Source: Anaerolineae bacterium
GTDB taxonomy: Bacteria; Chloroflexota; Anaerolineae; Caldilineales; Caldilineaceae
Direction: 5' to 3'
DNA: 64,000 nucleotides
Assembly: GCA_030432295.1 (NCBI GenBank)
Contig: JAUIHI010000006.1
Coordinates: forward strand, 186,001 to 250,000
Under the pieces are notes generated by a model that was not told where the DNA came from, searched no databases, and saw nothing but the letters and a program-made list of their open reading frames with translations. How positions within the stretch are numbered: the first letter of the stretch is position 1; every line of letters begins with the position of its first letter. Below, piece after piece: positions 1 through 64,000 of the stretch. The position numbers and the translations under genes are program-made.

Positions 1-2
1 AG

Positions 3-1187
3 GAATTGGTCTGGGAAGGGCTGGCCGGGATGATCGATCCGCCCCGGACTGAGGCCAGGGAGGCCGTGGCCCAGGCCCGGAGTGCAGGCATTCGCACAAT
101 TATGATTACCGGTGACCACCAATTGACCGCCCTGGCCATCGCAAAGGAACTGGGCATCGCGGCTGCGGATGACCGGGCTGTGGCCGGGCAAGAACTGGCC
201 GAGATGGACGAGCCAACACTGGCTGCCACTGTGCGGGAGGTGAATGTCTATGCCCGGGTCAACCCGGCCCACAAATTGCGCATTGTGCGGGCGCTGAAGG
301 CCCAGGGCGAAGTAGTGGCGATGACCGGCGACGGGGTGAACGACGCGCCCGCGCTGCGCCAGGCCGACATCGGCGTGGCAATGGGCATCACCGGCACGGA
401 TGTGAGCAAAGAGGCGGCAGATATGATTCTGTCCGACGACAACTTCGCCACAATTGTGGCCGCGATTGGCGAAGGACGGGCCATTCTGGACAATGTGCGC
501 AAGTTCATCCGCTATCTCCTCAGCAGCAACGCGGGGGAGGTGCTGACGATCTTCGGCGGTATGCTGGTGGCGGGTCTGCTAGGGCTGTACACCGACGAGG
601 GCACGCTTCTTCTCCCCCTGCTGGCTGTGCAGATTCTCTGGATCAATCTGGTCACAGACGGCGGCCCCGCCCTGGCTCTGGGGCTGGACACACCGGAGTC
701 CGGGCTGATGGAGCGCCCACCCCGGAGCGCCGACGAAGGCATTATCACCCGCGGGATGTGGGTACAGGTCGGGTTGGTGGGGCTGGTGATGATGACTGGC
801 ACGCTGCTGGTTTTCGATGCCTATCTGCCCGACGGACTCTTCACTTTTGCCTGGCTGGCCGCCGATGGAGAGGAGTCTGTCAGCTACGCACGCACGGTTG
901 CTTTCACTACACTTGTCCTTTTTCAGCTTTTCAATGTCTTCAACTGCCGCAGCCAACAGAAAAGCGCGCTGAACGGACAATTCCTGCAAAATGGCTGGCT
1001 CTGGCTGGCCGTTGTCGGTAGCCTTCTGCTCCAATCTGTGATACTCTATGTGCCGTCACTACAACGGGCTTTTGAGGTCACGGCACTCTCTGCCCTGGAC
1101 TGGCTGGTGGCTGTTGTCGTCGCCAGTTCGGTCCTGCTTTTGATGGAGACTATCAAACGCAACCAGTGGGTGGGGACGCGCAACTGA
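3..1187 (+). CDS. Ca2+-type P-type ATPase, C-terminal part (cut by window edge)
   Basis: The frame is open from the left edge, so the start, the actuator domain and the DKTGT phosphorylation site lie outside the window. What remains is the end of the P domain (MITGDH, then TGDGVNDAP) followed by about six hydrophobic segments. SSNAGEV and NLVTDG in the membrane part match the SERCA-type M5 Glu and M6 Asn/Thr/Asp that bind calcium. Known for the family: such pumps export Ca2+ (sometimes Mn2+) using ATP. I infer a PacL-like type IIA pump in the cytoplasmic membrane. Heavy-metal P1B pumps are unlikely because the CPx motif is absent and there are many C-terminal helices. The gene ends with TGA about 70 bases before the next gene. 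Confidence 0.93.
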   Translation, partial: ELVWEGLAGMIDPPRTEAREAVAQARSAGIRTIMITGDHQLTALAIAKELGIAAADDRAVAGQELAEMDEPTLAATVREVNVYARVNPAHKLRIVRALKAQGEVVAMTGDGVNDAPALRQADIGVAMGITGTDVSKEAADMILSDDNFATIVAAIGEGRAILDNVRKFIRYLLSSNAGEVLTIFGGMLVAGLLGLYTDEGTLLLPLLAVQILWINLVTDGGPALALGLDTPESGLMERPPRSADEGIITRGMWVQVGLVGLVMMTGTLLVFDAYLPDGLFTFAWLAADGEESVSYARTVAFTTLVLFQLFNVFNCRSQQKSALNGQFLQNGWLWLAVVGSLLLQSVILYVPSLQRAFEVTALSALDWLVAVVVASSVLLLMETIKRNQWVGTRN

Positions 1188-1254
1188 CGAACGAATCGCC
1201 CAAAAAAGCAGGTTGCTGGCGCAGCTCCGCTTTCACTGAAATGGAGAATAAGCC

Positions 1255-1707
1255 ATGTCTGTCTGGTTTGAAGGATCGAGCGAAATCGAATGCACTTTGC
1301 AACAGGTGAAGGATTCCCTGGAAGATTACGGCGCGCATTATACGGGCGTCATCAGTCTGATGCCGGGGCTGACAAGCGTTGCGTTGGTGGAGCAGGGAAG
1401 CGACTTTGTGACTATCCAAACCAATGAGGGGCTGATGAAGCGCACGAATATATCCAAGCGCGTCGAGGCGGATCGTCTGGTGATGGAATTCGATGAAGAG
1501 TATGCGGCCGGGCGAATGGTCACGGCGAAGTCCCATTTCTTGGACGAATTCACGGCGAGTGGCAGCGGCGTCACCTATCGCACAGTCATCAGCGATCTCG
1601 ATGCTCCCGGATTCCTGGGCTTCTTCTACCGCAATTTTGGCAAATCCAACATAGGGAATGCTTTCTTGCACTCCTACAAAAGCTACTTCGAGAAGCAAAC
1701 GCCGTAA
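1255..1707 (+). CDS. SRPBCC/START-like small protein
   Basis: A 150-residue soluble protein with no signal peptide or membrane segment. Alternating beta segments followed by a C-terminal helix (FLHSYKSYFEK) are typical of SRPBCC/Bet v1-like ligand-binding folds, but no catalytic motif is visible. A GGAG ribosome site lies about 8 bases before the ATG. It follows the P-ATPase by about 70 bases on the same strand and could be cotranscribed with it. No function is assigned; the fold assignment is by pattern only. The alternative is an uncharacterised conserved protein of another alpha/beta fold. Confidence 0.7.
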   Translation: MSVWFEGSSEIECTLQQVKDSLEDYGAHYTGVISLMPGLTSVALVEQGSDFVTIQTNEGLMKRTNISKRVEADRLVMEFDEEYAAGRMVTAKSHFLDEFTASGSGVTYRTVISDLDAPGFLGFFYRNFGKSNIGNAFLHSYKSYFEKQTP

Positions 1708-1730
1708 ATTTAATTGGTGTGTTCATTTTG

Positions 1731-1776
1731 AGTTGGGCAGAGGAGCAGGCACGCCCACGCGCCTGCTCCTCCAACT
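1731..1776 (+). terminator. hairpin after SRPBCC-like gene, possible terminator
   Basis: A 10-bp perfect stem (1741-1750 with 1761-1770, AGGAGCAGGC) is extended by an outer AGTTGG/CCAACT pair at 1731-1736 and 1771-1776, with a small bulge. A short T-run (TTTT) follows three bases later. It could be a rho-independent terminator or one of the many intergenic palindromes of this genome. Confidence 0.45.
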
Positions 1777-1824
1777 GGTTTTGCATACACCCAAATTTGA
1801 GTTTCAAGCTTTCGGGACACTCCG

Positions 1825-2523
1825 ATGACACGCAATCAAACCATCAGTCTGGCGGCGGCGATTGGGATCGTCGCCGTTCTCGCGGGCTTCTTTTTTTTCA
1901 ACAATCGCACACCAACCGCAGCCCAATTGCCGGATCGGATGGCCGGGGCGCTGGAGGGGATGAAGACTGTCCAGGGCCGGGTGGATGTAACCCAAGGCAC
2001 TGTCACCCTGGAGCAGGAGTTCTGGTCCCAGCCGCCCACATTTATGCGGGCCGAAGTGGATAAAGGGCCGGCGGGCTTCCAGGGCACGATTGTTGTACTG
2101 GATGAGAAAGAGACGTGGGTCTACGTGCCCGCCTTGGGGCTGGTGACAGTGGCCGACCGGGAGAATACGCCGACGAACGACGCGGGACAGGTGGGCACAT
2201 CCTATCTGGAAACCCTGGCCGCTGATGTGGAGGCGGCCCTGCGCACCAGTACAGATGTACAGATTGTCGGCGAGGAACAGGCCGCGGGCCGTCCGGCATT
2301 GCGAGTGCAGCTTTTTGTGGACCCGACGGACACGCCCTTCGGCGCGGGCCAGTTGACCGTCTGGCTGGACAAGCGCTTCTACTATCCCCTGGCCGTGGAG
2401 GGGGACAACGGCTTCAGTCTGCGCTTTGAGTTTGCCCGCTTCAACCAGGAGATCGACCCGGCCACGTGGGTCTTTGTGCCGCCGCCGGGGGCTACTGTGC
2501 GCCGGGTGGGGGGGAGTCAGTGA
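1825..2523 (+). CDS. membrane-anchored LolA-like protein
   Basis: 232 residues. A hydrophobic segment at about residues 8-26 (AAAIGIVAVLAGFFFF) acts as an uncleaved signal anchor. The rest is exported and rich in beta strands: repeated short strands such as GRVDVTQGTVTLEQEFW and the late WVFVPPPGATV resemble the LolA/LppX/RseB fold, which binds lipids or lipoproteins. There is no lipobox. It stands alone between the SRPBCC-like gene and an MFS transporter. The start is the only ATG that keeps the anchor, although its ribosome site is weak. The ligand and role are unknown, and the fold assignment is an inference. Confidence 0.65.
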   Translation: MTRNQTISLAAAIGIVAVLAGFFFFNNRTPTAAQLPDRMAGALEGMKTVQGRVDVTQGTVTLEQEFWSQPPTFMRAEVDKGPAGFQGTIVVLDEKETWVYVPALGLVTVADRENTPTNDAGQVGTSYLETLAADVEAALRTSTDVQIVGEEQAAGRPALRVQLFVDPTDTPFGAGQLTVWLDKRFYYPLAVEGDNGFSLRFEFARFNQEIDPATWVFVPPPGATVRRVGGSQ

Positions 2524-2526
2524 GTA

Positions 2527-2601
2527 GTAACCAGTGAGCAGTAATCGGTAATCACCGGTCGAGCGGAAGTCCACTGGTGACTGATTACTGTTCACCGTTT
2601 A
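2527..2601. repeat. imperfect inverted repeat
   Basis: The arm 2527-2547 (GTAACCAGTGAGCAGTAATC...) pairs with 2581-2601 with a few transitions. It fills the gap between the LolA-like gene and the MFS gene. It is built of GTGA-CAGTAATC-type words and has no T-run, so it looks like a dispersed palindromic element rather than a terminator. Confidence 0.6.
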
Positions 2602-2632
2602 CTTCCCTTTACCCACTCCAACAGGACCCCCA

Positions 2633-3841
2633 ATGGCAAAGAAGACCCGTCGCTTTCAGATTTCTACTGTACCCCAACTGCTGGCCGCGTCGATTACGAC
2701 CCGGCTGGCAACCGATACCACCACCCAACTTTTTAACCCCTTTCTTGTCACAATCGCGGCGGGGCTGGGCCTGGATGTGCTGACAATGGGCCGTCTGGTC
2801 AGCCTGCGCAGTCTGATGGGGCTGGGATCGCCCCTCTTCGGCAGCGCGGCCGACCGCTTCGGCTACCGGCGGGTGATGCGCTTTGGCCTGCTCCTGGCCG
2901 CGCTGGGGATGTTCGCTATCGGCAGCGGCGGCGGGCTGGTCACAGTAGTCATTGGGATGATCCTCTCCGGTATCGGTCTCAGCGCATTCGTACCCACCCT
3001 GCAAGCCTATATGAGCGCGCGTCTGCCCTATCATCAGCGGGCACGGGGCATCGGTATTCTGGAATACGCCTGGGCGCTGGCCGGGATCGTCGGCCTCTTC
3101 GCTATGGGATTTCTCTTTGAAGGGGTGGGCTGGCAAGCGCCCTTTTTTGTGTTGGGCGCGTGGATTCTTGCTGGGTGGGGGCTGTTTGCCTTCTTCCCCT
3201 CGGCCCGCAGCGACGGATCGCCGACCCAAACTCCGACCACAACGCTCTTTTCCGGCGGGCTGCGCGGCTTTTTCGATCTCGGCCCCAACCGGCGTTCGGC
3301 CTATGCGGTGATCGTCTCGGCTGCGCTGCTCTTTTTCGCCCAGTTCCACGTCATCATCGCCCACGGTGCCTGGCTGGAAGCCGAATACGGCCTGGGGCCG
3401 GCCCTGCTCGGCTCGGTGGCTCTGGCCCAGGGGCTGGCGGATCTGTGCGGCAGTGTGCTGGTGTCGATTATTACGGACAAAGTGGGCAAGAAACGGTCCG
3501 TGCAGGCGGGGATGCTGGGCGCGCTGCTGGTCTTCATTGCCCTGCCTTTTGTCAATGTGGGGCTGTGGCCGGTCATCGCCAGTCTTGTGCTCCTGCGCTT
3601 CGCTTTCGAGTTCGGGATCGTCGCCAACATCTCCCTGGCCAGCGAGCAGGCCCCGGACCGGCGGGGAAAGGTGATGACATTGGCCGCGGCCTTCAATCTG
3701 TTGGGGGCGACGATTACCGGCTTCTCCGGTCCCTGGGCCTACACCACTTTCGGCGTCTGGGGGCTGGGACCGGTGGCGGCGGTCTGCACGGCAGTCGGGC
3801 TGGTCCTGCTCACCGTCTGGGGGCAGGAAGGCACGGAGTAA
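2633..3841 (+). CDS. MFS transporter
   Basis: 402 residues with about 12 hydrophobic segments, the usual length of the major facilitator family. The loop between helices 2 and 3 has GSAADRFGYRRVM, the classic G-x-x-x-D-R-x-G-R-R motif, and a second copy-like loop (DKVGKKRSVQ) follows helix 8. It sits in the cytoplasmic membrane. The substrate cannot be told from sequence, and neighbouring genes give no hint. An AGGA site lies six bases before the ATG. Confidence 0.88.
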   Translation: MAKKTRRFQISTVPQLLAASITTRLATDTTTQLFNPFLVTIAAGLGLDVLTMGRLVSLRSLMGLGSPLFGSAADRFGYRRVMRFGLLLAALGMFAIGSGGGLVTVVIGMILSGIGLSAFVPTLQAYMSARLPYHQRARGIGILEYAWALAGIVGLFAMGFLFEGVGWQAPFFVLGAWILAGWGLFAFFPSARSDGSPTQTPTTTLFSGGLRGFFDLGPNRRSAYAVIVSAALLFFAQFHVIIAHGAWLEAEYGLGPALLGSVALAQGLADLCGSVLVSIITDKVGKKRSVQAGMLGALLVFIALPFVNVGLWPVIASLVLLRFAFEFGIVANISLASEQAPDRRGKVMTLAAAFNLLGATITGFSGPWAYTTFGVWGLGPVAAVCTAVGLVLLTVWGQEGTE

Positions 3842-3852
3842 ACAAAAAGCGT

Positions 3853-3952
3853 GAGTCTACTGCAAAAAGGCTAAAAACCGAGTTTTTGAGACCGAATCAC
3901 TCCTGGAAACCCGGGCAATCTACACAAAATACTCGGTTTTTGTAGTAGGCTC
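3853..3952. repeat. nested inverted repeat of about 100 bp
   Basis: AAAAACCGAGT (3873-3883) pairs perfectly with 3931-3941. An outer GAGTCTACTGCAAAAA (3853-3868) pairs with 3937-3952 with two mismatches, so two pairings compete for the same right arm. It occupies the gap between the MFS gene and the epimerase. The structure suggests a MITE-like or REP-like element. Confidence 0.6.
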
Positions 3953-4026
3953 ATTCGTTTTATCCGCGTTTATCAGAGTTCATCAGTGGCTCTTCTTTTG
4001 GTTCACATTCAGAAAGGAACTCTCCT

Positions 4027-5016
4027 ATGAAAGTCCTCTTTATCGGCGGTACAGGCAAAATCAGCTCCGCGTGTTCGGCGTTGGCTGTGGAACGGGGCAT
4101 CGATCTCTACTTCCTCAACCGGGGCCAGACCGACCGGCCTGTGCCCGCTGGCGTGAAAGTGCTGACCGGCGACATCCGCAACCCGGAATCGGCCAAAGCA
4201 GCCCTGGGCGACCACACCTTCGACGCCGTGGTCAATTGGATCGTCTTCACACCCGATCAGATCGAAAGCGATCTGGCCCTCTTCCGGGGGCGCACAGGCC
4301 AGTACGTCTTCATCAGCTCGGCCTCGGCCTATCAGACCCCGCCCGCCCATCTGCCCGTGACTGAATCAACGCCCCTGGACAACCCCTACTGGGAATATTC
4401 CCAAAACAAAATTGCCTGTGAAGAGCGGCTGATGCGGGCCTATCGGGAAGAGAAGTTTCCCATCACAATTGTGCGCCCCAGCCACACCTACGATCGCACG
4501 ATGCTGCCTTTCCAGGGCGGTTGGACCCACATCCACCGGATGCGCCAGGGCAAGCCGGTCATCGTCCACGGCGACGGAACCTCCCTGTGGACCCTCACCC
4601 ATCATCGGGACTTTGCCAAAGGCTTTGTGCCTCTGCTGGGCAACAGCCACGCCATCGGCGACAGCTTCCACATCACATCGGACGAGACGCTGAACTGGAA
4701 TCAGATTGCCCAGATTTTGGCCGACGCCGCCGGGGTGGAAGCAAAGATTGTGCATATGGCGTCGGATTACATCAACGCCTGGGATGCCCGCTGGGGCGCG
4801 GGGCTGTTGGGGGATAAGTCGGCCAGTATGGTTTTTGACAACACGAAAATCAAGCGGCTGGTTCCCGACTTCGCCTGCACAATCCCCTTCTCCCACGGCG
4901 CACGGGAGGTCATCGCCTGGTTCGACGCAGACCCGGCCCGGCAGGTGGTGGACACTGCGCTGGATGAATTACAGGACCGGATGATTGCAGCGTATGAGGC
5001 AGCGCTGCCGAAGTAG
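4027..5016 (+). CDS. NAD-dependent epimerase/dehydratase (extended SDR)
   Basis: 329 residues. The N-terminus MKVLFIGGTGKIS is an atypical Rossmann glycine motif (GGTGxIS rather than GxxGxxG), common in the CSP41/isoflavone-reductase-like SDRs. The active-site region has SSASAY followed by YSQNK (Y-x-x-x-K). The C-terminal half has the sugar-nucleotide-type pattern (HTYDRTMLP, then THHRDFAKGFVPLLG). Family knowledge suggests oxidation, reduction or epimerisation of a sugar nucleotide, or an RNA-binding role as in chloroplast CSP41; the substrate is unknown. It is a single gene flanked by two palindromic gaps. Confidence 0.85.
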   Translation: MKVLFIGGTGKISSACSALAVERGIDLYFLNRGQTDRPVPAGVKVLTGDIRNPESAKAALGDHTFDAVVNWIVFTPDQIESDLALFRGRTGQYVFISSASAYQTPPAHLPVTESTPLDNPYWEYSQNKIACEERLMRAYREEKFPITIVRPSHTYDRTMLPFQGGWTHIHRMRQGKPVIVHGDGTSLWTLTHHRDFAKGFVPLLGNSHAIGDSFHITSDETLNWNQIAQILADAAGVEAKIVHMASDYINAWDARWGAGLLGDKSASMVFDNTKIKRLVPDFACTIPFSHGAREVIAWFDADPARQVVDTALDELQDRMIAAYEAALPK

Positions 5017-5079
5017 GTTGGGTGAATCCCACGCGGACAACTTTCCATACAGTTCAAGGGTGTAGGGGATTCACCCAAC
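5017..5079. repeat. 14-bp inverted repeat
   Basis: GTTGGGTGAATCCC at 5017-5030 pairs perfectly with 5066-5079, starting one base after the epimerase stop. Another hairpin with the same GTTGGGT start follows 20 bases later, so the two look like tandem members of one family. Confidence 0.75.
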
Positions 5080-5098
5080 AGCGCACGATTACTCGCTT

Positions 5099-5159
5099 GT
5101 TGGGTTCTTGCCGCACACGTTCGAGGGCGTTTTATCTTTCGCTGCGGCAAGAACCCAAC
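5099..5159. repeat. 17-bp perfect inverted repeat
   Basis: GTTGGGTTCTTGCCGCA at 5099-5115 pairs perfectly with 5143-5159 around a 27-base loop. Its outer words (GTTGGGT/ACCCAAC) match the hairpin just before it and resemble dispersed GTTGGGT repeats known from cyanobacteria. There is no T-run. Confidence 0.8.
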
Positions 5160-5208
5160 CTACGAATCTGTCGCGTCAGGGGAAAAGACAGTACGAAGGA
5201 TTCCGTAT

Positions 5209-5421
5209 ATGAGAGACGAATACGATTTCTCCGATTCTAAACCCAATCCCTATGCCCAGCAGCTACGCCGCCCGGTGACGATTCGTCTGGGGGTAGATGT
5301 CATCGACTATTTCCGCGCCCAGGCGGAAGAGACGGGCATCCCCTACCAAACGCTAATCAATCTCTATCTCAAAGACTGTGTGCGCGCCCAGCGAAAACTG
5401 GAAATGCAATGGGCTGCTTGA
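5209..5421 (+). CDS. BrnA-like ribbon-helix-helix protein (orphan antitoxin)
   Basis: 70 residues. The core is a short beta strand (PVTIRLGVDVI) followed by two helices ending in YQTLINLYLKDC, the pattern of the BrnA/DUF4415 antitoxins of the MetJ/Arc fold. Such proteins bind DNA and neutralise a BrnT RNase encoded just upstream. No BrnT-like frame is visible on either side: upstream is palindromic repeat, downstream a convergent peptidase. AAGGA lies eight bases before the ATG. I infer a solitary antitoxin or regulator. Confidence 0.75.
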   Translation: MRDEYDFSDSKPNPYAQQLRRPVTIRLGVDVIDYFRAQAEETGIPYQTLINLYLKDCVRAQRKLEMQWAA

Positions 5422-5425
5422 ATCG

Positions 5426-6613
5426 TTACTTTCCCCCGCAATACCCCACCGCTGTCAGCGCATAGACCTCCGCCACCCGCACCAGATCGACCAGGGAGAC
5501 TTCTTCGTTGAGAGTGTGCGCGCCGGTGGCCGCGGGGCCGTGGCTGAGCGGGGTGATGCCCGCCAGCCCGGCGAAGGTGTTGCCGTCGTCCACAAAGGGT
5601 TTGCGACCCAGAGGCAGAGGCGCGCCGGTTACTGCTGTGTGCGCGTTTTGGAAAGCCGCCAGCAGCGGATCGTCCGCATCCACAGCGTAGGCTTCTCCCT
5701 GCACTTCAAAATCAAATTCGATGGATGTGCCGGTTTCGTCAGCCACCTGCGCCAGGAGATCGGCGAACTCCGCCTGCACTTCTGCCGCGGCGTTGGGTGT
5801 TACCCAGCGCCGCGTCCCTTTGAGTGTACAGAGCACAGCCGCCTGATTGAAGATTTCTCCACAGTGGAATTGGCCCAAAAAAACCGAATCGTGTCCGGTG
5901 ACGGGATGGGTGATGCCGCTGAGTCTTGTGTGTAACTCCTGCAAGCGGCGCGCCACCAGTACCCCCGCGGCCAGCACATCGGGCAATCCTTCGGGCCGCA
6001 ACACTTCGTGGCACGGCTCGCCCTCGCGCTGGATACGAATCTCGAAGATTGCCATTCCCCGCGCGGCCACAGGCAGGGGGTCGGCCAGATATTCGGGGAG
6101 CAGCACCCCATCCCCCACAGTGCCTTCTCGAATCAGCGCCTCCACCTGGCGACGGTCTCCCCACGGCCCTTCGTGATGGTCGTGGGCGGTGAGCAGAACG
6201 CTGCCAGCTTTGAGTGTGCCGGTCTCCCGCAGCACCCGCAGGGCCTCCACAAAGGCGGCGATGCCCCCTTTCATATCCGAAGAACCGGAGCCGTATAGAT
6301 AGCCGTTCTCCTGGCGGGGGGGCACGAAAGGCAGATGCACAGTGTCCAGATGGCCGTCGAACTGGAGGGTGCGTCCGGTTGCGCCGCTCTCCAGACGCAC
6401 GACGACCGCCGGGGCTTCGGGCCAGTCCGCGATGGGGCGCTCCACCGCAAAGCCATCTACGGTCAGAATTTCGGCCAGCCGATCCGCCACCGCGCCCGCG
6501 CTGCGGGTGGGACTGGGCACGGCGATCAGGGCCAGCGCTGTATCCGCCAATCGCTGTGGATTGACCGCGGCGCGAATCGCATCGCGGGTTATGAGCAAAT
6601 CTGAATCGGTCAC
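5426..6613 (-). CDS. M20 family metallopeptidase
   Basis: 395 residues, starting at a GTG. Metal and catalytic motifs of the M20/ArgE-DapE family are in order: GHLDTV (His and Asp), SGSSDMKGG (second Asp), then HDHHEGPWGD (general base and metal Glu), and a late SHGPAATGAH with the final His. Family members cleave N-acyl amino acids or dipeptides in the cytoplasm using two Zn or Co ions. It lies 50 bases after a PLP amino-acid decarboxylase on the same strand, so a role in amino-acid or polyamine-precursor processing is plausible. The exact substrate is not predictable. Confidence 0.87.
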   Translation of the reverse strand: MTDSDLLITRDAIRAAVNPQRLADTALALIAVPSPTRSAGAVADRLAEILTVDGFAVERPIADWPEAPAVVVRLESGATGRTLQFDGHLDTVHLPFVPPRQENGYLYGSGSSDMKGGIAAFVEALRVLRETGTLKAGSVLLTAHDHHEGPWGDRRQVEALIREGTVGDGVLLPEYLADPLPVAARGMAIFEIRIQREGEPCHEVLRPEGLPDVLAAGVLVARRLQELHTRLSGITHPVTGHDSVFLGQFHCGEIFNQAAVLCTLKGTRRWVTPNAAAEVQAEFADLLAQVADETGTSIEFDFEVQGEAYAVDADDPLLAAFQNAHTAVTGAPLPLGRKPFVDDGNTFAGLAGITPLSHGPAATGAHTLNEEVSLVDLVRVAEVYALTAVGYCGGK

Positions 6614-6663
6614 GATAGACTCTCTTTCTGGCAGAATGGATCTGTAAAATCCGTGTCCGTTTT

Positions 6664-7812
6664 TTACATCGGCGGCAGTTCGTGGCTGTCGTCGATGTAG
6701 ACAATTTTGTCGCTGTAGTGTCCATTGAAGCGGGTGCGCCCGCCCAGGCTGTAGGCCCCGATGTGGCCGAATTCCAGATAGTCGCCGGTGTCGATGTCTT
6801 CGGGCAGATCGACCGCGCCGGGCAACTGATCCGTGGAATCGCAGGTGGGGCCGAGCAGCCGGAAGGAGCGCTGTTCGCCCCCATTCAGTGGCTGGCCTTT
6901 GCGGTAGGCGCGCACGGGGTAGCGGTTGTGCCCCTCGAAACGCAGCTCCCAGAAAGCGCCGTACAGCCCGTCATTGATGTATAGCCGGTCATCCTTGCGC
7001 AGCAGCACTTCGACCAGCGCGGAGAGACCCGGCGCGGCCAGGGCGCGGCCCGGTTCGCCCAAAATCTCGCCCCCTTCGGCCAGGGGCAGGGCGCGGATAC
7101 CCTCGCGAATCACATCAAAATAGTCGTCCAGCGGGGGCATCACATAGCCGGGATAGGAGCGGGGGTAGCCGCCGCCGATGTCCACCAGACGCAGACGGAA
7201 GGGCAGCTCCGCCAGCACATCCGCGGCGACGCCCAGCGCGTGGCGATAGGCTTCCGGGCTGCGCACAGAAGAACCCACATTGAAGGCCAGGGCCGGTTCT
7301 GCGCCCAGCAGGGCAATTTCCCGGATCAGTTCTGGGATATCCCGGGGTTCCGCGCCGAATTTGGCCGAGAGATCGTAGATGGCCGAGTTGTGATGGACGG
7401 CCATACGGGCGAAGACGACTGACTTTTTCATGTCGATCTCTCCGGCCAGCAGTTCCAGCCCCTTCGGGTGATCGACGACAAAGTGGCGCACGCCGTACTG
7501 CTCCTGGGCGGCCCGGGCCGCGCCACGCAGCCGCACGGGAACCATAAAATAGCACTTTGCGCCAGGGCAGTTTTCGCTGACAAGAGCGACCTCCGGCAGG
7601 GAGGCACAGTCAAAATCGGTGATACCGGCCTGATGCATCAGGCGCACCACCGCAGGATCGTCGTTGGCTTTGACGGCGTAGAGGACACGGCCCGGAAAGC
7701 CCTGGAGAAAGCTCCGGGTGGAGTCGGCATAGACGTGGGGGTAGACGCAATAGACGGGCACTTCGGGTTGCCAAGCGTGCAACAGATCACGAACACTCTG
7801 ATAGCTGTTCAA
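6664..7812 (-). CDS. PLP-dependent ornithine/lysine/diaminopimelate-type decarboxylase (fold III)
   Basis: 382 residues. YAVKAN near residue 46 holds the Schiff-base lysine. DIGGGYPRSYP and GEPGRALAA bind the PLP phosphate. GPTCDSTD near residue 323 carries the catalytic Cys and Asp used by ornithine decarboxylases. The FNVGSS segment corresponds to FHVGSG of the eukaryote-type enzymes, which favours ornithine or lysine over diaminopimelate. The likely product is putrescine or cadaverine. The start appears to be TTG (no ATG upstream in frame), so the exact N-terminus is uncertain. It is followed by the M20 peptidase on the same strand. Confidence 0.86.
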   Translation of the reverse strand: MNSYQSVRDLLHAWQPEVPVYCVYPHVYADSTRSFLQGFPGRVLYAVKANDDPAVVRLMHQAGITDFDCASLPEVALVSENCPGAKCYFMVPVRLRGAARAAQEQYGVRHFVVDHPKGLELLAGEIDMKKSVVFARMAVHHNSAIYDLSAKFGAEPRDIPELIREIALLGAEPALAFNVGSSVRSPEAYRHALGVAADVLAELPFRLRLVDIGGGYPRSYPGYVMPPLDDYFDVIREGIRALPLAEGGEILGEPGRALAAPGLSALVEVLLRKDDRLYINDGLYGAFWELRFEGHNRYPVRAYRKGQPLNGGEQRSFRLLGPTCDSTDQLPGAVDLPEDIDTGDYLEFGHIGAYSLGGRTRFNGHYSDKIVYIDDSHELPPM

Positions 7813-8218
7813 AGGTGGTAGGTCCTACTCTCTGAATGGTTGTTTGAATAAAAGTACGGTTGCCTCCTGTCTCTGATGACTGCCGCCTGCAACCGGTGGC
7901 GGTTCCGGGTGTGGATTCTTCTGGTTTTTGTATGCCCAGCTTTTCCTCACAACCCATCGGATCGAATCATAGCACAGCGCGCTGGGGGGTCAAGTAGGCG
8001 GAGGCTCAAATCTTCTGGTGCGTCCCAAAATGAGGGGAACCGATTCCGGGAATCGACCAAACCAACTTTCGATTGACGAGATCGCCCGGTCGATTCCCGG
8101 AATCAGCGAACTGTTCCCCCATCTGGGATGCACCAAATTTTCTCCCCGCGTGAACTTTTGCAGATTTTCCGCTACAATGACTTCCGTCAACTGTTATCCC
8201 ACTATCAGGAGCAGACCG
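7813..8218. other. divergent intergenic region with a long palindrome
   Basis: 406 bases separate the leftward decarboxylase from the rightward DUF6298-like gene. The left half shows no convincing gene. The right half is taken up by the palindrome at 8017-8134. Promoters for both genes must lie here, but I see no clear -35/-10 pair. Confidence 0.6.
8017..8134. repeat. 118-bp palindromic element
   Basis: GATTCCGGGAATCGACC at 8042-8058 pairs perfectly with 8088-8104. The symmetry continues imperfectly outward to GGTGCGTCCCA (8017-8027) paired with TGGGATGCACC (8124-8134). The ends and length resemble a non-autonomous mobile element. The element ends 84 bases before the next ATG. Confidence 0.75.
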
Positions 8219-9535
8219 ATGAACCATCAGCCCATCCAGCCCTACCCCGCCAATCCCTTCTACTGGCAATACAAAGGCCGTCCTGTCCTGCTGCTCGGCG
8301 GCTCTGTGGAGGACAACCTCTTTCAGATCGAACAGGTGGAGGAACATCTGGACCTGCTGGCGTCGGTGGGCGGCAACTACGTACGCTGCACAATGTCCAG
8401 CCGAGACCCCGGCGATGCCTGGCCCTTTGCCCAGGATCCGGCCACGGGCCTTTACGATTTAACACAGCCCGGTGAGGAGTATTGGCGACGATTTTCTCGC
8501 TTTGTGGAACTGACCAGCCAGCGGGATATCGTCATGCAGATCGAAGTCTGGGATCGCTTTGATTTTGCCAGAGCGCCGTGGAACGACAACCCATTCAATC
8601 CCAAGAATAATCGAAATTACAGCGCTGACGAAAGTGGGCTAAAGGAGCGTATCGACACCCATCCGGGGCGGCGCGAGAGTGATTTCTTTCATTCGGTGCC
8701 AGCCCTGCAGAACAACCAGACAGTGCTGCGCTACCAGCAGGCATTTGTGGAGCGTCTGCTGGAAGAGACACTAGGCCACGGCCATATCCTCTACTGTATG
8801 GACAACGAGACAAACGACGATCCGGAATGGGGCTGGTATTGGGCGCGCTTCATCCGGGAACGGGCCGCGGCTGCCGGTGTGGAGGTCCAGTTGACCGAAA
8901 TGTGGGACGCCTGGGACCTCTCCAACCCCCAACACGCCAATACCATCGACCACCCCGAACTCTTCAGTTTTGTGGACTTTTCCCAGAACAACCACCAGCA
9001 GAGCGAAACCCACTACCTCAACTTTCAGACCCAGCGTCAGCGCATCATTGACAGCGGCCACATCCGACCCATCAACATTGTCAAGACCTATGGCGCAAAC
9101 ACAGGACATCACGGAACCAGCCGCAATGGGCAGGAGAGTTTCTGGCGTCATCTGTTGGGGGGCGCGGCCTCGGCCCGGTTCCACCGGCCACCTTCGGGCC
9201 ACGGGCTGGATACGATTGCCCAGGCCAACATCCGCAGCGCGCGTATGCTCACCGATCGGATCGATATTTTCAACAGTAGACCGGCCAACGATCTGCTGGA
9301 AGGACGTAGCCGCAACGAAGCCTTTTGTATGGCCCAGCCAGGGAAAACCTATGCCCTCTACTTTACCGACGGCGGTGACCTGTGGCTGAAGAGCGACACT
9401 GACCTGACCGTCGAGTGGCTGCCCATTCACGATAGCCACTGGCTGAAACCCCAGCATCTGCCCTCCGAAGGGGGGCGCGTCCATCTGGTGACACCCGAAT
9501 ATACGGGCTACTGGGGTGCTTTGCTCCGTCCGTGA
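8219..9535 (+). CDS. DUF6298-like putative glycosidase (TIM-barrel type)
   Basis: 438 residues from the ATG with a good site (CAGGAGC) in front; the frame is open further upstream, but that part is the palindrome and is unlikely to be translated. The N-terminal NPFYWQYKGRPVLLLGGS and the barrel-like succession of segments (NYVRCTMSSR, VMQIEVWDRFDF, ILYCMDNETND) resemble DUF4038/DUF6298 glycoside-hydrolase relatives. DNETND could supply the acid Glu. There is no signal peptide, so the protein would be cytoplasmic. Its stop overlaps the start of an MFS gene (GTGATG), implying coupled translation. Function: probable carbohydrate hydrolysis, by inference only. Confidence 0.72.
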   Translation: MNHQPIQPYPANPFYWQYKGRPVLLLGGSVEDNLFQIEQVEEHLDLLASVGGNYVRCTMSSRDPGDAWPFAQDPATGLYDLTQPGEEYWRRFSRFVELTSQRDIVMQIEVWDRFDFARAPWNDNPFNPKNNRNYSADESGLKERIDTHPGRRESDFFHSVPALQNNQTVLRYQQAFVERLLEETLGHGHILYCMDNETNDDPEWGWYWARFIRERAAAAGVEVQLTEMWDAWDLSNPQHANTIDHPELFSFVDFSQNNHQQSETHYLNFQTQRQRIIDSGHIRPINIVKTYGANTGHHGTSRNGQESFWRHLLGGAASARFHRPPSGHGLDTIAQANIRSARMLTDRIDIFNSRPANDLLEGRSRNEAFCMAQPGKTYALYFTDGGDLWLKSDTDLTVEWLPIHDSHWLKPQHLPSEGGRVHLVTPEYTGYWGALLRP

Positions 9536-10746
9536 TGCGCCGAACCCTTTTCCCGTTTGGCTGGAGCACGCCGACAAAGCTGGCCCTCGTCCTCTTTCTC
9601 AGCGCGCTCTACGTCTATCTGCCCGTCTTTACCCTCTATCTGCAGAGCAACGGACTCTCCCTCCTACAGGTCAACTCCCTGTGGGGCATTCTGATGGCCG
9701 CTCTCTTTTTGGCCGAAGTGCCCACCGGGATGCTGGCCGACCGCATCGGGCGCGCCCGTTCGGTGCAACTGGCGTTGCTCTTTCAACTGTTCGGCGAACT
9801 GCTCTTTCTCTTCGGGGATGGCTATCCGGCTTATGTGCTGGCCGCGGTGGCCGGTGGCATCGGCTTTGCCTTTTCGTCGGGTGCGGCAGAAGCGCTGGTC
9901 TACGATTGGCTGTTAGATCGGGGACGAGAGGATGAAATGAGTCGGGCGATGGGCTATGTGAACGCGGCCCACCGGCTGGCCCAACTGGTGGCTTTTTCCG
10001 CGGGTGGGTGGCTGGCGTTGGGGTTGACACCAGAACGCTTCCGGCTGGGCATCGCCTTCACAGCGGGGATGGTAGGCGTGGCCTGGCTGCTCACCTTCAG
10101 TTTGGCGGACGGGGCAAAGGCCAAAGCCAACGACGACGAACCCACCTCCTGGCAGCTTCTCGGCGATGGCCTCTCCCTGCTACGCAGCAACCGGATATTC
10201 CTGGGCCTTGCCCTCTTTTCCATCTTTTCTCTGCCCCTGGGCGACTATCTGCTCACCCTCTATCAGCCCCATTTTGTGGCCGTGGGTGTGCCGCCGGTCT
10301 GGCTGGGGTTGGGGATGGCGCTGGGGTCGCTGGTCGGGGTGATTGCCTCGTCCAATGCCTGGCGGCTGGAGCGATGGCTGGGGCCACGCCGGGCGCTGTG
10401 GCTGGCCGCGGGGCTGCCGGGGTTGCTCTATCTGCTCTTTGCCGCGGGTGGGTTGCCCGTTCCGACGGTCGTCTTTTTTGTGCTGCTCGTCGGCTCTTTC
10501 AGCCTGAAGGGGCCGCTCTTTTCTGAGCACCTGAATCGTCACATCCCCAGCCATAACCGGGCCACGCTGCTTTCGCTGATCAGTATGGGGACGAGCCTCT
10601 ACGACGCGTCGATGGGGCTGGTCATCGGCGGGGTGGCCGATGGCTTCGGGCTGATTCCGGCCTTTGTGCTGATGGGCGGGCTGGTGCTGTTGGCCACACT
10701 ATTCTTCGGATGGCGCACGGGCGGGGATAGAATTCAGGGCAACTGA
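9535..10746 (+). CDS. MFS transporter, translationally coupled
   Basis: About 403 residues and 12 hydrophobic segments; the helix 2-3 loop holds GMLADRIGRARSV, the MFS signature. The ATG shares a base with the TGA of the DUF6298-like gene, and an in-frame GTG lies one codon earlier. Coupling to a putative glycosidase suggests import or export of a sugar or glycoside. The 3' end overlaps the convergent membrane-protein gene by 13 bases. Confidence 0.85.
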   Translation: MRRTLFPFGWSTPTKLALVLFLSALYVYLPVFTLYLQSNGLSLLQVNSLWGILMAALFLAEVPTGMLADRIGRARSVQLALLFQLFGELLFLFGDGYPAYVLAAVAGGIGFAFSSGAAEALVYDWLLDRGREDEMSRAMGYVNAAHRLAQLVAFSAGGWLALGLTPERFRLGIAFTAGMVGVAWLLTFSLADGAKAKANDDEPTSWQLLGDGLSLLRSNRIFLGLALFSIFSLPLGDYLLTLYQPHFVAVGVPPVWLGLGMALGSLVGVIASSNAWRLERWLGPRRALWLAAGLPGLLYLLFAAGGLPVPTVVFFVLLVGSFSLKGPLFSEHLNRHIPSHNRATLLSLISMGTSLYDASMGLVIGGVADGFGLIPAFVLMGGLVLLATLFFGWRTGGDRIQGN

Positions 10747-12854
10747 TAGATGAAGAGAACCGGATCGCCGCTGCGGTTGCGCTGGAGGAGGAAGAGACCG
10801 TCGGGATAGCGGCTCTGCAACTCCGCTGCCAGGGCCTGGTCGTTGGGCTGGAGAATGACGGAAGATTGGGGTGGCAGATTGACCGGCCAGTTGTCCGGTG
10901 TGATGGCGATGCCCCGTTTCGCATAGGGACCACCCGCCAAAAATTGAACCGTGCGGTCGCTCCATTGAGCGCGACCGTCATCGCCCGTGTCGATGAGAAC
11001 AGCCGTGCGCTCGTCGGGCAGGCTGCGGATGGCCCGGCCCGCATAGCTTGCGGCATCAGCCTGGACAGTCTGTACCTCATACCACGCCACCCAATTGTGG
11101 GAACCCGCCAGCACAAGCAGGCCAATCACCACAAAAAGGCTGAACTGGCCCATCCACAGGCCAGCCGTTTTCATCAGCGTCGTGCGTGCCCAATCCACCG
11201 CCAGAGCGCAGATCAGCCCGGCCACAGGCAGGACCGGCAGCAGTCGGGGCCAGTTTGGCGAGTCGATCACCAAAACGCCGCCCAACACCACCGCTCCGGT
11301 CAGCCAGGAAACCAGCATCCAACTTTGCGTCCGGTCCAAATTCAAAAGCAGATAGCCGATGCCCAGCAGTAGAATGGGTGCGATCAGACTGTCCAGCATC
11401 GGCGCTGGCCAGCCGAATTGGGTGCTGCTGTCGCCAAACATCCAGAAAGTGAGGAACGTGCGCCGGGCATTTTCCAGCAGCACGGCATTGAGTCCCTGCA
11501 CGCCGTAGACGCCTTCCATATGCAGCAGTCCGGCTCCGTTGAAGATTGAGGCTTCCTGCAAGCGGGCGAGGAATACCCCAGGACTACGCAGCCAGCCCCC
11601 GGTAAAGGGCGCCAAAAAGACAAATCCCCCGCCAAACCAGGCGGCAAAGCCACCCCATCCGATCTGGCGCAGCCAGTCCCGCCGGGCCAGCAGCCAGAAA
11701 ATCCACCAGAGCAGGGCGATCCCCACAAAAACGGTTCCGCTGTAGTAAAGGGTTGCGGTCAGGCCGAGCAGCAGCCCGGCCAGGGCCAATGCGGTGCGCG
11801 AGCCAGTACGCACGCCCCGGTGCAGCGCCCACAGCCCTAGCACGCCCCAGGCCACCGGTTCCAGGAATTGGGGCATCCGCCCAAAATGGACAAATGTATA
11901 GCCCACGGCGGTGAAAGCCGCGGCCAGCAGAGCCGGAGATCGTCCGTCGTCGGTATCGCCCTTATCCGTCGGCGTGCGGCGAAAGAGTTCGCAGCCCAGC
12001 AGCCAGACGCCCAGAATTGTCAGCAGACCCGCGTAGAGGCCCGCCAGCCGGTTGCCCAGCAGCCAATCCCCGCTGAGTATTGTGCCCAGCGCCGCGGGAT
12101 AGTAGGCAAAGAGTGGGGTATTGGCCCAGCCCGACGCAAAGATACGGCTTTCCAAACCCGACGCAATCTGCAACGCCTGCAAGCCGTGGCTGGCTTCGGT
12201 TCCGTCCACGCGCACAGGAACCGTCGCCAATTGCCAGCCCAGCAGAAGCCCACCGATCGCCAGAATCAGCAGAAAAGTCGGCCAACTGCGCTCCGGTCGA
12301 GAGACGGACAGCGCGGGGTCAGACAGGTCAGATTCAGCAGGAGCAGCGCCAGCTTTGCGGTCGGCCAGCCAGTTTCCCAGGGCATAGACGCCGATGGCCG
12401 CGGCCCACAGATAGTGGGTCCAGTCCGGTTCGGCTTCGTTTTGTCGGAAGTAGAGGGGCAGCAATGCCGCCGCCAGCACAGCCACTGCGGTCAACAGCGC
12501 GGCAGGCAGGGATGGCTGGGGAATGGATGGAGAGGAGGAAGGGCTATTGTCGCTCGTCGTCCGGGGCCAACTGTATACGGCCAGCCCAAAAAGCAGCGCG
12601 CCAATCCCGGCCAGATAGAGGCCGAGGCTCTGCTGGTCCGGCCCTGACCACTGGGGGAGTTCCCATAAGAAAGGGATATTTTCGGAAAACCAGGCAGAAC
12701 GCAGGAATTCCAGACTCGCCTGGTCGAAAAGATATTGGGCGGCATAGACTGCGAGAATGGCCGCGATCAGAGCGAGAAAGCGTAAGAATCGCACGCGTTC
12801 GGCCTTGCTGGGGAGTAGTGGACCGCGAAAGACAAAACCCGGTTGCCCAAACAA
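10734..12854 (-). CDS. GT39-type (PMT family) membrane glycosyltransferase
   Basis: 706 residues with more than ten hydrophobic segments. The first large outer loop contains RVDGTEASHGLQAL, matching the acidic D-x-E motif of PMT/ArnT-type enzymes that transfer sugars from polyprenyl phosphates on the outer face of the membrane. A soluble tail of about 130 residues follows the last helix. The start is uncertain: TTG at 12854 has no good ribosome site, while GTG at 12794 is preceded by AAGG. It lies 61 bases behind tatA on the same strand and converges with the MFS gene. The acceptor is unknown. Confidence 0.8.
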   Translation of the reverse strand: MFGQPGFVFRGPLLPSKAERVRFLRFLALIAAILAVYAAQYLFDQASLEFLRSAWFSENIPFLWELPQWSGPDQQSLGLYLAGIGALLFGLAVYSWPRTTSDNSPSSSPSIPQPSLPAALLTAVAVLAAALLPLYFRQNEAEPDWTHYLWAAAIGVYALGNWLADRKAGAAPAESDLSDPALSVSRPERSWPTFLLILAIGGLLLGWQLATVPVRVDGTEASHGLQALQIASGLESRIFASGWANTPLFAYYPAALGTILSGDWLLGNRLAGLYAGLLTILGVWLLGCELFRRTPTDKGDTDDGRSPALLAAAFTAVGYTFVHFGRMPQFLEPVAWGVLGLWALHRGVRTGSRTALALAGLLLGLTATLYYSGTVFVGIALLWWIFWLLARRDWLRQIGWGGFAAWFGGGFVFLAPFTGGWLRSPGVFLARLQEASIFNGAGLLHMEGVYGVQGLNAVLLENARRTFLTFWMFGDSSTQFGWPAPMLDSLIAPILLLGIGYLLLNLDRTQSWMLVSWLTGAVVLGGVLVIDSPNWPRLLPVLPVAGLICALAVDWARTTLMKTAGLWMGQFSLFVVIGLLVLAGSHNWVAWYEVQTVQADAASYAGRAIRSLPDERTAVLIDTGDDGRAQWSDRTVQFLAGGPYAKRGIAITPDNWPVNLPPQSSVILQPNDQALAAELQSRYPDGLFLLQRNRSGDPVLFIYQLP

Positions 12855-12915
12855 ACGGTCAACCGGGTAGAGTTAATATCTGATACACAGGAGCAGAAAG
12901 AAAGGGGCGGGCCGT

Positions 12916-13149
12916 TTAGGCTGCGTCTTCGGTCTCTTCTACTTCTGCCTGTACGGGCTTCTTCTTTTTTGGTGCAACCACTGGCTCGTCGTCATCCTCG
13001 TCAATCGATTCGACGTCTTTGGCAGCCCGGCGGAACTCGCGGATGCCTTTGCCCAGCCCGCCAAATACTTCAGGCAGACGGCCAACGCCGAAGAAGATCA
13101 CAACAATCACCAAAATCAAGATCAGTTCTGTGGGTCCGAGAGAAGGCAT
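12916..13149 (-). CDS. tatA: twin-arginine translocase subunit TatA/TatE
   Basis: 77 residues. A single N-terminal helix ([19 protein letters not shown]) is followed by the FGxxGKGIREF amphipathic hinge ([14 protein letters not shown]) and a charged, acidic/lysine-rich tail, the standard TatA layout. It forms the pore-like component of the Tat system, which exports folded proteins. No tatC is in the window. AAGGAG lies eight bases before the ATG. The secreted lactonase-like protein at 33157 carries a Tat-type signal and would be a client. Confidence 0.95.
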
Positions 13150-13444
13150 TGTAGATACTCCTTATAGAATATTCGTCGTCTGGCGGCCCGGCCAGAAGGA
13201 AGGGTCGTCTTTGCGAGCAGGTAGAGTGGACATATTATAACACGGGTGGTAAGGGCTGCAAATCTCCCGTCCGGGGAAAAGGATTCAGGACAATCGGGTA
13301 CTTCTACAGCGACAACGCCTGACAGGTGCGAAAGGGGAAAAGGATTGTAGACACCTTTCATCCTATCGACCATTTGTGCTAGAATACCCACAATCTTCTC
13401 ATCGTTTTTTGGTTGCCACCCGGCACAGGGACAGAGACTCTTCT
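13150..13444. other. divergent tatA-recN promoter region with direct repeats
   Basis: 295 bases without a gene. A 13-base direct repeat GGGGAAAAGGATT occurs at 13273-13285 and 13334-13346. TAGAAT at 13380-13385 is a fair -10 hexamer for recN, with a weak -35 (TTCATC) 17 bases upstream. I recognise no SOS box. Confidence 0.4.
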
Positions 13445-15265
13445 ATGACTGCCCTTTTGGAACTGCACATCCGCAATTTTGCCATTATTGATGAACTGCA
13501 CCTGGCCTTCCATCCGGGGCTGAATGTATTGACTGGCGAGACCGGCGCGGGCAAGTCGATTATTATCGACGCGCTGGGACTGCTGCTGGGGGATCGGGCC
13601 ACGGCGGAAATGATCCGAGCCGGCACAGACCGGGCGGAGATCGACGCCATCTTTAGCCTGACCCCCAGTTTGGGCCACACAGACGAGCATCTGGCCGAGA
13701 TTCGCGGCCTGCTGGAAACCGAAGGACTGGACGACCCGGATGCGCCCAATACCCTCATTTTGGCCCGGGAGGTGCGGCTGGGCGGGCGCAACATTGCCCG
13801 TGTCAATGGCCGGGCGGTCTCTTTGCAGATTCTCAGCGATGTGGCCGGCCAACTGGTGGACATCCACGGCCAGGGCGAACACCTGAATCTGTTGCGCCCC
13901 CGTACCCACGTCTATCTCATCGACCGCTACGCCGGGTTGACCGAGCAGCGCAAGCAGGTGGCCGAGCAGGTGCGCCGTCTGAATAGCGTGCGCCACGAGT
14001 TGGACCGGCTGCGCCAGGACGCACGCACGTTGGCCCAGCGCATCGATCTGCTCTCCTTCCAGGCCGAGGAGATCGCCAATGCCCGGCTGATCCCCGGCGA
14101 GGACGAGGAGTTGGAGAACGAACGGAGACGGCTGGGCAATGCGGAATCTCTGCTTCAATTAGCCCAGACAGCCGGTGTGCTGCTCAACGACGGCGACGGC
14201 GAATCGCCGGGAGTCATCGATCTTTTCAGCCAGGCTGTGGGACGGATGGAGCGGTTGGCCCGCATCGACAGCAGTATGACGGTCACAGCGGATCAGTCCC
14301 AGAGTCTGTTGGAACAGCTTTCCGATCTCTCCCGGGAGATTCAGGACTACGTGGACAATCTGGAATTCAATCCGGAGCGGCTGGCCGAAGTCGAGGAACG
14401 GCTGCAACTAGTGGGTAATCTGCGACGCAAATATGGGGATACGGTGGAAGATGTGATCGCCTACGGCGATAAGGCCCAGGCGGAGTTGGACGATCTGAGC
14501 GACTGGGAAGTGAAGACCGCGGCATTGGAAGCGGACGAGGAGCGGCTGCTGCGGGAGATCGGTCGTCTGGGCGCGGCGTTGAGTGTGGCCCGGACCGCGG
14601 CTGGCGAAAAGATGTCCCGCCAGATCGAAGGCGAACTGGCCGATCTGCACATGGCTCAGGCCCGTTTTGGCCTTTCGGTCCAACAGTCGGATAGCGCAGA
14701 GGGGGCCTGGCTGCCCGATGGACGCCGGGTACACTTTGACAGCACAGGCGTGGATCGGGTGGAATTTCTGATCAGCGCCAACCCCGGCGAACCGCTGAAG
14801 CCAATGGCAAAAGTGGCCTCCGGCGGCGAAACCTCCCGGCTGATGCTTGGGCTGAAAAGTGTGCTGGCCCACGCCGACGCTACCCCCGCGCTGATTTTTG
14901 ATGAAATCGATCAGGGCATCGGCGGGCGTGTCGGCTCGACTGTGGGCGCAAAATTATGGCGATTGACCGGCCAGGAAAAGAACGCAGCCCCCAGCCTCCC
15001 CCATCAGGTCATCTGTATCACCCATCTGCCCCAACTGGCGGCCTACGGCGACCTGCACCTGAGCGTGAACAAGCGGGTCTATGAGGACGACGGGGAACTG
15101 CGCACGGGTACTGTCGTCGCTGCTCTGGATGACGAGGGGCGTCTGCACGAACTGATGCAGATGCTGGGGGCAACCACCCAGGCCGGTCGCCAGTCCGTGC
15201 GCGAGATGCTGGACGAGGTGGCGGGGGTGAAGGGGGAACGGAAGAAAGTGCCACTTGCGGTCTGA
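13445..15265 (+). CDS. recN: DNA repair ATPase RecN
   Basis: 606 residues, slightly longer than E. coli RecN (553). It has the SMC-like layout: Walker A GETGAGKS at residues 31-38, long coiled-coil arms in the middle (ELDRLRQDARTLAQRIDLL), and the C-terminal ASGGETSRL signature with Walker B LIFDEIDQGIGG. RecN holds DNA ends together during double-strand break repair. The frame is open for 23 codons upstream, but MTALLELHIRNF is the conserved start and has a purine-rich site in front. A 20-30 residue insert (GQEKNAAPSLPHQ) sits after the Walker B region. Confidence 0.95.
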   Translation: MTALLELHIRNFAIIDELHLAFHPGLNVLTGETGAGKSIIIDALGLLLGDRATAEMIRAGTDRAEIDAIFSLTPSLGHTDEHLAEIRGLLETEGLDDPDAPNTLILAREVRLGGRNIARVNGRAVSLQILSDVAGQLVDIHGQGEHLNLLRPRTHVYLIDRYAGLTEQRKQVAEQVRRLNSVRHELDRLRQDARTLAQRIDLLSFQAEEIANARLIPGEDEELENERRRLGNAESLLQLAQTAGVLLNDGDGESPGVIDLFSQAVGRMERLARIDSSMTVTADQSQSLLEQLSDLSREIQDYVDNLEFNPERLAEVEERLQLVGNLRRKYGDTVEDVIAYGDKAQAELDDLSDWEVKTAALEADEERLLREIGRLGAALSVARTAAGEKMSRQIEGELADLHMAQARFGLSVQQSDSAEGAWLPDGRRVHFDSTGVDRVEFLISANPGEPLKPMAKVASGGETSRLMLGLKSVLAHADATPALIFDEIDQGIGGRVGSTVGAKLWRLTGQEKNAAPSLPHQVICITHLPQLAAYGDLHLSVNKRVYEDDGELRTGTVVAALDDEGRLHELMQMLGATTQAGRQSVREMLDEVAGVKGERKKVPLAV

Positions 15266-15368
15266 ATGCAACCTACTTGCAGAAGCGTGAGGCGTGAAAC
15301 GTGAGATCGTTCAGACGATTTCGCGTCGTACGTTTCATGTTTCCGCCCACTTGTATGGACGGGAACTC

Positions 15369-16712
15369 ATGAAAAAAATTTGGTCATACTTCCGCATCTT
15401 CTATCTTTCCTGCCTTCTCCTGGGCCTGATTCTGCCCACTGTCGGTCAGGTGGGTCTGGCTGTGGCCGGCGGACCGGAGCAGGAGACGATCAACCGGGTC
15501 CACGTTCTCAGCTTTCGTGGCGCGGTGACGCCTGTGCTAGGCCAGTATATTGTGGACGGGATTGAGGCGGCCCAGGCCAGCGGAGCCAGTGCAGTCATTC
15601 TGCAATTGGATACTCCCGGCGGCAGCGTAGAGGTCACCAAACGCATTGTCCAGGATATGCTGGCTTCCCCCGTGCCGATTGTCGTCTACGTGGCCCCCTC
15701 TGCGGCCCAGGCGGGCAGCGCTGGCACATTCATCACCCTGGCCGGCCACGTGGCCGCGATGGCTCCCGGCAGCAGTATCGGCGCGGCCAGCCCGGTGGGC
15801 AGCAGCGGCGAGGATGTGGGTGAGACGATGGAGGCGAAGGTCAAGAATATCCTCAGCGCGGACATCGAAAATCTGGCCTCCCGGCGGGGCAAGAATGCGG
15901 TGGAATGGGCCGTGGCCGCGGTGCAGGATGCTGCCGCTGCCACCGCGGATCGGGCGCTGGAACTGGGCGTCATCGACTTTATCGCAACCGATGTGGCGGA
16001 CCTGGCCGAGCAGATGGACGGTTTTGTCGTCACTGTCCAGGGCGAAGAAGTGACGTTGCAAACCGCGGGCGCGCTGGCCCAGCGACTGGACCTTTCGCCT
16101 TTACAGGAATTTCTTAACTTCATCACCAACCCGTCGGTGGCGACGATTCTGCTCACGCTTGGCTCTGTGGGGCTGATTGCAGAAATCTACAACCCCGGCA
16201 CTTTCATCCCCGGCACAGTCGGGCTGATCAGTCTGTTGCTGGGCCTCTACGCCCTGGGCCAGTTGGACGCCAACTTTGCCGGGCTGGCACTGGTGCTGTT
16301 GGGTATTCTACTCTTTATCGCCGAAGCCTTCACACCCACCTTTGGCGCGCTGGCATTGGGCGGCGCGGCGTCGTTTGTCTTTGGCAGTGCGCTGCTCTTT
16401 GATGCGCCGGGGCTGGCTGTTCCCTGGGTGACAATTCTGACGATGACTGCGCTGATGGGTGGGTTTACGGTCTTTGCTGGGGGTAAGGCCCTGGCAGCCC
16501 AGCGCCGTCAGCCCACGACCGGGCGGGAAGCCCTCGTCGGCTCCAGCGCTACTGTGCGCAGCCTCTTCGACGAGCAGGGCCGGGGTTCGGTTCACACCGC
16601 GGGGGAACTGTGGAACGCCACCCTTGCCAGCGGCAGCGGGGTTCCGGTCGTCGGTGATCGGGTGACGGTCGAGGGTTGGCAGGGGTATACGCTGGTGGTG
16701 AGGAAGCTGTAA
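15369..16712 (+). CDS. NfeD family membrane-bound serine protease
   Basis: 447 residues from the ATG at 15369; the frame is open upstream, but only this start gives a signal peptide (MKKIWSYFRIFYLSCLLLG). The ClpP/SppA-like protease domain has QLDTPGGSVEVT and AAQAGSAGTFI, where the Ser in the second motif is the likely nucleophile. The second part has four membrane helices (residues about 240-360) and ends in a soluble OB-like NfeD domain. Family members cleave stomatin-like or membrane proteins; no stomatin/SPFH gene adjoins it here, which is a little unusual. Confidence 0.9.
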   Translation: MKKIWSYFRIFYLSCLLLGLILPTVGQVGLAVAGGPEQETINRVHVLSFRGAVTPVLGQYIVDGIEAAQASGASAVILQLDTPGGSVEVTKRIVQDMLASPVPIVVYVAPSAAQAGSAGTFITLAGHVAAMAPGSSIGAASPVGSSGEDVGETMEAKVKNILSADIENLASRRGKNAVEWAVAAVQDAAAATADRALELGVIDFIATDVADLAEQMDGFVVTVQGEEVTLQTAGALAQRLDLSPLQEFLNFITNPSVATILLTLGSVGLIAEIYNPGTFIPGTVGLISLLLGLYALGQLDANFAGLALVLLGILLFIAEAFTPTFGALALGGAASFVFGSALLFDAPGLAVPWVTILTMTALMGGFTVFAGGKALAAQRRQPTTGREALVGSSATVRSLFDEQGRGSVHTAGELWNATLASGSGVPVVGDRVTVEGWQGYTLVVRKL

Positions 16713-16714
16713 TA

Positions 16715-16766
16715 CAAGACGGCAGACGACAGACCGCTGACCGCCGTCGTCTGCTTGTATTGTTGT
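16715..16766. repeat. bulged inverted repeat after nfeD gene
   Basis: AATACAA and GCAGACGAC on the left pair with GTCGTCTGC-TTGTATT on the right, with a four-base bulge. It lies between the protease and methyltransferase genes and has no T-run, so it is more likely a dispersed palindrome than a terminator. Confidence 0.5.
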
Positions 16767-16804
16767 CCGCCGCTCACTGTCTCATTTCACTATAGGAACA
16801 CTCT

Positions 16805-17662
16805 GTGAACCACGAATCCAACACCTGGCGCAAGTATCTCACCGACTACAACGAAGGGCTGGGGCTGGTCTACGAGCGCTTTGTGCTCAACGACTTTCTG
16901 GACGACCTGCGCCGGAAGTACAACATTCACTCAGTGCTGGAAGCCCCCCTCTACGGGATGGCCGGGGTGAGCGGCATCAACAGCTATGAACTGGCGAAGG
17001 CCGGGGTGGACGTGACGCTGGTGGATGATACGCCGGAGCGGCTGGCCGGGGTAGAGCGCATCTGGCGGGAGGATTTACAGCAGCCGGTCAATCTCGTCGG
17101 CATCCAGCCCGACGAGTGGGGACGGCTGCCCTTTGCCGACGACAGCTTCGATATGGCCTGGTGCTGGGCCAGCCTCTGGTATATTCAGGACCCGGCTGGG
17201 CTGCTGCGGGAGCTGGCCCGGGTCAGCCGGGATGTGGTTTTCGTCGCCATGCCCAACAACATCCAGGTGGGCTATTGGATGCGCAAACTGGTCATCGACC
17301 GGGAGTTCTTTGCCCATCACGACGAGCGCTGGACCGAGACCGGGCGCATCCGCCGCATTTTGGCAGAGGAGAAAGTGCGCTTTGTGGACGAGGGGGTGCT
17401 GGACACGCCGCCCTGGCCCGATACGGTCATGCCCGCCAACGAAGTGCTGAAACGGTTGGGCATCCGCAGCCGCAAGCTGGAAGAGCAGTTCACCGGCGAC
17501 GGCTGGCAGTGGAGTACAATGGCCTACTACACCGGCCAACAGCCGGAGCTACGCGAGCAGGTGATGAAATACGCCTGGCTGGACCACGCGCCCCTGCCCT
17601 GGCAGATAAAGGCGATCTGGGCGCATCACCGCTATTTGGTGGGGCGGGTGGATAAAGGATGA
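16805..17662 (+). CDS. class I SAM-dependent methyltransferase-like protein
   Basis: 285 residues, GTG start with AGGA eight bases before. Motif I is degenerate (SVLEAPLYGMAGVSGIN) but the fold signals follow: VTLVDDTPE, then FADDSFDMAWCWASLWYI (the post-motif with acidic and aromatic residues) and LLRELARVSRDVVFVAMP. These match Methyltransf_11-like enzymes. The acceptor is unknown. It stands alone, convergent with the GCS2 gene. The weak glycine motif leaves open a non-methylating relative. Confidence 0.72.
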   Translation: MNHESNTWRKYLTDYNEGLGLVYERFVLNDFLDDLRRKYNIHSVLEAPLYGMAGVSGINSYELAKAGVDVTLVDDTPERLAGVERIWREDLQQPVNLVGIQPDEWGRLPFADDSFDMAWCWASLWYIQDPAGLLRELARVSRDVVFVAMPNNIQVGYWMRKLVIDREFFAHHDERWTETGRIRRILAEEKVRFVDEGVLDTPPWPDTVMPANEVLKRLGIRSRKLEEQFTGDGWQWSTMAYYTGQQPELREQVMKYAWLDHAPLPWQIKAIWAHHRYLVGRVDKG

Positions 17663-17700
17663 TGAGAGCGTTGGGCAGAATCCCAGCATCTGAGCATCAC

Positions 17701-18981
17701 CTATCGAATCCACGCAGCTTCCAGCATTCCTGCCATTCCATCCTTCAGAAAAATCCGTCGCATCCGCTGCGCCGGATTTTCTTTTTTAAAGAGCCTGTCC
17801 CACAGGGGCGCAAAGTAGACTTCCTCACCCAGCCCCCGTGCGGCCACTGCCTCGGCAGCTAGCCGCAGAATCGTTTCCAGAAAGTCCTGGGCAGGCTCCG
17901 GTGCGGCCAGCCCAGTGGTGATGACCCCCCGATGCCAGGAGCGCATCCGCAGCCAGTAGTTCGGCCCCAGCCGCTCGGTCACATAGGCGTGGATCGTATC
18001 GGCGGCTTCCACCAGCCCCAGGCAGAGCGCGCTGACGGCCATCGACTCATCCCCCGGCTGCTGGCAGGCCGGGCGCAGTTCAATTGTAGAATAGGCTGTG
18101 CGCAGGCGTGCGCTGTGCCAGATGTAGTGGTCGTGGAGAAGGAAATCGTCGAAATCCACTTGCCCCGTGCGCACCTTCTCCTCGAAACGGCCCCAGTCCG
18201 GCAGCAGACGTGGCCCCTCCCTCCGCAGCAGCACATCCAACTTTGCCAATCGGGCAATGAATTCCTCGATCGAATTATAGGCGGTGTTGGGCATGCCGTG
18301 GCGCTGGTCAAAGGGAGTGGTGCTGCACATATGGCCTTCCCTGGTCGAGGCAAAGCCGAGCAATTGGCCGCCCACCACCGGCGAGTTGGCACAGAGCGCG
18401 ATGATCACCGGGGCCATCAGCAGGCCGGTGTTTAGTTGGGTCAGCAGTTCGGGTCGGGCGATGTCGATCTGGGCCTGGTCGCTGGCTGTGACCGCGTACC
18501 AGAACCACTCGTCGCCCATCCGTTCCAGCAGGGCTTCGTAGCGCTGTTTGGGGGTGAGGAGGGGCAGGGAGGGAGGCGAGACCGGCTGGATGCCATAGCC
18601 GAGAACTCGCCAATCCCGCGTATCTGCCGCCTGTTGCAGACGGGCCAGCGCGGCCTGATAGCACTGCTCGACCTGAAAAAGATCCGAACAGGGGCGGGTG
18701 TTGATTTCGATTGTGCCCCGGCCCACTTCCAGCGCATAGCTGAAATCTTTTCCAGAAAGCTCCACCAGTTGCTCCCGATTCACCGCATCGTATTTGGGTG
18801 TCAGGTCGCCGGGCGCTGCCAGTTCGGGCAGAAGTTCGGATACATCCACAAATGCGCCGCTGGCATCCACCAGGGGATGCTCGGCTTCCCGGCCAATCGT
18901 GCGCGGGCCGCGCAATTGGGCCGGGAAAGAACCGACGAATTCGTCAGTCAGGGATTGGAGATCGGCGATTGGTGATTTCAT
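17701..18981 (-). CDS. glutamate-cysteine ligase GCS2 family
   Basis: 426 residues from the ATG at 18981, which has AGGA five bases in front; a TTG and another ATG lie just upstream in frame. GREAEHPLVD near the N-terminus and the later LEVGRGTIEINTRP carry the Glu residues that bind Mg-ATP in plant/actinobacterial-type glutamate-cysteine ligases (GshA/EgtA type). FASTREGHMCSTTPFDQRHG is a family-like central block. The expected reaction is formation of gamma-glutamylcysteine, for a low-molecular-weight thiol or ergothioneine. No gshB or egt gene is in the window, so the end product is unknown. Confidence 0.8.
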   Translation of the reverse strand: MKSPIADLQSLTDEFVGSFPAQLRGPRTIGREAEHPLVDASGAFVDVSELLPELAAPGDLTPKYDAVNREQLVELSGKDFSYALEVGRGTIEINTRPCSDLFQVEQCYQAALARLQQAADTRDWRVLGYGIQPVSPPSLPLLTPKQRYEALLERMGDEWFWYAVTASDQAQIDIARPELLTQLNTGLLMAPVIIALCANSPVVGGQLLGFASTREGHMCSTTPFDQRHGMPNTAYNSIEEFIARLAKLDVLLRREGPRLLPDWGRFEEKVRTGQVDFDDFLLHDHYIWHSARLRTAYSTIELRPACQQPGDESMAVSALCLGLVEAADTIHAYVTERLGPNYWLRMRSWHRGVITTGLAAPEPAQDFLETILRLAAEAVAARGLGEEVYFAPLWDRLFKKENPAQRMRRIFLKDGMAGMLEAAWIR

Positions 18982-19020
18982 GGGCATCCTGCAACTCGAC
19001 AATCTCTGTCTGTGTGAACG

Positions 19021-19132
19021 GAGGACGGCAGACCGCGGACGGTGGACGGTGGGCGAACGCTAACGAAGAACTGTGCTGGGAAGGCTGCCCTATGGGCCTG
19101 GTTCGTCTTTCGTCCGTCGTCCACCGTCAAAC
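19021..19132. repeat. inverted repeat rich in GGACGGTGGACGG words
   Basis: GACGGTGGACGGTGGGCGAACG-type sequence near 19030-19060 is complementary, with gaps, to CGTCCGTCGTCCACCGTC near 19110-19130. It lies between the GCS2 gene and the nucleotidyltransferase and overlaps the end of the latter by a few bases. Confidence 0.45.
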
Positions 19133-19951
19133 GATCTCAAATTCCTGCAAGACAGACGCGTATCCCATCTGGCCCAACTCCCGCGCCACATAGCCCAGCG
19201 CGGCGTCTTCCAACGCCTGGGGATAGTTCACATTCCACTGTTCGCAGATGGCCGGGCCGTGGGCATGCATTATACGGGCCAGACGCAGTTGGAAGCGGGC
19301 CAATTCCTCGTGGGTCAGCGCGGGCAGGGAGGTGGCGTCCTCGGCCAGACGGCGCAGCTCTGGGGGCAGGAAACCATTGAGCGCCTTCACCCCCCGGTCC
19401 TTGCGGATGCCGCTCTGGACACTGAGAACGTCGGTGAGCAGGAGCAGAATCAGAAAGTTGCCCGCTGCACCGATGAGCTTTTCGTCCCGGCCCAGAGGCA
19501 CAGGCAGCATTGCTACACAGCGCCAGAACTCCGGGATGGCCCGCTCCAACTCCGCGGCAGCCTCGGCCTGGGAGAGTTCTGTGCCTGGATGGGGTTTCCA
19601 CGTCAGGCTGCCTTCCTGCGCGCAGAGGACGAGCGTCTGCCCCTCTACCACTTCGGCGTTCTCCCCAGAATGCAGCCAGACATCCAGCCGTATCCCCTCG
19701 TCGGTCATCGCGTTGACCATCTGCCCGCCGAACATCAGCCGATAGAGGACCAGCGGACGCAGGCTCTCCAGCCAGCCCTGCACGCCAGCTTTAAAATCGT
19801 CGCTGTGGGCCGGGTCGATGAGCAGATGGGCGTCCACATCGCTCCAGCGGTCGGGGATGCCTTTGCCGAAGCTGCCCGCCAGCCAGGCGGCGCGGACGCG
19901 GGGATCGTCGGTAGCGGTGGCGGCGAGGGATTCAATGAATTGGGTTTGCAT
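19127..19951 (-). CDS. AadK/ANT-like nucleotidyltransferase
   Basis: 274 residues. The polymerase-beta-type motif GSFGKGIPDRWSDVDAHLL supplies G-S and two metal-binding Asp residues; RLDVWLH supplies the likely third Asp. The helical C-terminal half resembles aminoglycoside 6-adenylyltransferases (AadK), which transfer AMP to a hydroxyl. Its ATG shares one base with the stop of the DUF6516-like gene (TAATG), so the two are translationally coupled. Possible roles: modification of a small molecule, or of the toxin, its target RNA or a protein. The context favours the second, but only by inference. Confidence 0.8.
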   Translation of the reverse strand: MQTQFIESLAATATDDPRVRAAWLAGSFGKGIPDRWSDVDAHLLIDPAHSDDFKAGVQGWLESLRPLVLYRLMFGGQMVNAMTDEGIRLDVWLHSGENAEVVEGQTLVLCAQEGSLTWKPHPGTELSQAEAAAELERAIPEFWRCVAMLPVPLGRDEKLIGAAGNFLILLLLTDVLSVQSGIRKDRGVKALNGFLPPELRRLAEDATSLPALTHEELARFQLRLARIMHAHGPAICEQWNVNYPQALEDAALGYVARELGQMGYASVLQEFEIV

Positions 19952-20343
19952 TATTTCTTCTTACTCAGCCGCTGGGCGATCTCCGCCAACACATCGGCGA
20001 TGCTGACCTGGGCGTGGGGCTGGATATTCGCTTCGCCGCCGTCGTGGATGTGGTGGGGAAAGGTAGGCAGTGACAGGTGGTGGGGCGCAGTGTCCCAGCG
20101 GGCGATGAGATTTCCGCTGCTGTCCTGCCAGTGAAAGCTGTACTTTGTGACAACGACTCCTGTTCCTCTCTGTGCTACTCGTTCAGACACTTCCAGGATT
20201 GAGCTGCCAAGTAAAGTTAATCGGTAGCGATAAACAGCGACGGTATCTTCAACGGTCTCGCGGATGATCCGATGGCCTACAACTACCGAAGAAAGTGCAA
20301 TAAGCGTTTGTACCCAAGCAATGTAATCAGCCGGTGTGTTCAC
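19951..20343 (-). CDS. DUF6516-like protein (probable toxin)
   Basis: 130 residues, GTG start. The block SFHWQDSSGNLIARWDTAPHH followed by TFPHHIH is the hallmark I associate with the DUF6516 family, in which TumE-like toxins are grouped (from memory, not searched). The conserved His and Trp/Asp residues could form a nuclease site. The GTG overlaps the stop of the preceding small gene by four bases (GTGA), typical of toxin-antitoxin pairs. It is followed by a coupled nucleotidyltransferase. Confidence 0.7.
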   Translation of the reverse strand: MNTPADYIAWVQTLIALSSVVVGHRIIRETVEDTVAVYRYRLTLLGSSILEVSERVAQRGTGVVVTKYSFHWQDSSGNLIARWDTAPHHLSLPTFPHHIHDGGEANIQPHAQVSIADVLAEIAQRLSKKK

Positions 20344-20639
20344 GAAACACGCTCAAGACGTTCAATTTTGTTTCGCAGATAAAGATAAATCTCGTACAAA
20401 CCAGACCACTCAAAGAAGTCCATTGCGTCGCCCAAGTCACCGGACTCAAACTTTTCGTTCATTTCCGCCGAATCCATCTCATACTGTTCCTCAAAGATGC
20501 GCAGATCCCGCTCATATTCGGCAAGTCGGCGTCGCTCATCTTCCAATTTGAATTGCAAAAGTTTGCCGAGCGCCTGTTTCAGTTGATCCTCGTTATGGTA
20601 GGCGTCTTTGAGCGCTTCATACACAGCCACTGTTGTCAT
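20340..20639 (-). CDS. small coiled-coil protein, probable antitoxin
   Basis: 99 residues, mostly charged helix: EDERRRLAEYERDLRIFEEQY and LRNKIERLERV look like coiled-coil segments. There is no helix-turn-helix or ribbon motif, so autoregulation through DNA binding is not obvious. GGAGG lies six bases before the ATG. Because it is the first gene and overlaps the DUF6516-like gene by four bases, I infer that it is the antitoxin. The region upstream (20640-20731) shows nothing further. Confidence 0.65.
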   Translation of the reverse strand: MTTVAVYEALKDAYHNEDQLKQALGKLLQFKLEDERRRLAEYERDLRIFEEQYEMDSAEMNEKFESGDLGDAMDFFEWSGLYEIYLYLRNKIERLERVS

Positions 20640-20731
20640 CTTTTCCCTCCAAAGGTAACTCGCCTGTTTCTGGCTCGATTTTACCTCTCCTACCTTACGC
20701 CGTCAAACACAATACGGGAATTGGGGCTGCT

Positions 20732-23074
20732 CTATTCACTCTCTGCCTCCTGCACCAATTCATACAATCGATTCGGACTGAGCGGAATCTCCCGAATTTC
20801 CAACCCCACATCGGCAAAGGCATTTTCCAGCGCCTGGGCAAAGAGCGCGCCCACGGGAATCGCGCCGGCCTCCCCCGCGCCTTTGACCCCCATCGGGTTG
20901 AGGGGCGAGGGCGTTTCGATGTGGTCGCCGACGATATTGGGCACGTCCGTGGCCGTGGGCAGCAGATAGTCCATCAGGGAGGCGTTGAGGAGCGCGCCGT
21001 TTTCGCTGAAGTGCAACTGCTCGTAGAAGGCGTTGCCAATGCCCTGGGCCACCCCCCCCTGAATCTGCCCCTCCAGAATCAGCGGATTGATCACCCGCCC
21101 GCAGTCGTGGACGACGACATACTTTTTGATCTCCACCTGAAAAGTCTCCGGGTCCACCTCCACAATCATCGCGTGGACACCGCTGGCTGTCGCACCCCGC
21201 TCCGGACCGAAGAAGTCGGTGGCTTCCAGCCCCGGCTCTGTGCCCGGTTTGACCGCGCCGCGCATGGGGTTGGCCTCGACGGCCAGTTGACCCAACGGGA
21301 TGGCTGTGGATGGCACGCCTTTCACCTGCACGTGTCCGTCCACCAACTCCAAATCCTCGGTTGCGGCTTCCAGTTTGTCCCCCGCCATCTTCAGGACTTT
21401 GGCCCGCACTTTGGCAGAAGCGGCATTGATGGCGTTGCCTGCCACCACCGCGCCCCGGCTGGCGAATGTCCCCGCGCCCCAGTAGAAAAGGTCCGTATCG
21501 CCGGTGACGATGTGGATGTCCTCCACCGCTACGCCCAACTGTTCAGCCACCACCTGGGCAAAGCTGGTGAAATGGCCCTGGCCTTGCGTCCCAATGCCGG
21601 TGACGACGCTGACTTTGCCACTGGCCTCGACCGTCACCCGTGCGCCTTCGTAGGGACCGATGCCCGTGCCTTCGATGTAATTGACGACGCCGATGCCCGC
21701 CCGCTTGCCCGTCGTTTCCAGTCGGGGTTTCTCTTCTTTCAGGAATTGCTCATAGCCGATCAGTTCCAGCGCCCGTTCCAGGGCCGGCGCGTAGTTGCCG
21801 CTGTCATAGACCAGCGGTGCGAAGTCCTGGTAGATGATTTCGTTGTTGTAGGGAAAGGCGTTGGGTGGGATGAAATTGCGGCGGCGAATCTCCACCGGGT
21901 CGATTGCCAATTCTGCCGCGGCGATGTCCAGCAGCCGCTCCATCACAAAGACGCCGTGCTGGCGACCCGCGCCCCGGTAGGGGGTGACAATCGGTTTGGT
22001 GGTGAAGACGGATGTGAATTCCGAATAATAATTGGGGATTACATACGGGCCGAGGAGCGTACACTGGCTGTTGATGGGAACCGTCAGGCCGTAGGGCGCA
22101 TAGGCCCCCGCGTCGTGGAGAAAGACATCCTTTATGCCCAGAATTGTGCCATCGCTTTTCAACGCAATGGCCGAGTCGTGGACCTGCCCCCGCTCCTGGG
22201 TGGTGGCGTAGAAGTTCTCTTCCCGGTCCTCAATCCATTTGAGCGGTCGCTCCAACTGAACGGTCGCCCAGGCCAGCAGCACTTCTTCCGGGTAGAACAT
22301 CATAATTTTGGGGCCAAAGCCGCCGCCGATAAAAGGCGCAATCACCCGCACCTGATGCTCGGAAAGGCCCAGCATCCCGGCCAGCCCGTTGCGGATGGGG
22401 ATGGGGGCCTGGGTGGTATCCCAGACGGTGAGGTGCTGGGTTTTGCTCTCCCAATGGGCGACGATGCCCCGGTTCTCCATGGCGGCGGCTGTGCCCCGGT
22501 CGTAGAGAAAGCGGCGACGGATCAGCACATCGGCTTCGGCTTCGGCGCTGGCCCAGTCGCCTTTGGTCTGGACCACATGGGCGGAGATGTTATTCCCCAA
22601 ATCCTCGTGGACCAGCGGCGCGTCTGGCGCGATGGCCGCTTCCAGTTCGACGACGCCGGGCAGCACGTCGTAGTCCACGAAAATATCGTCCAGCGCGTCC
22701 TCGGCGATATAGCGGCTCTCGGCCACAACCATCACCAACGCTTCCCCCGCGTGGCGAATTTTGCCCTTGGCCAGGGGGACCTGCGTGCGTTGATGAAACT
22801 CAATGTCCGCAATGGGCGGCGGGGGAACCAGCAGGGGGCCAGGCTTCCAGTAGTCGCCCAGATCGTCGGCGGTGTAGACGGCGACGACGCCGGGACGCTC
22901 CCGCGCCGCGCTCACATCAATCGAATTGATGCGGGCGTGGGCCAGATCGCTGCGCAGAAAGGCCACGTGCAGCATCCCCGGCAGATGCACGTCGTCCACA
23001 AAGAGGGCGCGGCCCGTGAGCAGGCGGGGGTCTTCGTTGCGTTTGATGGGCTGGCCGAAATAACGTGTGGTCAT
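20732..23074 (-). CDS. xanthine dehydrogenase family molybdopterin-binding subunit
   Basis: 780 residues, the usual length of the large subunit. It has the family blocks IGGGFGPK, PYRGAGRQHG (residues 365-371 for PYRGAGR) and GVKGAGEAG (residues 729-737) with the catalytic Glu at 735. It oxidises an aldehyde, purine or other carbon centre with molybdenum-cytosine or related cofactor. The active-site loop lacks the Cys of form I CO dehydrogenase (AYxCSFR), so it is not a CO-oxidising CoxL. No FAD (medium) or 2Fe-2S (small) subunit is encoded next to it, which is unusual. It lies about 120 bases after prmC. Confidence 0.92.
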   Translation of the reverse strand: MTTRYFGQPIKRNEDPRLLTGRALFVDDVHLPGMLHVAFLRSDLAHARINSIDVSAARERPGVVAVYTADDLGDYWKPGPLLVPPPPIADIEFHQRTQVPLAKGKIRHAGEALVMVVAESRYIAEDALDDIFVDYDVLPGVVELEAAIAPDAPLVHEDLGNNISAHVVQTKGDWASAEAEADVLIRRRFLYDRGTAAAMENRGIVAHWESKTQHLTVWDTTQAPIPIRNGLAGMLGLSEHQVRVIAPFIGGGFGPKIMMFYPEEVLLAWATVQLERPLKWIEDREENFYATTQERGQVHDSAIALKSDGTILGIKDVFLHDAGAYAPYGLTVPINSQCTLLGPYVIPNYYSEFTSVFTTKPIVTPYRGAGRQHGVFVMERLLDIAAAELAIDPVEIRRRNFIPPNAFPYNNEIIYQDFAPLVYDSGNYAPALERALELIGYEQFLKEEKPRLETTGKRAGIGVVNYIEGTGIGPYEGARVTVEASGKVSVVTGIGTQGQGHFTSFAQVVAEQLGVAVEDIHIVTGDTDLFYWGAGTFASRGAVVAGNAINAASAKVRAKVLKMAGDKLEAATEDLELVDGHVQVKGVPSTAIPLGQLAVEANPMRGAVKPGTEPGLEATDFFGPERGATASGVHAMIVEVDPETFQVEIKKYVVVHDCGRVINPLILEGQIQGGVAQGIGNAFYEQLHFSENGALLNASLMDYLLPTATDVPNIVGDHIETPSPLNPMGVKGAGEAGAIPVGALFAQALENAFADVGLEIREIPLSPNRLYELVQEAESE

Positions 23075-23132
23075 AGGATTCAGCCTTGTCTGGAAAGAAA
23101 AGAAGACGCAGATGGCGCTGAAAAGAATGATT

Positions 23133-23184
23133 GACGCTGATAAAAAATCTGCGCAAATCTGTTGTTTCAGCGTTTATCAGCGTC
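23133..23184. repeat. 12-bp inverted repeat
   Basis: GACGCTGATAAA (23133-23144) pairs perfectly with 23173-23184, between prmC and the molybdopterin subunit. It shares words (TTTATCAGCGT, GCGCAAATC) with other gaps in the window, suggesting a dispersed family. Confidence 0.55.
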
Positions 23185-23195
23185 CCGCTTCTACA

Positions 23196-24362
23196 TCAAA
23201 ATTCGATTGTCACCATCCGCACGTGGCCGCTGTAGTCCCGGCGCAGGCCCACAAATTGGGGGCGGGGACTCATGGCCTCGGCCAGTTGTTTCACAGACTC
23301 GCCCTGGGCCTGACCGATCTCCAGAAGGACCAGACCGTCCGGTTTCAGATGGCGGCGGACCTGTCCCAGCAGCCGCTGGATCACATCCAGCCCTTTGTCG
23401 CCCGCGGTCAGAGCCAGTTGAGGTTCATACTCTCGAATCTCCGGGGCCAGGCCGGTGTATTCGCTGTCGGTGACGTAGGGGAGGTTGGCGACGATGACAT
23501 CGGCTGGTTCGGGCAGGGCAGTCAGCAGATCGCTCTGTAAAAATTGGAGCCGGGCTTTGGGAGCCAGACGGCGGCCATTTTCTTCGGCCACAGCCAGGGC
23601 ATCGGGGCTGATGTCCAGGCCGTAGATGCGGGTGTTGGTTGTGTGGGCCGCTGTGGTTACGGCGATTGCGCCGCTACCTGTGCCCACATCGGCAATGACA
23701 AATGTGCGGCCTTCATCTGCCTGGACGTGGGCCAAGAGGAAATCGACGAGCATTTCAGTCTCTGGCCGGGGGATCAGCACCCGTTCGTCCACGGCGAAGT
23801 CCAGCCCGTAGAACTCCTTGCGCCCAATCAGATAGGCCACAGGCTCCCGGTGGATGCGCCGAATCACCAGTTCGGTAAATGCCTCGGCCTGATCCGCGGC
23901 CAGGGGGTGGTCGTGATGGGCAAAAAGCCAGGTTCGATCCGTTCCCAACACGTGGGCCAGCAACAATTGGGCGTCCAGTCGAGGCGTGTCACACCCGGCC
24001 CCGGTCAGGCGCTGGGATGCGGAGACCAATGCGCGCCCGACGGGCGTGTCAGCGGTCAAACTCCACTGAACTTTTTGACGCAGGAGTTCGGGTGTCGTGC
24101 CATTGTAGCCATTCCCATTGGGATGAATGGTTCCGTCATGGCCGACAGATGGGCTATGTACAGGCGGTATGGGTTGGGCCAATGGCTGGGTTTGCGTCAT
24201 CAGTGGGTCTGCGAGGTTATTTGTGGTGTAGATAGCCATTGTCTGATGTACGCTGGCTGGATTATTTTGGACAACTGAGTGGTTCCGGTTTTCCCCTCTT
24301 TGGGATCGTGGGAATGGTAGCGGACGAGCTGCTGGTCGGTCATTGACCTGCAAAATAGCCAA
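23196..24362 (-). CDS. prmC: release factor glutamine methyltransferase PrmC (HemK)
   Basis: 388 residues from a TTG with AAGGAG seven bases upstream; no ATG start has a comparable site, so I keep the TTG. The first ~90 residues are a low-complexity extension not found in most PrmC. After that come the N-terminal helical domain (DTPRLDAQLLLAHVL), IPRPETEMLVD, SAM motif DVGTGSGAIAV and the catalytic NLPYV (the canonical form is NPPY). It methylates the GGQ glutamine of release factors. It sits downstream of prfA on the same strand, the classic pairing. Confidence 0.93.
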   Translation of the reverse strand: MAILQVNDRPAARPLPFPRSQRGENRNHSVVQNNPASVHQTMAIYTTNNLADPLMTQTQPLAQPIPPVHSPSVGHDGTIHPNGNGYNGTTPELLRQKVQWSLTADTPVGRALVSASQRLTGAGCDTPRLDAQLLLAHVLGTDRTWLFAHHDHPLAADQAEAFTELVIRRIHREPVAYLIGRKEFYGLDFAVDERVLIPRPETEMLVDFLLAHVQADEGRTFVIADVGTGSGAIAVTTAAHTTNTRIYGLDISPDALAVAEENGRRLAPKARLQFLQSDLLTALPEPADVIVANLPYVTDSEYTGLAPEIREYEPQLALTAGDKGLDVIQRLLGQVRRHLKPDGLVLLEIGQAQGESVKQLAEAMSPRPQFVGLRRDYSGHVRMVTIEF

Positions 24363-24576
24363 GATATTTCTCCTTCACTGTTTTCGAAAACCGTTTCTGG
24401 GGTCTGTCGGCTCGCCATTGAACCGGGACACCAGTAGCAACGCTATGTAAAATCGATGGGTTCCGACAGGCGCGCAAAGTAATAGGCAACGGCCTGGCAT
24501 CGGAGACACAGATTCAGTGTACATCTCCTTTGCGGTTTCGCAATGGGTACTTTCCTACATTTCTCAGGGGAATTCG

Positions 24577-25659
24577 TTACGCTACTTCACCGATCTGTTG
24601 CAGTCGCTCGGCCTGATCCTGGGCGGCGAGTTCTTCGATAAACTCGTCCAGATCGCCTTCCATTACACTGTCCAATCGATAGACGGTCAGGTTGATGCGA
24701 TGGTCCGTCACCCGGCTCTGGGGGAAGTTGTAGGTGCGAATCTTTTCGCTGCGATCCCCGGAGCCGATCTGGCTCTTGCGGGCAGATCCCTGTTCGTCCA
24801 TCTGGCGCTGCATCTCGGCGTCGTAGAGCTTTGCCTTCAGAATGCGCATGGCTTTGATGCGATTCTGTAGCTGGCTCTTTTCGTCCTGGCAACTGATGAC
24901 AATGCCTGTGGGCAGATGGGTCAGCCGCACCGCGGAGTCGGTGGTGTTGACGCTCTGGCCGCCCGGCCCGCTGCTGCGGAAGACGTCGATTTTGATGTCG
25001 TTCTGGTTGATTTCGATCTCCACATCTTCGGCTTCGGCCAACACTGCTACCGTTGCTGTGCTGGTGTGGATGCGGCCCTGGCTCTCGGTGGCGGGAACCC
25101 GCTGCACCCGATGGACACCCGACTCGAATTTGAGCCGACTGAACGCGCCTTTGCCCCGCACTTCCAGAACCACTTCTTTCAGCCCGCCCACGCCGGTCTC
25201 GCTGGTGCTCATCAGTTCGGTTTTGAATTTGTGGGTTTCGGCCCAGCGCATATACATGCGCAGCAGTTCGGCGGCAAAGAGGCCCGCCTCGTCGCCACCG
25301 GCGCCCGCGCGAATTTCTACGATGACATTTTTGTCGTCGTTGGGGTCTTTGGGCAGGAGCAGCCGTTTGAGTTCCCCTTCCAGCCGCTCGTCCTCTTCGG
25401 TCAGTTCGGCCAGTTCCAATTCGGCCAGTTCGATCATCTCCGGGTCGTCGCTCTCGGCGATCAGTTCCCGGCTCTCGGCCAACTGGCGGCGCACATTCTC
25501 GGCCTGGCGATAGACGTTGACCACCTCTTCCAGGCTGCTGCGTTCCTGGGCCAATTCGGTCATACGTTCGTAGTCGGTCAGAACTTCCGGGGAAGCCAGT
25601 TGCCGGTTGATTTCGTCGAAATGGGATTCGATTTTCTTTAGTTGATCGTGCAGACTCAT
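24577..25659 (-). CDS. prfA: peptide chain release factor 1
   Basis: 360 residues, the same as E. coli RF1. PAT at residues 189-191 is the tripeptide that reads UAA/UAG, and GGQ at 233-235 ([17 protein letters not shown]) is the peptidyl-tRNA hydrolysis loop. It acts in translation termination on the ribosome. It follows a phosphoribosyltransferase by 30 bases and precedes prmC by about 215 bases. Confidence 0.97.
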
Positions 25660-25689
25660 AGGTGTTTCCGCGTGGTAAATGACCGCTTT

Positions 25690-26241
25690 TCAGTCGGTAA
25701 AGACGGGCAGATTGCCCAGCGCAATGACATCGGGCCATTGGCTTTCGTCGCCTTCGGTGAAGACGGCCATCTCACCGACAATCTCTGCGCCGGCGATGTT
25801 CAACAGTTGACGCATCCCGCGCAGGGTATTGCCTGTGCTGATGACGTCATCTGCGATCAGCGCCCGTTTGCCCGCCAGCAGTTCCCTGTCCTTGCCGTCG
25901 ATGTAAAGGGTCTGGGGCTTGCCGGTGGTGATGCTGGTCACTTCGGTTTCGATGCAATTCAGCATGTAGGGTTTGCGCACTTTGCGCACCACCACATAGG
26001 GCAATCCCATCTGCACAGAAAGGGCATGGCCCAGGGGGACAGCCTTTACTTCCGGGACCAGAATCACATCGGCGTTGGGGGGTGCAGACTGGGCCAAGAG
26101 CTTGGCCGCGCACTCCACCACTTCCGAGTCGCCCAACATATTGAAGATGGCGATCTTGACGCCGGGTGCGACTTCAAAAAGGGGGAGGTGGCGGGTGACC
26201 CCATCGATATGTACGGTATGCACGCGGCCGTCATAGCTCAT
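25690..26241 (-). CDS. adenine-phosphoribosyltransferase-like protein
   Basis: 183 residues from the ATG at 26241, which has AAGGAG ten bases upstream; a longer frame exists but has no site. The PRPP loop is [14 protein letters not shown], typical of type I PRTases, with [14 protein letters not shown] before it. Length and layout fit adenine PRTase (AMP from adenine and PRPP, purine salvage), but the flexible loop is unusually hydrophobic ([10 protein letters not shown]). It is first in the run with prfA and prmC, and divergent from dnaK. Confidence 0.82.
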
Positions 26242-26536
26242 CAGGCGCAGACTCCTTATCGGGTGTAAACAGAGTTGTCGGTAAGAATTTGGGTGTCCCG
26301 ACCTCGCCAACTGGCCGATCTTCCAACAGGTGATTTTACCACAGGCCAGGGTGGAGCCAAAGAAAGACAGACCAATCGCAAGTAGGATCAGAGGGTTTTC
26401 CAGTGTGGCAACCCGGTTGGCCTATTGCGCGGTGAAGTGCCGCCCGCCTGTTGGGTCCTCCGTTTCGTCGCCGTCGTGCAACTCCACCATAGCGGGAACG
26501 TCGATATTCAAACGTTTCGCTAATGTAGACCATATG

Positions 26537-26564
26537 TTGTACTTATAGAAAACAGGTATAGTAA
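26537..26564 (+). promoter_or_regulatory. possible dnaK promoter
   Basis: TTGTAC (26537-26542) with TAGTAA (26559-26564) 16 bases later; TATAGT overlaps the same spot at a shorter spacing. It is about 110 bases upstream of dnaK. No heat-shock sigma motif is obvious. Confidence 0.3.
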
Positions 26565-26598
26565 TAGTGTGTGTGAATGCAGACAACTGACAGACGAA

Positions 26599-26619
26599 TT
26601 CTGATAGGCTATATCAGAA
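26599..26619. promoter_or_regulatory. 7-N7-7 dyad upstream of dnaK, candidate operator
   Basis: TTCTGAT (26599-26605), a seven-base spacer, then ATCAGAA (26613-26619). The geometry equals the 7-N7-7 geometry of HAIR heat-shock operators bound by HspR, but the sequence is different. It lies just downstream of the possible promoter, 55 bases before the ATG, a suitable place for repressor binding. Confidence 0.35.
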
Positions 26620-26674
26620 GGCTGTGCAAGGAATTCTCGAAGTCAATTATACCTGTTCAGGAGGATCAGTACAT

Positions 26675-28600
26675 ATGGCGAAGATTATTGGTATCGATTT
26701 GGGCACAACCAACAGTGTTGTGGCCGTGATGGAAGCAGGCAATCCGACTGTGATTGCCAACGCAGAAGGCAACCGCACCACCCCGTCGGTGGTCGCTTTT
26801 TCCAAGAGCGGTGAGCGGCTGGTGGGTGTGACTGCCAAACGGCAGGCCGTGGTGAACCCGGAGAATACGATCTCTTCGGTCAAGCGGTTGATGGGTCGGC
26901 GCATCGACGATGCAGAGACGACCAAGACAAAGGGGATGGTCTCCTATCCCATCGCCGAAGGGCCAAATGGGGATGCCCGTGTGCGTGTGCCCGCCAAGGA
27001 TAAGACATACACGCCCCAGGAAATCAGTGCGATGATTCTGAGCAAGCTGAAGCGGGACGCCGAGGCTTATTTGGGCGAGGATGTGAAGCAGGCCGTGATT
27101 ACCGTCCCCGCCTACTTCAACGACAGCCAGCGCCAGGCCACCAAAGACGCCGGCCAGATTGCCGGCCTGGAAGTGCTGCGTATTATCAACGAGCCGACCG
27201 CAGCGGCTGTGGCCTATGGCCTGGACAAGAAGGACGACGAGACGATTCTGGTCTTCGACTTGGGTGGCGGTACATTTGACGTTTCGGTTCTGGAAGTGGG
27301 CGACGGCGTGATCGAAGTCAAGTCCACCAACGGCGACACCCATCTGGGTGGCGACGACTGGGACGAGCGCATTGTCCATTGGCTGATTGCCGAATTCAAG
27401 AAAGAGCAGGGCATCGACCTGAGCCAGGACCGCCAGGCGCTCCAGCGTCTGCGCGAGGCTGCGGAGAAGGCGAAGATCGAGCTTTCCAGCACGGCCCAGA
27501 CCGAAATTAACCTGCCTTTCATCACCGCGGACAGCAGCGGCCCCAAGCATTTGCAGCTCACTCTGAGCCAGAGCAAATTCGAGCAGTTGACCGCTGATCT
27601 GGTGGAGCGGCTGAAGCGGCCCTTCGAGGCGGCCCTGCGCGACGCCGGTCTGAAGGCAGCCCAACTGGACGAGGTTGTGCTGGTGGGTGGTTCCACCCGG
27701 ATGCCTATGGCCCAGGAACTGGTGCGCAAGCTGACCGGCAAGGATCCCCACAAGGGTGTGAATCCCGACGAAGTGGTGGCCGTGGGTGCGGCGTTGCAGG
27801 CCGGTGTGTTGGGCGGCGAAGTGACCGACCTGTTGCTCCTGGACGTGACGCCCCTGAGCCTGGGTCTGGAAACTTTGGGCGGTGTGATGACGACGCTGAT
27901 TCAGCGCAATACTACCATCCCGACCAAGAAGACGGAGACCTTTAGCACGGCTGAAGACAACCAGACCGCAGTGGATATTCACGTTTTGCAGGGCGAGCGG
28001 CAGATGGCCAGGGACAACAAAACCCTGGGCAACTTCCGGCTGGATGGCATTCCTGTGGCCCAGCGGGGTATTCCTCAGGTCGAGGTTACCTTCGACATCG
28101 ACGCTAACGGCATTCTGCACGTCAAGGCCCGGGATAAGGCGACCAACAAAGAGCAGAGCATTCAGATTACTGCTTCCACCAACCTCTCCAAAGACGAAGT
28201 GGAGAATCTGGTGCAGGACGCCAAGTCTCACGAGGCTGATGACAAGGCCAAACGGGAGGCTGTGGAAGCCCGCAACGCGGCGGACAGCCTGATCTACGCC
28301 ACCGAGAAGTCCCTGAAGGACCTGGGCGATAAGGTGAACCCCGGCGACCGGGAGCAGATCGAGCAGACTATCACTGACCTGCGCCAGGCGATGGAGAGTG
28401 AAGACACAGAGCGGGTGAAGACACTCAGCGAGCAACTGCAACAGGCCAGCGGCGCGTTGGCCCAGCAGATCTACCAGCAGCAGGCCGAAGCTGAAGCCGG
28501 AGCCGGGGGCGACGCCCAGGCCAATGGCACAGGCGATGCTACTGGCGGCGGTGCTGCCGACGACGAAGATGTGGTGGAAGGTGAGTTCCGCCAGGTGTAG
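26675..28600 (+). CDS. dnaK: chaperone DnaK (Hsp70)
   Basis: 641 residues from [16 protein letters not shown]; the frame is open 17 codons upstream, but the strong AGGAGG site marks this ATG. The nucleotide-binding domain has [22 protein letters not shown] and [12 protein letters not shown]; the substrate-binding domain begins near residue 390 ([18 protein letters not shown]). The C-terminal lid ends with a Gly/Ala/Asp tail ([11 protein letters not shown], close to the usual EEVKDKK/VDAEFEEV-type ending). It works with a J-domain protein, here encoded just downstream, and GrpE, not in the window. Confidence 0.98.
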
Positions 28601-28603
28601 TCT

Positions 28604-28625
28604 GAGAATAGAACGCGGATGACGC
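28604..28625. repeat. copy of a 21-base dispersed word
   Basis: AGAATAGAACGCGGATGACG plus C (28605-28625) just after dnaK is identical to 47710-47730 upstream of aceE, where it forms the arm of a 26-bp palindrome. Here only one arm is present. Confidence 0.75.
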
Positions 28626-28671
28626 TGCGTCTCCTGCGCTTGTCGAAGGGATAAGCTGATTCCATCGAATC

Positions 28672-28720
28672 AATAGAAGAAGGGGCGAACGGGAATTTCC
28701 CGTTCGCCCCTTCTTCTATT
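28672..28720. terminator. strong hairpin terminator after dnaK
   Basis: A 23-bp perfect stem (28672-28694 with 28698-28720) around a three-base loop, with GAAGAAGGGGCGAACGGGA as the left core. The right arm ends in TTCTTCTATT rather than a pure T-run. It would end dnaK transcription, leaving the J-domain gene with its own promoter. Confidence 0.8.
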
Positions 28721-28824
28721 GCAGGGTGGGACGTGACACCGATCCCCAAATCCCCAATATCTTTTTTTCAAAAAAGCGTGTACAATATCTCCATCACTCG
28801 TTCTTTGCCGAAGGATTTCAACCG

Positions 28825-29781
28825 ATGGAGTATAAGGACTATTACGCGATATTGGGTGTGCCCCGCAGCGCAGACAGCGGGACTATCAAGCGCGCCTTTC
28901 GTGGATTGGCCCGGCAACTCCACCCGGATGTGAATCCCGGCAACAGAGAAGCGGAACGACGGTTCAAAGAGGTGAGCGAAGCCTACGACGTCCTGGGTGA
29001 TGAGGAGAAACGGCAGCTCTACGACCGCCTGGGCAGTCAATGGCAGAATGGCTGGGGAGCAGCCGGTTTTGACTGGTCCACCTATTTTGATGAACGGGCC
29101 GAGGACGAAAATCGGGGCGGCAATCGTCGCTACCGGACGACTTCCCGCAGGGAGGAGATGCCCGGCGACGCCCCCGGCCCGGAGAGCGGCTTCTCGGATT
29201 TCTTTCAGCAGCTTTTCAATGAAAGGCCCGCCAACCGGCAGGGACCCCGGGTGCGGGTCTATGAAACCGGCCCCAGCTATTCCGGCCCAGAGCAGACCCT
29301 GCCCATCGAAATCTCCCTGGAGGAAGCCTTCTGGGGTGCAACCCGCACGGTGCAACAGGGCGGCAGCCGCTTCGATGTCACGATTCCTAAAGGTATGCAG
29401 ACCGGTTCGAAGGTGCGGGTCTCGACGGATGCGGGACATCTGCTGCTGGTGGTGAGCATCAAACCCCACCCGACCTTCACGCCGGAGGGAGCCAATCTGC
29501 GCGTCGCTCTCGCTGTGGACCTCTACGCCGCGCTGCTGGGGGGGGAGGTCCACGTGCCCACGCTGGAAGGCAATCTGGCCCTGGTCATCCCGGCCAACAC
29601 CCAGAACGGACGCATCTTTCGGCTGCGTGGGCAGGGCCTGCCCAACATCCACAACCCGGAGGAACGGGGCGATCTGTTGGCGGAGATTGCCGTGGAATTG
29701 CCTGTACCCCTGAGCCAGGAAGAGCATCGACGCTTTGCCGAACTGCGTCGGATGCGCCCATTTGCAGGCAGACAGCGATGA
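28825..29781 (+). CDS. CbpA/DnaJ-type J-domain co-chaperone
   Basis: 318 residues, the size of CbpA. The J domain (residues 2-68) has the HPD motif at 33-35. A variable linker follows with neither the full Gly/Phe stretch nor the zinc-finger CXXCXGXG repeats, then the DnaJ C-terminal substrate domains (LPIEISLEEAFWGATRTV, and GGEVHVPTLEGNLAL). Known role: it delivers substrates to DnaK and stimulates its ATPase. AAGGA lies nine bases before the ATG. Its TGA overlaps the ATG of the next gene. Confidence 0.93.
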   Translation: MEYKDYYAILGVPRSADSGTIKRAFRGLARQLHPDVNPGNREAERRFKEVSEAYDVLGDEEKRQLYDRLGSQWQNGWGAAGFDWSTYFDERAEDENRGGNRRYRTTSRREEMPGDAPGPESGFSDFFQQLFNERPANRQGPRVRVYETGPSYSGPEQTLPIEISLEEAFWGATRTVQQGGSRFDVTIPKGMQTGSKVRVSTDAGHLLLVVSIKPHPTFTPEGANLRVALAVDLYAALLGGEVHVPTLEGNLALVIPANTQNGRIFRLRGQGLPNIHNPEERGDLLAEIAVELPVPLSQEEHRRFAELRRMRPFAGRQR

Positions 29782-31436
29782 TCTATTGGGATAACCAAAA
29801 GTCGGACTTTTCCCGAAAAGTCCGACTTCTCCGTCTGTTCTTTCTCTGCCTGACCGCGCTCTTTGTTGTGAGTGGCTGTGGTGTGGGGACGGGGAACCAG
29901 CCCTCTGCCCCCGGCGAACCGCAGATAACCGTCATCGCAGCCGCACCACCCGCCACATCTACACCGCTGCCGCCGCCAACCGAAACACCCACCCCTACGC
30001 CCACACCCATACAGCCGCCTGTGCCCACACCGGTTGTGGACTTGAGCGATCGTTCCATCTACACGGCCAATCTGAAACCCGCCTTTGCCGGAGATGTGGA
30101 CGCTGTGCCCAATGCCCCCCACTATTTTATCCAGGCCGACCTGCTCCCCGGCGAAGTGCCCGTTGTGCGGGGCGTGCAGCGGGTGCGCTATACCAATCAG
30201 GAAGAGGTGGCGCTGGATGCGGTCTACTTTCGGCTCTATCCCAACCTGCCCGCCTACAACGGCTCATCTGAGGTGGGCGGGGTGATTGTGGACAACCAAT
30301 GGGCCTCCACCGGGCTGGAATACGACGACTCGGCCCTGCGCGTGGAACTGGCTGCGCCCCTGGCTCCCGGCAGTGTGGCTGACATCACCCTCTGGTTCAC
30401 AGCCACCCTTCCCACCAGTGTTGTGGCGGGGACAGCCGGATCGGGTCTCTACGGCTTCCAGGGCAATGTCTACGACCTGGCCGGTTTCTACCCGACGATT
30501 CCTGTCTACGACGACGAGGGCTGGAATCTGGAGATCACCGCCACTTTTGGGGATTCCACCTTCACCGACGCGGCCTGGTATCAGGCGGAGTTGACTTTGC
30601 CCGGCGCACAGGAAGTCGTTTCGGCGGGGACAGTCGTAGAGCGCACGCCGAACAGCGATGCCACCGACACCTGGCGGATTGTAGCCGGGCCAGTGCGGGC
30701 TTTCTACGCCGCGGCCAGCGACGCCTATACATTCATCAGCGAAGATGTGGAGGGCACGACTGTGCGTAGCTGGTATCAGCCCGGCGGCGAGACCGGCGCA
30801 CAGACAGCACTCTACTACACCACCGGATCGCTCCCAGTCTTCAACCGGCTCTTTGGCGAATATCCCTACAACGAGTTGGATGTGGTCGCTATGCCCACCA
30901 CCGGCTTTGGGATGGAGTATCCGGGCGTCATCGATCTGGCCCAGAGCTTCTACGGCGAAGGGGGCGGGGCCTATGCGGTCGCCACCCCCCACGAAGTCGC
31001 GCACCAGTGGTGGTACAATCTGGTGGGCAACGACCAGCCCGACGAAGCCTGGCTGGACGAGTCGTTGGCGAACTACGCTGTCTATCTCTACTACGAGGAT
31101 GTGGCCTGGCAGGAGATGATGGATGGAACGATGAACAACATCTTCCTCTATCGCTACAACGCGGCCCAAAATCTGGGCATCGACCGCCCGGTAGCGGGAC
31201 CTGTGACGGGTTTCGACGCCTCCAACTATATCAATATCGTCTACAGCAAAGGGCCGCTCTTTTTTCACGCTGTGCGGGAGCGTATGGGCGACGAAGCCTT
31301 CTTTGCCGCCATTCTGGACTACGCCCAGACCCACCGCTACGGCATCGCCTATCCCGACGATCTGCTGGCCGCCTTCCGCCGCCACACAGACGCGGAGATC
31401 GACGATCTCTACCGGTTCTGGATTACTGGCCAATAA
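29778..31436 (+). CDS. M1 family metallopeptidase lipoprotein
   Basis: 552 residues. A lipoprotein signal (LRLFFLCLTALFVVSGC) puts the Cys at about residue 34, followed by a Pro/Thr-rich linker (PPATSTPLPPPTETP). The catalytic domain has FGMEYPG (the GAMEN-type exopeptidase loop, altered) and HEVAHQWW with His405, Glu406, His409 and Glu428 as zinc ligands and base (HExxH-x18-E). It should be an outward-facing aminopeptidase. The ATG overlaps the J-domain stop (ATGA). The first codons coincide with a perfect hairpin repeat (29800-29827). Confidence 0.9.
   Translation: MIYWDNQKSDFSRKVRLLRLFFLCLTALFVVSGCGVGTGNQPSAPGEPQITVIAAAPPATSTPLPPPTETPTPTPTPIQPPVPTPVVDLSDRSIYTANLKPAFAGDVDAVPNAPHYFIQADLLPGEVPVVRGVQRVRYTNQEEVALDAVYFRLYPNLPAYNGSSEVGGVIVDNQWASTGLEYDDSALRVELAAPLAPGSVADITLWFTATLPTSVVAGTAGSGLYGFQGNVYDLAGFYPTIPVYDDEGWNLEITATFGDSTFTDAAWYQAELTLPGAQEVVSAGTVVERTPNSDATDTWRIVAGPVRAFYAAASDAYTFISEDVEGTTVRSWYQPGGETGAQTALYYTTGSLPVFNRLFGEYPYNELDVVAMPTTGFGMEYPGVIDLAQSFYGEGGGAYAVATPHEVAHQWWYNLVGNDQPDEAWLDESLANYAVYLYYEDVAWQEMMDGTMNNIFLYRYNAAQNLGIDRPVAGPVTGFDASNYINIVYSKGPLFFHAVRERMGDEAFFAAILDYAQTHRYGIAYPDDLLAAFRRHTDAEIDDLYRFWITGQ
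29800..29827. repeat. 13-bp hairpin inside the start of the M1 gene
   Basis: AGTCGGACTTTTC (29800-29812), two-base loop, then the perfect complement to 29827. It lies within codons 8-17 and encodes the basic n-region of the signal peptide. A related hairpin (GTTGGACTTCT-type) lies at 43295-43330. Confidence 0.8.
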
Positions 31437-31741
31437 GTCTCGTTCCCATCGCTCCGGCGTGGGAACGTTCTGGCGACGCTCCGCGTCGGGTCGTCGGCTG
31501 CGCTGCGGCTGTTGTGGACGCGGTTGTAACTTAAAAAATAGATCGGGTAAGGTCGAGCCTTCCGGGAAGCGGCCAAACCAGCTACGGCCTCCCAACATCT
31601 CGTGGCCGCTTCCCGGAAGGCTATTACCGAATTAATTTCTTGATGTCCAAGAGCGTCCGAGAGAGCGCCCACGCAGAGCGTGGGCACGAGAAAATACCAA
31701 CTATCCCTAATTTCCCCAACCCACCCAGAGGAGAGAAGTTC
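31437..31741. other. intergenic gap filled by a MITE-like element
   Basis: 305 bases between the M1 peptidase and an enolase-superfamily gene, with no credible frame. Nearly all of it is the inverted-repeat structure at 31438-31691. The last 50 bases hold the AGGAGAG ribosome site of the next gene. Confidence 0.6.
31438..31691. repeat. 254-bp element with hairpin-bearing terminal inverted repeats
   Basis: The left end (TCTCGTTCCCATCGCTCCGG) and the reverse complement of the right end (TCTCGTGCCCACGCTCTGCG) align over about 40 bases. Each end forms its own hairpin (31441-31467 and 31667-31685). The centre has a 20-bp perfect inverted repeat, 31556-31575 with 31603-31622 (AGCCTTCCGGGAAGCGGCCA). 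No transposase is present. Confidence 0.65.
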
Positions 31742-32884
31742 GTGAAAATTGTCGATGTCACCACCACCACTTTTCGTTACATCTCTAACACAGTGCGGGA
31801 CTCGGAAGGCCACGGCCATCCCGGCGATCCCCACGAAGCTAAGCAGTCCCTGCTGACCATCAAAACCGATGAGGGCGTGGAAGGCTACTGTTTCGGAGCC
31901 AACCCTGCGGTCATCGAAAGTCTGGTCAAGCCCCTGCTTATCGGCCAAGACCCCTTCTACCGGGAATATCTCTGGCAGATGCTACGGGAACGCCAGCGGC
32001 TACACCTGGGCAGCCTGTCGGATCGAATTCTGGCGAATGTGGATATGGCCCTGTGGGACCTGGCCGGTCGCGCCGTGGGTCAGCCCGTCCACAAACTGCT
32101 CGGCGCGTTCCGGGACAAAGTGCCCGCCTATGCCAGCACAATGTGCGGCGACGATCTGCCCGGCGGTCTGGCTACGCCGGAAGACTATGCAAACTTCGCC
32201 AAATGGTGCATCTTCGAGCGGGGTTACCCCGCCTTCAAACTCCACACCTGGCAGCCCCCCTACGACGGCGCACCCAGCGTCAAGCGGGATTTGGAAGCCT
32301 GCGCGGCTGTGCGCGAAGCTGTCGGCCCGGATGTGGACCTGATGCTGGACCCCTTCCACTACTACAGCCGGGAAGAGTCCCTGGAACTGGCACGGGGGCT
32401 GGAAAAGCTCAACTATCTGTGGATGGAAGAGCCGATGGGCGAGCACAGTATGTCCTCCTTTGTCTGGCTGGCCGATCAGGCGGACCTGCTGATTGTCGGC
32501 CCGGAGACGGCGGAGGGCAAGCACTACGCGCGGGCCGAGTGGATCAAAGCCGGCGCTGCGGATGTGATCCGCACGGGCGTGGGCGATGTGGGCGGTATCA
32601 CCCCGGCCATGAAGTGCGTTCATCTGTGCGAGTCGTTCAATATGAGCGTGGAGATTCACGGGGGCGGCGTGGGCAATCTGCACGTGTTGTGTGCGATGGG
32701 CATCCCAGGCCGCTACTACGAGCGGGGGCTACTCCACCCCTTCATCGACTGGGAAGAGGTCCCGGCCTGGCTCAACAAACGGGATGACCCCATGGACAGC
32801 GAAGGTTTCGTCCACGTCTCCCAGGACCCCGGCCTGGGCCAGGACATCAACTGGGATTACATCAACGACAATCTGGTGAAGTAA
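31742..32884 (+). CDS. enolase-superfamily (mandelate racemase-like) protein
   Basis: 380 residues from a GTG with AGGAGAG eight bases in front; upstream codons belong to the repeat element. The barrel carries DLMLDPFHYY, LWMEEPMGEH and VGPETAEGK for the metal ligands, and EIHGGGVGN near the end. These are typical of the mandelate racemase / sugar-acid dehydratase group, which abstract a proton next to a carboxylate. The substrate is not predictable. It is followed by a strong terminator, so it is a single-gene unit. Confidence 0.87.
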   Translation: MKIVDVTTTTFRYISNTVRDSEGHGHPGDPHEAKQSLLTIKTDEGVEGYCFGANPAVIESLVKPLLIGQDPFYREYLWQMLRERQRLHLGSLSDRILANVDMALWDLAGRAVGQPVHKLLGAFRDKVPAYASTMCGDDLPGGLATPEDYANFAKWCIFERGYPAFKLHTWQPPYDGAPSVKRDLEACAAVREAVGPDVDLMLDPFHYYSREESLELARGLEKLNYLWMEEPMGEHSMSSFVWLADQADLLIVGPETAEGKHYARAEWIKAGAADVIRTGVGDVGGITPAMKCVHLCESFNMSVEIHGGGVGNLHVLCAMGIPGRYYERGLLHPFIDWEEVPAWLNKRDDPMDSEGFVHVSQDPGLGQDINWDYINDNLVK

Positions 32885-32904
32885 TCTTACGAAATCCAAG
32901 GAAG

Positions 32905-32954
32905 AAAAAGAGAGGAGGTGGGTGACGCTCTAGTCACCCACCTCCTCTCTTTTT
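32905..32954. terminator. bidirectional rho-independent terminator
   Basis: A 22-bp perfect stem (32905-32926 with 32933-32954) around a six-base loop. The right arm ends in TTTTT and the left begins with AAAAA. It separates the enolase-like gene from the promoter of the lactonase gene. Confidence 0.92.
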
Positions 32955-32978
32955 GTCTTTTCGATAGAAAATTCGTGT

Positions 32979-33007
32979 TTGACAAAGCAGTCTGTTTCCT
33001 GTATTGT
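32979..33007 (+). promoter_or_regulatory. sigma-70-type promoter of the lactonase gene
   Basis: TTGACA (32979-32984), exactly 17 bases, then TATTGT (33002-33007). It is 150 bases before the ATG, leaving a long 5' leader. This is the best promoter in the window. Confidence 0.75.
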
Positions 33008-33156
33008 CCTTGCTTGGGCCTTTCCAACAATTCCAATACGCCAAATCCCCATTCACCACACAGTTCTTTTTTGTTGGGACGGTCGAAATTTGTCTGCCCG
33101 TCGTTCTTCGTTCTCTGTAGCACACCATTTTCCAACACCCATCAGGAGAAAAGAAA

Positions 33157-34431
33157 ATGCAGAACCAATCCAAAATGAGCCGTAGGGATGTCTTTCGTTT
33201 GACCGGTGGCGTTGCAGGTGCAGCCGCCCTCAGCACAGTTGCACCCGTTGCCCTGGCCAGCCAAAGTGAAGCAAGCCAGGAAAAACAATCGGCCCGACAG
33301 GCCACACAAGAGATGGAAGAGAGCGCAGAAGCCCGCTTTGTCTACACAGGAACCTACACCCGGGGCGCGCCCGGCGGCTGGTCGAGTGTGGCCGCAGCCA
33401 ACCGGCCAGAGGGTGTGGGTGTCTTTGCTGTGGGCGCAGGGATGGGCGATCTGAAACTAGTCCAGACCGTAGCCACCGACAACCCGTCCTGGGTGGCAAT
33501 CCACCCGTCCGGCGATTTTCTCTATGTCTCCAACGAGATCGGGGATTATGAGGACGCGGGGATGGGATCGCTGGAAGCCTATGCCATTGACGACGAGACC
33601 GGTGAACTGACCTTTCTCAACCGGGTGGGCTGCGGCTCGATCCCTGCCCAGATTGTGGTCAGCCCCGGCGGTGAGACGCTGGCTGTCGCAACCTATGTGG
33701 GAGGAACCTACGAACTTTTCCCCATCGGCGAAGACGGCAGTCTGGGCGAAGCCAGCAGCGTACAACAGCAGGAAGGCGCTGGCCCCCACAGCCGACAGAC
33801 CGCACCCCACTGCCACGCGGTAGCCTTTGACCCCGGCGGAAACTATCTGGCGGGCGCTGATCTGGGCACAGATACGATAAAAGTGTTTGACTATGCGGAT
33901 GGAGAATTGGTCGAGGTCAGCAGTGCCAATGTGGCCGAAGGCTCCGGTCCTCGCCACCTTTCTTTCCACCCAGGCGGTGAGATACTCTACGTCATCAGCG
34001 AACTGACCGCCACCATCACTTCGTTTGCTTTCGACCCGGAGAGTGGTGCACTGGGCGACCTCCTTCAGACTATTTCTACAGTGCCCCAGGACTTCCCTGC
34101 GGACAAGAGCACCGCCGAAATTATCGTACATCCATCGGGCAACTTCGTCTACGGCTCCAACCGCAAGTTCGAGGATCATCCGCTGGCCGACGCGATTGTG
34201 GCCTATAGCATCGACGAGCACGGCCATCTGCGGCTGATCGGCTACACCACCCACGACATCGACTTCCCCCGGGGCTTTGCCATCGATCCTACAGGCACGT
34301 GGCTCTACGCGATGGGACAAAAGAGCGACGAAATCGTCCAGTTCCACATCGATCCCCATTCCGGCAGCCTGACCCCCACTGGCAATGTGACGACGGCAAT
34401 GGTTCCGGTGAGTATGGCGTTCAAAGTATAG
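33157..34431 (+). CDS. Tat-exported lactonase-like beta-propeller (Pgl/YbhE family)
   Basis: 424 residues. The N-terminus has SRRDVFRLTGGVAGAAAL, a twin-arginine signal, with cleavage likely after ALAS. A linker of about 30 residues precedes repeated propeller blades: PSWVAIHPSGDFLYVSNE, PHCHAVAFDPGGNYL, PRHLSFHPGGEILYVISE and RGFAIDPTGTWLY. The family includes 6-phosphogluconolactonase (YbhE), but an exported form is more likely a carboxylactone hydrolase or cyclase acting outside the cytoplasm. GGAG lies before the ATG. A good promoter and a downstream terminator make it a single unit. Confidence 0.85.
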   Translation: MQNQSKMSRRDVFRLTGGVAGAAALSTVAPVALASQSEASQEKQSARQATQEMEESAEARFVYTGTYTRGAPGGWSSVAAANRPEGVGVFAVGAGMGDLKLVQTVATDNPSWVAIHPSGDFLYVSNEIGDYEDAGMGSLEAYAIDDETGELTFLNRVGCGSIPAQIVVSPGGETLAVATYVGGTYELFPIGEDGSLGEASSVQQQEGAGPHSRQTAPHCHAVAFDPGGNYLAGADLGTDTIKVFDYADGELVEVSSANVAEGSGPRHLSFHPGGEILYVISELTATITSFAFDPESGALGDLLQTISTVPQDFPADKSTAEIIVHPSGNFVYGSNRKFEDHPLADAIVAYSIDEHGHLRLIGYTTHDIDFPRGFAIDPTGTWLYAMGQKSDEIVQFHIDPHSGSLTPTGNVTTAMVPVSMAFKV

Positions 34432-34440
34432 GAGAGGGCT

Positions 34441-34488
34441 GGAAAGGAAGAAGGGATGTGGCACCTGCCGCATCCCTTCTTCCCTTCC
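34441..34488. terminator. terminator between convergent genes
   Basis: GGAAAGGAAGAAGGGATG (from 34441) pairs with 34466-34488 with two G-U type mismatches around a two-base loop. It serves the lactonase gene and the Gfo/Idh gene, which converge here. Confidence 0.75.
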
Positions 34489-34493
34489 GTTTG

Positions 34494-35459
34494 TCATCCC
34501 TGTTCGATCAGCTCTGCCACCCGCATTGTGTTGACTGCATTCTGAAAGTTCGAGCGGGTGGCTGCGCCCGTGCGTACTGCGGCGAAGAATTCCTCGTATT
34601 CCCCGACAATCCCCCGCTCCACAATCTCCGGTCCGTCCCCGTTGCCGGGGATCTCTCGCCGGATAATCTTCTGCAAATGCAGCACCGGATGACCGTCGTT
34701 CTCTTCGATGATAATCCGCCCCGGATCAGCCCAGAGCGGCCCTTCCAGAAAGAGGGCGCGGGATGGACTGTGTACTTCCATTCGTTCGCCCTGCGCGCCG
34801 GTGCAGGGGAAGATTTTGAGCAGTCCCCGCAATCCAGACGCAAAGGTCAGACGGACGACCCGCACCTGCGTATCGTTTGTCGGGTGGGGGAAAGTCTCGG
34901 TCTGCACATCGGCAATCGGGCCAAAGAGATATTCGGCGTAGTTGATCCAGTGGATGCTCGTCTCTACCACAAAAGCGGGGTCTTGTCGGTTGTGGCGGAA
35001 GAAGTGGGCCTCGACAAAATAGATGTCCGGGGTCTCGTCCACCAATTCCTTGAAGCGATTGTTGAGGGGAATGAAGCGCCGATTGAAAGCCACGACATTC
35101 GGTACAGTCACCAGTCGGGAGAGTTCTTCCGCCGCGGCCGCGCTCAGTCCTGGTGGCTTCTCGCTGAAGACGGGCAGGGGACGCGCCATCAGCCGGGCCA
35201 TCACCGCGGGCAGGGCCGCGGGCGAAACCGCCACCGCATAGGCGTTGACAGTTTCATCGGCCAGCAGATCGTCCAGCGTTGGGTAGACCCGTTGGAAGCC
35301 GTACTCATCGGCCACCTGTTGCGCGGTTTCCGCGTCCAGGCTGTGAATGCCCCGCAGCACAAGCCCCGGTTCCCGTTCCCGCAGCCAGGCCAGCGCGGGG
35401 AAGTGATATTTGCGCGCCCAATTGCCACTGCCCACAAAGGCGAGGTGAATCTCTTTCAT
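34494..35459 (-). CDS. Gfo/Idh/MocA family oxidoreductase
   Basis: 321 residues from the ATG at 35459 (GGAG seven bases upstream). The Rossmann motif is VGSGNWARKYH, and FSEKPPGLS holds the family EKP lysine. Such enzymes oxidise or reduce sugars, inositols or sugar acids with NAD(P). It is the last gene of a minus-strand run that begins at 43264 (or further upstream) and starts ten bases after an SDR stop, so it is probably cotranscribed. Confidence 0.88.
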   Translation of the reverse strand: MKEIHLAFVGSGNWARKYHFPALAWLREREPGLVLRGIHSLDAETAQQVADEYGFQRVYPTLDDLLADETVNAYAVAVSPAALPAVMARLMARPLPVFSEKPPGLSAAAAEELSRLVTVPNVVAFNRRFIPLNNRFKELVDETPDIYFVEAHFFRHNRQDPAFVVETSIHWINYAEYLFGPIADVQTETFPHPTNDTQVRVVRLTFASGLRGLLKIFPCTGAQGERMEVHSPSRALFLEGPLWADPGRIIIEENDGHPVLHLQKIIRREIPGNGDGPEIVERGIVGEYEEFFAAVRTGAATRSNFQNAVNTMRVAELIEQG

Positions 35460-35469
35460 TTTTTTTCTC

Positions 35470-36234
35470 CTACGCCACACTCATTCCGCCGTCCACCAGA
35501 TAGGACGCGCCGGTGCAATAGCTGGCGTCGTCGGTGGCCAGGAAGGTGATGAGGGGCGCTATTTCGTCCGGTCGGCCCGCCCGGCCCAGGGGAACGGTCG
35601 CCGCTATGCGATCGGCCCGGCCCGCGGCGTCCGGGTGGATGTCGTGGTTGGGGGTGCGTTCCAGCGCGCCGGGGCAGACCGCATTGCAGCGGATGCCGTG
35701 CTTGGCGTAGTGGACCGCCACGTAGCGGTTCAGGCCAATCAGCCCGTGCTTGCCGGAGAGATAGGCCACATTGGCCGATTTGCCACTGTAGGCTGTGACC
35801 GACGCCACAATCACCACCGCGCCGCCCGTGCCCTGGGCCACCATCTGGGCAAGGCCGTATTTCAGGGTCAGGTAGACGCCACGGTAGTTGACGTCGTGGG
35901 TGCGATCCCAGACCTCTTCGGGCAGGGTGTGAATATCCCGGTCCGCGGTGTGTAGCTGAATCCCCGCGTTGGGGACCAGCACATCCAGCCGCCCCCAGTG
36001 GGCGACGGTATGGGTCACGGCTGCCTCGATGGACGCGGCCTGGGAAACATCGGTTTCGATGCCGATGGCGTCGTGACCCGCGGCGACCAGCCCAGCGGCC
36101 ACCCGCTCGACCCCCGCGGCGGGGATGCCCGTCACCGCTACTTTGGCGCCTACGCCCGCCATCCGCCAGGCCGTGGCCTCGCCGATCCCGCTACCCGCGC
36201 CGGTGATCAGCGCTACTTTGCCCTGTAATTTCAT
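35470..36234 (-). CDS. short-chain dehydrogenase/reductase
   Basis: 254 residues from the ATG at 36234 with AAGGA in front. The cofactor motif is TGAGSGIGEA, and the active site has ASV (Ser) with AYLSGK (Tyr-x-x-x-Lys). NAG occurs after the fourth strand (VPNAGIQ). It is a classical SDR of the type acting on sugars or polyols; NAD preference is suggested by the lack of a basic residue after the glycine motif. It shares its cluster with a second SDR and a Gfo/Idh enzyme. Confidence 0.9.
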   Translation of the reverse strand: MKLQGKVALITGAGSGIGEATAWRMAGVGAKVAVTGIPAAGVERVAAGLVAAGHDAIGIETDVSQAASIEAAVTHTVAHWGRLDVLVPNAGIQLHTADRDIHTLPEEVWDRTHDVNYRGVYLTLKYGLAQMVAQGTGGAVVIVASVTAYSGKSANVAYLSGKHGLIGLNRYVAVHYAKHGIRCNAVCPGALERTPNHDIHPDAAGRADRIAATVPLGRAGRPDEIAPLITFLATDDASYCTGASYLVDGGMSVA

Positions 36235-36256
36235 GCAGAGTTCCTTTCGGATGAAG

Positions 36257-36346
36257 AATTCAACGCAGAGGCGCAAAGATGCAAAGATGCAAAGGAGAAA
36301 GAGAGTTCTTTGCGTCTCTGCGCCTTTGCCTCTTTGCGTTGAAATT
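36257..36346. repeat. 90-bp inverted repeat (GCAAAG words)
   Basis: AATTCAACGCAGAGGCGCAAAG on the left pairs imperfectly with the right half ending at 36346. It is of the CGCAAAGACGCAAAG type seen as dispersed repeats in several bacterial groups. The right end abuts and slightly overlaps the stop of the sugar isomerase gene. Confidence 0.65.
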
Positions 36347-37107
36347 TACCCCTGCCGTGCGTGTAAATAGGCCAATGCCTGCTCAATTCGCCCCACCGCA
36401 TCGTCCCCGCCCCGAAACTCGAAGCAGTAGAGCACCCGTTGGGGCAGGCTGTCCAAGGCGTCGAAAATATCGCCCAGCGGCAGCACACCTGCGCCCAGGA
36501 CAGTCGGCGCGTCGTCGGGGTTGCCGGTCTGGTCTTTCAGATGGCTGTAGACAATGCGGTCGGCCAGGGCGGCGACAGCCGCGGGTACGTCTTGGCTGTG
36601 CAGAGTGTAGTTGCCCATATCCAGATTTGTCATCAGCGACGGAATGCGGGCCAGACAGGTCTGGACTTCGGCAAGTGTGCCGCCGGGGGTGCGAGCGTAG
36701 TTTTCCAGGGCGATGACAACGCCCTTCTCGGCTGCGTAGTCGGCGATGATCTGGCCTGCGGCCCAGCCCTCCCCGTTGTCGTCTGCGGGAACCTGGCCGG
36801 GGAAGAAGCGGATAATCGGCGAGCCGAGCGCGGCCGCGGCGTCGATGTCTCCTCGTAAAGTGGCCGCGTCGCTGCTGAAAAGGGTGGCGTGGGTGGCGTA
36901 GGTGATGAGCAGCCGTTTTTCCCCGGCCAGCCGCCGGGCTTCGGACAACTCCGACTCCCAGCCGGTCCATAACTCCCGGCGCAGCTCCACACCATTCGCG
37001 CCGGTACGGCCAGCCACGTCGATTACATCAAAAACGGTCATCGCGCCGGACTTGAGCGCGTCCTCGAATTGCATCACGGAGACCAGAACCGGTCGTTCAA
37101 TACTCAC
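36346..37107 (-). CDS. sugar phosphate isomerase/epimerase-like TIM barrel
   Basis: 253 residues from a GTG with AAAGGAG seven bases upstream. It has the AP-endonuclease-2/xylose-isomerase-like barrel pattern, with metal ligands in VIALENYA (Glu), LMTNLDMGNY (Asp), VYSHLKDQTG (His) and YCFEFRGG (Glu). Family members interconvert sugars or act on inosose. The substrate is unknown; the neighbours are an SDR and a PhyH oxygenase. Confidence 0.87.
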   Translation of the reverse strand: MSIERPVLVSVMQFEDALKSGAMTVFDVIDVAGRTGANGVELRRELWTGWESELSEARRLAGEKRLLITYATHATLFSSDAATLRGDIDAAAALGSPIIRFFPGQVPADDNGEGWAAGQIIADYAAEKGVVIALENYARTPGGTLAEVQTCLARIPSLMTNLDMGNYTLHSQDVPAAVAALADRIVYSHLKDQTGNPDDAPTVLGAGVLPLGDIFDALDSLPQRVLYCFEFRGGDDAVGRIEQALAYLHARQG

Positions 37108-37164
37108 TGTTTGCTCCTTTGGGGTAGGCTGACTACAGAAATTGGGTAGATTAGTGAGCGCTGA

Positions 37165-37257
37165 TTGAGTAGCCGAGTCTTCGAGGCGTATCGAAATCAA
37201 GCGAACGGGTCACCCGCTAGGTTTCGATACGGCTGGAAAAAGCCCCAGCCTACTCAA
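37165..37257. repeat. 93-bp imperfect palindrome
   Basis: The outer ends TTGAGTAG/CTACTCAA and the inner CGTATCGAAA/TTTCGATACG match. A second small hairpin (GGCTGGAAAAAGCCCCAGCC) lies in the right arm. It lies between the isomerase and the PhyH gene. Confidence 0.65.
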
Positions 37258-37291
37258 CCGGCGCTAGTCATGAGGCCCTTGCCAGCATCCT

Positions 37292-38053
37292 CTACAGAAC
37301 ATCCAAAATCGTCTGCGCGGCTTGGCTGAGCCGGGCGCGGGTCTCCGGGCGGATGTAGGCGGCTTGGTCGAGTTGCTGCTTCTGCTCCCGGCGGCAGAAG
37401 TAGCTGTGCAGGGCGCGGCGGGGCTGGTCTGTGCGGTTGAGTGTGCCCCCGTGCCAGGTGTGGGAATTGAAGATAACGACTGTGCCCGCGGGTGCGGTGA
37501 GCAGCACCTGATCCGGGTGGGGCGCGGACGGGTCGGCCAACACATCCTGGGGACGTTTGCCGCTGCGGTTGGAACCGGGAACAACCCGTGTCGCGCCGTT
37601 TTCCGCGGTGAACTCATCCAGCAGCCAGATGGAATTGCAGACGTAATAGTCCCCCGGTTCGACGGCACTGCCCCAGTCGCAGTGGAGTGCCTGCAAGCCG
37701 TGCCCCGGCAGCGCGGCCCGGAAGTTGAGGGAGGAAAGTTTCAGATCGCCGCCCAGCACGTGGCTGATAGCCGCCAGCACCTTTGGATGGGTGAAACAGA
37801 CCTCGAAGATCGGGTCTTTGTTGACCAGATCGCTGAGCCGGGTAGTGCCCGCCTCCTGATGGACTTCGCTACCCGCTTTGTCGCCTTCGATGGCAGCCAG
37901 TTCATCCACCCGCCGCACCAGCGCCGCCCGCACCTCTTCCGACAGGATTCCCGGCAAGGGGAGATAGCCGTTCTCGTCGAGAAATGCCTTCTCCACTGTG
38001 GATAAAATGTTGTCGCTTACACCCAATTCAGTCAACGCCTGCTGTATATTCAT
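37292..38053 (-). CDS. phytanoyl-CoA dioxygenase (PhyH) family protein
   Basis: 253 residues. ALHCDWG gives the His-x-Asp iron ligands, and TWHGGTLNRTDQPRRALH gives the distal His and the Arg that binds 2-oxoglutarate. Known chemistry: Fe(II)/2-oxoglutarate hydroxylation. Bacterial members act on many small molecules, so phytanoyl-CoA itself is unlikely. It is part of the minus-strand catabolic run. Confidence 0.88.
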   Translation of the reverse strand: MNIQQALTELGVSDNILSTVEKAFLDENGYLPLPGILSEEVRAALVRRVDELAAIEGDKAGSEVHQEAGTTRLSDLVNKDPIFEVCFTHPKVLAAISHVLGGDLKLSSLNFRAALPGHGLQALHCDWGSAVEPGDYYVCNSIWLLDEFTAENGATRVVPGSNRSGKRPQDVLADPSAPHPDQVLLTAPAGTVVIFNSHTWHGGTLNRTDQPRRALHSYFCRREQKQQLDQAAYIRPETRARLSQAAQTILDVL

Positions 38054-38087
38054 CTTTTGCAGTTTCCTGTTTTTAGATGGGAATCGC

Positions 38088-38145
38088 GTAGGAGCGCTGC
38101 TTGCTGCGCCAATTGTGGGACGGTCGCAGCAAGCAGCGCCCCTAC
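38088..38145. repeat. inverted repeat of the GCTGCTTGCTGCG family
   Basis: GTAGGAGCGCTGCTTGCTGC (from 38088) pairs with 38125-38145 with one mismatch around a 16-base loop. It lies between the PhyH gene and the second SDR. Confidence 0.75.
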
Positions 38146-38168
38146 GGACAAATATCCAATACCCTGCC

Positions 38169-38951
38169 CTATCCCTGCACCAGCGACTGGCCGCCGTCGA
38201 TCCACAACTCCGTGCCGGTGATGTGGCTGGAGGCGTCCGAGGCCAGGAAGAGGATCAGTTGGCTGGTCTGTTCGACAGTGCCGGGCTGGCGACCGGTCAA
38301 CGGAATTGTGCCTTGGGGATATTCCACAGGCCAACGCACTTCCTTCACCCCGCGCAGTTCGGTGTTGTCGCCGATCTCCGTTTTGATCCAGCCGGGGCAG
38401 ATGCAGTTGATGCGCACTTTGTGGGGGGCGAATTCCGGGGCCAGCATTTTGGTCATTGCCAGTTGGCCCGCTTTGGAGGTGGCGTAGACCGACGCGCCGG
38501 TGTTGCTGAACATCCGGGTCCCATTGACCGACGAGACGACGACAATCGCGCCGCCCTGCTTCTTCAGGTGGGGGATGGCATATTTGATGGTGAGGAATGT
38601 GCCTTTGAGATTGATGTCAATCGTTTTGTCCCACTCCTCCGGGGTGATATTTTCGATGGCGGACCAGACGCCGTTGACGCCCGCGTTGGCGATGACAATA
38701 TCCAGCCGCCCCCAAGCGTCTATCGTCTGCTGGATGACCGATTGGGTCTGCTCCACCGACGAGACGTCGCCGATGAGCGCGATGGCTTCGCCGCCCTCGG
38801 CCTGAATTTGCTCTACCACTTCGTTGAGTTGGCTGGCCGTGCGCCCCATCGCCGCAATCTTCGCCCCTTCCTTGGCCATCAGCAGGGCCGCGCCCTTGCC
38901 GATGCCCGATCCCGCGCCTGTGACCAGCGCTACTTTGTCTGTCAGTTGCAT
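38169..38951 (-). CDS. short-chain dehydrogenase/reductase
   Basis: 260 residues with GGAG seven bases before the ATG. TGAGSGIGKG binds the cofactor, IANAG follows strand four, and VSSVNG plus YATSK are the catalytic Ser and Tyr/Lys. It is about the same length as the SDR at 35470 but clearly divergent, so not a recent duplicate. It is likely a sugar or sugar-acid dehydrogenase in the same pathway as the neighbouring sulfatases. Confidence 0.9.
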   Translation of the reverse strand: MQLTDKVALVTGAGSGIGKGAALLMAKEGAKIAAMGRTASQLNEVVEQIQAEGGEAIALIGDVSSVEQTQSVIQQTIDAWGRLDIVIANAGVNGVWSAIENITPEEWDKTIDINLKGTFLTIKYAIPHLKKQGGAIVVVSSVNGTRMFSNTGASVYATSKAGQLAMTKMLAPEFAPHKVRINCICPGWIKTEIGDNTELRGVKEVRWPVEYPQGTIPLTGRQPGTVEQTSQLILFLASDASSHITGTELWIDGGQSLVQG

Positions 38952-38989
38952 TGGATAATCTCCTGTTTTGATTGGTATGAGTAAAAAAA

Positions 38990-39066
38990 TAGCCGCTGAT
39001 GAACATTGATAAACGCGGATGGAATCCGTGTAAATCCATCACATCCTTGTCATCCGTGTCCTTTTT
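38990..39066. repeat. CGCGGATGG-type intergenic repeat
   Basis: The gap after sulfatase 1 carries AACGCGGATGGAATCCGTGT, CATCCTTGTCATCCGTGTCC and a T-run (TTTTTTT). Its GAATCCGTG-AAATCCATC words recur at 40648-40665 upstream of sulfatase 1. The T-run could aid termination. Confidence 0.45.
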
Positions 39067-39111
39067 TTAGAGCAGCTTGAACTTTGGTTTCTCTCCACAC
39101 AAAAACGTGTG

Positions 39112-40593
39112 TCATCGCCTATACTCGCCTTCCGAAGTGCCGGACTCGGAAGCGTCCAGGCCAAAGAGCGGGCCAACAGTGCCAAGACGCAAGGCCGGGT
39201 AGAGCGTTTCGGCGCGGGGATAGTCACCCGTCTGGCGCGCATAGTGCCAAAAGAGAGTCGTCATCTGGACCAGGCGGTCGGCGTAGTCGGCATTTTCGGC
39301 CAGGTTGGCCATCTCGAAGGGATCGTCTTCCAGATTGTATAGTTCGTCAAAGTCGAAGCCGTTGAAGACAAATTTCCAGGGTCCGTCCCAGACAACCCGC
39401 TGAGTCAGGCGGTGGCGGTTGCCATAATATTCTGCATAGCCACGTTGCCAATCGTCGGTGTCGGCAGTGGGATGATGCAAAAGTTCGGCAAAGGAGCGGG
39501 AATCGGGCACGTCAAAAAGTCCGCAGCCAGCCAGCTCCAGCAGCGTCGGGCAGAGATCGTGGAGGCCCACCCGGCCTTGACAGAGCGTGTCGGCGGCCAC
39601 ACCCGGACCACTGACAATCAGCGGAATCTGGAATATCTCCTCAAAGGCGGAGATGTCTTTGAAGAAGAGACCGTGCGCGCCCAGCAGATCGCCATGATCG
39701 GCTGTCATCACCACAATCGTATTCTCCCGCTGTCCGCTCTCCTCCAGGTAGTCGAGCAGGCGACCAATCTGGCCGTCGATCTCGCTAATCGAAGCGTAGT
39801 AGCAGGCCCGCGCCTCTCGTTTTTCCTCTTCGCCAAGCTGTTTCCATATCCGCTGGGCGCGGCGATAGAGGCCCGGTCGATCGGCCAGGTCATCGTCGGC
39901 GTTGGCTGGCGGCGGCAGATCGAGATCGGCGTAGCGGGCGTAAAAGTCCCCATGGGCGATGAAGGGATCGTGTGGTTCGACAAAGCTGACAAAACAGCAC
40001 CAGGGGTCTGGCTCCGCCTCCACTTCTTCCAGAAAGCGCAAGGCCATGGAGGTCGTGATTCCCATGCTGCGGCTCTCGGCCGGTCTGTCGGTGACGCCGT
40101 AGAAAAGGTGAGGGCCGTAGCCAGCCGGTTCGACCAGATAGTGGGCCGGATCACAGGCGGGCGCAAGGGGTTGTTCGCCCAGAATCTCCTGGGCGTACGC
40201 TTCAAAATCGGGGCCGCCGTGGCCGCCGTCCACCTGCCAGCCAAACTGGGCAAGCTGGTTGCTCCGTTCGATGTGCCACTTGCCGAAATACCCAGTCCGG
40301 TAGCCGACCTCGACCAGGCGCTGTGCCCAGTGGGGTTTCTCCGTGCGCAGCGCGTGCTGATCCGGGACTTTGGGGTAGAGCACTTCGAGCACGCCGTGAT
40401 TGTGGGGCATCAAGCCCGTCATCAGGCTGGCGCGGCTGGGCGAGCAGATATTATTGGGCGTATATGCCTTGGTAAAACGCACCCCGCGCACGGCCATCCC
40501 GTCCAGGTTCGGTGTCTGGCAGAGATGATCCGGCTCCAGAACCCGTGCCTGCATCTGGTCGGCCATGAGAAAGAGAATATTGGGTCGGCTCAC
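39112..40593 (-). CDS. Cys-type sulfatase
   Basis: 493 residues, GTG start with AAGGAG seven bases before. The N-terminus NILFLMADQ has the first metal Asp, and Cys50 in NNICSPSRASLMTG is the CxPxR site converted to formylglycine. VMTADHGDLLGAHG provides more metal ligands. There is no signal peptide, so it is cytoplasmic. Sulfatases of this type hydrolyse sulfate esters of sugars or aromatics. No formylglycine-generating enzyme is in the window. It is followed after 160 bases by an SDR. Confidence 0.92.
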   Translation of the reverse strand: MSRPNILFLMADQMQARVLEPDHLCQTPNLDGMAVRGVRFTKAYTPNNICSPSRASLMTGLMPHNHGVLEVLYPKVPDQHALRTEKPHWAQRLVEVGYRTGYFGKWHIERSNQLAQFGWQVDGGHGGPDFEAYAQEILGEQPLAPACDPAHYLVEPAGYGPHLFYGVTDRPAESRSMGITTSMALRFLEEVEAEPDPWCCFVSFVEPHDPFIAHGDFYARYADLDLPPPANADDDLADRPGLYRRAQRIWKQLGEEEKREARACYYASISEIDGQIGRLLDYLEESGQRENTIVVMTADHGDLLGAHGLFFKDISAFEEIFQIPLIVSGPGVAADTLCQGRVGLHDLCPTLLELAGCGLFDVPDSRSFAELLHHPTADTDDWQRGYAEYYGNRHRLTQRVVWDGPWKFVFNGFDFDELYNLEDDPFEMANLAENADYADRLVQMTTLFWHYARQTGDYPRAETLYPALRLGTVGPLFGLDASESGTSEGEYRR

Positions 40594-40606
40594 TACAAGA
40601 CTCCTT

Positions 40607-40672
40607 TGGGGGGACCACGGACGGATTGCGAGTGCGGATAGAATCCGTGCAAATCCATCGCATTCGGTGCCT
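40607..40672. repeat. gap with GGATTGCGAGTGCGGATAGAA words
   Basis: Between the two sulfatase genes. It contains GAATCCGTGCAAATCCATCG, nearly identical to the word at 39022-39041 on the other side of sulfatase 1. The two copies flank that gene as direct repeats. Confidence 0.5.
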
Positions 40673-40677
40673 CTGTT

Positions 40678-42126
40678 TTACACCAGTTTGAACTTGGGTT
40701 TCTCGCCCGGTACAGGTGAATTCTCGAAGGAACCCCGCTGGCGCAGGGCATCTTCGCCGCCGAGGGAGGCCACTTTCGCTTTCTGGTCGGCTTTGGCCTG
40801 GGCGTCCACAGCTTCCGGGTCGAGGATTGCCCGCAGTTCGGCTTCCAATCCAGCCAGCACTGCCCGATGTTCCGGCGAAGCGGAGAGGTCGTTGCACTCG
40901 TCCGGATCGGCCAGCAGATCGAAGAGTTGGGGCTGCTGGTGGGTGTAATGGACATATTTGTACTGCCGGTTGCGCAGCATATAAATACCCGCTTCCGTGC
41001 CCAGCGCGTGGTACTCACTGAAGACCGTGCGCTCCCGGTCTGGCTCCTGGGCGATGCGCCACCAGGACTGACCGGGCAGGTCCGCATCTTCCGGCGCTGG
41101 AGTAGCGCCGACGGCTTCCAGCACAGAGGGGAAGCTGTCTACCAGCGAGACGGGCGTCTGGCACACTTTGCCCGCTGGCACATCCGGCCCGGCCAGAATC
41201 AGGGGCACCGCTACCGACTCTTCGTACATTGTGAACTTGCCGAAGATGCCCCGGGCCCCCAGATGCTCGCCGTGATCCGTCGTGTAGACGATGCGGGTGT
41301 TGTCCGTCAGCCCGTTGGCTTCCAGGGCTGCCAACACCCGGCCAATCTGCTGGTCCAGATAGGTGACGACGCCGTAATAGGCCGCGTTCATTCGGCGGAT
41401 GGTGGCCTCGTCGAATTGGCTGTCGAAGGTGAAATAGCGGCGGAAGTAGTCGATGGCCGGATGGGTGGGCCAGTCGCTCTCCTGCCATTGGGGCGGCAGA
41501 GGAATGTCTTTCGGCGGGTAGAGATCGAACAATTCTTGCGGCGAAATATAGGGCGGGTGGGGACAGACGAGGGAGAGAAAGAGCGCCCAGGGCTTGCCGT
41601 TCTGGGGCGCGTCGGCCAGCCATTGCACCGCATTGTCAGCGCTGCGGGCGTCGTATTGCAGATAGGTGGAATCCCCCGGCCCGGCCTCTTCGATGCCGCC
41701 CCGTTTGTTGCGGAAGGCTGCGTTCTCCCGGATGCAGCCCAGAGCGTCACCCACGCCGCCGACGACGTGGAGGGGGTCGATCTCCCGGCTCCAGCCGTTG
41801 TCGTCGTCGGCGCTGCGGAAGTGGAGTTTGCCAATCACATCCACCTGATGGCCCTGTTCCCGCAGCCGGTGATGCCAACTGGGCACCGCGCCGTCGTAGG
41901 GGATGCCGTTGTCCCAGTAGCCGATCTGGTGGACGTAGCGTCCTGTCGCCAGGCTGGCTCGCGCCGGAACACAGATGGGGCAGGGGGTGTAGGCATTGGT
42001 GAAACGGGTTCCCCCCGCGGCCAATCGATCTAAATTCGGCGTCTGCACCAGCGGGTGGCCGTAGCAGCCCAGCAGGTCCCGGTTGTGCTGGTCAGAGAGG
42101 ATGTAGAGGAGGTTGGTGGGTTGCAT
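40678..42126 (-). CDS. Cys-type sulfatase (second)
   Basis: 482 residues from the ATG at 42126, one base after the enolase-like stop. LLYILSDQHN begins the fold, and Cys52 in CPICVPARASLATG is the formylglycine site. YTTDHGEHLGARG binds metal. It shares the fold with the first sulfatase but differs enough to act on a different sulfate ester. There is no signal peptide. Being second in the chain after an enolase-superfamily enzyme, it fits a desulfation step for a sugar acid or oligosaccharide. Confidence 0.92.
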   Translation of the reverse strand: MQPTNLLYILSDQHNRDLLGCYGHPLVQTPNLDRLAAGGTRFTNAYTPCPICVPARASLATGRYVHQIGYWDNGIPYDGAVPSWHHRLREQGHQVDVIGKLHFRSADDDNGWSREIDPLHVVGGVGDALGCIRENAAFRNKRGGIEEAGPGDSTYLQYDARSADNAVQWLADAPQNGKPWALFLSLVCPHPPYISPQELFDLYPPKDIPLPPQWQESDWPTHPAIDYFRRYFTFDSQFDEATIRRMNAAYYGVVTYLDQQIGRVLAALEANGLTDNTRIVYTTDHGEHLGARGIFGKFTMYEESVAVPLILAGPDVPAGKVCQTPVSLVDSFPSVLEAVGATPAPEDADLPGQSWWRIAQEPDRERTVFSEYHALGTEAGIYMLRNRQYKYVHYTHQQPQLFDLLADPDECNDLSASPEHRAVLAGLEAELRAILDPEAVDAQAKADQKAKVASLGGEDALRQRGSFENSPVPGEKPKFKLV

Positions 42127-42127
42127 T

Positions 42128-43264
42128 TTATTCCCCATCCAACCGCTGCCCGCCGCTGTGACGGGCTACTGCGTCCAAATCCAGCTCGATCCCCAGCCCT
42201 GGCCCACTGGGAATCGCCAACATCCCGTCGGCGTCCAGTTGCCAGCCGCCGACGGTCAGTTCGTCGATGTAGGGCGAGCCGGTGATGAACTCGACCAAAT
42301 CTGTGTCCGGGAAAGCCGATGAGAGTTGCAGGTCCGCGGCCAGCCCCAGGGCGGTGTTCCAGCCGTGGGGGATGAAGCGCACGCCGTTCTCCTGGGCCAT
42401 CCAGCCGATGCGTCGCTCTTCGCTGATGCCGCCGACTTTTGTCACGTCCGGCTGCACAATATCAAACGCACCGGCTTGCAGCCAGGGCTGAAAGGATTGG
42501 CGCCGGGTCAACACTTCGCCCCCGGCAATCGGCACCGGCGACCGGCGGCGCAGTTGCACAAAATCCTCCAGCGCGTCCGGGTGCAGGGCCTCCTCAAACC
42601 AGGCCACGCCGTAGTCGGCCAGCATATCCGCAGTGCGCACGGCCCATTTGAAATTGCCCCGCCAGTAGGCGTCGCTGCCACCCGCGTCCACCATCAGGTC
42701 GTTGTCGTCGCCGATGACCTCCCGCGCGGTGGCGACAATCTCCTCGTCCAGGGCGTCGCTGACCCGGCCAAAGGGACCCCAGCCCATTTTGAAGGCCCGG
42801 AAGCCCAACGCCTTCCAGCGTTCCAGAGATTCCCGCAGAATGTCCGGCTGGTCCATCAGCAGAGAGGCGTAGGGCTTGACCCGTTCCCGGTAGCGCCCAC
42901 CCAGCAGACGACCCACGGGCTGGCCGGTGGCTTTGCCCAGAATGTCCCAGAGGGCGATGTCGATGCCGCTGATGGTGTGGGTGATGGAGCCGCCCCGCCC
43001 CTGCCAGAAGGTGTGCTGGTGGAGCTTTTCGCTCACCCGTTCCGGTTCCAGCGCGTTCTCGCCCAGGAAAAGGGGGCGCAGGACGGCCAGACTGCCCTGG
43101 ACCAGTGCTTCGCTGGTGAAGACGCTGCCATAGCCCGTCGGCCCGTCATCGGTGTAGACGGCGATGAGGGTATGCACATTGTCTTCGGTTTCGATTTCGT
43201 TGCTCCAGCCGCCTTCGGGGGTGGCCCCGCGCAGACCGACAGCGCGGATGTCGCGTATTTTCAT
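42128..43264 (-). CDS. enolase-superfamily (mandelate racemase/galactarate dehydratase-like) protein
   Basis: 378 residues from the ATG at 43264 (GGAG eight bases upstream); a longer frame runs into the palindrome and is rejected. The barrel has GFRAFKMGWGPF (catalytic Lys), LMVDAGGSD, AWFEEALHPD and IAGGEVL for metal, and RFIPHGWNTALG (catalytic His). The pattern fits sugar-acid dehydratases such as galactarate or gluconate types. It is the first of the catabolic run and is immediately followed by a sulfatase. Confidence 0.88.
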   Translation of the reverse strand: MKIRDIRAVGLRGATPEGGWSNEIETEDNVHTLIAVYTDDGPTGYGSVFTSEALVQGSLAVLRPLFLGENALEPERVSEKLHQHTFWQGRGGSITHTISGIDIALWDILGKATGQPVGRLLGGRYRERVKPYASLLMDQPDILRESLERWKALGFRAFKMGWGPFGRVSDALDEEIVATAREVIGDDNDLMVDAGGSDAYWRGNFKWAVRTADMLADYGVAWFEEALHPDALEDFVQLRRRSPVPIAGGEVLTRRQSFQPWLQAGAFDIVQPDVTKVGGISEERRIGWMAQENGVRFIPHGWNTALGLAADLQLSSAFPDTDLVEFITGSPYIDELTVGGWQLDADGMLAIPSGPGLGIELDLDAVARHSGGQRLDGE

Positions 43265-43294
43265 GGGGGTGTCTCCGTCTTGAATGGGGAGTGG

Positions 43295-43330
43295 CAGAAG
43301 TTGGACTTCTTCTGAGAAGTCCAACTTCTG
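43295..43330. repeat. 16-bp perfect hairpin
   Basis: CAGAAGTTGGACTTCT (43295-43310), loop TCTG, then the perfect complement to 43330. The AAGT-GGACTT core matches the hairpin at 29800-29827. It lies 31 bases upstream of the enolase-like start. Confidence 0.8.
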
Positions 43331-43398
43331 GAGTGTAGCGGAGAGCGGGGGAGATGTCAAAGCAATCCGGCCTTTTTTCCTTCGTTTGGCCTGTGCCA

Positions 43399-43590
43399 TC
43401 ACTCGGAGGAGTTCGACGGGCTGACTTTGGCCGAGAGATAGGCAAAGGGCACAAACCAGAGGGCGATTAGAATGAACATCGCCGTATCCGCCTGATTTGT
43501 GCCTGCCAGCAGGTTGGACGAGATGAAAATGGCGATGGCAAAAAAGATGGATACGACAATCAGACCGATCCCGGCTTGCCTGCGGCTCAT
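43399..43590 (-). CDS. small two-helix membrane protein
   Basis: 63 residues with two hydrophobic segments (GIGLIVVSIFFAIAIFI and AMFILIALWFVPFAYLSA) and charged ends. The ATG overlaps the TGA of the PEP-synthase-like gene (ATGA), so its synthesis is coupled to that enzyme, which itself ends in a membrane helix. I do not recognise a family. An accessory subunit or anchor for the enzyme is a plausible reading. Confidence 0.65.
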   Translation of the reverse strand: MSRRQAGIGLIVVSIFFAIAIFISSNLLAGTNQADTAMFILIALWFVPFAYLSAKVSPSNSSE

Positions 43591-46367
43591 TGGGTATCTC
43601 CTGTTTTGCGTTTCTTGCGCCAGAACATCAGCGCAATCAATGCCCCAATCCCCACGGCGAGGAGTGCTTTGCGCTTTTTGGCCGCTGCCTTTCCTGCGCC
43701 CGGCTTTGGGGGTGTGGGCGCGTCTTTGTCCACCTCATCGAGCAGCGTGACCGTACCCGCATCGCCGTCCACGGCCAGCCGCATCCCGGATTTGATGCGT
43801 TCAGTCGCCACGCCTGTGCCCATCACCGCGGGGATGCCGTACTCCCGCGCCACAATCGAGCCGTGGGCCAGCGCGCCGCCCACGTCAGTCACCAGCCCCA
43901 CGGCCTGGGAAAAGAGGGGTGTCCAGGCCGGGGTGGTGGTCGTGCAGACCAGAATCGTGCCCGGTTTCATCCGGCTGAACTCTTCGACGGAATGGATAAC
44001 GCTGGCTGGCGCGGTGACCCGTCCGGTGCTGACCGCATAGCCGTTCAACACTGGCCCGGCATTGACAGCGCCGCTGGGGGTTGGGTCAAATAGGGAGAGT
44101 TTGATGGGGCCAAGTCGGATGACGCCACTCTCTGGCACTTTGGCAGGCGGGGTAAGCTGCTTGCGGGACTCGCGCAGGGCACGCCGTTCCTGCGCGGTTT
44201 GGGCAAAGGCGGGGACGCTCTCTCCCGCGGCCCTGGCCTCAATCGCGGCGCTGATCTCCCCGCTGTTCAGATAGTAGATGTCATCCGGCCTGGCGATGGC
44301 TCCCGCAGCGGTCAGGCGCTGGCCCAACTCCGCGGCCAACTTGCGCACAGTCGGCCAGGCCCCACCCAGATAGAACATCACACCCTCCCGGTAGGGCGCG
44401 TACTTCTTCGTCCATTTCCACACCCAGCCGAAGAGCCGACGGGAGAGGGGATTGAGGCCAGCCATCGTCTGCTCGATCAGAGCATCCCGCTCCCGGGCCA
44501 TCTTCGTTTGTCGCACACGCACAGCCTCTGCCGGTGGCTTCTCGACCAATGCCTTCAGGCTCAAAAACACAGGCAGGGGGTCTTCGCCTTGGGTGGGTAC
44601 GGCAAAATCCAGATTGTAGATTTGATGGCCGTAGGCGGCCAGATAGTGCCCAATGCTCTCCAGTACAGGCTGCCCGTCGGGATGGGCGGCCAGGGCTGAG
44701 GGGAGTTGATGGGCCTGGGTGTGGAGTACGGTTTGGCTCAGGGATTCGTTGCCGCGGATGGTGTCGGCAATCTCTTCCATAGCGGCCTGAGCGTCCAGGG
44801 CCTTGGAGTCGAAACCACGCAAAAAAGCCGAACTGCCCAGACCCGCCTTGGGCAAGGCGGTGCGAAACAGGAACGACTTGAGAAGTTTATCAAAGACCGG
44901 ATCTAACACTCGTGACAAGCCCAGGCTGAGGGCTGACCCCCACCAATACATACTGTCTGCCACGGCCATCTCGCGGATGCCTTCCAAAAGCGCGGCATCG
45001 CTGGTGCTGGCCAGGTCAAGGCTGCCCCAACGGGCGAAGAGTGCCTGGTAGTTGGGCAAGACAGATGCTTCCCAATCGAAGGCCGGCATATTGAGCATTT
45101 TGAAGATACGGGGATAGACGACGATCATCGACCAGGCCGACTGCGCGTCCATCTTGAAACTGCCCGTTGTGTAGGCGTAGCCGTTGATTGTATTGGCAAA
45201 TCCTTGGGGCATCATCTTTTCCAGGTCAAACTGGACATTCGCCAACCCGCCCATCTGATCGATCAACTCACTGATCGATTGATATAACCCGCGCTGCACA
45301 TAGAGGTCTTCGAAGAGGGGCGAGAGGGGTTCGGGCATGTGTTCGACAATCTGGCGGCGCATCCAAATCGTCTTGGGAAAGGGCGGCTCCCACACCACAT
45401 TTTTGAGCGGCGCAGGTGGCAGGGAGGTGATGGGGCGGGCCTGGAGGATGGTAATTCTGCCGTCGGCTATGGCCCATTCGATGTCCATCGCCATTCCGTA
45501 GTGTTCTTCGATACGTGCGCCCAGGCGGGCCAATGCCAAAGCAGTAGTATCATCCAACACCGGCTGGTTCTGCTGCTCCAAAGGAACTGTCTGCTCCGCT
45601 GTACCCGCCTCTGTACGGACGGTCATCACCGTTTTTGCCGCGGTCTCGCGGGAGACGATCTGCCACTTCGTTTTATCCACCAGCACGCTGTCCGGGGAGA
45701 CCAGTCCGCCCACAATCGCCTCGCCCAGCCCCCAGGTGGCATTGATAAGAATTTCGTCCCGCTGGCCGGTGACCGGATTGGCTGTGAAGAGAATGCCGGA
45801 TGCGTACGCGGGAATCAACACTTGCACGACGACGGCCAGACTGACCGTGGCCGGATCGATGGCCTGGCGTTGGCGGTAGGCAATGGCACGGGCTGTCCAC
45901 AGACTGGCCCAACACTTTTTCACCGCCTCCAGCAGAGCGGCTTCCCCGCGTATATTGAGAAAAGTGTCCTGCTGTCCTGCAAAGCTGGCGCCGGGCAGGT
46001 CCTCGGCGGTGGCCGACGAGCGCACGGCAACGGCCTCGCCACCAGACTCGATGAGTTGCCCGTATGCGTCTGTGATCTGCGCGGCCAGTTCATCCCCCAT
46101 TTTGCCCTGGGCAAAGAGGGCACGGATTTTCTCCGAAGCCGACTGGGCCGATCCGGGATCGTCCGCGGTCACCGTCCGGGCCAGTTCGACGATCGATGCC
46201 TGTAAACCGTTGGCCTGGACAAAGGCGTCATAGGCGGCGGTGGTCAGGACAAAGCCCGGGGGCACAGGAAAACCCGCCGCGGTCATCTCGCCCAGGTTAG
46301 CCCCTTTGCCACCCGCGGCGGGGATGTCGGTTTTGCTCAGTTGCGAAAACAGAACTGTATAAGGCAT
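43587..46367 (-). CDS. PEP-synthase/rifampicin-phosphotransferase-like enzyme with C-terminal membrane tail
   Basis: 926 residues. The N-terminal ATP-grasp part has GGKGANLGEM, VAVRSSATAEDLPGASFAGQ and TILQARPI. A helical middle domain of about 450 residues (EHMPEPLSPLFEDLYVQRG) resembles the antibiotic-binding domain of Rph. The swiveling His domain has GGALAHGSIVAREYGIPAV with the phospho-accepting His. Unusually it ends with a Pro/Gly/Ala-Lys linker and one hydrophobic helix (LLAVGIGALIALMFW) followed by basic residues. The standard C-terminal PEP-binding domain of PpsA is missing, so Rph-like phosphorylation of a small molecule is more likely than PEP synthesis. Confidence 0.85.
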   Translation of the reverse strand: MPYTVLFSQLSKTDIPAAGGKGANLGEMTAAGFPVPPGFVLTTAAYDAFVQANGLQASIVELARTVTADDPGSAQSASEKIRALFAQGKMGDELAAQITDAYGQLIESGGEAVAVRSSATAEDLPGASFAGQQDTFLNIRGEAALLEAVKKCWASLWTARAIAYRQRQAIDPATVSLAVVVQVLIPAYASGILFTANPVTGQRDEILINATWGLGEAIVGGLVSPDSVLVDKTKWQIVSRETAAKTVMTVRTEAGTAEQTVPLEQQNQPVLDDTTALALARLGARIEEHYGMAMDIEWAIADGRITILQARPITSLPPAPLKNVVWEPPFPKTIWMRRQIVEHMPEPLSPLFEDLYVQRGLYQSISELIDQMGGLANVQFDLEKMMPQGFANTINGYAYTTGSFKMDAQSAWSMIVVYPRIFKMLNMPAFDWEASVLPNYQALFARWGSLDLASTSDAALLEGIREMAVADSMYWWGSALSLGLSRVLDPVFDKLLKSFLFRTALPKAGLGSSAFLRGFDSKALDAQAAMEEIADTIRGNESLSQTVLHTQAHQLPSALAAHPDGQPVLESIGHYLAAYGHQIYNLDFAVPTQGEDPLPVFLSLKALVEKPPAEAVRVRQTKMARERDALIEQTMAGLNPLSRRLFGWVWKWTKKYAPYREGVMFYLGGAWPTVRKLAAELGQRLTAAGAIARPDDIYYLNSGEISAAIEARAAGESVPAFAQTAQERRALRESRKQLTPPAKVPESGVIRLGPIKLSLFDPTPSGAVNAGPVLNGYAVSTGRVTAPASVIHSVEEFSRMKPGTILVCTTTTPAWTPLFSQAVGLVTDVGGALAHGSIVAREYGIPAVMGTGVATERIKSGMRLAVDGDAGTVTLLDEVDKDAPTPPKPGAGKAAAKKRKALLAVGIGALIALMFWRKKRKTGDTQ

Positions 46368-46396
46368 TGTTCTTCCTCTCTATGCACGCCAATCTT

Positions 46397-47689
46397 CTAT
46401 GCATGCAACGCCAGCAAAAAGGGATCCGCCAGCATCTCGCGCAAATACCCCAAAAAGCGTGCCCCATCAGCGCCGTTGATGAGCCGGTGATCGAAGCCCA
46501 GGGTCAACGGAAGCATCAGCCGGGGGCGCACTTTGCCGTTGACATAGCGGGGCAACTCCCGTCCGCCGGCCACGCCCAGAATGGCGACCTGGGGCCAGTT
46601 GACAATCGGTGTGATGCCGGTCAGCCCCAGTCCGCCCAGATTGGAGAGGGTGAAACCCGCGCCCTGCAAATCGTCCATCCCCAGCCGATTCTGACGGGCT
46701 TTGCCGGTCAGTTCGGCCAGTTCCTGGGCAATCTGCAGCAGACTTTTGCCCTCCACATCCCGCAGCACAGGCACCAGCAGCCCCCGCTCCGTGTCCATAG
46801 CCACGCCGATGTGAATGTACTCCCGCAGAACCACCTCATTTTTCTCAGTGTCCAACGCCGCATTGAAAATAGGAAACTCGGCCAAAGCCGACGCCAGCGC
46901 TTTGACCAGAATGGCAGTGAGGGTGAGTGAACCACCCGCTTCGGCCACCCGGCCTTTATGGCGCTGGCGGGCTGCCTCCAGTTCGGTGATGTCCGCTTCC
47001 TCTTGCAGCCAGGCGTGGGGGATTTCGCTCCAATTCCGCTGCATATTGACTGCTGTCACCTGTCCGATGCGGCTGAGGGGCTGGCGCTGGACCGGGCCAA
47101 AGGCTGCGATATCGGGCAGGGGTGAGTGCGCAGGAGCGGAATCGTTCGCAGTTGGACGTTCAGTGAGCAGGCGGCGGGCGTGGGCCTTTACATCCTGCAC
47201 GCTGATGCGGCCCCGGAAGCCGCTGCCGTGCACATCGCCAATGTCGATGCCCAACTCCCGCGCCATCCGTCGGGAGACAGGCCCGGCGGGGACGTTCTCG
47301 CCCGCGGGGCGGGGGAAGGGCGGGATATCCGGCGAAGTCTCGGGCATTGGTGGCGGGGTCTGTGGGGCAGGCGGCGACGTCGTTTCGACCGGTGCTTTGG
47401 CTGGCGCTTCGGTCGGCGGCAGTGGCGTTTGTGTGGCGACGGACTCGCTATCCTCCGTCAGCGTAGCGAAGACATCCCCAGCCTGGATTTCGTCGCCGAC
47501 AGCGACGGAAAGCGTCTCCACAATCCCGGCCGCGTCCGCGGGCACTTCGACGGTCACTTTGTCTGTCTCCACTTCGATCAGCGGCTGGCCCACAGCCACC
47601 CGATCGCCTACGCTGACCAGCAGCCCGGCGATGACCGCTTTTGTAACCCCTTCGCCCAAAGACGGCAATTGTAACGTGCGTGTACCCAT
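46397..47689 (-). CDS. aceF: pyruvate dehydrogenase E2, dihydrolipoamide acetyltransferase
   Basis: 430 residues with a single lipoyl domain: Lys44 in VETDKVTVEVP is the lipoylation site. A Pro/Ala/Thr-rich linker leads to the subunit-binding domain (VSRRMARELGIDIGDV) and the catalytic domain ending with FDHRLINGADGARF, where His401 and Asn405 are catalytic (Asn at this place is known in some pyruvate-type E2). It transfers acetyl groups to CoA. It lies 150 bases after aceE, which encodes its E1 partner; no E3 gene is in the window. Confidence 0.92.
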   Translation of the reverse strand: MGTRTLQLPSLGEGVTKAVIAGLLVSVGDRVAVGQPLIEVETDKVTVEVPADAAGIVETLSVAVGDEIQAGDVFATLTEDSESVATQTPLPPTEAPAKAPVETTSPPAPQTPPPMPETSPDIPPFPRPAGENVPAGPVSRRMARELGIDIGDVHGSGFRGRISVQDVKAHARRLLTERPTANDSAPAHSPLPDIAAFGPVQRQPLSRIGQVTAVNMQRNWSEIPHAWLQEEADITELEAARQRHKGRVAEAGGSLTLTAILVKALASALAEFPIFNAALDTEKNEVVLREYIHIGVAMDTERGLLVPVLRDVEGKSLLQIAQELAELTGKARQNRLGMDDLQGAGFTLSNLGGLGLTGITPIVNWPQVAILGVAGGRELPRYVNGKVRPRLMLPLTLGFDHRLINGADGARFLGYLREMLADPFLLALHA

Positions 47690-47707
47690 TGTTTCACCTG
47701 TGATGTG

Positions 47708-47837
47708 AAAGAATAGAACGCGGATGACGCGGATTGGGCTGATTTTTGCGGATCAGAAAGCGACAATATCTGCGGAATTCGCATCGTAAAAATCCGCGCC
47801 TATCCGTTTGTTCCGCGTCATCCGCGTTCTATTCTTT
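47708..47837. repeat. 26-bp perfect inverted repeat
   Basis: AAAGAATAGAACGCGGATGA... (47708-47733) pairs perfectly with 47812-47837 around a 78-base loop. It fills the gap between aceE and the E2 gene. Its left arm shares 21 bases exactly with 28605-28625. Confidence 0.85.
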
Positions 47838-47839
47838 TC

Positions 47840-50533
47840 CTATTTCTGCGCGGCGGAAGGTTTGTCCGGGTCGATTCCGTAGCGGGCGATGGCGTCTTCC
47901 AGGACGGATGTTTCCAGGCTGCCCTGCTCCACCAGCCCGTAGAGCGCTGTGACTGCGATGTGCTCGGCGCTGATTTCGAAATAATCGCGCAGGGCCGGGC
48001 GGGACTCAGACAGGCCGAAGCCGTCTGTGCCCAGGATGTGATAGGGGCCGGGGACCCAGCGGGCGATGCGGTTGGCCAGGGCCTTCATATAGTCCGAGGC
48101 CGCCACAAAGACGCCGGTCTCTTCCGCCAGCAGACGGGCCACGTAGGGCATGCGCGGCGCCGCGGACGGGTGCAGCCGGTTCCAGCGATCGGCCTCCTCG
48201 GCCTCCCGGAAGAGTTCGTTGTAGCTGGTCACGCTCCACACATCCGCGGCCACGCCCAATTCGGCCAGCAACTCCTGGGCACGCAAGGCTTCAAGCAGAA
48301 TCGGCCCGCTGCCGAAGAGATGTGCCCTGCGTCCGTCGGTGGCGGCCATCTGCGAACGGCGATAGCAGTACATCCCCTGCAAAATTCCCTCTTCAATCCC
48401 CGGCTCCCCTTCCTTTGGCTCAGGCATCGTTGCCATCGGATAGGTTTCGTTGTAGACGGTGAGGTAGTAGAAGATGTGTTCCTGCTCTTCGTACATCCGG
48501 CGGATGCCGTCGCGCACAATCACCGCCAGTTCGTAGGCAAAGGCCGGGTCGTAGCTTTTCAGGTTGGGGACAGTCTGGGCCACCACCTGGGAATGGCCGT
48601 CCTGGTGTTGCAGCCCTTCACCGTTGAGGGTCGTGCGTCCGGCTGTGCCCCCCATCAGAAAGCCCCGGCAGAGCATATCCCCGCAGGCCCAAATCATATC
48701 CCCCACCCGCTGGAAGCCGAAGATGGAGTAGAAGAAGTAGAAGGGAATGGTCGGCACGCCGTGGACCGCATAGGCTGTGCCCGCGGCCAGAAAAGAGGCC
48801 ATCGCGCCCACTTCGCAGATGCCCTCCTGCAGAATCTGGCCGTCGGTGGCCTCCCGATAGGGCAGCAGACTCTGGATGTCCACGGGCGTGTAGTTCTGGC
48901 CGAAAGCGGAGTAGATGCCCGCATCTTTGAACAGCCCTTCCAGCCCGAAAGTGCGGGCCTCGTCGGGTACAATCGGTACGACGTAGCGCCCGATCTTCTC
49001 GTCCTTCAGCAGCCGGGCCAGCAGACGCACACTGGCCGCAGTGGTGGAGAGTTCCCGGCTGCCGGAGCCTTGCAAAAATTCGGCTAGATTTTCCAGGGGT
49101 GGGGCGGGGAGAGGTGGACAGTTGACGCTGCGTTGGGGCAGATAGCCGCCCAATTGCGCCCGCCGTTCGTGGAGATAGCGCAGTTCCGGGCTGTCCTGGG
49201 CCGGGCGGTAAAATTCGGCCCGGGTGATGGCCTCTTTGTCCAGGGGAATCTGGTAGCGCCGGGCGACTTCCAGCCGCTCCTCCGCGCTCAGTTGCTTCAT
49301 CTGGTGGGCGGTGTTGCGCCCCTGGCCCGCGTGGCCCATCCCATCGCCCTTGACAGTTTTGATGAGGATGACCGTCGGCTTGCCCGTCGTCTCCAATGCC
49401 CGGCGATAGGCCGCGTAGATTTTCTTGGGGTCCTGGCCGCCCCGCTGGATCGAGCGCACCTCTTCGTCGGTGAGCGAACTCATCAGCTGCTCCAAATCCG
49501 GGTTGTTGGCGACCCAGCGCTCCCGCTGCACATCGCCGGAGGAGGTGGAGTAGTACTGGTACTCGCCGTCCACCGCAGCATCCATACGCCGTTGCAGTGC
49601 GCCGGTCTGGTCGCGAGCCAGCAGACCGTCCCAGCCACCGCCCCAGACGACCTTCAGCACATTCCAGTCCGCGCCCCGGAAGGCCCGCTCCAATTCCTGA
49701 ATGATCTTACCGTTGCCCCGCACAGGCCCGTCCAGCCGTTGCAGATTGCAATTGACCACCAGAATCAGATTGTCCAGCCCTTCTCTGGCCGCGACGCTGA
49801 TTGTACCCAGCACCTCTGGTTCGTCGGCCTCGCCATCGCCGATGAAGCACCAGATTTTGCCGCCGTTGGCCGGTTTTAGCCCCCGGTTTTCCAGGTATTT
49901 GGCGAAGCGGGCCTGATAGATGGCGGATGGAGTGGAAAGGCCCATCGACGCGCTGGGGGCCTGCCAGAAGTCGGGCATGTGGCGGGGATGGGGATAGGAG
50001 CTAAGACCGCCGCCCGGCTGCAACTCCCGGCGGAAGTTGTGCAACTGCGTCTCGCTCAAGCGGCCTTCCAGAAAGGCCCGGGCGTAGATGCCCGGCGAGG
50101 CGTGGGGCTGGAAGAATATCAGATCGCCGCCGTACTCAGCGCTGCGGTTGCGGAAGAAGTGGTTGAATGCGACTTCCGTCAATGTGGCTGCGGAGGCATA
50201 GGTGGCGATGTGGCCGCCCACGCCGGAGCCGGAATCCGCGGCCTGCATGACCATCGCCATCGCATTCCAGCGGATGATGGCCTCGATGCGCTGCTCGACT
50301 TCCAAATCCCCGGGGTAGAGGGGTTGCTCGGAGACGTGGATGGTGTTGCGGTAGGGGGTGTTGAGGGTGGCCTCGTTGAGGGCAATCCCCGCGCCCAGTA
50401 CATAATTTTGCAGGGAGCGCAGTATATCCCGTACGCCATCCGGGCCATAGGCCTGGTGGATGTAGGCGATGGATTCCAGCCACTCCTGCTTGTCCAGGGC
50501 GATCTGTTCGATGGGTGTAGTCTCGGTGAGCAT
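47840..50533 (-). CDS. aceE: pyruvate dehydrogenase E1, homodimeric type
   Basis: 897 residues, close to the E. coli enzyme (887). The thiamine diphosphate motif starts at FIGDGEADEPE and ends in NCNLQRLDGPV. DSGSGVGGHIATYAS is the N-terminal active-site block, and the C-terminal transketolase-like part has ITGAT-type spacing (GGTAGRTTLNGEG). It decarboxylates pyruvate and acetylates the lipoyl group of E2. GAGGTG lies eight bases before the ATG. TATACA with a weak TGGAAT 17 bases away lies in the gap upstream. Homodimeric E1 in this kind of genome is less common than the alpha/beta form. Confidence 0.96.
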   Translation of the reverse strand: MLTETTPIEQIALDKQEWLESIAYIHQAYGPDGVRDILRSLQNYVLGAGIALNEATLNTPYRNTIHVSEQPLYPGDLEVEQRIEAIIRWNAMAMVMQAADSGSGVGGHIATYASAATLTEVAFNHFFRNRSAEYGGDLIFFQPHASPGIYARAFLEGRLSETQLHNFRRELQPGGGLSSYPHPRHMPDFWQAPSASMGLSTPSAIYQARFAKYLENRGLKPANGGKIWCFIGDGEADEPEVLGTISVAAREGLDNLILVVNCNLQRLDGPVRGNGKIIQELERAFRGADWNVLKVVWGGGWDGLLARDQTGALQRRMDAAVDGEYQYYSTSSGDVQRERWVANNPDLEQLMSSLTDEEVRSIQRGGQDPKKIYAAYRRALETTGKPTVILIKTVKGDGMGHAGQGRNTAHQMKQLSAEERLEVARRYQIPLDKEAITRAEFYRPAQDSPELRYLHERRAQLGGYLPQRSVNCPPLPAPPLENLAEFLQGSGSRELSTTAASVRLLARLLKDEKIGRYVVPIVPDEARTFGLEGLFKDAGIYSAFGQNYTPVDIQSLLPYREATDGQILQEGICEVGAMASFLAAGTAYAVHGVPTIPFYFFYSIFGFQRVGDMIWACGDMLCRGFLMGGTAGRTTLNGEGLQHQDGHSQVVAQTVPNLKSYDPAFAYELAVIVRDGIRRMYEEQEHIFYYLTVYNETYPMATMPEPKEGEPGIEEGILQGMYCYRRSQMAATDGRRAHLFGSGPILLEALRAQELLAELGVAADVWSVTSYNELFREAEEADRWNRLHPSAAPRMPYVARLLAEETGVFVAASDYMKALANRIARWVPGPYHILGTDGFGLSESRPALRDYFEISAEHIAVTALYGLVEQGSLETSVLEDAIARYGIDPDKPSAAQK

Positions 50534-50693
50534 CGGTGCACCTCTGGGCGGAAAGTTTGTATAATGCCCTATTCTACCCTATTCCAGACTGGCACGCACG
50601 AACAATCAGTAGCCACGCATTTCTCCGCAGCAAACTCTCAAATGGATAGTCCAGTTTCAACAGATGGAAGCAGTGTTCAATAGAGAGGGGGCT

Positions 50694-51419
50694 TCAAACA
50701 GAGCGTATCAATAGAAGCAACCCCAGCCCGGCCACAATTCCATAGAGCAGGCGGCTGAAGCGCTGGCCAGGGATGCGTCGGTTCATCCAATGGCCTGCCG
50801 CGACCGCGGCAACCATTGGGATCAGGCAAAAGATGAAAAGGACGAAGACCTGTCGATTCCACAGGCCACCCGCAGCGTGGCTGAGGCTGATGGCGAAGCC
50901 CGAAGGCAGAAAGAATCCCTGCAACGTAGCCCGGAAGCGGACCGGCGACCAGCGACGCAGCGCACCGTAAACCACCACCGGAGGCCCGTTTGTGTTGTAG
51001 GCTGCGCCCAGCGCCCCGGCCAATCCACCAAAAAGGTAGACCCAGCGGGCGTTGGGCAGTTTGGGCAGCACAGGCCGCAGCAACGCATAGAGACCAAAGG
51101 CGATCAGCAGCAGCCCCAGCCCGCCCGACACAAATTCTTCCGGGGCCACCCGGATCAGCCAAATCCCTGCCGGCATCCCCGCAAACGAAGCCAGCACCAG
51201 CCGCCAGGCATCTCCCAACTCCACATCCCGCCAGCTTCGCAGCAGAATCATCCCGGACATCGCCGCGGCCATCAGCCCTACCAGTGGGGTGGCGGTCTGA
51301 ATGCCGAGCAGAATTGTGAGCAGAGGCATAGCGATCAGCGCGTCGCCAAAGCCGACCGAGGAACGGGCAAAGGTGGAGAGAAAGGCGACGAGGAGGACGA
51401 GGGGGAGGGTTTGATTCAT
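50694..51419 (-). CDS. TauE/SafE family membrane permease
   Basis: 241 residues from the ATG at 51419; an in-frame GTG 15 codons earlier would overlap the preceding gene. It has eight or so hydrophobic segments, with the family opening FARSSVGFGDALIAMPLL and the repeat-like LGAAYNTNGPPVVVYGAL. The family exports sulfite, sulfoacetate or other sulfur-containing anions, though many members are uncharacterised. It is the last gene of the sulfotransferase-rich operon, 11 bases after the previous stop, which makes a sulfur link attractive. That link is an inference. Confidence 0.85.
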   Translation of the reverse strand: MNQTLPLVLLVAFLSTFARSSVGFGDALIAMPLLTILLGIQTATPLVGLMAAAMSGMILLRSWRDVELGDAWRLVLASFAGMPAGIWLIRVAPEEFVSGGLGLLLIAFGLYALLRPVLPKLPNARWVYLFGGLAGALGAAYNTNGPPVVVYGALRRWSPVRFRATLQGFFLPSGFAISLSHAAGGLWNRQVFVLFIFCLIPMVAAVAAGHWMNRRIPGQRFSRLLYGIVAGLGLLLLIRSV

Positions 51420-51430
51420 TGGGGGGCGGC

Positions 51431-52558
51431 CTACGATGTCCGCAACAGTTTGCGGACCGACCACCGCAGAAAACCGGACAGCGCAGGCGTGCCCGCGTGT
51501 AATTGGGTGTAGCCAATGAATCCTCCGGGTTTTTCACCCAAAACTCCAGCGGCGGCCTGGGCATGGTAACGCTGATAGAATTGCCAGGCGTGTCCGAACT
51601 GTCCAGGCAGGTGGGGTGGTCGGGCCAGGGCGCGAAAGAGTCTCTCTTCCACGCCGGAAACTGATATCTGGCCTAGCCGTTCCATCGACGCGTCTGGAGC
51701 CGTCCCAACAAAGAGACGGTTGAGATAGGCCAGGCTAGCGCGAACCGGCAATGCCACCCGGTGCTGCTGGGAAACTTGCACAAGTCGCTCCCAATCCACC
51801 CCATCCTTTCCATCCTCTGCCCGGCGCAGAAGCAGAACCATCTCGGCCAGTCTGTCGTAGCGGGGCAGCGGTGCCCAAGCGCAGGCAAGGGTGGCGAGAC
51901 GCGCGATCTGGTGCGCGGGCTGTAGCACCTGGACGGTGCGATCTGACACAGAAAGTGAACGAGTCTCTGTCCAAAAGGTCTCATCCCCACCATTCCCCTG
52001 CCAATCGCCGAGTGCACGCCAATGGAGCGTGACTGTGCGTCCCTGGGCGTTGGCAAAAGGCTGGGAAGGGCGAATCTGGCGGGCTGCTGGAGTCAATTGC
52101 TCCGGGGCGCGGCCCACGGGCTGCCAGCCCCGACGCGTCAGCAGAGCGATGGCGGTGGGTATCTGTTCGGGGCGAACGAGCAGGTCCGTATCAGCAGAGG
52201 GAAGTGGATGCTCCTCCACGGCAGTAGGTGGACTTTGCAGTAGTAGGGCAGGAATTCCGGCGTCTTGCAGGGCAGCTACAACCCCAGCCCCGACCTGTTG
52301 CTGCAACTGACCCTCGGTCCAGGCCCGGCGGTAGATGCCTTTGAGCCGATCCATCACTGGATCATCTGTGCCGTTTTGTTGAAGGGTCCGATAGACCAGA
52401 GGCAGCAGTCGGAAACTACCCACGTCCCACTGTTTCCGCTCAAAATTCACCCGGGCGTGCCATTCCGCCCAGGCAGCGATGGCCTCCGTGCCGGGTAGCA
52501 GGGCCGCGGCCAGGAGAAGTTCCTGTTCCGGGTGGGGGTAGAAGGGGGGGGGGGTCAT
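51431..52558 (-). CDS. NTP_transf_5-type nucleotidyltransferase family protein
   Basis: 375 residues. The central block LLQSPPTAVEEHPLPSADTD with LLVRPEQIPTAIALLTRRGW resembles the PF14907 family (nucleotidyltransferase-like, often found in polysaccharide clusters), where Asp residues in SADTDLL would bind metal. The usual KG before the first Asp is replaced by QS, so catalysis is uncertain. A short helical tail follows. Its ATG overlaps the stop of the GH130-like gene (ATGA). Confidence 0.6.
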   Translation of the reverse strand: MTPPPFYPHPEQELLLAAALLPGTEAIAAWAEWHARVNFERKQWDVGSFRLLPLVYRTLQQNGTDDPVMDRLKGIYRRAWTEGQLQQQVGAGVVAALQDAGIPALLLQSPPTAVEEHPLPSADTDLLVRPEQIPTAIALLTRRGWQPVGRAPEQLTPAARQIRPSQPFANAQGRTVTLHWRALGDWQGNGGDETFWTETRSLSVSDRTVQVLQPAHQIARLATLACAWAPLPRYDRLAEMVLLLRRAEDGKDGVDWERLVQVSQQHRVALPVRASLAYLNRLFVGTAPDASMERLGQISVSGVEERLFRALARPPHLPGQFGHAWQFYQRYHAQAAAGVLGEKPGGFIGYTQLHAGTPALSGFLRWSVRKLLRTS

Positions 52559-53625
52559 TGCTGGGCGTCGTCCGATGGCTTGTGCTGATTGGGCAAGTGT
52601 ATGGATGGCACAACGCGTAAACAGCAGCGCTCGTCGTGCAGGCCGTAGGAGACCAGCCAGTCGTTGTCGTGCCAGGGCACTGCGCCGCAGGGATAGACGA
52701 CCGACTCGGCTGTCGGGTTGATACGACGCCGGTGGGAGCGAGATGGCTCCGTCTCAGGCCGCAGCACCGGTTCGGTGGCGAGCCAAAGAGGTGCGAAAGG
52801 CGGCTTCGCTTCGAAGGCATAGACGCCTCCGTAATAACGCCGCTGATCCAATAGCCATTCGATGCGCCGCAACGCCGCTACCAGATAGCGGGGTAGACGC
52901 TGCACCAACTTCCCCGGCCAGAAAGGCAACAGGTGTCGCAGCGGCCCAACTTGGATGCGGGAATGAAAGAATGAGATGTAGACATCGCCCTGTCGAATTG
53001 GGGGCGCACCACCGCAGGACACGCCATAGCGGCTGGCATAGGGCGCTACATCCCAGGCTGTGGAATGCAGAGGCTGGCAGATCACCGGCCCGACACCGCT
53101 TAAGTCTACACGCAAGATAGTGTGTGGGTTAATCTGATAGACCGCATACAATTCGCCGTCGTGGGAAAAGAACATCCAATTCTTCTCAATTTCCTGGCGG
53201 GGTCCGTTTAGTTGGAGGGGGCGGGGCGGGGATTTGGCTTCCAAGCTGTCGGGATCAACTTCGACAATGGAAATCTGGTTGGGCCGAGTTGTGAAGTTGT
53301 TGTTGTAGTGGATGAAGATGCGATCTTGGTGGACCAAGAAGCGGGGATCATAGTGCCGGGAATCGCTATCAGGGATAGTGTCGGAGAAGGGCACGACTGA
53401 ACCGGGTATGACGTTCAGGTGTTCGTCCAGTTTGCACAGACCGATCCGACGTTGCATAGTTCGTCGGTAGCCGGAATCGACGCGATAGGCCATGAGCAGA
53501 CGACCACGGAAGCGGACGATGGCTGGGTTGTACACGCGGAAAGTCCGGAGCAGCACATAGTGCTGCCACTGGACAGGAAGAAGTGATTGCGGGTTGAATT
53601 CAATCGATAAAGCGGACATAGACAT
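52555..53625 (-). CDS. GH130-like five-bladed propeller protein
   Basis: 356 residues from the ATG at 53625 (AGG seven bases upstream); another ATG 12 codons earlier is possible. The blade HYDPRFLVHQDRIFIHYNN has the DPR motif of GH130 mannoside phosphorylases, and VYPCGAVPWHDNDWLVSYG is the typical last-blade GxV...Y-G pattern. GH130 enzymes phosphorolyse beta-mannosides. The presence in a biosynthetic operon suggests trimming or a structural role. It sits about 120-155 bases after sulfotransferase 3, the largest gap in the chain. Confidence 0.68.
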   Translation of the reverse strand: MSMSALSIEFNPQSLLPVQWQHYVLLRTFRVYNPAIVRFRGRLLMAYRVDSGYRRTMQRRIGLCKLDEHLNVIPGSVVPFSDTIPDSDSRHYDPRFLVHQDRIFIHYNNNFTTRPNQISIVEVDPDSLEAKSPPRPLQLNGPRQEIEKNWMFFSHDGELYAVYQINPHTILRVDLSGVGPVICQPLHSTAWDVAPYASRYGVSCGGAPPIRQGDVYISFFHSRIQVGPLRHLLPFWPGKLVQRLPRYLVAALRRIEWLLDQRRYYGGVYAFEAKPPFAPLWLATEPVLRPETEPSRSHRRRINPTAESVVYPCGAVPWHDNDWLVSYGLHDERCCLRVVPSIHLPNQHKPSDDAQQ

Positions 53626-53781
53626 CGCCAACCTGCCGACCCCCGATAGCTCGATAGGCATCGAGCTTAGGCATGACTTTACTTAGTGGCACCCAGTGCG
53701 GAAGCGACCATTTCATCGTGTCTGCCACCGAGAAAAACGATTGGCCGGAGTAGTGCCTTGATAGTTTGTCTCATAGATGCC

Positions 53782-54531
53782 TCACAACTGCCCCACCGAT
53801 ATAGTTTGCAGGCGTTCTTCCACGGCGTCGCAACCCAACATCCAACAGAACCGTTGAATCCAGCGAGGCGCCGGGTGTAATAAGTCGGAAACAAAGAGAT
53901 GTTCCATTGAGACTGGGATCAAGGGAAAGCCAAAATCGGTGATGAGTCTATTGCAAATAGCCTGACTCGTGCCGGGGAGTTGCGCCGACGCAATGACTAA
54001 CGTTTCGTCAGGAAAACGTGCCTGGTAGGTACAGATCAATCCGTTGTAGGCTCGCCAAAGACGGACAGCGCTGACAGGATCAATGAGCAAATGCCGTCGG
54101 CGCTGTTTAAGTCCGCGGGTTAACAGGGATGTCACCACTTCAGCGCAGGGACGCCAGATTAGAATGGCTTTCAGCTCGGGAATTATCGCTCTCCATGCAG
54201 GCAAGAAGAGGGTTGTCCGCGGATCTTTCCAGCCCCAGTCTGGATAGCAGGCAGTCCGCTCAGCAACCAACTGCCGGGCACACACGCGTTCTTCCGGCGA
54301 GAATAACTGGAATTTCCGGGGTCGCAGCTTCCAGCCAGCAGTTGTGGTCCTTTTTCGTCGGATATGCCTGGCGTGTAGCCGTACAAAGTCGAGGTCTTCG
54401 TAATAGCCGTGTGGATTGGAGATGTCCGGTTCGATGCTTCCGGCCTTCGCCATTGGTAGTCCGGATTCGGCCAGCCAGCGGGCAACCAAAGACGTGCCAG
54501 AGCGATGCATGCCCGCCACGCAACAGATCAT
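53782..54531 (-). CDS. sulfotransferase-like P-loop protein (third)
   Basis: 249 residues. GMHRSGTSLVARWL near the start is the phosphate-binding loop of sulfotransferases, with ESGLPMAKAG and later GWKDPRTTLFLP (a 3'-phosphate region containing Lys-Asp-Pro-Arg) and IWRPCAEVVTSLL. It resembles the Sulfotransfer_3/Stf-like group found in exopolysaccharide clusters, using PAPS to sulfate a sugar hydroxyl. It is coupled to GT2 by a four-base overlap. The 31-codon frame just after it (53678-53770) is not called. Confidence 0.8.
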   Translation of the reverse strand: MICCVAGMHRSGTSLVARWLAESGLPMAKAGSIEPDISNPHGYYEDLDFVRLHARHIRRKRTTTAGWKLRPRKFQLFSPEERVCARQLVAERTACYPDWGWKDPRTTLFLPAWRAIIPELKAILIWRPCAEVVTSLLTRGLKQRRRHLLIDPVSAVRLWRAYNGLICTYQARFPDETLVIASAQLPGTSQAICNRLITDFGFPLIPVSMEHLFVSDLLHPAPRWIQRFCWMLGCDAVEERLQTISVGQL

Positions 54532-55469
54532 GACTGCCTCCGACAGCGTGGCGGCAGAGGCGTCATCAGCAATTGCCGTCCATGCTGCTGCAAGCGGGCG
54601 CGTGCCTGAGTTGGCGTCAGCAGAAAGCTAACCAGCCAGAAGATGCTACCGGCCATCGAATACGCCAAACGCAGGCCCCATGCGGCAAGCCGTCCCCAGT
54701 ATTTTTCGGTGTAACGATACCGTGATTGCAGAAGATGTTGACCAATCATTCCGTTCAACAAAGCGCTCCTATCCGGTGTGCTTGCGCCACCTATATGGGT
54801 GACGACTGCATCCGGAACGAGCATGGCCTGCCAGCCAACTCGCTGCGCCCGCCAGCAGAGGTCACCATCCTCGCAATACATAAAGAACCTCTCATCCAAC
54901 CCGTTCAGTTCCTCGAACAATTCTCGCCGCACCAGCATGGCCGCACCAGTGATGGCCTCAACCAATTGGGGTTTGTCGGCGGCAATATTCCACGTGTCGT
55001 GGCGCAGCATCCATCCTCGTACGCTGCGAAGCGGTCCAGCGCCGACACCAAACCAGAAAAAGCTCCAGGGCGTCTCGAAGCCAAAACAGTTGTGGCGAAT
55101 GCGGCCAGTAGCATCCAGAATACGCGGTGCGCAGATGCCCACATTCGGGTGAGTGTCCAGGAAGCCCACCAACCGATCAATGGCGGCATCATTGATGACT
55201 GTATCGGGGTTGAGCAGGTATAAATAACGCCCTTCAGCCAACCGACTGGCCTGATTGATGGCAACAGCAAAGCCGGTGTTCTCTCTGTTTGCCAGCAAGC
55301 ATATGGATGGCAAAGCGGACACTTGCTCTAGGGTCTCATCACTCGATGCATTGTCCACAAGAATAATCTTGCAGGCTGTGTCAGTGTGGCGTGCAAGAGA
55401 ATCTAGACATGCGCTGATCTGGGCGGCGCTGTTGTGGGTGACAATCAGGATAGAGATATCGGGTTGCAT
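54528..55469 (-). CDS. GT2 glycosyltransferase (WbbL/rhamnosyltransferase-like)
   Basis: 313 residues. ISILIVTHNSAAQISACLDS is the GT-A opening; LVDNASSD and YLLNPDTVIND give the metal-binding D-x-D equivalent (NPDT). GAAMLVRRELFEELNGLDE and YCEDGDLCWRA fit rhamnosyl- or similar transferases. It ends with a hydrophobic segment (AGSIFWLVSFLLT) that could attach it to the membrane. It adds a sugar to a lipid- or glycan-linked acceptor. Five bases follow the previous stop, and four are shared with the next gene. Confidence 0.88.
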   Translation of the reverse strand: MQPDISILIVTHNSAAQISACLDSLARHTDTACKIILVDNASSDETLEQVSALPSICLLANRENTGFAVAINQASRLAEGRYLYLLNPDTVINDAAIDRLVGFLDTHPNVGICAPRILDATGRIRHNCFGFETPWSFFWFGVGAGPLRSVRGWMLRHDTWNIAADKPQLVEAITGAAMLVRRELFEELNGLDERFFMYCEDGDLCWRAQRVGWQAMLVPDAVVTHIGGASTPDRSALLNGMIGQHLLQSRYRYTEKYWGRLAAWGLRLAYSMAGSIFWLVSFLLTPTQARARLQQHGRQLLMTPLPPRCRRQS

Positions 55470-55474
55470 AAGGG

Positions 55475-56203
55475 TTAAGTGGAAATTACCTGATCAGCTA
55501 ATGGGCTGCGATGAAAGACATCGACAAGTTCTGCATAATTGCTAACAAATTCACGGTACGGTTGACGCCAGGTACGATGTACAGGCGAATCTGCACAAAT
55601 GCGGCCTATTTCCAGGAAATCACATATCTGATCAAGCGTAGATTGCCAGACCAGATTCTCCTGCAAATGGTTCTCATAGATAATTCCCAGATGGGGAATG
55701 GCCTGCATGATAGCTTCACAGCGAATCTCCTGGTCATAGACAAACGACGCAATTTGCATAAATTCATCTGGGTCAATGGTCACTGAAAGCGTTTCACCGC
55801 GACTTTGGCCAATGCTGATCCAATGAGCAGTCGTTTTTCCGACCATCGCAGATAGGGAACGAGCGAACACGGAACGCCGCCGAATATAGATGATCCGCCA
55901 GCCTTTATCCTGCAATGCCAACAGCAACCGCTCTGGTTCTGCCACATGGCGCTCAAACAGCTTAAAACCATAGACAGGACGCCGTGTCCGCAGTTTTATA
56001 TAGAACTTGCGCGTGGCAATATAGGGGAGCGGGTTAACTCGCCATAATTTGTAGAGGCGCTGAGACCGTGTTGGACGCGACCAAAAAGTTGGGTTGAACA
56101 ACTCGCCATCGCAGTGAATGGCCGGGTGGGCGTTTAGCAGGCTTTTCAGTAATGTGCTGCCTGTGCGCGCCGTCCCAAACAGAACGAAGGGCCTCGTGTT
56201 CAC
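55475..56203 (-). CDS. sulfotransferase (second)
   Basis: 242 residues from a GTG at 56203, one base after the methyltransferase stop; an ATG at 56236 would overlap that gene by 32 bases. The PAPS 5' loop is FGTARTGSTLLKSLL, and IYIRRRSVFARSLS is the likely 3'-phosphate region. LNAHPAIHCDGELF resembles the Stf0-type carbohydrate sulfotransferases. Its sequence differs from the sulfotransferases at 53782 and 57070, so the three are not recent copies. Confidence 0.85.
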   Translation of the reverse strand: MNTRPFVLFGTARTGSTLLKSLLNAHPAIHCDGELFNPTFWSRPTRSQRLYKLWRVNPLPYIATRKFYIKLRTRRPVYGFKLFERHVAEPERLLLALQDKGWRIIYIRRRSVFARSLSAMVGKTTAHWISIGQSRGETLSVTIDPDEFMQIASFVYDQEIRCEAIMQAIPHLGIIYENHLQENLVWQSTLDQICDFLEIGRICADSPVHRTWRQPYREFVSNYAELVDVFHRSPLADQVIST

Positions 56204-56204
56204 T

Positions 56205-57059
56205 TTACGGACGTTTCTTTCCAAAAGGCAAATCATGCGAGCCGCGAATCTGAGAGACCAAATTTAATGGTTGGGTTTGATGTTTTTCTATCACCAGTGC
56301 ATAGGGATAAAAGTGGATGGAATGTACTGTCTTTTGAAACTGTGTTGTAGCAGATTGCCCTTTGACGGCATGTATATGATTTAACTGATGAATCAGCCCT
56401 GCCGCATAGGCTGCAAATTTATTGTGGATGCCATGAATGTCTTCGCAGATATACACCCCACCGGGCTGGAGGTGTGGCAACATTTCCTCAAGGGTTGTAA
56501 TCTGTTGATCGGGTCGATGGCCGCCATCATCTATCAGGATGTCAACTTCGCTTACCTGTTCTTTGAAGGCAGACCAAAACTGACGATCTTGCTGGTCGCC
56601 TATGAAAATCGACACATTGTCTCGCTCGTGTTTCTTACATTCTGGTTCGATATCGATGCCATAAACATGGCATCGGTCGCCAAAATAGGCAGTCCACATA
56701 TCCAGACTACCTCCGCCGAATACGCCAACTTCCACAACATGAGCCGGTTGTCCGACAAAGCGACTCAAGTGGCGATGATAGAGATCGAAATAGTGCTCCC
56801 ATTTCCAAATTAGGTTCCCCTGGCTGTGATTGATGAAATAATCCCACAATGGATTAGCGGTCTGCACCTGTACCGAATCTTGCTGAACAACGGGCAAACT
56901 ATTTTTCCAGGAAGGCGTGAAGCTCAAGCCACAACACACCAGCGGTAAATTTCTTAAGATATGGCGTGCATACCCTGGATTTTGCCGATATGCGGTAAGC
57001 ATTTCACGTACAGCAGCAAATCGAATCAGCCAGCGACCAACTCTTCGTTTTTTCACCAT
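56205..57059 (-). CDS. MycE-type sugar O-methyltransferase
   Basis: 284 residues. VVEVGVFGGGSLDMW binds SAM, and VDILIDDGGHRPDQQ is the acidic DDGGH block of metal-dependent macrolide-sugar O-methyltransferases such as MycE (and of CmcI-like proteins). It probably methylates a sugar hydroxyl. GGAGG sits two bases before the ATG and five before the next codon (GTG), so translation may start one residue later. It follows the sulfotransferase at 57070 by ten bases. Confidence 0.83.
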   Translation of the reverse strand: MVKKRRVGRWLIRFAAVREMLTAYRQNPGYARHILRNLPLVCCGLSFTPSWKNSLPVVQQDSVQVQTANPLWDYFINHSQGNLIWKWEHYFDLYHRHLSRFVGQPAHVVEVGVFGGGSLDMWTAYFGDRCHVYGIDIEPECKKHERDNVSIFIGDQQDRQFWSAFKEQVSEVDILIDDGGHRPDQQITTLEEMLPHLQPGGVYICEDIHGIHNKFAAYAAGLIHQLNHIHAVKGQSATTQFQKTVHSIHFYPYALVIEKHQTQPLNLVSQIRGSHDLPFGKKRP

Positions 57060-57069
57060 TGCCTCCGGG

Positions 57070-57966
57070 TCATTCTACCAACCAATGAGTCAAGTCGCGT
57101 CCGATCAAGTCTTGCAAGCGCAAGATATCGTCGCGCTGGGGAAGTGTTAGTGCCTTACGCACTTGTGGGTTCAATGTTGGAACTGGTGTCTGATTCCAGT
57201 TGCGCAAAAACTGGGCAGCCTTCTTGCGCATTGGTTGGGGGGCGATAAGTTTGATCAACGGCTTTAATCGCATATTATGCGTCAATAGTCGTACAATAAG
57301 GGAACTGCGTGTGCCAGCACCTCGGTTGTAAACTATAGATACATTTGGCACAAACTCACTATCTACATCCAGAAAAACATACAATGTCTGCATGAAAGTA
57401 GCCGGGTTGGTTAGAAGGTCGTCATACAAACCAATATAAATCTGGTCTTGTGAAAACCGCGTCAACCAATCCTGAATTCTCGAGACATACCAGCCAGCAT
57501 CAAGATAATGCGGTAAGCGCGTTTCAAAACGTTGTTTCCATCGCCGAGTTGAATCACTGTATGCAGTGACAAAGTCCTTCTCTGGTTCATTACCTCTCAA
57601 TCGCTGCATCAAGAATGCCGAATAGCTCCGATCAACCGGCTGGCGTAAGATACAGATGAACTTGCCATCCGGGAGATAGTGTTGAATGCGCTGGCAAGAG
57701 CGGGCTTCGATGTTGCTAGTCGACGCTTCTCCGATTGCCCTTTGCCTATCAACATCCTGGAACAGGGCTTGATAATCTGCTGACGTTTGTATGGCCCAGT
57801 GGCGGCCCGGGAAATTCAAAGGCGTTTGTTCTGCTTCACCAAACTCAAAGAAATCCGGCTCCTTCACAGAACTCATGAAAATTTGTGGATGCTGCGCCAG
57901 ATAGGCGTAGACTGACGTGGTGCCAGATTTGGCAACACCGATGAGGAGGAAATTTGGCATAGTCAT
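57070..57966 (-). CDS. sulfotransferase (first, heparan-type fold)
   Basis: 298 residues from the ATG at 57966 (GGAG nine bases upstream). IGVAKSGTTSVYAYL is the PAPS 5'-phosphosulfate loop and ILRQPVDRSYSAFLMQR the 3'-phosphate region; KEPDFF between them is family-typical. This is the best match to the Sulfotransfer_1 type of glycan-modifying enzymes. It uses PAPS as donor. The acceptor is presumably the glycan made by the operon. Confidence 0.9.
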   Translation of the reverse strand: MTMPNFLLIGVAKSGTTSVYAYLAQHPQIFMSSVKEPDFFEFGEAEQTPLNFPGRHWAIQTSADYQALFQDVDRQRAIGEASTSNIEARSCQRIQHYLPDGKFICILRQPVDRSYSAFLMQRLRGNEPEKDFVTAYSDSTRRWKQRFETRLPHYLDAGWYVSRIQDWLTRFSQDQIYIGLYDDLLTNPATFMQTLYVFLDVDSEFVPNVSIVYNRGAGTRSSLIVRLLTHNMRLKPLIKLIAPQPMRKKAAQFLRNWNQTPVPTLNPQVRKALTLPQRDDILRLQDLIGRDLTHWLVE

Positions 57967-57987
57967 AAAGGCGAACTCCACAGCACT

Positions 57988-58755
57988 TCAATCTGTCTGT
58001 CCTGCTCCCTCACGGGCAACAATCACCAGCTCACCCTGATGCCACTCGTCTTCGAAATTCTGAGTGGCGTTATAGAAATTTAGCGAGCACCCCCGCCGGA
58101 AACAGTCATGCAATTCGATAACGATCACACTTACCATATTGATCCAGGCAGAGGGGGCAGCAAACACTTCCACTTCAGCGCCCTCTATGTCGATTTTCAA
58201 TAAATCGATCATGGTCAATCCGTTTGTAGACAATAGGTCAACTACGGTCATGGTGGGCGTATGTTCCAGCACAACTGCCTCTGGGTCATTCCCACCCCAG
58301 ATTTGGAACGTTCCATGACGTGCCAGTGGATTAACAATGGCAATCTGGTCCAATCTGTCCCACAAAGCCGCCCGAATCGGTGTAATCTGAGGATAAGCAG
58401 TCACATTTTTACACAGCTGGCTGAAGTTTGCACTGGCTGGCTCCAGAGCCAGAATACGCGCATCCGGATACTGGTTGGCATAGTAGAGGCTGGTCAGCCC
58501 AATATTAGCCCCAGCGTCCACGATGACCCGTAATGGTCGCTCCAATGGCAACGCGTAGGCCATGCGCATAAATATCTCGTCACAGAAGCCAACGTCTGAT
58601 GTCCCCAAGCGCAGATAAATCGGCGAACGGCACTCCGGAACGGTCACGGCAACTTCGCCGCGGCGGCCCAGTATCTCGGCGTAGATAAAGTAGAATAGAC
58701 CACGCCAACCAAAGACGCGCTGGTAGCGACGCAACCAAGCCCGTTTCCTTCTCAT
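57988..58755 (-). CDS. FkbM family methyltransferase
   Basis: 255 residues. VDAGANIGLTSLYYA binds SAM, ILALEPASANF follows, and LLKIDIEGAEVEVF is the FkbM signature (DIEGAE). Such enzymes O-methylate sugars or polyketides. The ATG overlaps the GT4 stop (ATGA). With the MycE-type enzyme it gives the operon two different O-methylation steps. Confidence 0.9.
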   Translation of the reverse strand: MRRKRAWLRRYQRVFGWRGLFYFIYAEILGRRGEVAVTVPECRSPIYLRLGTSDVGFCDEIFMRMAYALPLERPLRVIVDAGANIGLTSLYYANQYPDARILALEPASANFSQLCKNVTAYPQITPIRAALWDRLDQIAIVNPLARHGTFQIWGGNDPEAVVLEHTPTMTVVDLLSTNGLTMIDLLKIDIEGAEVEVFAAPSAWINMVSVIVIELHDCFRRGCSLNFYNATQNFEDEWHQGELVIVAREGAGQTD

Positions 58756-59978
58756 CGCGTCCTTCTTCTCAAGGTTGCCAGACCTCGACGGGAGCGGATG
58801 AACAGAGAAAGCAGGGGGGCAGGCAAAAAGTCATGAAAACTGAATGGAGACTCTCTGCTGAGCAAGCGGACGTGCCTGCTGGATTGAGCCAGGGAATAAC
58901 GGCCTGCTGCAAGTTGCTCCAGCAGGTCAAGATAACGCTGTCCCATGACCTCTATAGAGAAAAAGGTCCGGGCACGCTTCATGGAAGCAGAGCTGCACGC
59001 CTGCCATATCTGTTCATCTGCGGCCAAGTCGGCCACGCACCGGGCGAAGTCTTCCGCATCGTCTACTGTAGCTAGAAAACCGCTAACTCCATCCTCGATG
59101 GCTGCGTCCATGATGCCAGGCAGACGAGAAAGCACCGGCACACACCCATTTGCCTGCGCTTCCAGGCTAACCAATGGTAGTCCCTCAAAGTGGGATGGCA
59201 ACAGCAACACATGGTGGTCCCGCATGGCCTGATAAACCGTCTGGATTGACTGGGTGCCGGATAGTTCAACATGCGCCTCCATACCGTGGGCCGCAATTGC
59301 TTGTTCAAGCGCCAATCGGTCTTCGCCGTCACCGATAATGGTCAACCGCGTCGCTACGTTTTGTCGCTGTAAAATGGCAAGAATTGTAGGTAACAGGAAA
59401 ATGCCTTTATGATTTTGAGATAAATTACCTACAAAGAGCAGCCTTAGCGGTTGTTCCCAGGGGCGACGAGAGATCAAGGTATTTACCGACGGTGTCTCGA
59501 TACCATACGGAATCTCCACAATGTTCTTTTTCGGCATGGCTCTGGCAGAAGCAGAGCGAACCTTGGGGCTGACCGCAACGGCCACGTGCCAGACCCGCTG
59601 ATTCAAAGATGCGTGGCGGTAGATTCTCTCTAAATCGTTATGCAGGACGGGCACGGCGAAAACATCGTCTGGCAGGCGATGCAAGCTCAACTGGGCCGGA
59701 CGTACACCCAAGCCATTATTCAAAAAAATGACGTCGTATTTTTCTTTGGTGAAATAGTCGGCCAGGCGCAGCGCAAGTCCGGCGGTGCTTGTCCAGACTC
59801 CGGGAGCGATCAACTTGCTCCGCAGGCCGACCACCCTGATCTGAGGCCACCATTCTCCTGTGTCGCAAGCAACCACAGTCACGTCGTGCCCTGCATCCCG
59901 GAGGTAGCAACCCAGATTTAATACATAGGTTGTGACGCCGCCAACCCACATGCCACCGACAAAAAGGGCAATCTTCAT
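58752..59978 (-). CDS. GT4 family glycosyltransferase
   Basis: 408 residues with the GT-B two-domain layout: FVGGMWVGGVTTYVLNLG opens the acceptor domain, LRLLFVGNLSQNHKGI the donor domain, and LPSHFEGLPLVSLEAQANG is the E-x7-E donor-binding block. It transfers a sugar from a nucleotide donor. Its ATG overlaps the stop of the FAAL-ACP-acyltransferase gene, so glycosylation and acyl activation are coupled at translation. Confidence 0.9.
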   Translation of the reverse strand: MKIALFVGGMWVGGVTTYVLNLGCYLRDAGHDVTVVACDTGEWWPQIRVVGLRSKLIAPGVWTSTAGLALRLADYFTKEKYDVIFLNNGLGVRPAQLSLHRLPDDVFAVPVLHNDLERIYRHASLNQRVWHVAVAVSPKVRSASARAMPKKNIVEIPYGIETPSVNTLISRRPWEQPLRLLFVGNLSQNHKGIFLLPTILAILQRQNVATRLTIIGDGEDRLALEQAIAAHGMEAHVELSGTQSIQTVYQAMRDHHVLLLPSHFEGLPLVSLEAQANGCVPVLSRLPGIMDAAIEDGVSGFLATVDDAEDFARCVADLAADEQIWQACSSASMKRARTFFSIEVMGQRYLDLLEQLAAGRYSLAQSSRHVRLLSRESPFSFHDFLPAPLLSLFIRSRRGLATLRRRTR

Positions 59979-62900
59979 GAGGTCACGCCGTTTGTAATCG
60001 CTGGTCTTTGGAGATGCCGTTGAATCGTCCCTGCCAGCAGCGATTCAGGATGTCTTCGCCAACTTGACTCCAGAAAGTCCGCATAGCAATCAATCATCTG
60101 CCGTACATAGTCCGCCTGATCGTTGAACGCCCCCGCAGCTGGGAAAGCGGGCCCAAACACAGTACGGATATGACCATCGGGCTGGCAGAATGCAAAGCAG
60201 GGGAGAATCACTGCCTCTGTGGACCAGGCTATCTCCGCAAAGGTCGGCTTGAATTCGTATTTCCTGCCTGCAATTTGGCAGGGCACGACGCCTTCTGGGG
60301 TGTATCCAAAGTCATTGGCAATTGCCACGACACCACCGGCGCGCAAAGTGTGATATCCAAGGATCATACGTTCAGCTGTCGCCGCTTGCAATTCCAAAGC
60401 AATTGGTGCGTCAGTTTCTTGCGACATCTGAACTGCCTTCCGTCCTCCGTATTGAACCAAGTGGATTATAGGTCCTCGTTCGACTAGGCTTTCGATGACG
60501 GCACTGGCAAATGGTAGCCCTGGTGAATGGTATGTGACGAGGAGCACGCCTTTCCCACGATCTAGCGCGGTCTCCAGATGATTCCAACCCGTGAATGAAA
60601 AAGCAGACTCGGTTTTCTCTATGTCTTCATCTTCCATAATGCGCCATAGCTGTTGCCAAAAAATCTGAACCGAATTTGTCAACACATCTGCAGTGTCGGC
60701 GGTCGGTCCCGATCGACTAAGTCGCCGCCACTGTCGCATCAGCATGTTCCCCACCAAGTAGGCTCGCTGGCCATCTTCCGACAGCGCCGTCTGTTTGCCC
60801 AGCGATGCCTGCATTTGGTTGAGCAATGATAGCTCGGTCCGATACAGGCCGGATTTCACCGCCAGTCGACTCCAGATATTCAGGCGGCTGCGAACCTGAT
60901 CATAGCTGCCAGAGAAGGCAACGTTTTCTAGAATCCGTTGCGCCCGCCCAACTAGGCGTCTTCGGGAAAGGCGGGCTCGCCACGAATTTCGCAGGCGGGT
61001 CTTGGGCTTGGGGATGTCTGAGCTTGCAAGCGAAACAACCTGTTTCTCTGACCTTATCATTGACGCGCTGATAACAGCATTCGGCAGTGCTTCGTCGCCG
61101 TCTAGCAACCGTACCAAATGACTTGTCGTCGGTGCCTGGAAAAATTCTATTGGCACGCGACGATCGTAGGCATCCTCCACAGCCAAGACCATCCGCAGCG
61201 CCGTCAGCGAATCGCCACCTAACTCAAAGAAATCGTCATCCGGTCGCACCGTCTCCAAGCCCAACATCTCGGCAAACAGGGTGGTCAGTGCCTGCTCCAG
61301 TAGGGCCGGTTTGTCGCGGGCCACTCGTAGCAAAGCCTCACCAGAAGAGTCTGGACGATAGCCGGAAGCCAGATATTTTTCTCGCGTGGCAGAACGTGCT
61401 ACCTTGCCACTGGTCGTTATTGCCAGCCACCCGCGCCGCACCAGGCGGATATCGGCTAGCAGGACATTCGATCCTTTATACACCTGGTGGCGAATTGCCT
61501 CTAACACGTGTGCCTCTTGATCATCAGCTAGCCTGCCACGCACTTCGCATACCAACACAGGCAGTTCAGTACCCAAAGCTGCACTATACACACCAAAAGC
61601 TGCTGCCCGCCCTCCTAAATCACCGGCAACGGCCAGGGCAATCTGCTCTAGTGATTCGGGATAGATATGCTTGCCGGCCGAAATGATCAGATCTTTTTTG
61701 CGATCTACTACGAATAGTTCGCCGTCGGCCAGATAGCCAAGGTCCCCAGTACGTAGATTTCCGGCCTTTAGTGTTTGAGCTGTTAAGTCATTTTGATGAA
61801 TATAGTGATCAAAAAGTGTTGGAGAATCGATGACAACTTCACCGAGATGTCGGTCCGGAACAGGTATTCCTACCTCATCACAGATCGTGATCATTACGCC
61901 AGGCGGAGGTGTGCCACAACTGATTACAGCGAGTGAATGTTCATCTGTGCTGCGAATGGCGAGACGCTTATCAAGCAGAATTTGTCTGTCAATGGAGTCA
62001 ATACGCGGCAGGGTATCTTGGCCCGTTAGGGATCCCATAAAAACACATTCTGTCATTCCATAACCAACTTGAACCGCTTCAGGGGTCAAGCCTATTTCGC
62101 GAAATCTCAAGGTAAAGGCTTCCAACACATCTGGACGAATCACTTCAGCACCCGCGATGAACAGGCGCATGGACCTCAGGTCCAATCCAGTTATATCACG
62201 TTGGCGGATATAACGCGTAGAGTGATTGAAGCCGAATCCTGGCATAAATGCAATTGTGCCGCAGTAGTCATGGATGGCCCGCAACAAGACGAGAGGTCGC
62301 CGCACCCAGTAGTCCGGGGGAATCGTTACGACAGGTACGCCGGTGACCAGGGGCAGCAGCAGATAGACGACCAAACCCAGATCATGATAAAACGGCGCCC
62401 AGCCGACAAACACATCTTTTTCGCTGAGTTTGAATAGGCCAACCAGCATTTGCAAGTGACGCAGAGCGTTCGCATGGGTTACGACAGCACCCTTGGGCAA
62501 GCCGGTGGTGCCACTGCTAAACTGGACATAGGCGGGGGCGGTCGCCTCTGGGGTGAAGATTGAACGACTTGAATACTGGTTTGGGGTATCAGGCGTCAAG
62601 AGGGTCTTGATATCGAACACCGTGCACGGCAACTCAGCGACCTGTTCTGTCATTGCAGTATTTAGGTCAGGCAAAGCAATTATGGCTTTCGCATGGCTGA
62701 CCTTCACGATATCACGTAATCGCTTTTGGTGGCGTACCGTCTGCTTGAAGGCAGAGGAATAGGGCGCAATTGTAGGTGTGGCTCCAACATAGAGGGTAGC
62801 AACAAGTGCCGCGATCAGCCACGGCTCGTGTTCACCGGCCAACACGACGACATCCCCCGGCCCAATTCCTGCACTTGCCATTCTACACGCGATTACCAGT

Positions 62901-63040
62901 GAATCAGCATGCAACTGGCCAAACGTTAACGATTCCGGGGCGCCGCCTGCACCCAGAAAAGTCATGATCGCTGCGTCTGGTTGTGCTGTGGTGCGTGCAA
63001 TAATTGCCTGAGTGATCGTGGAAGCGTTATTTAGGATCAT
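59975..63040 (-). CDS. FAAL-ACP-acyltransferase fusion (fatty acyl-AMP ligase, carrier, LpxL/LABLAT-like)
   Basis: 1021 residues from the ATG at 63040; an ATG at 63091 is possible but overlaps the upstream gene by 65 bases. Domain 1 (1-560): adenylate-forming ligase with FSSGTTGLPKG (174-184), GYGMTE (326-331), TGDLGYLADG (432-441) and catalytic Lys546 in TTSGKVAR, fatty-acyl-AMP-ligase-like. Domain 2 (about 570-645): acyl carrier, FFELGGDSL with Ser611 for phosphopantetheine. Domain 3 (about 680-1021): LpxL/LABLAT-like acyltransferase; the catalytic-site region is YHSPGLPF with His838, but residue 843 is Pro where family members have Asp or Glu. It likely activates a fatty acid, loads it on its own carrier and passes it to a glycan or lipid. 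Confidence 0.85.
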   Translation of the reverse strand: MILNNASTITQAIIARTTAQPDAAIMTFLGAGGAPESLTFGQLHADSLVIACRMASAGIGPGDVVVLAGEHEPWLIAALVATLYVGATPTIAPYSSAFKQTVRHQKRLRDIVKVSHAKAIIALPDLNTAMTEQVAELPCTVFDIKTLLTPDTPNQYSSRSIFTPEATAPAYVQFSSGTTGLPKGAVVTHANALRHLQMLVGLFKLSEKDVFVGWAPFYHDLGLVVYLLLPLVTGVPVVTIPPDYWVRRPLVLLRAIHDYCGTIAFMPGFGFNHSTRYIRQRDITGLDLRSMRLFIAGAEVIRPDVLEAFTLRFREIGLTPEAVQVGYGMTECVFMGSLTGQDTLPRIDSIDRQILLDKRLAIRSTDEHSLAVISCGTPPPGVMITICDEVGIPVPDRHLGEVVIDSPTLFDHYIHQNDLTAQTLKAGNLRTGDLGYLADGELFVVDRKKDLIISAGKHIYPESLEQIALAVAGDLGGRAAAFGVYSAALGTELPVLVCEVRGRLADDQEAHVLEAIRHQVYKGSNVLLADIRLVRRGWLAITTSGKVARSATREKYLASGYRPDSSGEALLRVARDKPALLEQALTTLFAEMLGLETVRPDDDFFELGGDSLTALRMVLAVEDAYDRRVPIEFFQAPTTSHLVRLLDGDEALPNAVISASMIRSEKQVVSLASSDIPKPKTRLRNSWRARLSRRRLVGRAQRILENVAFSGSYDQVRSRLNIWSRLAVKSGLYRTELSLLNQMQASLGKQTALSEDGQRAYLVGNMLMRQWRRLSRSGPTADTADVLTNSVQIFWQQLWRIMEDEDIEKTESAFSFTGWNHLETALDRGKGVLLVTYHSPGLPFASAVIESLVERGPIIHLVQYGGRKAVQMSQETDAPIALELQAATAERMILGYHTLRAGGVVAIANDFGYTPEGVVPCQIAGRKYEFKPTFAEIAWSTEAVILPCFAFCQPDGHIRTVFGPAFPAAGAFNDQADYVRQMIDCYADFLESSWRRHPESLLAGTIQRHLQRPAITNGVTS

Positions 63041-64000
63041 CTGAAGATACCATGTTGGTGACGGCGGCCCGATCAATTTTACGCATGGCATTCAACGGGA
63101 TATTCTCCACAAAAATCGCCCGCCGCGGCACTTGATGTGGTGGCAATTGTTCTCGGCAGTGATTCAGAATGGCCCGTTGTTCAACATTGGCTCCCTCAAT
63201 TACTGCTACCAGTTCCTCCAATCCATTCCGGGTAACACCAGTCACCACACAGCAGTTTCGCACGCCCGGAAAATCTATGATCGTATTTTCTGTAAGTACT
63301 GGATATACCGAGAATCCACCGATCTTCAGTATTTGTTTCTTGCGGCCAACAAAGCGTAGCGCCGGGCCATCATATGCGAATAAATCGCCGGTTTTGAACC
63401 AGCCAGCCTCGAAGTATTGCTCGTTCAACACTGGGTCGCCAAGATAACCTCGCGTAATAGGGGTGCCCTGAAGAAGTAATTCGCCATCCTCAGCGAGCTT
63501 CATTTGGTAATCGCCGCACATTTCCGAAAAAACGATCCTCTTTCCTGATGATAGCTTAGATAGGTGTCGCATCACTGGAGAAAGACATTCGGTGCTGCCA
63601 TACATATGCAAAAAGCATTCAGCGCCACGTGCAAGTAGCTCATCAGCCATAGACTCAGATACAGGTGATGCTCCCGACCCAACAAACTTGAGACAAGATA
63701 AATCAAGCATCGGCCAATTACTACTAACTTTCAACATCGAGATCATGGTAGGCAACAGAAACGTATGGGTTGGCTTGTAATGTGATATGTCCTTTGCAAA
63801 GCTGTACGGTGAAAAGGGCAAAAGGAAGTTCGAACTGCCAGAAAGCAACATGGGAAGTCCAATAAAGAGCAGTCCGCCAACGGTGAAAGGTGGCGCATAG
63901 TTGATAAAGATCGATGTGTGATCTAGTTCAAAGACCTGTATCGTATTCGATGCGGCTGCTCTGATGGCGGCCATATGCACGGGAACACCCTTGGGCATCC
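63027..64000 (-). CDS. acyl-AMP ligase / acyl-CoA synthetase, C-terminal part (cut by window edge)
   Basis: At least 324 codons are visible; the 5' part lies beyond the right edge. The window starts inside the P-loop (PKGV). Other ANL-family blocks follow: MYGSTECLSP, WFKTGDLFAYD, GRKKQILKIGGF and AMRKIDR, whose Lys is catalytic. The nearest types are acyl-CoA/AMP synthetases; whether it loads CoA or a carrier cannot be told. Its end overlaps the start of the FAAL fusion. The base composition is visibly AT-richer than most of the window. Confidence 0.87.
   Translation of the reverse strand, partial: MPKGVPVHMAAIRAAASNTIQVFELDHTSIFINYAPPFTVGGLLFIGLPMLLSGSSNFLLPFSPYSFAKDISHYKPTHTFLLPTMISMLKVSSNWPMLDLSCLKFVGSGASPVSESMADELLARGAECFLHMYGSTECLSPVMRHLSKLSSGKRIVFSEMCGDYQMKLAEDGELLLQGTPITRGYLGDPVLNEQYFEAGWFKTGDLFAYDGPALRFVGRKKQILKIGGFSVYPVLTENTIIDFPGVRNCCVVTGVTRNGLEELVAVIEGANVEQRAILNHCREQLPPHQVPRRAIFVENIPLNAMRKIDRAAVTNMVSSDDPK

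Follow-up and report, generated by a model that had tools for sequence, protein, structure and literature searches.

A Chloroflexota gene cluster that probably directs the biosynthesis of an acylated, O-methylated and multiply sulfated oligosaccharide or glycolipid

What would a bacterium make with acyl-activating enzymes, sugar transferases, O-methyltransferases and sulfotransferases encoded in a single run of genes? Such a run was found in Anaerolineae bacterium assembly GCA_030432295.1 (contig JAUIHI010000006.1, forward-strand positions 186,001-250,000), a stretch of 64,000 nucleotides that we refer to as the window. A first reading, made from the sequence alone, had described twelve overlapping or near-abutting minus-strand genes with ATGA at four of the junctions and a single larger gap near 53.7 kb, and measurement of the junctions confirmed this layout. 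All twelve genes are present between positions 50694 and 64000 and are tightly packed (Table 1). In the direction of transcription, the distances are -65 (AAL to FAAL1), -4 (to GT4), -4 (to FkbM), +6 (to ST_A), +10 (to MT), -32 (to ST_B), +5 (to GT2), -4 (to ST_C), +120 (to the GH130-like gene), -4 (to NTP_transf_5) and -34 (to TauE); exactly four are 4-base ATGA overlaps, and the 120-base gap is the only larger one. Pfam agreed with every family name given in the first reading, with two weak matches, the GH130-like protein (E 5.7e-5) and ST_C (26.0 bits), both slightly under the Pfam gathering scores. An Rfam scan of the 64-kb window gave no match. We consider it likely that these genes form the downstream half of an acquired cluster of about 20 genes, the product of which would be an oligosaccharide or glycolipid that carries acyl, O-methyl and multiple sulfate groups and is exported to the cell surface.

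Table 1 Genes of the twelve-gene run, in order of transcription
Gene and predicted product	Position in window	Strand	Pfam
AAL, CoA-ligase-like adenylate-forming enzyme, 460 aa	63027..64000 (full gene 63027-64409)	-	PF00501 + PF13193
FAAL1, fatty acyl-AMP ligase/acyl carrier/PatA-LpxL-type acyltransferase fusion, 1038 aa	59975..63091	-	PF00501, PF00550, PF03279
GT4 glycosyltransferase	58752..59978	-	PF00534/PF13439
FkbM-type O-methyltransferase	57988..58755	-	PF05050
ST_A sulfotransferase, heparan N-sulfotransferase-like	57070..57981	-	PF00685/PF13469
MT, MycE/TylE-type sugar O-methyltransferase	56205..57059	-	PF13578
ST_B sulfotransferase	55475..56236	-	PF13469
GT2 glycosyltransferase	54528..55469	-	PF00535
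ST_C sulfotransferase	53782..54531	-	PF13469 (just under cut-off)
GH130-like five-bladed-propeller protein	52555..53661	-	PF04041 (weak)
NTP_transf_5 nucleotidyltransferase-like protein	51431..52558	-	PF14907
TauE/SafE permease	50694..51464	-	PF01925

Three acyl-activating enzymes are encoded in the cluster, two of them fused to acyltransferases, and no PKS was seen in it. The best PDB matches of the FAAL1 adenylation domain were fatty acyl-AMP ligases (FAALs) or FAAL-like loading domains (3pbk, 3kxw, McyG and FadD23/28/32), the first CoA ligase appearing only at E 2e-21, and the domain is accordingly annotated as a predicted FAAL, nearer to FAALs than to acyl-CoA synthetases. A carrier domain lies in cis with it, and the PF03279 score of the acyltransferase domain exceeds the gathering score. 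This C-terminal domain gave a profile match to PatA (E 3e-5), and in a fold search PatA and then LpxM came top, matches 1-14 all being of PatA/LpxM type (model pLDDT 60); by both comparisons the acyltransferase is predicted to be PatA-like. Across four aligned sequences, the HX4(D/E) motif of LpxL is absent, the acid not standing at +5, while the histidine is found in three (FAAL1, a Caldilineaceae fusion and fusion 1 of the Chloroflexota genome UR.bin201). An invariant aspartate falls one residue off the second catalytic (acid) position of PatA (model pLDDT 60).

The gene at the right edge had initially been called an acyl-AMP ligase; the window covers the C-terminal part of its product, and the reading frame is completed further along the same contig. 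It does encode an adenylate-forming enzyme, but the closest PDB relatives of AAL are fatty-acyl-CoA and feruloyl-CoA synthetases, not FAALs. At E<=1e-60, AAL was matched in one of the 396 genomes of the class, its own, congeners in the sample giving no match. Searches for further FAAL1-type fusions returned mostly other kinds of protein: the 66 genomes matched across the phylum held mostly stand-alone FAALs or PKS/NRPS loading domains, no plasmid record spanned 80% of FAAL1, and the best Chloroflexota plasmid match, from Leptolinea, was a FAAL with no such cluster. Nor are there cluster neighbours around the second FAAL outside the cluster in this genome (contig C6).

On the basis of their binding motifs, ST_A, ST_B and ST_C are all predicted to be PAPS-dependent sulfotransferases. 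The 5'-PSB and 3'-PSB motifs read GVAKSGTTS and RQPVDRSYS in ST_A, and GTARTGST and RRRSVFARSLS in ST_B; ST_C has a PSB-like GMHRSGTS and a less clear 3' motif. PDB entry 3rnl (E 3e-38) was a match for ST_A, as was heparan sulfate NDST (E 2e-12), and MT matched MycE (E 4e-16) and demethylmacrocin O-methyltransferase (E 2e-15). PAPS capacity is provided by CysN-CysC on the chromosome of the same genome. A further sulfotransferase region, on contig C29, has no cluster neighbours.

Against the GH130 family profile the propeller protein scored 22.6 bits, short of the cut-off of 26, and a profile built from four GH130-like relatives found beta-1,2-mannobiose phosphorylase as its best PDB match at only E 0.006; the protein is probably either an enzyme resembling mannoside phosphorylases or a transferase. 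A single-sequence structure model of it (pLDDT 36) was unusable, and NCBIfam assigned no family to this protein or to NTP_transf_5. The TauE permease, originally counted among the pathway genes, overlaps NTP_transf_5 and is co-directional with it. Since its GC content is host-like (0.626) and no relative occurs among the genes of the clusters in other genomes, TauE probably lies outside the conserved set, and on the same grounds a role in supplying or removing sulfite for the pathway was ruled out.

More genes had been expected past the right edge of the window, and extension of the contig supplied them. The window's contig (C47) stops 832 bases further on, inside an ISAzo13-family transposase, and contig C35 begins with the opposite end of a transposase of this kind. 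Because the 3-base target duplications match (TAA/TAA, a second IS copy pairing TTG/TTG), C47 and C35 are assigned as neighbours joined through one IS copy, and the uninterrupted gene order of UR.bin201 confirms this assignment. C35 contributes a second acyl-AMP ligase/carrier/acyltransferase fusion (fusion 2), two further sugar transferases, another methyltransferase, an HPr-kinase-like (HprK-like) protein, PqqD and ABC transporters. A frameshift and the loss of about 100 codons disrupt the gene for the dedicated ABC exporter, and its second copy is a remnant; an MsbA-like ABC exporter is intact. As the exporter is broken and the IS splits the cluster, the cluster may be partly silent in this strain.

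Four further Chloroflexota genomes (UR.bin201, G601, G634 and G640) were found to carry the cluster in varied form. UR.bin201 preserves the order fusion 2-AAL-fusion 1 with the IS absent, followed by sulfotransferases, GT4, GT2, HprK-like and NTP_transf_5 genes (identity 52% for the AAL orthologue, 44-46% for that of FAAL1 and 34% for ST_B). In G601 the order ST_A-ST_B-GT2-ST_C-GH130-like is kept at 50-64% identity (ST_A 57%, ST_B 59% and ST_C 54%, the last keeping its position). The versions in G634 and G640 are large and rearranged, with a PAPS synthetase (ATP sulfurylase-APS kinase) directly adjoining; GT4 and FkbM are 41% and 55% identical in G634, and GT2 is 63-64% identical in G601, G634 and G640. 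The same-order parallels are split, the ligase end being matched in UR.bin201 and the sulfotransferase end in G601, and no genome has both. Some relatives thus offer larger and less damaged clusters than the one described here. In UR.bin201, G634 and G640 the cluster is again accompanied by PqqD, HprK-like and NTP_transf_5 genes, relatives of NTP_transf_5 standing at the cluster end in all three. GC content falls from 0.61 to 0.46-0.58 in the cluster core, and this drop, together with the confinement of AAL to one sampled genome of the class, identifies the cluster as a predicted horizontal acquisition.

These comparisons bear on whether a single pathway is encoded at all. Unrelated operons could instead lie side by side, with the sulfotransferases acting in different pathways; NTP_transf_5 and TauE have a host-like GC content (0.62) unlike the other cluster genes, and gene order is shuffled among the genomes. 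We regard this as very improbable given the ATGA coupling and the co-linearity seen independently in two distant genomes, a conservation that already contradicts it. The GH130-like family (4 of 400 Chloroflexota genomes, always beside sulfotransferases and GT2) and AAL are moreover very rare in the phylum and in the class respectively, and occur only alongside other cluster genes. The sequence-only reading had also favoured a single pathway, to be abandoned if homologues were never found together; it stands because they co-occur in all four genomes.

A plausible route to the product can be outlined from these assignments. GT2 and GT4 enzymes would assemble a saccharide on a membrane acceptor. 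Its sugar hydroxyls would be methylated by the FkbM and MycE-type enzymes, and ST_A, ST_B and ST_C would sulfate it with PAPS made by CysN-CysC. Each FAAL domain would turn a free fatty acid into acyl-AMP and charge its own carrier domain, from which the PatA-like domain would move the acyl group to a sugar hydroxyl, while AAL may provide an acyl or aryl group of another kind. An ABC exporter would then move the product out, a task that would fall to the intact MsbA-like exporter because the dedicated gene is broken. The sugar acceptor, the order of steps and the product itself are proposals drawn from gene content. The enzymes fit the acylated, methylated and sulfated saccharide first suggested for this locus, whereas its lipid linkage is suggested by a single feature, the acyltransferase; no lipid-carrier enzyme was seen.

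Multiple glycosyltransferases and sulfotransferases, with the polysaccharide pyruvyl transferase-type and epimerase genes of G634 and G640, would also suit a sulfated exo- or capsular polysaccharide with minor acyl groups, a chloroflexotal counterpart of cyanobacterial synechan, and cyanobacterial sulfotransferase genes do lie in polysaccharide clusters (PMC8205485). Nevertheless, neither the genes annotated in the window and on C35 nor the subset of genes scanned in UR.bin201, G634 and G640 included Wzx, Wzy, a PCP or a priming transferase, and two FAAL-acyltransferase fusions with a CoA ligase would be odd for an EPS locus. A polysaccharide product is therefore rather unlikely.

A pure glycolipid does not account for PqqD, HprK-like and NTP_transf_5, and the company that these genes keep with the cluster in three relatives raises the prospect of a modified ribosomal peptide, a sulfated lipoglycopeptide. 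PqqD would bind the precursor, the HPr-kinase-like protein would phosphorylate a serine, and NTP_transf_5 and the glycosyltransferases would add sugars for later decoration by the sulfo-, methyl- and acyltransferases. The tailoring set of lasso peptides comprises an HPr-type kinase, a nucleotidyltransferase and a PqqD-like B1 protein; peptides are phosphorylated and glycosylated by such kinases and nucleotidyltransferases, and lasso-peptide clusters can also contain sulfotransferase genes (PMC8498205). Consecutive gene numbers covering B2, NTP, sulfotransferases, PqqD, Asn synthase and GT have also been tabulated (PMC10040529), and an Asn-synthase gene lies within the G640 cluster. Genes of all three kinds accompany the present cluster, but the lasso B2 protease (PF13471) is absent in and near the clusters, its single copy per genome (n=4) lying on another contig with unrelated surroundings in the two genomes inspected. 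C47 and C35 lack an Asn-synthase-type cyclase, PqqD and HprK-like scored far under the curated NCBIfam cut-offs, and no precursor gene was noticed, short of a systematic search. We consider a peptide product unlikely on balance, and quite doubtful the proposal that a mobile modular cluster common to distant Chloroflexota makes a new class of bacterial surface compound, in which a PqqD-selected ribosomal peptide phosphorylated by the HPr-type kinase carries a methylated, multiply sulfated, fatty-acylated oligosaccharide.

The acylated, sulfated oligosaccharide or glycolipid remains our preferred product. Searches of open-licence papers that covered FAALs with sulfotransferases in Chloroflexi yielded no description of such a cluster. 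Sulfated glycans are seldom documented for bacteria: sulfated lipo-oligosaccharides are known in rhizobia and mycobacteria, and in 2021 sulfated polysaccharides were stated to be unreported in bacteria outside cyanobacteria (PMC8205485). With its three sulfotransferases, its FAAL-carrier-PatA fusions and the PAPS synthetase that it has in relatives, a mobile cluster in Chloroflexota would extend the record to another phylum, and would give a new route of glycan acylation by direct transfer off a carrier domain charged by a FAAL on the same chain.

The synechan (xss) cluster of Synechocystis likewise combines glycosyltransferases and sulfotransferases for a sulfated glycan; it has Wzx/Wzy/PCP and a priming GT, and acyl-activating enzymes are not described in the part of that paper considered here (PMC8205485). 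The present cluster differs in its three acyl-activating enzymes, two of them fused to acyltransferases, and in that Wzx/Wzy were not seen. The acyl chain of mycobacterial SL-1 and acyltrehaloses is made by a PKS. Their assembly uses the FAAL FadD23, the sulfotransferase Stf0 and PapA acyltransferases, Pap enzymes esterifying trehalose 2-sulfate (PMC4183827). FAAL, dedicated acyltransferase and sulfotransferase for a sulfated acylated sugar are common to both systems, the product here being deduced from the genes; unlike in SL-1, a PatA/LpxL-like acyltransferase shares one chain with FAAL and carrier, and several glycosyltransferases and three sulfotransferases are present. Bacterial FAALs fused to a lysophospholipid acyltransferase receive a one-sentence mention, with neither cluster nor function, in the part of PMC8460268 considered here. 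The domain fusion given there is of the same kind, and in our cluster it is linked with sulfotransferases and glycosyltransferases. PatA, the phosphatidylinositol mannoside acyltransferase, is a separate enzyme that acts on a sugar hydroxyl and uses acyl-CoA; the C-terminal domain of FAAL1, for which PatA is the best profile and fold match, is placed behind an acyl carrier domain.

The cluster is real, mobile and conserved. All twelve minus-strand genes that the sequence-only reading had placed at the right end of the window are present there, and each family name it gave was matched by Pfam, with the GH130-like propeller protein and the third sulfotransferase scoring slightly under the cut-offs. 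Their tight spacing was also borne out (four 4-base overlaps, a single 120-base gap, remaining junctions of -65 to +10), as was the expected continuation past the right edge: contig C47, of which the window covers 186001-250000, extends 832 bases more, completing the edge CoA-ligase-like enzyme AAL (460 aa), and the upstream half of the cluster lies on contig C35 of the same genome (6.7 Mb, 61 contigs). Past AAL, C47 carries an ABC exporter gene remnant (58% over 55 residues) and terminates within an insertion sequence (IS); C35 opens with the end of an IS of this kind. Since the flanking triplets match (TAA in both), the two contigs are very probably neighbours around a single IS copy, and gene order in another Chloroflexota genome, UR.bin201, independently backs this adjacency. 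The element, of the ISAzo13 family, sits just after fusion 2 with a 3-base target duplication (TAA). Three right and two left ends of such elements were found in the genome; C61 and C21 pair through TTG, a likely second contig join around another copy, and C29 (TCA) is unpaired.

Features at the contig join, on C35 and in related clusters (L002, C47 end; L023, C35 start; L037, UR.bin201)
Feature	Location	Strand	Remark
ABC exporter remnant	L002:2502-2636		past AAL
IS, first 162 bases	L002:2671-2832		includes transposase start
IS, last 508 bases	L023:1-508		ISAzo13-family transposase (PF07592)
Fusion 2 (FAAL-carrier-PF03279)	C35 520-3342	-	first gene listed
ABC exporter gene (broken)	L023:3372-4906	-	next to fusion 2 by coordinate, before it in transcription
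GT2, Methyltransf_24, GT2	C35	-	after broken exporter gene
HPr-kinase-like protein, then PqqD	C35	-	after second GT2
MsbA-like ABC exporter, intact	C35	-	after PqqD
Na/H antiporter	C35	-	last; probably unrelated
Pfam-less family	L037:18344-19621; L072:16444-17505; L070/L071 22061-23122 (G640:C18)		one protein family
NMT1/SsuABC-like importer genes	L037:3350-6005 (UR.bin201); L070:7804-12165 (G640)		directly upstream of fusion 2
G640 fusion 2	L070:12181-15678		additional N-terminal methyltransferase domain

The first C35 ABC exporter gene (71% identity with an intact gene from genome G634, across 421 residues) is a pseudogene here, because its N-terminal part is in a different frame and about 100 codons are absent. 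Two broken copies of one exporter gene precede fusion 2 and the CoA-type ligase respectively, which suggests a past tandem duplication of an ABC-ligase unit, then decay. This strain has a broken exporter gene and a cluster interrupted by an IS.

Of 400 Chloroflexota genomes sampled, the GH130-like family was found in 4, all of them cluster-bearing genomes treated here, and AAL at E<=1e-60 in this genome only among 396 of the class. This rarity, together with deviating GC (0.46-0.58 in the core vs 0.61 in the rest of the window), points to the core having been acquired horizontally. For NTP_transf_5 and TauE the GC is that of the host, and no relative of TauE was found in the other genomes' clusters.

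The UR.bin201 cluster runs PqqD, an NMT1-type ABC importer set, fusion 2, AAL, fusion 1, sulfotransferases, GT4, sulfotransferase ST_B, GT2s, HprK-like, GT2s and NTP_transf_5 (identities to ours: AAL 52%, fusion 1 44-46%, ST_B 34%). G601, G634 and G640 are members of a single genus, whose family lies outside the class of the window. On G601 contig C104, ST_A (twice, 57%), ST_B (59%), GT2 (64%), ST_C (54%) and GH130-like (50%) follow the window's order until the contig stops. The G634 cluster (>45 kb) holds HprK-like, ABC, epimerase, FkbM, GT4, GT2s, many sulfotransferases, GH130-like and NTP_transf_5 genes and a fusion 1 with an internal stop, and adjoins an ATP sulfurylase-APS kinase gene. 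That of G640, over four contigs, holds two fusions, GH130-like genes, sulfotransferases, Asn synthase and a pyruvyl transferase-like gene; here too, NTP_transf_5 is followed by PAPS synthetase. The Pfam-less family is common to the UR.bin201, G634 and G640 clusters, in two of which it sits immediately between a GH130-like and an ST_B gene; neither the window nor the examined part of C35 yielded a member. The importers may possibly take up organosulfur compounds as a sulfate source.

Gene content, order, conservation and family resemblances are the observed part of the proposed mechanism. A saccharide would be the acceptor; both FAAL fusions would attach acyl groups to it from the carrier domains they contain, the three sulfotransferases would act on it, and the decorated saccharide would be exported. 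This leaves over the HprK-like, PqqD and NTP_transf_5 genes that accompany the cluster. Lasso peptides can have a serine phosphorylated by an HPr-type kinase and hexoses attached by a nucleotidyltransferase (PMC8498205); a peptide-linked product is therefore a serious rival, although no B2 protease was found near the clusters and our own cluster has no cyclase.

The solved structures closest to FAAL1 were FAALs, and those closest to AAL acyl- and feruloyl-CoA ligases. The C-terminal domain of FAAL1 matched PatA by profile (E 3e-5) and by fold search (PatA ranks 1-12, LpxM 13-14; model pLDDT 60). ST_A matched heparan sulfate N-sulfotransferase as well as a sulfotransferase from a bacterium, and the Methyltransf_24 protein matched MycE and demethylmacrocin methyltransferase. 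Since CysN-CysC is encoded, this genome can make PAPS.

No published description of the cluster was found in the open-licence papers searched; a survey of MAGs from mats detected no sulfotransferase in either of its two Chloroflexi MAGs (PMC9723792). A fusion of FAAL to lysophospholipid acyltransferase is mentioned in the literature (PMC8460268), and synechan is the bacterial sulfated exopolysaccharide already described, which uses Wzx/Wzy (PMC8205485); mycobacterial sulfolipid involves FadD23, Stf0 and Pap acyltransferases (PMC4183827). None of these joins all parts of the present cluster, which would be a variant among sulfated glycolipid or glycan systems, with a product and acceptor that we infer from sequence.

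Follow-up and report, generated by a model that had tools for sequence, protein, structure and literature searches.

Near one end of the 64,000-nucleotide stretch of DNA analysed here (the window), one gene on the minus strand encodes a predicted ligase, a carrier and an acyltransferase (AT) as a single protein. As listed in Table 1, it lies among genes for glycosyltransferases, sulfotransferases and methyltransferases. Overlaps of 4 and 14 bases with its two neighbours fit membership of this series, as in an operon. None of the operon genes is an acceptor-specific gene that names the substrate.

Table 1. Features of the fusion gene and its operon (window coordinates; AT, acyltransferase; FAAL, fatty acyl-AMP ligase)
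Feature	Coordinates	Strand	Remarks
Three-domain protein	59975..63040	-	one open frame, 1021 aa, ends with stop
FAAL domain (predicted), residues 1-560	61361..63040	-	profiles, PDB match, longer segment after motif A5
Carrier (PP-binding), residues 583-646	61103..61294	-	PF00550 E 1.1e-13, 51.7 bits vs 20.8
PatA/LpxM-fold (LABLAT) AT (predicted), residues 670-1021	59978..61033	-	PF03279, AF2 model, fold matches
His838, predicted general base	60527..60529	-	19/19 AT domains; aligned with PatA H126
Pro843, at acid position of HX4D/E	60512..60514	-	acid in 0/19 AT domains
Asp910, predicted charge-relay partner	60311..60313	-	19/19 AT domains; PatA Glu200 position
Second AMP-binding ligase, 460 aa, upstream	63027..64000	-	runs past window (start at 64409); overlaps fusion gene by 14 bases
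GT4-type glycosyltransferase, downstream	58752..59978	-	overlaps fusion gene by 4 bases
FkbM-type methyltransferase	57988..58755	-
Sulfotransferase	57070..57981	-	PF00685 59 bits
Class I methyltransferase	56205..57059	-	PF13578
Sulfotransferase	55475..56236	-	PF13469 35.2 bits
GT2 glycosyltransferase	54528..55469	-
Sulfotransferase-like	53782..54531	-	26.0 bits, slightly below cut-off 27
GH130-like protein	52555..53661	-	22.6 bits, under cut-off 26
NTP_transf_5 nucleotidyltransferase-like protein	51431..52558	-

An earlier note, made from the letters alone, had proposed that a FAAL, a carrier and an LpxL-like acyltransferase share one chain, a proposal now borne out by profiles, predicted structure and homologues of the same architecture. 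The residues it named are all present in the translation: YVQFSSGTTG from 171, GYGMTE at 326-331, RTGDLG from 430 and Lys546 in the ligase, Ser611 in the GGDSL of the carrier, and His838 and Pro843 in the AT. Pfam placed AMP-binding, PP-binding and Lip_A_acyltrans in that order, each with its own match, and the C-terminal 342 residues still matched when searched alone. The note had held that a C-terminal third unlike LpxL/LABLAT, or a frameshift joining two genes, would count against it, and neither was observed. An alternative ATG start at 63091 would lengthen the protein to 1038 aa. Pfam detected no condensation domain and no thioesterase or reductase release domain in the 1021-aa protein, which is thus not a canonical NRPS module; in one relative (G679), C-A-T precedes the AT.

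Among ANL ligases, the first domain appears nearest to FAALs. Its AMP-binding match covers residues 18-413 (E 1.3e-54), the best NCBIfam model is "fatty acyl-AMP ligase" (6e-91; 305.5 bits, under the model cut-off of 600), and the best PDB matches include the fatty acyl-adenylate ligase 3pbk (7e-53) and 3kxw. The segment between motif A5 and GxP is 47 residues long, compared with 24-27 in 11 NRPS-type relatives, and judged by this length it corresponds to the FAAL-typical insertion. Ser611, by its position in the translation, is the phosphopantetheine site of the carrier.

Profile and structural evidence both support an LpxL/PatA (LABLAT) fold for the C-terminal domain, with moderate model confidence. 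When the last 342 residues were searched alone, Lip_A_acyltrans (PF03279) matched at 807-1000 (E 4.5e-7; 29.8 bits, gathering score 22.3). The AF2 model of the AT, built on an alignment of 5 rows, reached a pTM of 0.70 and a mean pLDDT of 69.5, and the other four models scored 52-58. Structure comparison with this model ranked PatA first (Z 17.5 over 223 residues), followed by LpxM (Z 15.4) and PlsC (10.3), and Foldseek gave E-values of 4.9e-8 for PatA and 2.3e-7 for LpxM.

In Chloroflexota we found 19 AT domains of this family, namely the window AT, a paralogue on another contig of the same genome and 17 more, of which 15 are fused, one is a fragment and one stands alone. Carrier and AT share a chain in 17 of the 19. 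The members are 16-27% identical to the window AT, yet His838 and Asp910 are invariant. The earlier note had pointed out Pro843 in place of the HxxxxD/E acid, and this proved to be a family trait: no member has the acid, as opposed to 67 of 79 stand-alone LABLAT rows. The window AT therefore lacks the H(X)4D/E motif of LpxL and LpxM. An HxGN(W/F)(D/E)-like signature is likewise absent from all 19 fused-type ATs, as is the Arg following the block-3 Asp, which 60 of the 79 stand-alone rows keep. The loss of both signature and Arg suggests that the acceptor site differs and that activity could have been lost.

PatA, the best fold match, is described as a mycobacterial PIM acyltransferase that acylates a sugar hydroxyl from an acyl-CoA donor; its H126A and E200A variants were inactive, and block-3 acids have been proposed for HtrB, MsbB and PatA (PMC4792965). 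It resembles the window AT in fold and in having a His and a block-3 acid; unlike the window protein, it is stand-alone, uses acyl-CoA and keeps both HX4D (D131) and R164. Asp910 occupies profile position 241, and its equivalence to PatA E200 comes from counting four residues back from the printed alignment. VexE, compared here by its published description, is an acyl-ACP-dependent UDP-GlcNAc C6 acyltransferase that uses H466 and D532, a Tyr replacing the HX4D/E acid (PMC9597891). Like the window AT, it is an LPLAT domain with a His-Asp pair and no HX4D/E acid, and its Asp532 is the counterpart of PatA Glu200 and hence of the Asp910 position; the fusion partner of VexE is a TPR domain, whereas the window AT is joined to its own ligase and carrier. 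By sequence, then, the window AT appears to pair its catalytic His with a block-3 acid as PatA and VexE do. Because Asp910 occurs in all 19 domains at the Glu200 position and VexE works with a Tyr, the missing acid is probably no defect. For Pro843 the earlier note had offered either use of another residue or a binding module, and the invariance of Asp910 at the catalytic Glu200 position of PatA favours the former. That a missing acid means a dead domain is disfavoured by Asp910 and by the PatA and VexE precedents.

We consider it fairly probable that the protein is a self-contained load-and-transfer enzyme acylating a small-molecule product of its own operon, with each catalytic step deduced from sequence, model and analogy. 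The FAAL domain would convert a free fatty acid and ATP to a fatty acyl-adenylate, then charge the phosphopantetheine arm at Ser611 with the acyl chain. From this tethered carrier the PatA/VexE-like domain would transfer the chain to a hydroxyl (or amine) on the operon-made product, His838 acting as general base and Asp910 as its charge-relay partner. Most likely the acceptor is a glycosylated, methylated, sulfated compound; that it is a glycoside is a guess.

A peptide (of RiPP or lasso type) or an amine as acceptor, instead of a glycan hydroxyl, seems somewhat unlikely. Such an acceptor would suit the related loci G599 and G564, where a lasso-type B2 protease and an asparagine-synthetase-type gene adjoin the fusion, and the locus of the paralogue, where a PqqD gene is found. 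The window operon, however, encodes glycosyltransferases and sulfotransferases, no B2 protease, asparagine-synthetase-type or PqqD gene was seen in it, and the sole PF13471 match of the genome lies on a separate contig (C52). We regard as unlikely that catalysis was lost and that the C-terminal domain is now a module for docking or membrane binding, or a carrier-delivery platform, with another enzyme taking the acyl chain. The family-wide absence of the HX4D/E acid and block-3 Arg is what such decay could leave, but at such low identity decay should hardly have spared precisely His838 and Asp910, and VexE is reported to be active without the acid (PMC9597891). A thioesterase-like or hydrolytic domain freeing the fatty acid is very improbable: although PatA hydrolyses acyl-CoA and its acceptor-site variants retained palmitoyl-CoA hydrolysis (PMC4792965), it would be futile to activate a free fatty acid and then hydrolyse it again, and PatA and VexE are characterised as transferases (PMC4792965, PMC9597891). 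The gene lies near a contig end and draft assemblies can be chimeric, but a misassembly or frameshift joining two genes is ruled out for practical purposes by the unbroken frame, the paralogue on a different contig and the 17 further AT domains in Chloroflexota, with the same architecture in other genomes.

Aas (acyl-ACP synthetase/lysophospholipid O-acyltransferase) also combines activation and transfer in one chain, with an N-terminal PlsC-type AT and no built-in carrier. The window protein matches NCBIfam PRK08633 (Aas family) along its ligase-side stretch only, and its AT differs in being C-terminal and PF03279-type. FAAL-ACP didomains (HapA, NocH, AmbG), described as handing their chain to PKS/NRPS modules (PMC11837247), have the same first two domains, the FAAL loading a fused carrier; the window protein, unlike these, continues into a LABLAT acyltransferase. 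Our literature search returned no description of the family, the closest text being one clause in PMC8460268 on FAALs fused with lysophospholipid acyltransferases. The clause is silent on sequence, phylum, carrier, motif and function; it shares with the window protein the idea of a FAAL-like and LPLAT fusion, and may or may not concern the same family.

The fused-AT family is small, little described and located in Chloroflexota. Its range outside this phylum was judged from two peptide patterns of one AT subtype, which matched 105 stretches (4 of them relatives) across 84,980 species, and from tblastn against 72,556 plasmid records, where the window AT had no match (E 1e-3). Six other genomes of the same genus contained no orthologue of the window AT (E 1e-8). 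Inspection by eye showed two candidate fusions, G031 (open frame 1039) and G309, to be long high-GC frames or a hit broken by stops, and they were set aside. The tree row L012, entered as "stand-alone", is the paralogue in truncated form.

Upstream of the fused ATs, the preceding domain is a FAAL in 6 of 17 cases and an NRPS-type adenylation domain in 11; NMT1-type ABC importers are encoded beside fusions of the latter kind. ATs of the FAAL type do not form a single clade (AU p 4e-58), and sequence comparison indicates that the ligase part was swapped several times during family history. Tentatively, a LABLAT domain with a relocated His...Asp dyad may be a general carrier off-loading domain in Chloroflexota, replacing a thioesterase, reductase or condensation domain. 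Its partners might have been exchanged, FAALs supplying the cell's own fatty acids and NRPS-type adenylation domains without the amino-acid Asp perhaps supplying acids that the adjoining importers bring in; depending on the cluster, it would decorate either sulfated glycans or lasso-type peptides. If so, carrier-protein enzymes would gain a further release chemistry, in which a PatA/LpxL-fold domain acylates an O or N directly and one compact protein activates, holds and transfers its own acyl group. Whether the HX4D/E acid is important to this fold could be tested on the family, and gene clusters of uncultured Chloroflexota would be a possible source of products that are both lipidated and sulfated. 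The carrier/AT boundary, where swaps have occurred naturally, suggests itself as a point at which such modules could be recombined.

The window gene carries its three domains in one chain, as the earlier note had proposed, with Pfam matches to AMP-binding, PP-binding and Lip_A_acyltrans in a single frame. Every motif and residue listed there was located at the number claimed when we checked the translated frame. The top NCBIfam model for the adenylating domain was 'fatty acyl-AMP ligase' (FAAL; 6e-91, but below the model's strict cut-off), and the top PDB matches were 3pbk and 3kxw. The segment from motif A5 to the next GxP spans 47 residues versus 24-27 in 11 NRPS-type relatives, which is what a FAAL-specific insertion predicts with length as the sole criterion. 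By sequence, the adenylating domain is FAAL-like.

The proposal that the C-terminal third is LpxL/LABLAT-like also held, with Lip_A_acyltrans scoring above its gathering score and the structural model lying closest to PatA and LpxM. AlphaFold2, given residues 670-1021 and four relatives, returned an acyltransferase (AT) model with pTM 0.70 and mean pLDDT 69.5 (52-58 for the remaining four models). The first 14 PDB hits in Foldseek were PatA or LpxM chains without exception. VIA-align matched the model to PatA with Z 17.5 (rmsd 3.6, 223 residues), to LpxM with Z 15.4 and to PlsC with Z 10.3. Given these matches to PatA and LpxM, the modeled fold of the C-terminal domain is that of a LABLAT.

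The same genome encodes, on a different contig, a second protein with these three domains (the paralogue). Searches covering 400 genomes from the phylum, 61 relatives, 82 genomes from the order of relative G260 and 396 from the class added 17 ATs of the window type, for a total of 19 including the window's (G-numbers denote relatives' genomes or ATs; L-numbers, fetched loci). In 17 of the 19, the chain also contains a carrier and an adenylation domain, complete or partial. G422b is a fragment at a contig end, the G260 gene is broken upstream, and G649a is an AT that stands alone close to a fused copy; the fused-type domain may thus also work in trans. In G679, condensation, adenylation and carrier domains precede the same AT type, followed by ~280 residues with no Pfam match at E 0.05. 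The AT type occurs in at least 12 of 396 genomes of the class and at least 3 of 400 of the phylum, both lower bounds as at most five candidates were scored per genome. At E 1e-8, 6 further genomes from the same genus as the window lacked it. The window's genome and G408 were placed in one family group. A peptide-pattern scan of 84,980 species, using two patterns for one AT subtype, returned four relatives. As far as tested, the family is rare and restricted to Chloroflexota.

The earlier note questioned Pro843, at the acid position of HX4D/E, and raised use of another residue. The acid is indeed missing, as none of the 19 ATs has one at His+5 (residues P, M, S, Y, F, G, K, V, Q, R and I), and another candidate exists in Asp910, kept in 19/19 as is His838. 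Stand-alone LABLAT rows from fetched loci have D/E at His+5 in 67 of 79 (two of the 79 rows, both in L048, are inside long high-GC frames). Arg follows the block-3 acid in 60 of the 79 versus none of the 19; for these two contrasts Fisher p was 2e-12 and 4e-10, which are not true probabilities as rows are related. In PatA, according to passages of PMC4792965, catalytic H126 pairs with E200 and not with the HX4D residue D131, and the block-3 acid is proposed for HtrB and MsbB as well. Passages of PMC9597891 describe VexE as having Tyr in place of the HX4D/E acid, tolerating Phe there, and working through H466 and D532, the latter corresponding to E200 of PatA. Asp910 is profile position 241; PatA residue 204 aligned to 245 (numbering anchored on H126), which places E200 at 241 too. 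The His-to-acid spacing is 72 in the window AT and 55-75 over the whole family; residue numbering gives 74 for PatA and 66 for VexE. With these precedents and the aligned position of Asp910, absence of the HX4 acid need not imply lost activity.

From the parts found, we infer that catalysis would most likely run from fatty acid to acyl-AMP, then to acyl-Ser611 on the carrier, and finally to an acceptor via His838 and Asp910. Such chemistry would resemble that of PatA and VexE. Because the HX4D/E motif of LpxL/LpxM enzymes is missing from the window AT, we do not class the protein with them, and rate it as a FAAL-carrier or adenylation-carrier unit bearing an unusual release domain. FAAL-lysophospholipid acyltransferase fusions are named in a single clause of PMC8460268, as excerpted. 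The passages found of a 2025 FAAL review (PMC11837247) cover stand-alone, didomain and multidomain FAALs, with no mention of the FAAL-carrier-AT type.

Sequence assigns 6 of the 17 adenylation domains to the FAAL type and 11 to the NRPS type, where the FAAL label of the paralogue, G408 and G260 comes from identity to the FAAL group, not NCBIfam, and the NRPS label of G649b, G637 and G679 from identity and Pfam. The adenylation-domain tree divided cleanly into these types, and the AT tree required 5 changes of the FAAL label. Monophyly of FAAL-type ATs, a grouping defined after the sequences were inspected, was rejected (AU p 4e-58). Ligase and AT identities were 64% and 23% between the paralogue and G408, 18% and 52% between the paralogue and G267b, and 23% and 56% between G408 and G267a. 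All fused-type ATs formed one clade separate from 77 stand-alone LABLATs in a quick tree (SH-aLRT 99; G679 on a long branch). The motif-A4 Asp of amino-acid-activating domains binds the amino group. G679 retains it, and the aligned site is non-Asp in 10 of the 11 NRPS-type domains, so these 10 probably load something other than ordinary amino acids.

Features of the window gene, its neighborhood and related loci
Feature	Position	Remark
Three-domain gene	window 59975-63040 (-)	single uninterrupted frame, 1021 residues
AMP-binding	residues 18-413	Pfam
PP-binding	residues 583-646	Pfam
Lip_A_acyltrans	residues 807-1000	Pfam
Other block genes		second ligase, GT4, FkbM methyltransferase, class I methyltransferase, GT2, nucleotidyltransferase-like gene
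Block sulfotransferases		two clear, third slightly below cut-off
GH130-like gene	window 52555-53661	weak match
Paralogue	L015:520-3390	
G649a	L126:7487-8392	302 residues
G679	L129:6004-11136	1711 residues
NMT1 pattern	L079, L121, L122, L124, L125, L126, L127	
Lasso-type genes	L124:1470-4350; L123:5555-7771; G564:C827:754-1080; G599:C68:23525-23848	B2 protease (PF13471), asparagine-synthetase-type
Pattern-scan relatives		Ca. Chloroploca sp. Khr17; Ca. Chloroploca mongolica; a Caldilineaceae MAG; Chloroflexi MAG from Lac Pavin

Eleven genes, the window gene among them, form a block on the - strand in which neighbors overlap or are separated by at most 120 bases. The block's lower GC (0.534 over window 51431-64000 vs 0.606 for 1-51000) suggests that the operon was acquired recently, by horizontal transfer. 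Sulfotransferase matches above Pfam cut-offs lie beside the fusion in G267b, G260, G599, G635 and G502, giving 6 of 18 loci with the window counted (part of the neighbors scanned); those in G408 and G267a fall under the cut-off. Weak GH130-like proteins recur (the window's, L079:14132-15091, L079:15992-17062 and L125:13719-14753), and one of these four passes the Pfam cut-off.

Of the 11 NRPS-type fusions, 7 (G267b, G603, G635, G649, G637, G564 and G502) have NMT1-type ABC substrate-binding proteins nearby, versus 0 of 6 FAAL-type fusions (Fisher p 0.035, in a post hoc comparison with several flanks ending at contig ends). Perhaps these importers provide dedicated uptake of the acid to be loaded. 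In G599 and G564 (2 of 12 genomes searched), the contig with the fusion also carries lasso-type B2 genes close by, adjoined by asparagine-synthetase-type genes; G564 further has an HPr-kinase-like gene under the Pfam cut-off. The products there are possibly acylated lasso peptides, and these differing neighbors suggest that the acceptor may vary from cluster to cluster. The paralogue's cluster (L015:1-14000) holds ABC-transporter and GT2-like genes, a PqqD gene and, by eye, an HPrK-like P-loop protein with no Pfam match at 0.001; it adjoins a contig end bearing what looks by eye like a transposase frame.
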